DNA from: Porticoccaceae bacterium
GTDB lineage: Bacteria > Pseudomonadota > Gammaproteobacteria > Pseudomonadales > Porticoccaceae
DNA length: 14,736 nucleotides
Assembly: GCA_002692165.1 (NCBI GenBank)
Contig: NZJL01000067.1
Span: 25,007 to 39,742, forward strand
Reading direction: 5' to 3'
This document shows, one piece after another, positions 1 through 14,736 of this stretch. The notes under the pieces were generated by a model. The model saw nothing but the letters and a program-made list of their open reading frames with translations, was not told the DNA's origin and made no database searches. Position numbers and translations under genes: made by a program. Each line of letters begins with the position of its first letter. Within the stretch, counting starts at the first letter, position 1.

Positions 1-38
1 GGAAAGCGCAGCGCATGGAGACAGGATAGTTTGTTCAC
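1..38 (-). CDS. Possible 5' end of the riboswitch-controlled gene (truncated by window edge)
   Basis: Downstream of the cobalamin riboswitch, a GTG at bases 38-36 opens a minus-strand frame that stays open to the window edge. It reads V(M)-N-K-L-S-C-L-H-A-L-R-F. A lysine followed by hydrophobic residues could begin a signal peptide, which would suit an exported B12-uptake protein such as a TonB-dependent receptor, but twelve codons cannot show this. An ATG at 49-47 is followed by a stop after four codons, so it cannot be the start. There is no clear Shine-Dalgarno sequence before the GTG, and the true start may lie elsewhere. The identity of the gene is not visible. Confidence 0.28.
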   Translation of the reverse strand, partial: MNKLSCLHALRF

Positions 39-50
39 CAATGCCACATG

Positions 51-65
51 ACCGCACCCCGCGGT
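51..65 (-). promoter_or_regulatory. Small hairpin between riboswitch and downstream gene (possible expression platform)
   Basis: A perfect 5-bp stem (ACCGC/GCGGT) encloses a 5-base loop. It lies about 20 bases after the B12 box and 13 bases before the candidate GTG start. No U-tract follows it in the transcript, so it does not look like an intrinsic terminator. Control of translation through a loop or ribosome-site contact is the more natural reading. Its role is inferred from position only. Confidence 0.3.
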
Positions 66-70
66 TTGTC

Positions 71-258
71 AGCATGTCGACCAGGCCGGTCTCCGGACTC
101 ATAAGCGAGCAAAACGCTCCGACTGATCACCTTCCCATGCAATGTGCACAGTGGTCTCTTTATCAGACTTTCTTATTTACCGTTGCGGGGGCAGTGTCGG
201 GTTTACTCTCGCTGGTTCCTAGCTTAGTTCACCGACTTCCCGTTTAACTGGATGCTTA
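71..258 (-). promoter_or_regulatory. Cobalamin (adenosylcobalamin) riboswitch aptamer
   Basis: Read on the minus strand, the conserved blocks of the Cobalamin riboswitch family appear in the right order. GGGAAGTCGGTGAA is at 241-228. The hallmark CTGCCCCCGCAACGGTAA is at 194-177. GAGACCACTG (158-149) and GCATGGGAAGG (140-130) form the P6 region. The 3' B12 box AGTCCGGAGACCGGCC is at 99-84. A closing P1 stem can form between AGCAT (256-252) and ATGCT (75-71). In this family, binding of adenosylcobalamin in the mRNA leader usually shuts off B12 transport or synthesis genes, or B12-independent isozymes. The controlled gene lies to the left and is almost entirely outside the window. A plus-strand reading frame across these bases is only the antisense of the RNA. 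Confidence 0.95.
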
Positions 259-309
259 GCATGTGTTGTGCGCTTAACAGCCAGAACCTCTCGACAAAAC
301 AACGGCCGC

Positions 310-339
310 ATTATGGACCCCTATATATTCAAAACACAA
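310..339 (-). promoter_or_regulatory. Tentative sigma-70 promoter for the riboswitch transcript
   Basis: On the minus strand, TTGTGT (339-334) and CATAAT (315-310) are separated by 18 bases in an AT-rich stretch about 50 bases upstream of the aptamer. Position and spacing suit a promoter, but both boxes are imperfect. A second pair (TTGTTT, 17 bases, TGTTAA) lies closer to the aptamer. Bases 259-386 show no gene, and I see no convincing terminator for radA there. Confidence 0.3.
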
Positions 340-386
340 GATGTTTTAAATTCTTTGTTTATCTACAGCAAACGCTTTTGGAAAGT

Positions 387-1757
387 CTAGAAAAAAACAT
401 CCATAGCATCCGTTAACCTTTTGACGGCTATGACCTTCATCTTTTTCATTTTATTCTTGGGATTATTCGCGACCGGCACAATTGCACATCGAAAACCATG
501 TTTTTCTGCCTCGCGCATTCGTTCTTGGCCATTTACGACTGGTCGAATCTCTCCCGCTAAGCCAACTTCTCCCAAAACCAATAGATCACTTGGCAGGGAA
601 AGGTTTCTCAAGCTAGAAAGAACGCAGAGAATAAGGGCTAAATCAGCGCTTGTTTCAAGAATTTTAATACCCCCCACAACGTTTACATAAACGTCTTGAT
701 CGCCAACCATGATGCCGCCGTGACGCTGCAAAACAGCAAGCAACATGGATAAACGATTTTGATCCAAACCAACAGTTACCCTTCGGGGGTTTCCAAGAGC
801 GCTATCACTAACTAACGCCTGAAGTTCAACTAAAAGGGGCCTCGACCCTTCCCATGTGCTCGTAACCACACTTCCTGGAGAGACTTCACTGTCTCGCTGC
901 AGAAAAATTGCGGAGGGGTTTGATACTTCTTTCAAACCCCTATCAGTCATAGCAAAAACTCCTAGCTCGTTCACCGCTCCAAAACGATTTTTTTGACTCC
1001 TTACCATTCGAAAATGACTATCAGTTGACGCCTCTAACATCAGAGAGCAATCGATCATATGCTCTAAAACCTTGGGACCTGCAAGCGTGCCATCTTTAGT
1101 CACGTGGCCTACAATTATTAAGACCATCCCAGTTTGTTTGGCAAGGCGCACCAAAATAGCAGCACTCTCTCGTACTTGAGCAACGCTGCCCGGTGCAGAG
1201 TCTATGTCTTCAACATGCATTACTTGTATAGAGTCAACAATTAAAATGGCGGGTTTATGTTTTTCAACAATTGCACACAAATTTTCCGTGGAGGTCTCCG
1301 AAACTATCTTCATGTGAGACATTGGCAAATCCAGCCGGTGGGCTCTCATTGCGATCTGTTGAGAGGACTCCTCCCCCGAAACATAAAGTGCTGTATTTTT
1401 CATAGCGAGATGACTCAAGACCTGAAGCAAGAGCGTGCTTTTTCCGGCGCCTGGTTCACCGCCCAGCAGCACACACGATCCCTGCACAAGACCTCCACCT
1501 AAAACCAAGTTCAGCTCGTCTGATCCAGACGACACTCTTGGGACGTCATCCAACTTAATTTCAGATAATGTCCTTATCTCAGGTTCAAGATTTCCCGCGT
1601 AACCAGAACGCAGGGATCTTGGAACTCGGGCTTGGCTACCCAATCGCACCTCAACTATGGTATTCCAGGCTTTGCACTCTGAACACTGCCCCTGCCATTT
1701 TGTGTATTCTGCACCGCAGTCATTGCAGACAAAAACCGGTTTTTTTCGCGTTGCCAA
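387..1757 (-). CDS. radA: DNA repair protein RadA (Sms), branch-migration helicase-like ATPase
   Basis: RadA is a RecA-like ATPase that processes recombination intermediates and drives branch migration. The 456 residues match the family's usual length and domain order. A C4 zinc finger has Cys11, Cys14, Cys25 and Cys28. The Walker A motif GGEPGAGKST lies at about 99-108 and a Walker B stretch (ILIVDSIQ) at about 171-178. The RadA-specific KNRFG motif is at 256-260. A Lon-protease-like C-terminal domain fills about residues 280-456. The start is TTG: an in-frame TAA lies six codons upstream, no ATG or GTG intervenes, and AAAGGA sits 8 bases before the TTG. The protein then begins MATRKKPVFVC as expected. 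The gene is divergent from the DnaT-like gene, with about 175 bases between the two starts. It ends next to the riboswitch locus. Confidence 0.97.
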   Translation of the reverse strand: MATRKKPVFVCNDCGAEYTKWQGQCSECKAWNTIVEVRLGSQARVPRSLRSGYAGNLEPEIRTLSEIKLDDVPRVSSGSDELNLVLGGGLVQGSCVLLGGEPGAGKSTLLLQVLSHLAMKNTALYVSGEESSQQIAMRAHRLDLPMSHMKIVSETSTENLCAIVEKHKPAILIVDSIQVMHVEDIDSAPGSVAQVRESAAILVRLAKQTGMVLIIVGHVTKDGTLAGPKVLEHMIDCSLMLEASTDSHFRMVRSQKNRFGAVNELGVFAMTDRGLKEVSNPSAIFLQRDSEVSPGSVVTSTWEGSRPLLVELQALVSDSALGNPRRVTVGLDQNRLSMLLAVLQRHGGIMVGDQDVYVNVVGGIKILETSADLALILCVLSSLRNLSLPSDLLVLGEVGLAGEIRPVVNGQERMREAEKHGFRCAIVPVANNPKNKMKKMKVIAVKRLTDAMDVFF

Positions 1758-1854
1758 TGATTTAATCCTTTAAAAACCCGTGAGCGATTGAGCTACTCGA
1801 TATCCTTCATGATACTTCATTTTCCCACGGCTTTAGCAAGTAGGGGAATCAGCG

Positions 1855-1883
1855 GCATTTAAAAAAATATATTTGTATATAAA
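1855..1883 (+). promoter_or_regulatory. Weak candidate promoter for the DnaT-like/P-like genes
   Basis: The 175-base divergent gap between radA and the DnaT-like gene becomes very AT-rich from 1857 on. A TATAAA box at 1878-1883 follows a poor -35 (GCATTT, 1855-1860) at 17-base spacing. A promoter is needed somewhere here because radA runs the other way, but the exact boxes are uncertain. I see no clear radA promoter on the opposite strand. Confidence 0.2.
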
Positions 1884-1932
1884 TGATATTAACTTCTCGT
1901 TCAACCAGACTGTTTCTGTTAGAGTATCTTTT

Positions 1933-3069
1933 ATGTCTTTTGTACCTGAAAAATCAATAAGTTTTTCTCCCACGCTAGCAGCAACCATCGGCCTACAAGA
2001 AGCAATACTTTTGCAGCTATTGCAGGAATGTGTCAGTCACAACGATACCTACTTGGAAGATGGGCTTAGATGGGTAAAGATCAAAGAGGAAAAATTGTTG
2101 GAGCTAGCGCCATTCTGGCAGCTGCAAGATCTCGTTAGGTGGACAGATAGTCTCAAGGCCAAGGGGGTTCTGCTTCTCAGGAGAGAAAGTAACGCCCAAC
2201 AAAAATTTTATGATTTTGCGTTCAACGAGCATAATCAGAATACTGAGATTTCAAAACTCGATAGTCCAGAAAATCATGAACAACGAGTAATTTATAGTTT
2301 AGCCTCGTCGCAGCAAAGTGCAAAAACAATGAAAAACGACTGGCGACCTGGGACAGATTGTCTCAGGCAGCTTTATCAGTTGGGAGTCTCTCAAGAGTTC
2401 GCGCTCCAACAGATTCCTCAATTTATAGCATACTGGCGCGATAGAAACGTTGCGAAGCATAGCTGGGAATCCAAATATATAAAGGACGTTTGGCGCGAAT
2501 GGCAGAAAATGCAATCAACTAATGAACAGCGCAGAAAAGAAATATCGCTGACCGAAGATTGGAAGCCCTCAAGTGATGCAATAGAAATTCTCGTAAGAAA
2601 TGGTGAAATCAGTGGCAACTTCGTTGAGGATGCCATTCCAGAGTTCATCCTATACTGGCGTGACCGCGGCGATGTGTCGAGCACATGGGACAGTAAATTT
2701 GTGCAACATGTCCGACGACAATGGAATTTCTATTCTGGGATGACGAATGAGGAGACGATGCCCCAACCAATATCAGAATCTTGGCAACCGAGAGAGTCCG
2801 TGTATGACGTGCTAAAAATGGCAAACATTGACCGACAGTTTGCCGAACAGCTGCTCCCTCAATTTGTCATTTACTGGTGTGAAAATGGCGCATCCCAGAG
2901 CTCGTGGAGTACTAAATTTCTTCAGTTTGTGAAAAGCGAGTGGGCCAGAGGCAGACAAACGCAAATAACGGAATCAAGTCATGGGAAACAGCTCGAAAGA
3001 AATCCAAAAGGTCGTATCAGGGATCGCAACATCATCGAAGCATTGTCTGACAGAAGCTGGGCATCCTAA
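1933..3069 (+). CDS. DnaT-like primosomal protein with three tandem DnaT-type DNA-binding repeats
   Basis: This is probably a single-stranded DNA-binding or primosomal protein. The first ~100 residues (PEKSISFSPTLAATIGLQEA onward) look like the winged-helix-like N-terminal domain of DnaT-like proteins. Three copies of the DnaT DNA-binding domain follow, at about residues 135-193, 209-267 and 283-341. Each has the pattern (D/S)W-P-(8-12 residues)-L, then IP-F--YW and a final SW-(S/T)K(F/Y)---V---W. E. coli DnaT has one such domain and acts with DnaC and PriA/PriB to reload DnaB at stalled forks. The frame is open from a TTG at 1873, but the ATG at 1933 fits the family's N-terminus (MSFVPEK). 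The C-terminus ends in a basic stretch and DRSWAS, encoded inside the 89-base overlap with the next gene. Family membership is seen in the sequence; the exact role is inferred. Confidence 0.85.
   Translation: MSFVPEKSISFSPTLAATIGLQEAILLQLLQECVSHNDTYLEDGLRWVKIKEEKLLELAPFWQLQDLVRWTDSLKAKGVLLLRRESNAQQKFYDFAFNEHNQNTEISKLDSPENHEQRVIYSLASSQQSAKTMKNDWRPGTDCLRQLYQLGVSQEFALQQIPQFIAYWRDRNVAKHSWESKYIKDVWREWQKMQSTNEQRRKEISLTEDWKPSSDAIEILVRNGEISGNFVEDAIPEFILYWRDRGDVSSTWDSKFVQHVRRQWNFYSGMTNEETMPQPISESWQPRESVYDVLKMANIDRQFAEQLLPQFVIYWCENGASQSSWSTKFLQFVKSEWARGRQTQITESSHGKQLERNPKGRIRDRNIIEALSDRSWAS
2335..2955 (+). repeat. Three in-frame DnaT-domain repeats (74-codon period)
   Basis: The units occupy 2335-2511, 2557-2733 and 2779-2955. 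They begin exactly 222 bases (74 codons) apart and are separated by linkers of about 15 residues. They are similar at the protein level (W-P, YW, SW-K, final W) but clearly diverged at the DNA level. This indicates old domain duplication, not a recent or unstable DNA repeat. Confidence 0.85.
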
Positions 3070-3646
3070 GACTGGGCAAGCCAAAGCGGATTTAATTGAC
3101 GCCATTAATCAAGCTTTTGCGTTATTCCAGATTAACTACCATAATCAGTACTTCAGCGCTTTTGCGGACAATAAAAAATCAGAAGACTTGGCAAAAAAAT
3201 TGTGGCTGAGCAAACTTGGCATCTTCTCCTCAGATACCATCTGCAAGGCCGCTGAAAAAATCATCTCCGAGAATGAATATTTGCCAACTCTTTATATTAT
3301 GATAGAGGCTTGTAAAGCTACAGAAATGCCCGCAGGCGTGCCAACTGTTCGTGAAGCCTATATCGAGGCCTGCATAAAGCCCAGCCCTAAAGTAAAACAA
3401 ATATGGTCTAGCCCGATTGTCTACTTGAGTGGTCGAGATAGTGGCTGGTATCTCCTCGCTCACACTCCTGAGTATCAAGCCTTACCAATTTTTACCACAA
3501 ATTATCAAAGTTATTGCAAAGCACTTCTCAAGGGGAAGATATTTGAAATTGATCGAACGCCCGATAGAGGCGATCCTAGCCCAACTCCTGCAAGCGAGGC
3601 ATTCTTAAAGGAGCAACTAAAAAAATTAAAAGATCTATTGGACTAA
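2981..3646 (+). CDS. Lambda P-family replication protein (putative replicative helicase loader)
   Basis: Residues ~36-190 follow the layout of phage lambda P, which delivers DnaB to the origin. An opening helix (AINQAFALFQ, like INGVFSQLLATF in P) is followed by a Trp in a Lys-rich helix (KKLW, W75; RRQW in P). Then come YLP (100-102; FLP in P), AGVPTVREAY (118-127; AGLPNVSELV in P) and a GWYLL segment (HYWL in P) before a Lys-rich helix. The charged C-terminus (KEQLKKLKDLL) looks helical. The ATG is the only usable start: an in-frame TAA lies four codons upstream and the next ATG, GTG or TTG is inside the conserved core. GGA sits about 8 bases ahead. It overlaps the DnaT-like gene by 89 bases, implying co-expression and a shared role at the replicative helicase. 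Helicase loading is inferred from family resemblance. Confidence 0.75.
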   Translation: MGNSSKEIQKVVSGIATSSKHCLTEAGHPKTGQAKADLIDAINQAFALFQINYHNQYFSAFADNKKSEDLAKKLWLSKLGIFSSDTICKAAEKIISENEYLPTLYIMIEACKATEMPAGVPTVREAYIEACIKPSPKVKQIWSSPIVYLSGRDSGWYLLAHTPEYQALPIFTTNYQSYCKALLKGKIFEIDRTPDRGDPSPTPASEAFLKEQLKKLKDLLD

Positions 3647-3683
3647 AATTCCTAATTGCTTGATATGAATAAAAAATTTTAAC

Positions 3684-5453
3684 ATGGCATTCAAACGATC
3701 AATTCATAACTCAACCGCTAGGCGAGTGGCAAAAACAATACTCAACGGTTTTCATAGCTACTTTGCCGATCATCTTAACTGGACCCTCAGCGCCAAAGCT
3801 CGCTTTGAAAAAGCTGACTGGCACGCAGTTCAGAAAGCAAATGTAGACCGTCTAGAACTCTACAAAGAAAAAATATCTCAAACTGTGCTCCATCTGGGCA
3901 TGGTAACAAATGAAGACCTAATGATGATGGATCTTTGGAGGGAGTCGAAAACCGTTTACACCCAACTGGTATTTAATCAGCCAAACTTTGAGATTGCCGA
4001 AACGTTTTTTAATTCGGTGTTCAGCGATATGCATGACCACGACAAAATATCAGAGGATATAGTCTATATCGGATCATCTCAGGTCACTGAGGCCCCTTCA
4101 GCAGAATACAGTATATACATAAGATATCAGGGTGCCGACTTTCGGGAAGTATTTAGAGATATCCTTGAGGAATCAGAGTTTTCACTTCCAATGGACAATG
4201 TTGAAATAGATCTCGATTGCATAATGGGTGTATTCGAGGATGAAATTCTATCGCAACTCTCAGAAAACCATGGTGAGGTCAAGTTTGACATTCTTGAGTC
4301 TATTTTCTACCGAAGTAAAGGAGCTTACATGGTCGGGAGGATAGTAGACCAAGAACGTGTTTTCCCGATGGCTTTAACATTTATCAATACAGAAACGGGA
4401 TCACTGTTCGTAGACACTGCGTTATTTAACGCAGATGAACTGAGTGTGGTCTTCAGTTTCACACGAAATCATTTTATGGTTGACGCCCCGCTACCATACC
4501 AATACGCACATTTTCTTCAAAATTTAATGCCAAACAAGCTCGACTTCGAAATTTACAATAGTTTAGGTTTTCCCAAACATGCAAAAACCGCATTTTATCG
4601 ACAACTAGTTCACCACCTAGGTATTTCAGACGATAAATTTATCATAGCTCCCGGCATAAAAGGGATGGTTATGACCGTTTTCACACTGCCTTCTTACAAT
4701 ATTGTATTCAAAATTATTAAAGACAAATTTGCGCCTCCCAAGGAAGTTACTCACCAAATCGTGCGAGAAAAATATCATCTTGTATCTAGGCATGACCGTG
4801 TCGGACGCATGGCGGATACTCAAGAGTTTACCAATCTTACATTTCCATTAGAACGTTTTTCCGACTCGCTCCTCTCTGAACTCAAAAAAGTGGCTGGCTT
4901 ACAAATAGAGCTCAGAGGAGACCGTCTATTAATTAAGCATCTGTATATTGAAAGATATATGACACCTTTGAATATTTTCCTCAATGGAGCCAATGAGGAG
5001 GAGACTCGTAATGCTATGGATGAATACGGAAACTGCATCAAACAATTGGCAGCAGCCAATATTTTTCCTGGTGATATGCCGTTGAAAAACTTTGGAGTTA
5101 CTCGTCACGGCAGAGTCGTTTTATACGATTACGACGAGATCACTGCCGTAACGGAGTGCAATTTTCGTAAGATCCCACAAGCACATTTTGAAGAAGACGA
5201 AATGCGCGCGGGTACCTGGTATACCGTTGATCCTAGTGACGTTTTTCCGGAGGAGTTTCCCCTATTTTTTTCTGGAAATGCAAGCGCCAGGGATATCTTC
5301 GACGAACTTCATAATGATCTCTATGACGTCACTTTCTGGCTGAATCTTCAAGATAAAATAAATCAAGGCTATGTGTTAGATGTCTTCCCCTACAGACGCG
5401 CCAAGAGCTTTAGGAGAGGCATTGACCCGCACATTGAGGTGTACACTGATTAG
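3684..5453 (+). CDS. aceK: Isocitrate dehydrogenase kinase/phosphatase AceK
   Basis: AceK phosphorylates isocitrate dehydrogenase to divert isocitrate into the glyoxylate shunt during growth on acetate or fatty acids, and reverses the modification with the same active site. The 589-residue length is normal. The ATP-binding signature APGIKGMVM is at about 322-330 and VFKIIKD at 341-347 carries the expected catalytic lysine. GDMPLKNFGVTRHGRVVLYD (463-482) and the following YDEI hold the two catalytic aspartates (D464, D482). No Shine-Dalgarno sequence precedes the ATG. A five-codon reading frame (ATG at 3665) ends one base before it. The gene starts 37 bases after the P-like gene on the same strand, so co-transcription is possible. 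No glyoxylate-shunt genes (aceA, aceB) are visible nearby. Confidence 0.97.
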   Translation: MAFKRSIHNSTARRVAKTILNGFHSYFADHLNWTLSAKARFEKADWHAVQKANVDRLELYKEKISQTVLHLGMVTNEDLMMMDLWRESKTVYTQLVFNQPNFEIAETFFNSVFSDMHDHDKISEDIVYIGSSQVTEAPSAEYSIYIRYQGADFREVFRDILEESEFSLPMDNVEIDLDCIMGVFEDEILSQLSENHGEVKFDILESIFYRSKGAYMVGRIVDQERVFPMALTFINTETGSLFVDTALFNADELSVVFSFTRNHFMVDAPLPYQYAHFLQNLMPNKLDFEIYNSLGFPKHAKTAFYRQLVHHLGISDDKFIIAPGIKGMVMTVFTLPSYNIVFKIIKDKFAPPKEVTHQIVREKYHLVSRHDRVGRMADTQEFTNLTFPLERFSDSLLSELKKVAGLQIELRGDRLLIKHLYIERYMTPLNIFLNGANEEETRNAMDEYGNCIKQLAAANIFPGDMPLKNFGVTRHGRVVLYDYDEITAVTECNFRKIPQAHFEEDEMRAGTWYTVDPSDVFPEEFPLFFSGNASARDIFDELHNDLYDVTFWLNLQDKINQGYVLDVFPYRRAKSFRRGIDPHIEVYTD

Positions 5454-5466
5454 ACAAGATAGTCTA
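5451..5466. terminator. Weak hairpin between convergent aceK and gspB
   Basis: TAGAC (5451-5455) pairs with GTCTA (5462-5466) around a 6-base loop in the 17-base gap where aceK and gspB converge. A terminator serving both sides would be expected here, but the stem is only 5 bp and there is no T-tract on either strand. It is recorded as the only hairpin in the gap. Confidence 0.2.
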
Positions 5467-5470
5467 GCTC

Positions 5471-5995
5471 TTAGTAATCGATCAAAAAGGCAGTGTCACC
5501 TGCTCGCAATTCTATGACCTGTGCTCCTATATGAAAAAGCACCCAATGTTCGTCAATTATGTCTCCCTCCCGGTATGCTCTTTCTCCGATAAAGATTTTA
5601 TTCCCCGAAGCACCTTCGCCGATATAAATGCTGCCCGTAACAGAGATATTTGGCGCCCGTTCGAAATTTTCAGTGATACCTTGTCGCCTAGATTCCGAAG
5701 CTTCATCTTCTTTAGGCACCTTTGATCTGAAAGATTTGCGGTCCTCAAGCTCAGAATAGTCTTTGTCTAGCGGAAACACCGGCTCAATCGACTTAATGTT
5801 ATAGATGAAATACACGAAAGAAGTTAACAGCGCCACTACGATAATCGAAAAAATTAAGTTTCCCGCTAAACCGGGGCGCTCGATTTTGCTCTCAATTGAA
5901 TCCCAAGCGATGCCTGTGATGTCCTCAAAATCTATATCGCCCTCACGCGCCCTATCCTTCTGCGCCTTCTTTAGGGCGTCCAATATATAAGACAT
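5471..5995 (-). CDS. gspB: T2SS accessory protein GspB (ExeB-like)
   Basis: GspB forms an inner-membrane complex with GspA that helps the GspD secretin assemble through peptidoglycan (known from Aeromonas ExeA/ExeB). The protein has the typical opening MSYILDALKKAQKDR and one membrane segment at about 46-65. A periplasmic linker rich in charged residues follows, then a short C-terminal T2SSB-type domain (about 118-174: SVTGSIYIGEG to TAFLIDY). That domain contains YREGD, which is also found in the HR domain of this operon's GspC. The ATG is preceded by a good GAGGA sequence and lies 4 bases after the gspA stop, indicating translational coupling. It is the last gene of the operon and converges with aceK. 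At 174 residues it is a short but complete GspB. Confidence 0.85.
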   Translation of the reverse strand: MSYILDALKKAQKDRAREGDIDFEDITGIAWDSIESKIERPGLAGNLIFSIIVVALLTSFVYFIYNIKSIEPVFPLDKDYSELEDRKSFRSKVPKEDEASESRRQGITENFERAPNISVTGSIYIGEGASGNKIFIGERAYREGDIIDEHWVLFHIGAQVIELRAGDTAFLIDY

Positions 5996-5999
5996 ATCC

Positions 6000-7655
6000 T
6001 CATCTTCTCCTCAACAAGGGAATACTTTTATCGGTGAGCTTATTAAGCATCATGGTGGTTTGATCGCCTAGAATACCATCTGCGAGGAGCTTATGTCGCT
6101 CCTGAAATTCAACAACTCTTAGCCGGACAGCCTCAGTATAATGTCCTCCAGTGATAACCCATTCATACTTATTATCTATCAGCATCAAACGAGTTTGCAG
6201 CCAGTCAACTAATGGCCGATTCGACATCCCCTTTTTTAATACGCCATAGCCCTGTGGCGGCTTCCATAAATATTTAAACGATCCATCCCAACTTTTAACG
6301 AATTGATCATATCGCATAGTTCTCGAACCATTCTCAGCAGCAAGTATCAATTCGGTACCGTCAATTTCGGTCAGAAGGACCGCCTGCTCGGTTGTATGCT
6401 CAACCAAATAAACTATTCCTGGCCTATCAATTTTCAGGAGGTCTTCGAAATTTAATCCTTCAACACTACTCAATGTTAATTCGAAGGAATCTATCATCTC
6501 TGCGTAAGTTTTCTCCATATTCCAAGACATTGATCCAGAAACCCAAAGTTCTAGTAATCGCTCTTCTGGCGATAAAATCGATTCCGAATTCTGGATAACT
6601 TCAATTGCGTGCCTTCCGGAAATGCTTTTGTCACCATCAGGCGACTTGGTTGCCAATTCTGGAGCTGTTTTTTTTTCAGTTATGCTGGCGGGCGTTGAGC
6701 TTAAATTTTTATGAAATAGGACATTGCCATTGTTCTGAGTAAGGAAATAAGTTGCCGCGCAAACCACAAACAAAGAAGAAAAAAGTATTGAAATTGCGAC
6801 CCATCGACCGTGCCCGAGGGGATTTCGATTATTACAATCAGGTAGAATTTCACTTGCAGCCGATTTTAGGAGACTTCCAGAAATATTATCGCTACCGTTT
6901 GAATATGCCGCTAATAACGATTGATGGCACACTAAGTTAATAAGCCTAGGAATTCCCCCTGTCAGTTTATACAAGACCCTTTCACATTCAACTTTGAATA
7001 TCGGTTGCTTTGCTCCGGCTTTCTGTAGACGATGATTTACATAGTTTGCTATTTCTTTTTGACCAAGTGGTTGCAGGTGGAATCTGGCTATGACTCGCTG
7101 GTTTAACTGGCGGAGATCTGTTTGAGCTAGTATTGGGAGTAACTCGGGTTGGCCTACCAAAAGGATATGTAAAAGTTTGTTTGTCTCGGTTTCGAGGTTG
7201 CTCAGCAGTCGAAGAGATTCCAAAACACCATGATTAAGATTTTGGGCCTCTTCAACAACAATGAGTGTCTTCTTTCCATCAGCATGAGTAATGAGAAGGT
7301 CTTGATAAATTGCGTCTGTACATATCTTAGCGTGAGAGACGCCTTCCTGGTCTGAAAGATCAATATCCAACTCGTGACAAATGCTGGCCAGTAGATCGCT
7401 GGACTCCAATTTACTGTTGAGCACATACGCAACTCGAATATGGGCAGGCAAACTTTTTAAAAAAATCCGAGTTAAGGTCGTTTTCCCCGTTCCAACCTCC
7501 CCTGTCAAGAGAATAAAGCCGCCTTCCCGGTCGAATCCATATTTTAAGTGCGCGACCGCTTGACGATGCTTGGGACTCGGATATAGGAAACTTGGGTCTG
7601 GAACGATGGAAAAGGGTTCCCTTTGCAAGCCAAAGTGGTTGAGATAAAGTGTCAA
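6000..7655 (-). CDS. gspA: T2SS accessory ATPase GspA (ExeA-like) with peptidoglycan-binding domain
   Basis: This is an inner-membrane AAA+ ATPase that with GspB helps insert the secretin through the cell wall. It opens with the family sequence LNHFGLQREPFSIVPDPSFL. Walker A (GEVGTGKT) is at 52-59 and the Walker B region (LIVVEEAQNL) at 131-140, where Glu135 stands in the place usually held by Asp. A membrane segment lies at about 286-306. A degenerate C39-peptidase-like region follows (about 380-470), then a peptidoglycan-binding module (about 480-545, with the FQERHKLLADGILGDQT signature). The start is TTG: an in-frame TGA lies six codons upstream with no other start between, and GGA is at suitable spacing. 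A run of nine A in the coding strand (6676-6668) falls in the linker just after the membrane segment. It lies 59 bases after gspD. Confidence 0.92.
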   Translation of the reverse strand: MTLYLNHFGLQREPFSIVPDPSFLYPSPKHRQAVAHLKYGFDREGGFILLTGEVGTGKTTLTRIFLKSLPAHIRVAYVLNSKLESSDLLASICHELDIDLSDQEGVSHAKICTDAIYQDLLITHADGKKTLIVVEEAQNLNHGVLESLRLLSNLETETNKLLHILLVGQPELLPILAQTDLRQLNQRVIARFHLQPLGQKEIANYVNHRLQKAGAKQPIFKVECERVLYKLTGGIPRLINLVCHQSLLAAYSNGSDNISGSLLKSAASEILPDCNNRNPLGHGRWVAISILFSSLFVVCAATYFLTQNNGNVLFHKNLSSTPASITEKKTAPELATKSPDGDKSISGRHAIEVIQNSESILSPEERLLELWVSGSMSWNMEKTYAEMIDSFELTLSSVEGLNFEDLLKIDRPGIVYLVEHTTEQAVLLTEIDGTELILAAENGSRTMRYDQFVKSWDGSFKYLWKPPQGYGVLKKGMSNRPLVDWLQTRLMLIDNKYEWVITGGHYTEAVRLRVVEFQERHKLLADGILGDQTTMMLNKLTDKSIPLLRRR

Positions 7656-7714
7656 AGAACTATCCGCGATTCATCCAAATGTGCCCTCCAATTTCAGCCC
7701 TAATGTTCTGGCCA

Positions 7715-9637
7715 TCATTCTTTTGGCGGAGGGTTGCTCTCATGTGGCTCCATCATATCATCTGCTGGCAAAAAAGATTTTAACTTAGGCGCCATAAAGT
7801 TTGAGTCATCGTCGCCAACAAGATCTCTTTTGATGAGGTGATCAAAACGACCTCGGGTGACAGACCGCCCATCCCCAGCAGTCCTGATAATCGTGGGCCG
7901 AATAAACATCATGGTTACACTCTGGCCGGATGACCTACCTGTTTGCCTGAATAACCGACCGATCACCGGAATATCGCCTAGTATCGGCACCTTTGCAGAG
8001 GTGCCCACTCCTGAGTCCTCAATTAAACCTCCCAAAACCAATAACTCTCCGTCTTGAACCATAACATTGGTCTGCATGGTAGCTTTTGAGGTCGTTTGTA
8101 ATCCTACAATTCCCCCATCATTTACCTTCGAGGACTCCTGCTCTATTTCAAGTCGCACGGCGTCACCTTTGCTTATTTGCGGTTTAACCTTGAGTATTAC
8201 CCCTACTTCTTCACGATTAATAGTGGTGAAAGGATTGGAGTTTAGGCTACCCGTGCTGTTATTTGTATAACTCCCGGTCTGGAACGGAACCTCCTCTCCG
8301 ACACTCAGGCTAGCCTCTTCATTGTCAAGCGTGACAACAGATGGCGTAGAAAGAATCTTAGTGGCACCATCGGTCTGAAGAGCCTGAACCAGCAGGCCCA
8401 TGCCTTTCCCGGATACTTCATTAAAGTCACCCACAGCCCCCAAAGCGGCATTAGGCAGGGCGGCGGCAAGAGCGGACTGGGAGGTATTACTTTCCTCATT
8501 TATCCCTAAGCCGAGGAGGCCTGTTAACACTCCATCAAAGTTGGTGAGATAAGCACCGCGATTTCTGCTCGAGTAAACCAACTGCGCACTTAGGTTTTTT
8601 GCTTGGTTCTCGGATAGTTCCGCAATAACTGCCTCTATCAAAACTTGTGGCCGAGGCAAATCTAGCTGCCTGACCACATTTTTCAACTCAACTATCACCT
8701 CCCTGGGAGCAGCGAGAACAATAGCATTATTAAGTTCATCAACCTCGATCTTATACGTCACATTTTTTTGCCCTTCACCCGTTGGCTGACCTGCTAACCT
8801 CATAAACGTTTCCGAACCAAGCATTCCTGACAATACCGTCTGAATCTCGGAAGCTCTCGAATAATCAAGGTAAATTACCTCGACAGTCCCTGTTTTTAGA
8901 GAGGGGACATCAAGACTAAGAAGCATCTTTCTGAATGCCGAGCGCGCCATCCCGGGGCCGCTAACAATCACTCTATTGTTTAGACTGTCCTCAACAAGCG
9001 ACAATTCCTGTTTCTGCAGTTGCTTCAGTTGACTCGCAATATGAATCGCCTCAGCTGCAGAGATATGGGTTAGGTTTATGACCTCTATGGCTGAGCTCTC
9101 CGGATCATCCATAGTTCTTACGAAGTCTTTTAGTTGCTCGATATTTGTTTCGATATCGGATACAACGAGATAATTGCTGGGAGCATAAGCCATTAATCGA
9201 GCGCCATTACTCAGCATGGGTTTTAACACAGATACTAGGGAGGCGGCTTGAACATATTGTATTTGAATCACTTCCGTTCGCATCTCATTGCCTCCAGCAC
9301 CACCTGCGAAGTTGAAGGCTTGACTAAAGGGAATAATTCTTATCACCGCACCATCTTGCACGGCTTGAAAACCTTGGACTTGAAGAGCCGACAGTACCGA
9401 CTCATAAATTAAGTCAGCATCGATAGGTCTTGGGGCAATAATGGTCACCTTCCCCTTCACTCTTGGATCAAGTACAAAAGACTTACCTGTAATTTCGGCA
9501 ACACTTTCGATAACACTTCGAATATCGGCATCTCGAAAATTGATTCGAACCTCTCCAATCGCAATGCTTCCCAAAGGAAACAGCAGAACTAAAAGAAGGC
9601 CCATCATCTTGTACTGGCTGTATTCTTTTTTTTGCAA
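7715..9637 (-). CDS. gspD: T2SS secretin GspD
   Basis: GspD forms the multimeric outer-membrane channel for folded exoproteins. A signal peptide with a hydrophobic core (MGLLLVLLFPLGSIAIG) ends near residue 28. The N0 domain (VRINFRDADIRSVIESVAE, about 29-108) follows, then N1 (120-180), N2 (182-248) and N3 (250-330). The secretin domain starts at VLIEAVIAELSEN (332) and includes VGEEVPFQTGSYT, VILKVKPQIS, VQDGELLVLGGLIED and KVPILGDIPVIGRLF. The last ~55 residues are variable and end in a Pro-rich tail that could hold a pilotin-binding segment, though none is recognisable. The TTG start directly follows a TGA AAA, with AAGGA about 10 bases upstream. ATGs at codons 11 and 12 are alternatives but lack a ribosome site. 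It lies 23 bases after gspC. Confidence 0.97.
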   Translation of the reverse strand: MQKKEYSQYKMMGLLLVLLFPLGSIAIGEVRINFRDADIRSVIESVAEITGKSFVLDPRVKGKVTIIAPRPIDADLIYESVLSALQVQGFQAVQDGAVIRIIPFSQAFNFAGGAGGNEMRTEVIQIQYVQAASLVSVLKPMLSNGARLMAYAPSNYLVVSDIETNIEQLKDFVRTMDDPESSAIEVINLTHISAAEAIHIASQLKQLQKQELSLVEDSLNNRVIVSGPGMARSAFRKMLLSLDVPSLKTGTVEVIYLDYSRASEIQTVLSGMLGSETFMRLAGQPTGEGQKNVTYKIEVDELNNAIVLAAPREVIVELKNVVRQLDLPRPQVLIEAVIAELSENQAKNLSAQLVYSSRNRGAYLTNFDGVLTGLLGLGINEESNTSQSALAAALPNAALGAVGDFNEVSGKGMGLLVQALQTDGATKILSTPSVVTLDNEEASLSVGEEVPFQTGSYTNNSTGSLNSNPFTTINREEVGVILKVKPQISKGDAVRLEIEQESSKVNDGGIVGLQTTSKATMQTNVMVQDGELLVLGGLIEDSGVGTSAKVPILGDIPVIGRLFRQTGRSSGQSVTMMFIRPTIIRTAGDGRSVTRGRFDHLIKRDLVGDDDSNFMAPKLKSFLPADDMMEPHESNPPPKE

Positions 9638-9660
9638 TTTTCAATATCCTTTGTGTCAGT

Positions 9661-10515
9661 TCAAAAGTCGATTTTTCCCAACATCGGCAACATCTTTTGC
9701 GTCAAGCTTGACGCATTAACATAAACCGTGACTTCTCTTCCGTCACGGATTACTTTAACTGGTACATTACTTTCTGCAGCAAAATTTCTCCAGCTCTCCG
9801 GATTCTTCATAAGATCGCGAACAGCCGAACCACTAACTTCAACGATGACATCTCCGTCCTCGACATCGGCCAGGGAGCGCAATTCAGCCGATAAGCTATT
9901 GAGCCTAAAGCCTGAATTAAAATTGCCTCCTTGACCGTTCAAAGTAACGGGCACGGCTCCAAACATATTGGCGATGACAAAACCCTCCTTAAGTCCTGAC
10001 TTTGTTTGTTTCGAACTCAAGGTCGATTCAAAAATTGACTCTGGTCTTTTAAGAGTCACCTGCTCCTGCAAACCGTTGCGCTCGACAATTACCCTATCGG
10101 GTTCAATGCCGTAAATAACCATATCTGATCCCAATCGATCACCCTCCCGGTATACTTTTTCAGGCGCACCGGCATGCTTTATTGTCGCAGTTGCAACTTC
10201 CGAAGTAATGAGGACCCCCAAGAGATCTGCTTTGATATTTGCCTTAGGAAGCGACTTGTTTTCACGAAATGCCAGCTGGGGGGTATATTCGCTAGCGAAC
10301 CAAATCCAGTTATTTTCTGAGGAAGGAGGAGTCCGTGGAACAGCTGCGAAATCCACCGGCTGCCTTTCAAGGGAAGTGACCAGAAATATCAAACTCACAA
10401 TCGCCAGCAGAAAAAATAAGCTTATAACCCTTTGCAAGACACTGGCCGAAACAATAATGCGTTTCCAGGATCCGGCTTTGAGAAAGTCAAAAAAGTGTTC
10501 CACCTCCACTGTCAA
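9661..10515 (-). CDS. gspC: T2SS inner-membrane coupling protein GspC
   Basis: GspC connects the inner-membrane platform to the secretin's N0 domain and takes part in substrate choice. A short cytoplasmic N-terminus is followed by one membrane segment at about 28-48 and a Pro-rich linker. The periplasmic HR domain (about 91-155, IKADLLGVLITSE to EQVTLKRPE) includes VYREGDRLG. A C-terminal PDZ-like domain (about 200-272) contains FRLNSLSAELRSLADVEDGD, as in PDZ-type GspC proteins. The start is TTG or the GTG two codons later. An in-frame TGA lies a few codons upstream and AAGGGG precedes the TTG by 8 bases, favouring TTG. The gene follows gspM across a 68-base gap instead of heading the operon. 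Confidence 0.92.
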   Translation of the reverse strand: MTVEVEHFFDFLKAGSWKRIIVSASVLQRVISLFFLLAIVSLIFLVTSLERQPVDFAAVPRTPPSSENNWIWFASEYTPQLAFRENKSLPKANIKADLLGVLITSEVATATIKHAGAPEKVYREGDRLGSDMVIYGIEPDRVIVERNGLQEQVTLKRPESIFESTLSSKQTKSGLKEGFVIANMFGAVPVTLNGQGGNFNSGFRLNSLSAELRSLADVEDGDVIVEVSGSAVRDLMKNPESWRNFAAESNVPVKVIRDGREVTVYVNASSLTQKMLPMLGKIDF

Positions 10516-10551
10516 TCCTATCCCCTTAAATCATCGATCAGTTAGCTCGAA

Positions 10552-10574
10552 GGGAACTGCGTCTTAATGTTCCC
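10552..10574 (-). promoter_or_regulatory. Inverted repeat in the gspM-gspC gap
   Basis: GGGAAC and GTTCCC form a perfect 6-bp stem around an 11-base loop inside the longest intergenic gap of the operon. No T-run follows on the minus strand (TTCGAGC), so it is not a standard terminator. It may be an mRNA processing or stability hairpin, a protein-binding palindrome, or chance. Position, in an otherwise tightly packed operon, is the reason to list it. Confidence 0.35.
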
Positions 10575-10583
10575 AGATCTCTC

Positions 10584-11078
10584 TCAAGTCTCGCTAATGA
10601 GAGCCAAGTCGGCTTGGTAATCATGACTCTCCGCAGGCTTCGAAACTTTTTCAATATCAAGCTCGGTAAGTATAAGCCCTTCACAGGCAAGTTGCTCGAC
10701 TAGACGCAAGATATCATTTGAATTACCAGATGAAACAGTCAACTCAATACTTCGCTCCCCAAAGTCAACCCGATCTAATTGAAGCTGGTTGCGTCGAATT
10801 AACATCGTCAGCAACGCTCTCTGCGCCATCCTGTCTTGCGCTTTGCGATTGCAACTGGTTTGCAGGCTTGTGACGATCGGCACCTGCTGGCCAATCCACT
10901 CTAGATCCGTTTTCCTATCTGAAATTTCCCGATTCATGTTTACATGCGACTGCCATAGCGATTCCAATAACATTAAAAGAGCAGTGGCCGCGAGTACGCC
11001 GCATCCAATTATTAATGCCCGCTTGTCTCTTAATTCAAGACGCTTAAATAGCCGCGCGGCGACAGAGCGAAAACTCAC
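10584..11078 (-). CDS. gspM: T2SS inner-membrane platform protein GspM
   Basis: GspM pairs with GspL in the inner membrane and stabilises the assembly platform. The 164 residues have the family architecture: a short cytoplasmic N-terminus, one membrane segment (about 20-41), a helical stretch (SHVNMNREISDRKTDLEWI) and a small ferredoxin-like periplasmic domain. The sequence family is weakly conserved, so the call rests on architecture plus position immediately after gspL. The GTG start overlaps the gspL stop (GTGA), with GGAG about 10 bases upstream. A 68-base gap follows before gspC, and no gspN is found there. Confidence 0.85.
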   Translation of the reverse strand: MSFRSVAARLFKRLELRDKRALIIGCGVLAATALLMLLESLWQSHVNMNREISDRKTDLEWIGQQVPIVTSLQTSCNRKAQDRMAQRALLTMLIRRNQLQLDRVDFGERSIELTVSSGNSNDILRLVEQLACEGLILTELDIEKVSKPAESHDYQADLALISET

Positions 11079-12181
11079 AAGGGGTTCTCCGGAGTGAAGA
11101 CCATTGTTAATTCATTCTTTCTCTTATTGCCCCTCGCCACGTCGAGGCTATAGCCCTCTAGGCTCAACTTTTTGGCTAGCAATTTCTCTCCGCCCTCCAG
11201 ACGTAACGTAACTTTATCTTCATCTGCTTTCAATGACACTAAATTGCACTCGCAATTGTCCATCAATTTTTCCATTGACATCAGCGCCTTGGTCGGTTCG
11301 GTATTAAAAATTTGGTCCTGCACTTTTAACCGAGTAATTTCCTGTTGACCAACTGTTTGTAATTGCTCGAGTGATACGTTCTGAACCGAAAAAACACGTT
11401 CAAAACTATCCATCAAATGAAGTTCAATCTTGCTCAGGTCAGTCTGGAGGTTTGCAGACAGAATGTTCAAATAGGTCAACAGTAATAGCATGGTCAAGCC
11501 GAAACCCGCTAAGTTTAGCTGCCAAAGATTAACGCTGGACCCCTTGATAATTGGTCGATAATCCCCGGATAATAAATTAATGCCATCACTCATTTCTATC
11601 ATCTGCCAGTTCTGAGAGTTGTCATTCACTTCGGCTAAATCTCGCAGGTGTTGGGGGATCATTTGCGAATCAGGAAGGCTAATTGACAAGCGAGGGGGAG
11701 TTTTCGCGTCCCTTATCAGACAGTCTATCATTGCCCATGTAAGATCGGCCTTGGCTGAAAATCCCTCTGACAAAGAATGTCTCACCAGAAAATACCCCTT
11801 ACGCCATAGCGCATTTATTCGCCCTTCCTCCCAAGGAACGGCGAAGTAGTCAGGGGTCATTTGAATGGGCGCAAAGCCCGCATTTTGTGCCACATTGACC
11901 CACGCATTCAGGTCGTCTTTGCTTACCACAAACACATCAACCAATTCATCGGTTGCATTATCCCCGATGACAAAGTGCGTCTTTTCCAAGGGTTGCAGAA
12001 TCTTCTCCTCGAGGATCCATGGTATTAAGCCGCTCCACTTTCTTCTGGGTGCTGTTGGCTTGGCGATGCGATGAATTGCAATCCGTTCGGAGGGTATCCA
12101 CAAGTTTGCCGGAACCAATTCAACGTCGTCGCCACGAACGTGCGTATCAAGATTGTATATATGGTCCACTGCGGCACTCAC
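11075..12181 (-). CDS. gspL: T2SS inner-membrane platform protein GspL
   Basis: GspL recruits the cytoplasmic ATPase GspE to the membrane and binds GspM. The first ~210 residues form the actin-like cytoplasmic domain, with the ILEEKILQPLEKTHFVIG segment (56-73) and the typical INLLSGDYRP motif (201-210). One membrane segment lies at about 219-241, followed by a helical stalk. A periplasmic ferredoxin-like domain at the C-terminus (about 300-368) carries KLSLEGYSLDVARG. The length (368) is a little short for the family but all parts are present. The GTG start lies 4 bases after the gspK stop, and the gene end overlaps gspM by 4 bases, so translation is probably coupled. Confidence 0.92.
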   Translation of the reverse strand: MSAAVDHIYNLDTHVRGDDVELVPANLWIPSERIAIHRIAKPTAPRRKWSGLIPWILEEKILQPLEKTHFVIGDNATDELVDVFVVSKDDLNAWVNVAQNAGFAPIQMTPDYFAVPWEEGRINALWRKGYFLVRHSLSEGFSAKADLTWAMIDCLIRDAKTPPRLSISLPDSQMIPQHLRDLAEVNDNSQNWQMIEMSDGINLLSGDYRPIIKGSSVNLWQLNLAGFGLTMLLLLTYLNILSANLQTDLSKIELHLMDSFERVFSVQNVSLEQLQTVGQQEITRLKVQDQIFNTEPTKALMSMEKLMDNCECNLVSLKADEDKVTLRLEGGEKLLAKKLSLEGYSLDVARGNKRKNELTMVFTPENPL

Positions 12182-12185
12182 CTAG

Positions 12186-13349
12186 CTAAACCCCAATCGC
12201 CCTACACGCAGTATGCATATGATATGTTTCAGCATCTTGACTGCCAATCGTCAAATTCGCTTCTTCATACATATCAATATCACTCACGGGCTCATCTAAA
12301 GGAACTATAAACTTTGGCACCACGGAAATGTCACGCGCCAGTATTGTAGGGTTCGAAGGATCTTTGCGGCGGTCTATTACGCTTTTGACCTCGAGTTTAG
12401 TATCTCCGAGCGATACGTCAATGTAAAGCTGAAAAAAATTTGACCGAACGTCGATAATTCTAGCTGGCCACCGAGTTTCTATCTCTCTTCTGGTCAATGG
12501 CAAATTCCGCTCAAGCTCATCATGAAATTCAGCAAGCGAATCAAAGTGCCTACGTTCATTTCGAGCCGAAAGCACAGCCTCGACAAATGCTTCGCTTGAC
12601 GCCCCAGCCATTGCAAACAACAGTGAAATCGGGGCAGTATTTATGTTAATGGTTGTACCCAAAGACGATCGTCCAGATAAAGGCAACGCTGTAACTAATG
12701 GCATCAGAGCAAGAACTTCACTATGCTGATATCCTATGATGGCTGCCAATTCGCTGGCATCAGTCATCGGGGTATTAGCAACCACTCGCGGAATTCGGAG
12801 GCCGTCATAGTCTCCCTGTTCTGCTCCCCACTCATTGACTCGCTCAGAATCTTTGTCTAACCAATCCACCAGCGCTCCAGACCGAGCGTGGGTATAGGGA
12901 ATATTCGAAAGCTCCAGCAGACGCCGCCAAAGGAGCACCATTCCAAGCGGTTGATCGTCATCAGTTTTTAATTCAAGCTCCAACGATTCAGGGGTAAAGA
13001 GAGCAAAGTTGTTTAAGTTTACCCTAGCTTGCAAATCGCGGATGCATCCAGTAATAGCGCCACCTTCCATTGGAAGAGCTGGCAGTGCTTGAGCCCAAAC
13101 TTCTCCCAGATGATCCACGTCTATATTGTCCATGCTCGGATTGTTCGAAAGTCGCTGCCTAGCCCAACTCTCGGCGCTGAGCACCATAAGCATTGCCTGA
13201 TCGCTATGCAAGGCAGCGCTGGACTGCGAGACATCGATCTGGTGACGATAGAAAATATTGCCTAAGACCATCACCAATGCCAAAACGAGAATCAGTGCGG
13301 CCATGAGAGCAACACCTTTACTTCGATTAGCCACTCTTCCTCTAATCAC
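12186..13349 (-). CDS. gspK: T2SS minor pseudopilin GspK
   Basis: GspK is the large minor pseudopilin that caps the pseudopilus with GspI and GspJ. A prepilin leader (MIRGRVANRSKG) ends at Gly12 and is followed by the hydrophobic helix VALMAALILVLALVMVLG. The glutamate usual at position +5 is absent, which is normal for GspK. Family features include CIRDLQARVNLNN (about 102-114) and LVDWLDKDSERVNEWGAEQG (160-179), the latter in the acidic calcium-binding area. ANTPMTDASELAAIIGY follows (191-207). A helix-hairpin-helix-like segment (ININTAPISLLFAMAG) comes later. The GTG start overlaps the end of gspJ by 8 bases with GGAG 6 bases upstream. The length (387) is typical. Confidence 0.93.
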   Translation of the reverse strand: MIRGRVANRSKGVALMAALILVLALVMVLGNIFYRHQIDVSQSSAALHSDQAMLMVLSAESWARQRLSNNPSMDNIDVDHLGEVWAQALPALPMEGGAITGCIRDLQARVNLNNFALFTPESLELELKTDDDQPLGMVLLWRRLLELSNIPYTHARSGALVDWLDKDSERVNEWGAEQGDYDGLRIPRVVANTPMTDASELAAIIGYQHSEVLALMPLVTALPLSGRSSLGTTININTAPISLLFAMAGASSEAFVEAVLSARNERRHFDSLAEFHDELERNLPLTRREIETRWPARIIDVRSNFFQLYIDVSLGDTKLEVKSVIDRRKDPSNPTILARDISVVPKFIVPLDEPVSDIDMYEEANLTIGSQDAETYHMHTACRAIGV

Positions 13350-13950
13350 TAACGACTCCGGGAAAAAGACGTGACGAAGTCATCCCATTTGTTAGGAGGA
13401 TTGTTATCTTGATCATACGCGGCAAAAGAGTTTTCTGATTTGAGTTGACAGGTGGCCAATCTCTGGTGAACCTGCCTTCTGATGAAAGATGCTCAGCGAT
13501 TACCTCCTCTACTTCATCGATCAATATCGTTCTCGTACCTTCGATGACTCGCGGCGAGGCAGTTATTGCCCATGACGTGCGCAGCAGCTGTTGCTTTGCA
13601 TTGATAGTGTAATAGATGCGTGACACTCCACTTGGATTGGTTTCCAGCATAGGGCCACCGCCTCGGCTAAACCGCAGTCCAAATTCACTCGGGTCTGTTT
13701 CATAGGGCCCCTCTGTTTTTCCGAGTCCATCAAAAAACGGGCGTCCCCGTATATGCAAAAGGTCGCGACCAATAATTTTCCAGGCCCGCATCAGTCTCTG
13801 CTGCTCTATAGACAAATCACGACTGCGTTCATTAGTATCCAGAACCATCGTCAATGCCTGATAAGCCATAACTGACATTACTGCTAGGAGGCCCAGTGAC
13901 ACAGCCACTTCAATCAGTGTAAAGCCTTTTTGTGTGCTTCCTGCCCGCAT
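13342..13950 (-). CDS. gspJ: T2SS minor pseudopilin GspJ
   Basis: GspJ is a minor pseudopilin of the GspH-I-J-K tip complex. A short leader (MRAGSTQKG) is followed by the type IV pilin-like motif FTLIEVAVSLGLLAVMSVMA, with cleavage after Gly9 and the conserved Glu at +5 for assembly. The globular part keeps family features such as WKIIGRDLLHIRGRPF and GLRFSRGG. The 202-residue length is normal. The ATG start lies 1 base after gspI, and the end overlaps gspK by 8 bases. A prepilin peptidase (GspO/PilD) is required for maturation and is not encoded in this window. Confidence 0.93.
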   Translation of the reverse strand: MRAGSTQKGFTLIEVAVSLGLLAVMSVMAYQALTMVLDTNERSRDLSIEQQRLMRAWKIIGRDLLHIRGRPFFDGLGKTEGPYETDPSEFGLRFSRGGGPMLETNPSGVSRIYYTINAKQQLLRTSWAITASPRVIEGTRTILIDEVEEVIAEHLSSEGRFTRDWPPVNSNQKTLLPRMIKITILLTNGMTSSRLFPGVVSD

Positions 13951-13951
13951 T

Positions 13952-14371
13952 TCAATATGCCCGGTTCACCAAGAAAACCGCGAGCTTGGCCTCAGAATCA
14001 GCGCTATTTGGCAAATACACTTGAACCTGATGGCGAAAAAGATTCTGACCAACAGCTGGCTCTATTTTTAGTTCCCACTTCCAAGTGCGATCAGACTCCT
14101 CATCCACTCCCTCTGCGCGCAACAATGCAACGTCATTGGAAGGAACCCAGTTTTCTACAATTTGATGTCTCTCCATAAGTTGATTCCAGGCGACTTGGTT
14201 GGCCGAGATCCGATCCTGCATCTTTATGCGCTGATCAGCATATCGGTGCACCAACTGTATTGAACTCGTTAAAACCATACTGAGAATTAACAGTGCTACA
14301 ACCACTTCCAGAAGCGTGAATCCACTGATTTCAGCTTTAATATGTCTTTCTTTCTGACAAACAACGCTCAT
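13952..14371 (-). CDS. gspI: T2SS minor pseudopilin GspI
   Basis: GspI binds GspJ and GspK in the tip complex that starts pseudopilus assembly. The prepilin motif G/FTLLEVVVALLILSMVLTSS has cleavage after Gly17 and Glu at +5. The leader (MSVVCQKERHIKAEISG) is longer than in many T2SS pseudopilins, but no other start codon lies between the ATG and the cleavage site. The C-terminal part (residues ~50-139) matches GspI size, with NQLMERHQIVENWVP and WKWELKIEP. The ATG overlaps the gspH stop (ATGA), so the two are translationally coupled. Confidence 0.92.
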   Translation of the reverse strand: MSVVCQKERHIKAEISGFTLLEVVVALLILSMVLTSSIQLVHRYADQRIKMQDRISANQVAWNQLMERHQIVENWVPSNDVALLRAEGVDEESDRTWKWELKIEPAVGQNLFRHQVQVYLPNSADSEAKLAVFLVNRAY

Positions 14372-14736
14372 AACTGATTAACTTTGATCATCTTCACGGT
14401 TGTGTTTTTGCTGTCCCAGAAGAACTTGTAAACTACCGAGGATTTTTCGAATATCATCTGCAGAGCTCCATCCGGTTCCATATAGCCATAAGACATAAAA
14501 GCAAATATTGGAAGGGGATCGGACTCTAGCAAATTGAACCGCGCGCCCGCGCTAGGGATCCCGCCCACTGAAGAATAAAATGGCACATTTGACCCCCCCC
14601 GCTCTGAAACATTCCATCTGACTTCAGCATCAGCATCAATAATAAACGGAGGTATTGAATTCTCTAACAACCAGCGGTTCCGAAAGTAAACTAGCGGCTC
14701 TAATTTACGATCCAAGTCCGATTTGTTGTTAATGAC
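14368..14736 (-). CDS. gspH: T2SS minor pseudopilin GspH, C-terminal part (cut by window edge)
   Basis: The frame is open through the right edge, reading V-I-N-N-K-S-D-L-D-R-K-L-E-P from the last base. A TTG at 14715 is internal, not the start. About 122 residues of the globular C-terminal region are visible, including PFIIDADAEVRWNVSE and YGYMEPDGALQMIF, which resemble GspH/FimT-type beta-strand domains. The prepilin leader and N-terminal helix are off the window. The call rests mainly on position directly before gspI with an ATGA overlap. A run of eight G (coding strand, 14600-14593) encodes the Gly-Gly of SERGGS. GspH is the first tip pseudopilin to join the major pseudopilin GspG. Confidence 0.75.
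   Translation of the reverse strand, partial: VINNKSDLDRKLEPLVYFRNRWLLENSIPPFIIDADAEVRWNVSERGGSNVPFYSSVGGIPSAGARFNLLESDPLPIFAFMSYGYMEPDGALQMIFEKSSVVYKFFWDSKNTTVKMIKVNQL

Follow-up and report, generated by a model that had tools for sequence, protein, structure and literature searches.

What is a protein with three DnaT-type domains doing on a bacterial chromosome, encoded in an overlapping pair with a relative of the phage lambda replication protein P and placed between radA and aceK? The pair lies in a 14,736-nt stretch of a Porticoccaceae genome (hereafter the window). The original prediction had taken the P-like protein for a domesticated DnaB loader and the DnaT-like protein for its DNA-binding partner, possibly acting in fork restart given radA next door. 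The genes are called dopC-like and dopE-like here for reasons given below, and the features of the locus are as follows.

387..1757, minus strand: radA, confirmed by NCBIfam
1933..3069, plus strand: dopC-like gene, ATG start, 378 aa, encoding a winged-helix N-terminal domain, a linker, three DnaT domains and a C-terminal tail
1954..2232, plus strand: N-terminal winged-helix domain, residues about 8-100, from the AlphaFold2 model, winged-helix matches and a phage Suso-type profile match (98.7%)
2326..2523, plus strand: DnaT domain 1, Pfam DnaT
2545..2736, plus strand: DnaT domain 2, Pfam DnaT, 88.7 bits
2764..2964, plus strand: DnaT domain 3, Pfam DnaT, 81 bits
2962..3066, plus strand: low-confidence, likely disordered C-terminal tail, residues 344-378, pLDDT <50
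2981..3646, plus strand: dopE-like gene, putative lambda P-type helicase loader of 221 aa, from profiles and predicted fold
2981..3069, plus strand: overlap of the dopC-like and dopE-like genes, 89 nt by ORF coordinates
3049..3060, plus strand: tail motif D-R-S-W of the window's DopC
3684..5453, plus strand: aceK, confirmed by NCBIfam

The window coordinates of the DnaT domains are contig positions minus 25006, and the gene start at 1933 is backed by an MSLIPE start that is kept in relatives. Both neighbours named in the prediction were confirmed, and the place of the pair beside them is conserved; the remaining genes of the window are known from the ORF list only, which is also the basis for seeing no further phage gene there. 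Read from that list, the minus strand at 5471-14715 holds genes resembling a type II secretion or pilus-type export cluster together with an ExeA-like ATPase. In the overlap (2981-3069) both reading frames are kept, and the codons that give DRSW in DopC are also read as TxAG in DopE.

The first protein matched Pfam DnaT with an E-value of 2.6e-66 over three stretches, so the predicted domains are present, in an ORF that overlaps its partner by 89 nt. The wider description of this protein as DnaT-like held for these domains but not for the rest, as the N-terminal domain and the tail are of the phage-initiator type. The protein reached 14.5 bits against the NCBIfam DnaT equivalog, which requires 201, and its N-terminal domain gave 0.2% against that of E. 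coli DnaT, no better than a shuffled sequence. Orthology with E. coli DnaT was therefore ruled out: the N-terminal domains are unrelated by profile, and a phage initiator was matched instead, namely the profile of the phage Suso-type 'DnaD-like primosome initiator' (98.7%). The predicted fold of this domain matches winged-helix domains, Rep initiators among them. A Foldseek search with the DopC model returned nothing at E<=0.001, and a second look was filled by winged-helix chains, leaving the remaining parts of DopC barely covered. Against the lambda O domain the N-terminal domain gave 2.9% and no profile match; thus, while the tail and the gene order agree with descent from phage O, the comparison does not go so far as to show that DopC descends directly from an O of the lambda type.

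The second protein had been assigned to the lambda P family, and this assignment stood, although its own Pfam score of 18.7 bits against Phage_lambda_P (PF06992) lies below the curated cut-off of 26; a search of NCBIfam with it gave no match. It matched PHROG 109 'P-like helicase loader' (E-value 6e-06), and 22 of the 26 aligned relatives matched PF06992 at E<=1e-3. Profile-profile comparison gave 99.9% and an E-value of 1.3e-35 against phage P, and 75% and 2.4e-05 against the single lambda P sequence. Searches of PDB chain sequences with the protein and its profile did not find lambda P. The top Foldseek match of the predicted fold is lambda P, and on the model DopE has the lambda P fold. The second protein is derived from phage P. 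In the Pfam scan neither window protein matched DciA (PF05258, DUF721/DciA domain).

Genome contigs were scanned for the P-like gene; 272 relatives were confirmed and 80 were kept for locus analysis. Their titles are mostly Porticoccaceae/SAR92, Halieaceae, Cellvibrionaceae or general Cellvibrionales/Pseudomonadales; a sampled locus titled as a Flavobacteriaceae bin (L008) was taken for a binning or naming error. The upstream ORF has three DnaT domains in 76 of the 80 loci and four in one, is cut short in two and lies off the contig in one. It overlaps the P-like ORF in 79 of 80 loci, the exception (L020) beginning at a contig end, and hence in 79 of the 79 that have a DnaT ORF; the adjacent pair was also found in 38 of 38 further loci (best copy per genome). 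The upstream neighbour is radA in 67 of the 68 loci with at least 3.2 kb of upstream sequence, and aceK is nearby in 49 of the 77 with room for it, directly adjoining in 46. Compared with two relatives, dN/dS was 0.11-0.14 for DopC, 0.14-0.16 for DopE outside the overlap and 0.04-0.08 for AceK; both genes of the pair are under purifying selection. The pair is a conserved chromosomal locus and not a prophage remnant.

A tree of 78 P-like sequences placed the 34 three-DnaT loci in one group (support 100/100), with the DnaT-only single group of families f2, f7 and f32 as its sister (100/98). All 52 chromosomal copies, 'chromosomal' being our choice of the best-scoring copy per genome, fell on one side of a branch from the phage and mobile copies, with a support of only 60/78. 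Chromosomal pairs with one DnaT domain are present in families f2, f5, f7, f24, f32 and f35 (18 loci), where they have other neighbours, e.g., purU, uvrC, metG and apbC. Prophage-like loci of the same order encode, before P, either Phage_rep_O plus DnaT (L102, L140) or HTH_36 plus DnaT (L099, L137, L139, L142, L143), and L102 is surrounded by genes with matches to phage repressors, an exonuclease and a deoxynucleoside monophosphate kinase. In Halomonas phage QHHSV-1 an HTH_36 plus DnaT ORF overlaps P and carries no initiator annotation (L112:2040-3368). The occurrence of P-like and DnaT-type genes in such prophage-like loci would fit the idea that the window pair is itself the leftover of a recent prophage with no role in the host. 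We nevertheless regard this as hardly credible and rejected it, as the place beside radA is conserved, both genes are under purifying selection and the three-DnaT loci form a single supported clade; moreover, the pair is present in 95 of the 102 sampled genomes of the order in which DciA was not found.

Several further P-like sequences were seen in passing. One genome of family f32 (G113, 6.7 Mb) has ten P-like matches, one of which adjoins the chromosomal DnaT gene; the others are scattered, some with DnaT or O/HTH partners. A second genome of that family (G031) has five. On two viral-labelled contigs (L154, L155) the P-like stretches are 38-39% identical, against 22-30% for phage-record matches, and are nearer the chromosomal type than the latter. 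One protein, P0084, had been a candidate DnaT-P fusion and was dropped, as it reads as frame-shifted past residue 160 or so.

The sample in which loaders were compared consisted of 145 genomes of the order, the window's own and 144 with a completeness of at least 90%, and DciA was scored as present at E<=1e-3. The P-like protein was matched in 97 genomes and DnaT in 95, i.e., in all of the 97 except G054 and G118, both of which have DciA and match the P-like protein only in part (E-values 2.6e-21 and 5.1e-4). DciA was found in 43 genomes, in 40 of them above the cut-off. None of the 95 genomes with both P-like protein and DnaT had DciA, not even weakly at E<=1e-3, and of the 43 sampled families 27 carry the pair and the other 16 DciA. 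The original prediction had tied its reading to the recurrence of the pair in other genomes, which was found (95 of 145 genomes, in addition to the kept loci above), and had counted an intact DnaC or DciA loader against itself. The window's own genome contains PriA and a replicative DnaB; DciA was not found in it, a lack that is weak when taken alone as this genome is 78% complete. A search for DnaC in the same genome gave nothing over the cut-off, its matches being taken for Lon and DnaA from the lengths of their ORFs. Across the order the DnaC search was uninformative, because the profile also matches what appear to be DnaA, Lon and IS21 helper ATPases.

Neither loader was found in seven of the 145 genomes (G032, G040, G071, G078, G097, G137 and G143), so the DciA profile misses some cases or other loaders exist. 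Six of the seven belong to families f33 and f40, other members of which show weak or moderate DciA matches, and a missed DciA is therefore suspected; the seventh, G078, is a broken-up assembly from a family that carries the pair. Taken together, the complementary occurrence of the pair and DciA suggests that they do the same job. It has also been considered whether DopE might be a brake or regulator of DnaB, while another loader, too divergent to be recognized by the DciA profile, does the loading. This is very unlikely in our judgement, given that all 95 pair genomes lack even a weak DciA match while 43 others show one, and given that lambda P is described as a helicase loader (PMC6391071).

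The class sample of 184 genomes gave eight P-like matches at E<=1e-10, including the window's own. Among the seven other genomes, four have no DciA and carry a DopC-like sequence. The first (G300, locus L461), a 1.2 Mb genome in one contig from another order of the same class, has two DnaT domains, a W-containing tail and no DciA match; G147 and G185 have three DnaT domains each, one of them weak, W-containing tails and no DciA. In the fourth, G287, which likewise has no DciA match, a single 385-aa ORF (L463:3371-4528) starts with DopC-type N-terminal sequence and continues into a shortened P-like part, and in this single draft genome L463 reads as a natural fusion of initiator and loader. Of the remaining three, G216 and G220 have DciA and a P-like gene without a DnaT partner, and in G231 both DciA and a DnaT partner are missing.

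The distribution also bears on the suggestion of fork restart drawn from radA. According to this reading, the pair would serve mainly in the restart of replication forks, on the PriA/RadA side, and loading at oriC would be done by something undetected. DnaT domains are indeed known from the E. coli restart primosome (PMC4129139), radA is the conserved neighbour in the three-DnaT group, and PriA is present in the window's own genome. On the other hand, PriA is above the cut-off in 143 of the 145 genomes regardless of the pair, so what the pair tracks is the absence of DciA and not PriA; the one-DnaT pairs sit beside genes other than radA; and in its tail and operon order the pair agrees with the initiator-loader pairs of phages. 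The suggestion thus lost its footing, and we consider a main role in fork restart improbable.

The loading module itself is of a kind already proposed. Brezellec et al. reportedly proposed in 2017 a domesticated phage pair with a P-derived loader, DopC/DopE, in genomes without DciA and DnaC/I, and the name DopC and the derivation from phage O and P are said to come from that work. The window pair is most likely this system: it is a chromosomal, adjacent pair conserved between species, its second protein is P-derived, DciA was found in none of the pair genomes, and the DnaC search of its own genome gave no match over the cut-off. What the present analysis may add to the 2017 work is the tail described below, the occurrence of the pair in other orders of the class and the fusion. 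The DopE family is cited in PMC13326638, and in 2016 Brezellec et al. noted Cellvibrionales without dna[CI] and dciA and raised the question of whether another helicase operator had been acquired (PMC5109545).

Comparison with the better-known systems shows which parts are shared. With phage lambda O-P the window pair has in common the gene order, the P-type fold predicted for the loader and the O-type C-terminal tail; however, lambda O has no DnaT domain in Pfam while the window's DopC has three, and the lambda genes overlap by 4 nt instead of 89 nt. In E. coli, as in the window, a protein with a DnaT domain is encoded directly before the loader, but that loader is DnaC-type and not P-type. 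The window's DopC, with its three domains, shares the DNA-binding domain of E. coli DnaT and not its N-terminal domain, and E. coli DnaT has no D-x-S-W tail. The initiator of Stenotrophomonas phage Suso has the N-terminal domain type of DopC and one DnaT domain; it lacks the D-x-S-W tail, and the next annotated gene encodes a RusA-like resolvase and not P. DciA is related to the pair by complementary occurrence, with no sequence match.

The window's DopC ends in LSDRSWAS, and the same kind of motif ends other chromosomal DopC proteins. It also recurs in phage initiators whose gene precedes P, irrespective of the type of DNA-binding domain: lambda O ends in LTNTDWIYGVDL, PAJU2 O in NDTSWAVGLEQDLF and a prophage O in DDTSWRFNLGL. 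We counted the pattern [DNE]x[STDE]W, which was written after the tails had been seen, in the last 30 residues, and grouped the proteins at 50% identity. It was present in 114 of 117 chromosomal DopC proteins (32 of 34 clusters), and in 164 of 206 mobile or phage proteins encoded before P (14 of 24 clusters), a set in which 91 rows are near-copies of lambda O and the pairing of one 8-row cluster (L455) may be wrong. None of the 116 comparison proteins, which lack a P partner, had it (0 of 5 clusters); 112 of them come from two clusters of 64 and 48 rows. The background was 209 of 4697 ORF ends. Seven loci (L004, L020, L138, L145, L291, L313 and L316) were left out of the count and L082 was represented by a wrong-frame ORF. 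Of the ten P-partnered clusters without the pattern, several end in a W-variant (DSTSW, SEGW, NEDYW) and others do not, and in QHHSV-1 the motif lies about 100 residues before the ORF end. No description of the motif was found in the literature covered, including passages of PMC6022878, PMC6391071, PMC3640518 and PMC5043065, subscription papers being outside the scope.

From these sequences we infer that the D-x-S-W tail may dock the loader. Two other explanations were weighed together, namely that the tail binds DnaB, SSB or DnaA and not P or DopE, or that chromosomal pairs retain it on account of the beginning of DopE, which the same codons encode. The window's motif does lie within the overlap, and the second frame there reads TEAGH, a stretch conserved in DopE. 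The tail is, however, also found where the genes hardly overlap or do not overlap, as PAJU2 O ends one base into P, L098, L101, L108 and L136 are gapped, and lambda O carries the tail with its 4-nt overlap; overlap alone does not, therefore, explain the motif. As regards DnaB, P works together with it, and a tail that binds DnaB would be distributed in the same way. In a single group of phage O proteins, though, the end differs with the partner: Klebsiella-type O proteins followed by a gene other than P end in KDYGQTEIPSWARD, the sole non-P partner identified (L161) being DnaC-type, while their P-partnered relatives end in LHWNSxDAWRDFL, which is W-rich and outside the pattern. DnaB is common to all these cases, so a tail that binds it is not expected to vary with the loader. 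We thus hold the two explanations, taken together, to be possible but less probable than docking of the loader.

Docking of the loader may be part of something broader. The acidic-tryptophan tail (D-x-S/T/D-W) could be a general docking code for P-type loaders, used by lambda O, by diverse phage initiators and by DopC, and changed where the partner is DnaC-type. Domestication would then have preserved the code but altered the DNA-binding part, which in one clade went from a single DnaT domain to three; in L463 initiator and loader would have been fused. For this generalization as a whole we see about an even chance.

Considering all of the above, it is highly likely that the pair is a chromosomal helicase-loading module of the DopC/DopE type, in which DopE delivers DnaB in place of DciA or DnaC and DopC takes the role of O, with a docking tail. 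DopE would bind the ring of the host DnaB and bring it onto DNA, and would so stand in for DciA, found in none of the sampled pair genomes, or DnaC, not found above the cut-off in the window's own genome. DopC, in the position of O in the phage O-P pair, would hold origin or single-stranded DNA with its winged helix and DnaT domains, and its flexible tail (D-x-S-W) would dock DopE-DnaB and so bring it to the DNA bound by DopC. DnaB binding, loading, docking by the tail and the place of action, origin or fork, are the parts of this scheme that we infer. A swap of loaders is plausible, since lambda P, DnaC and DciA are reported at the same LH-DH site on DnaB (PMC9912922). The central reading of the original prediction, a domesticated DnaB loader with a DNA-binding partner, thereby gains support from the chromosomal conservation, from the occurrence where DciA was not found and from the predicted lambda P fold.

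Most likely, then, these genes were taken over from a temperate phage long ago and load the replication helicase in place of the usual loader, and the pair very probably has an essential function. Helicase loading is an essential step of replication, and three unrelated proteins, DciA, DnaC/I and P, are thought to share one site on DnaB (PMC9912922). A clade common at the ocean surface that carries a phage loader on its chromosome is a natural test of such a loader swap. Should docking indeed depend on the tail, the handover from initiator to loader could be tested in a laboratory system through one residue, W376 in the window's DopC, which has a counterpart close to the C-terminus of lambda O.
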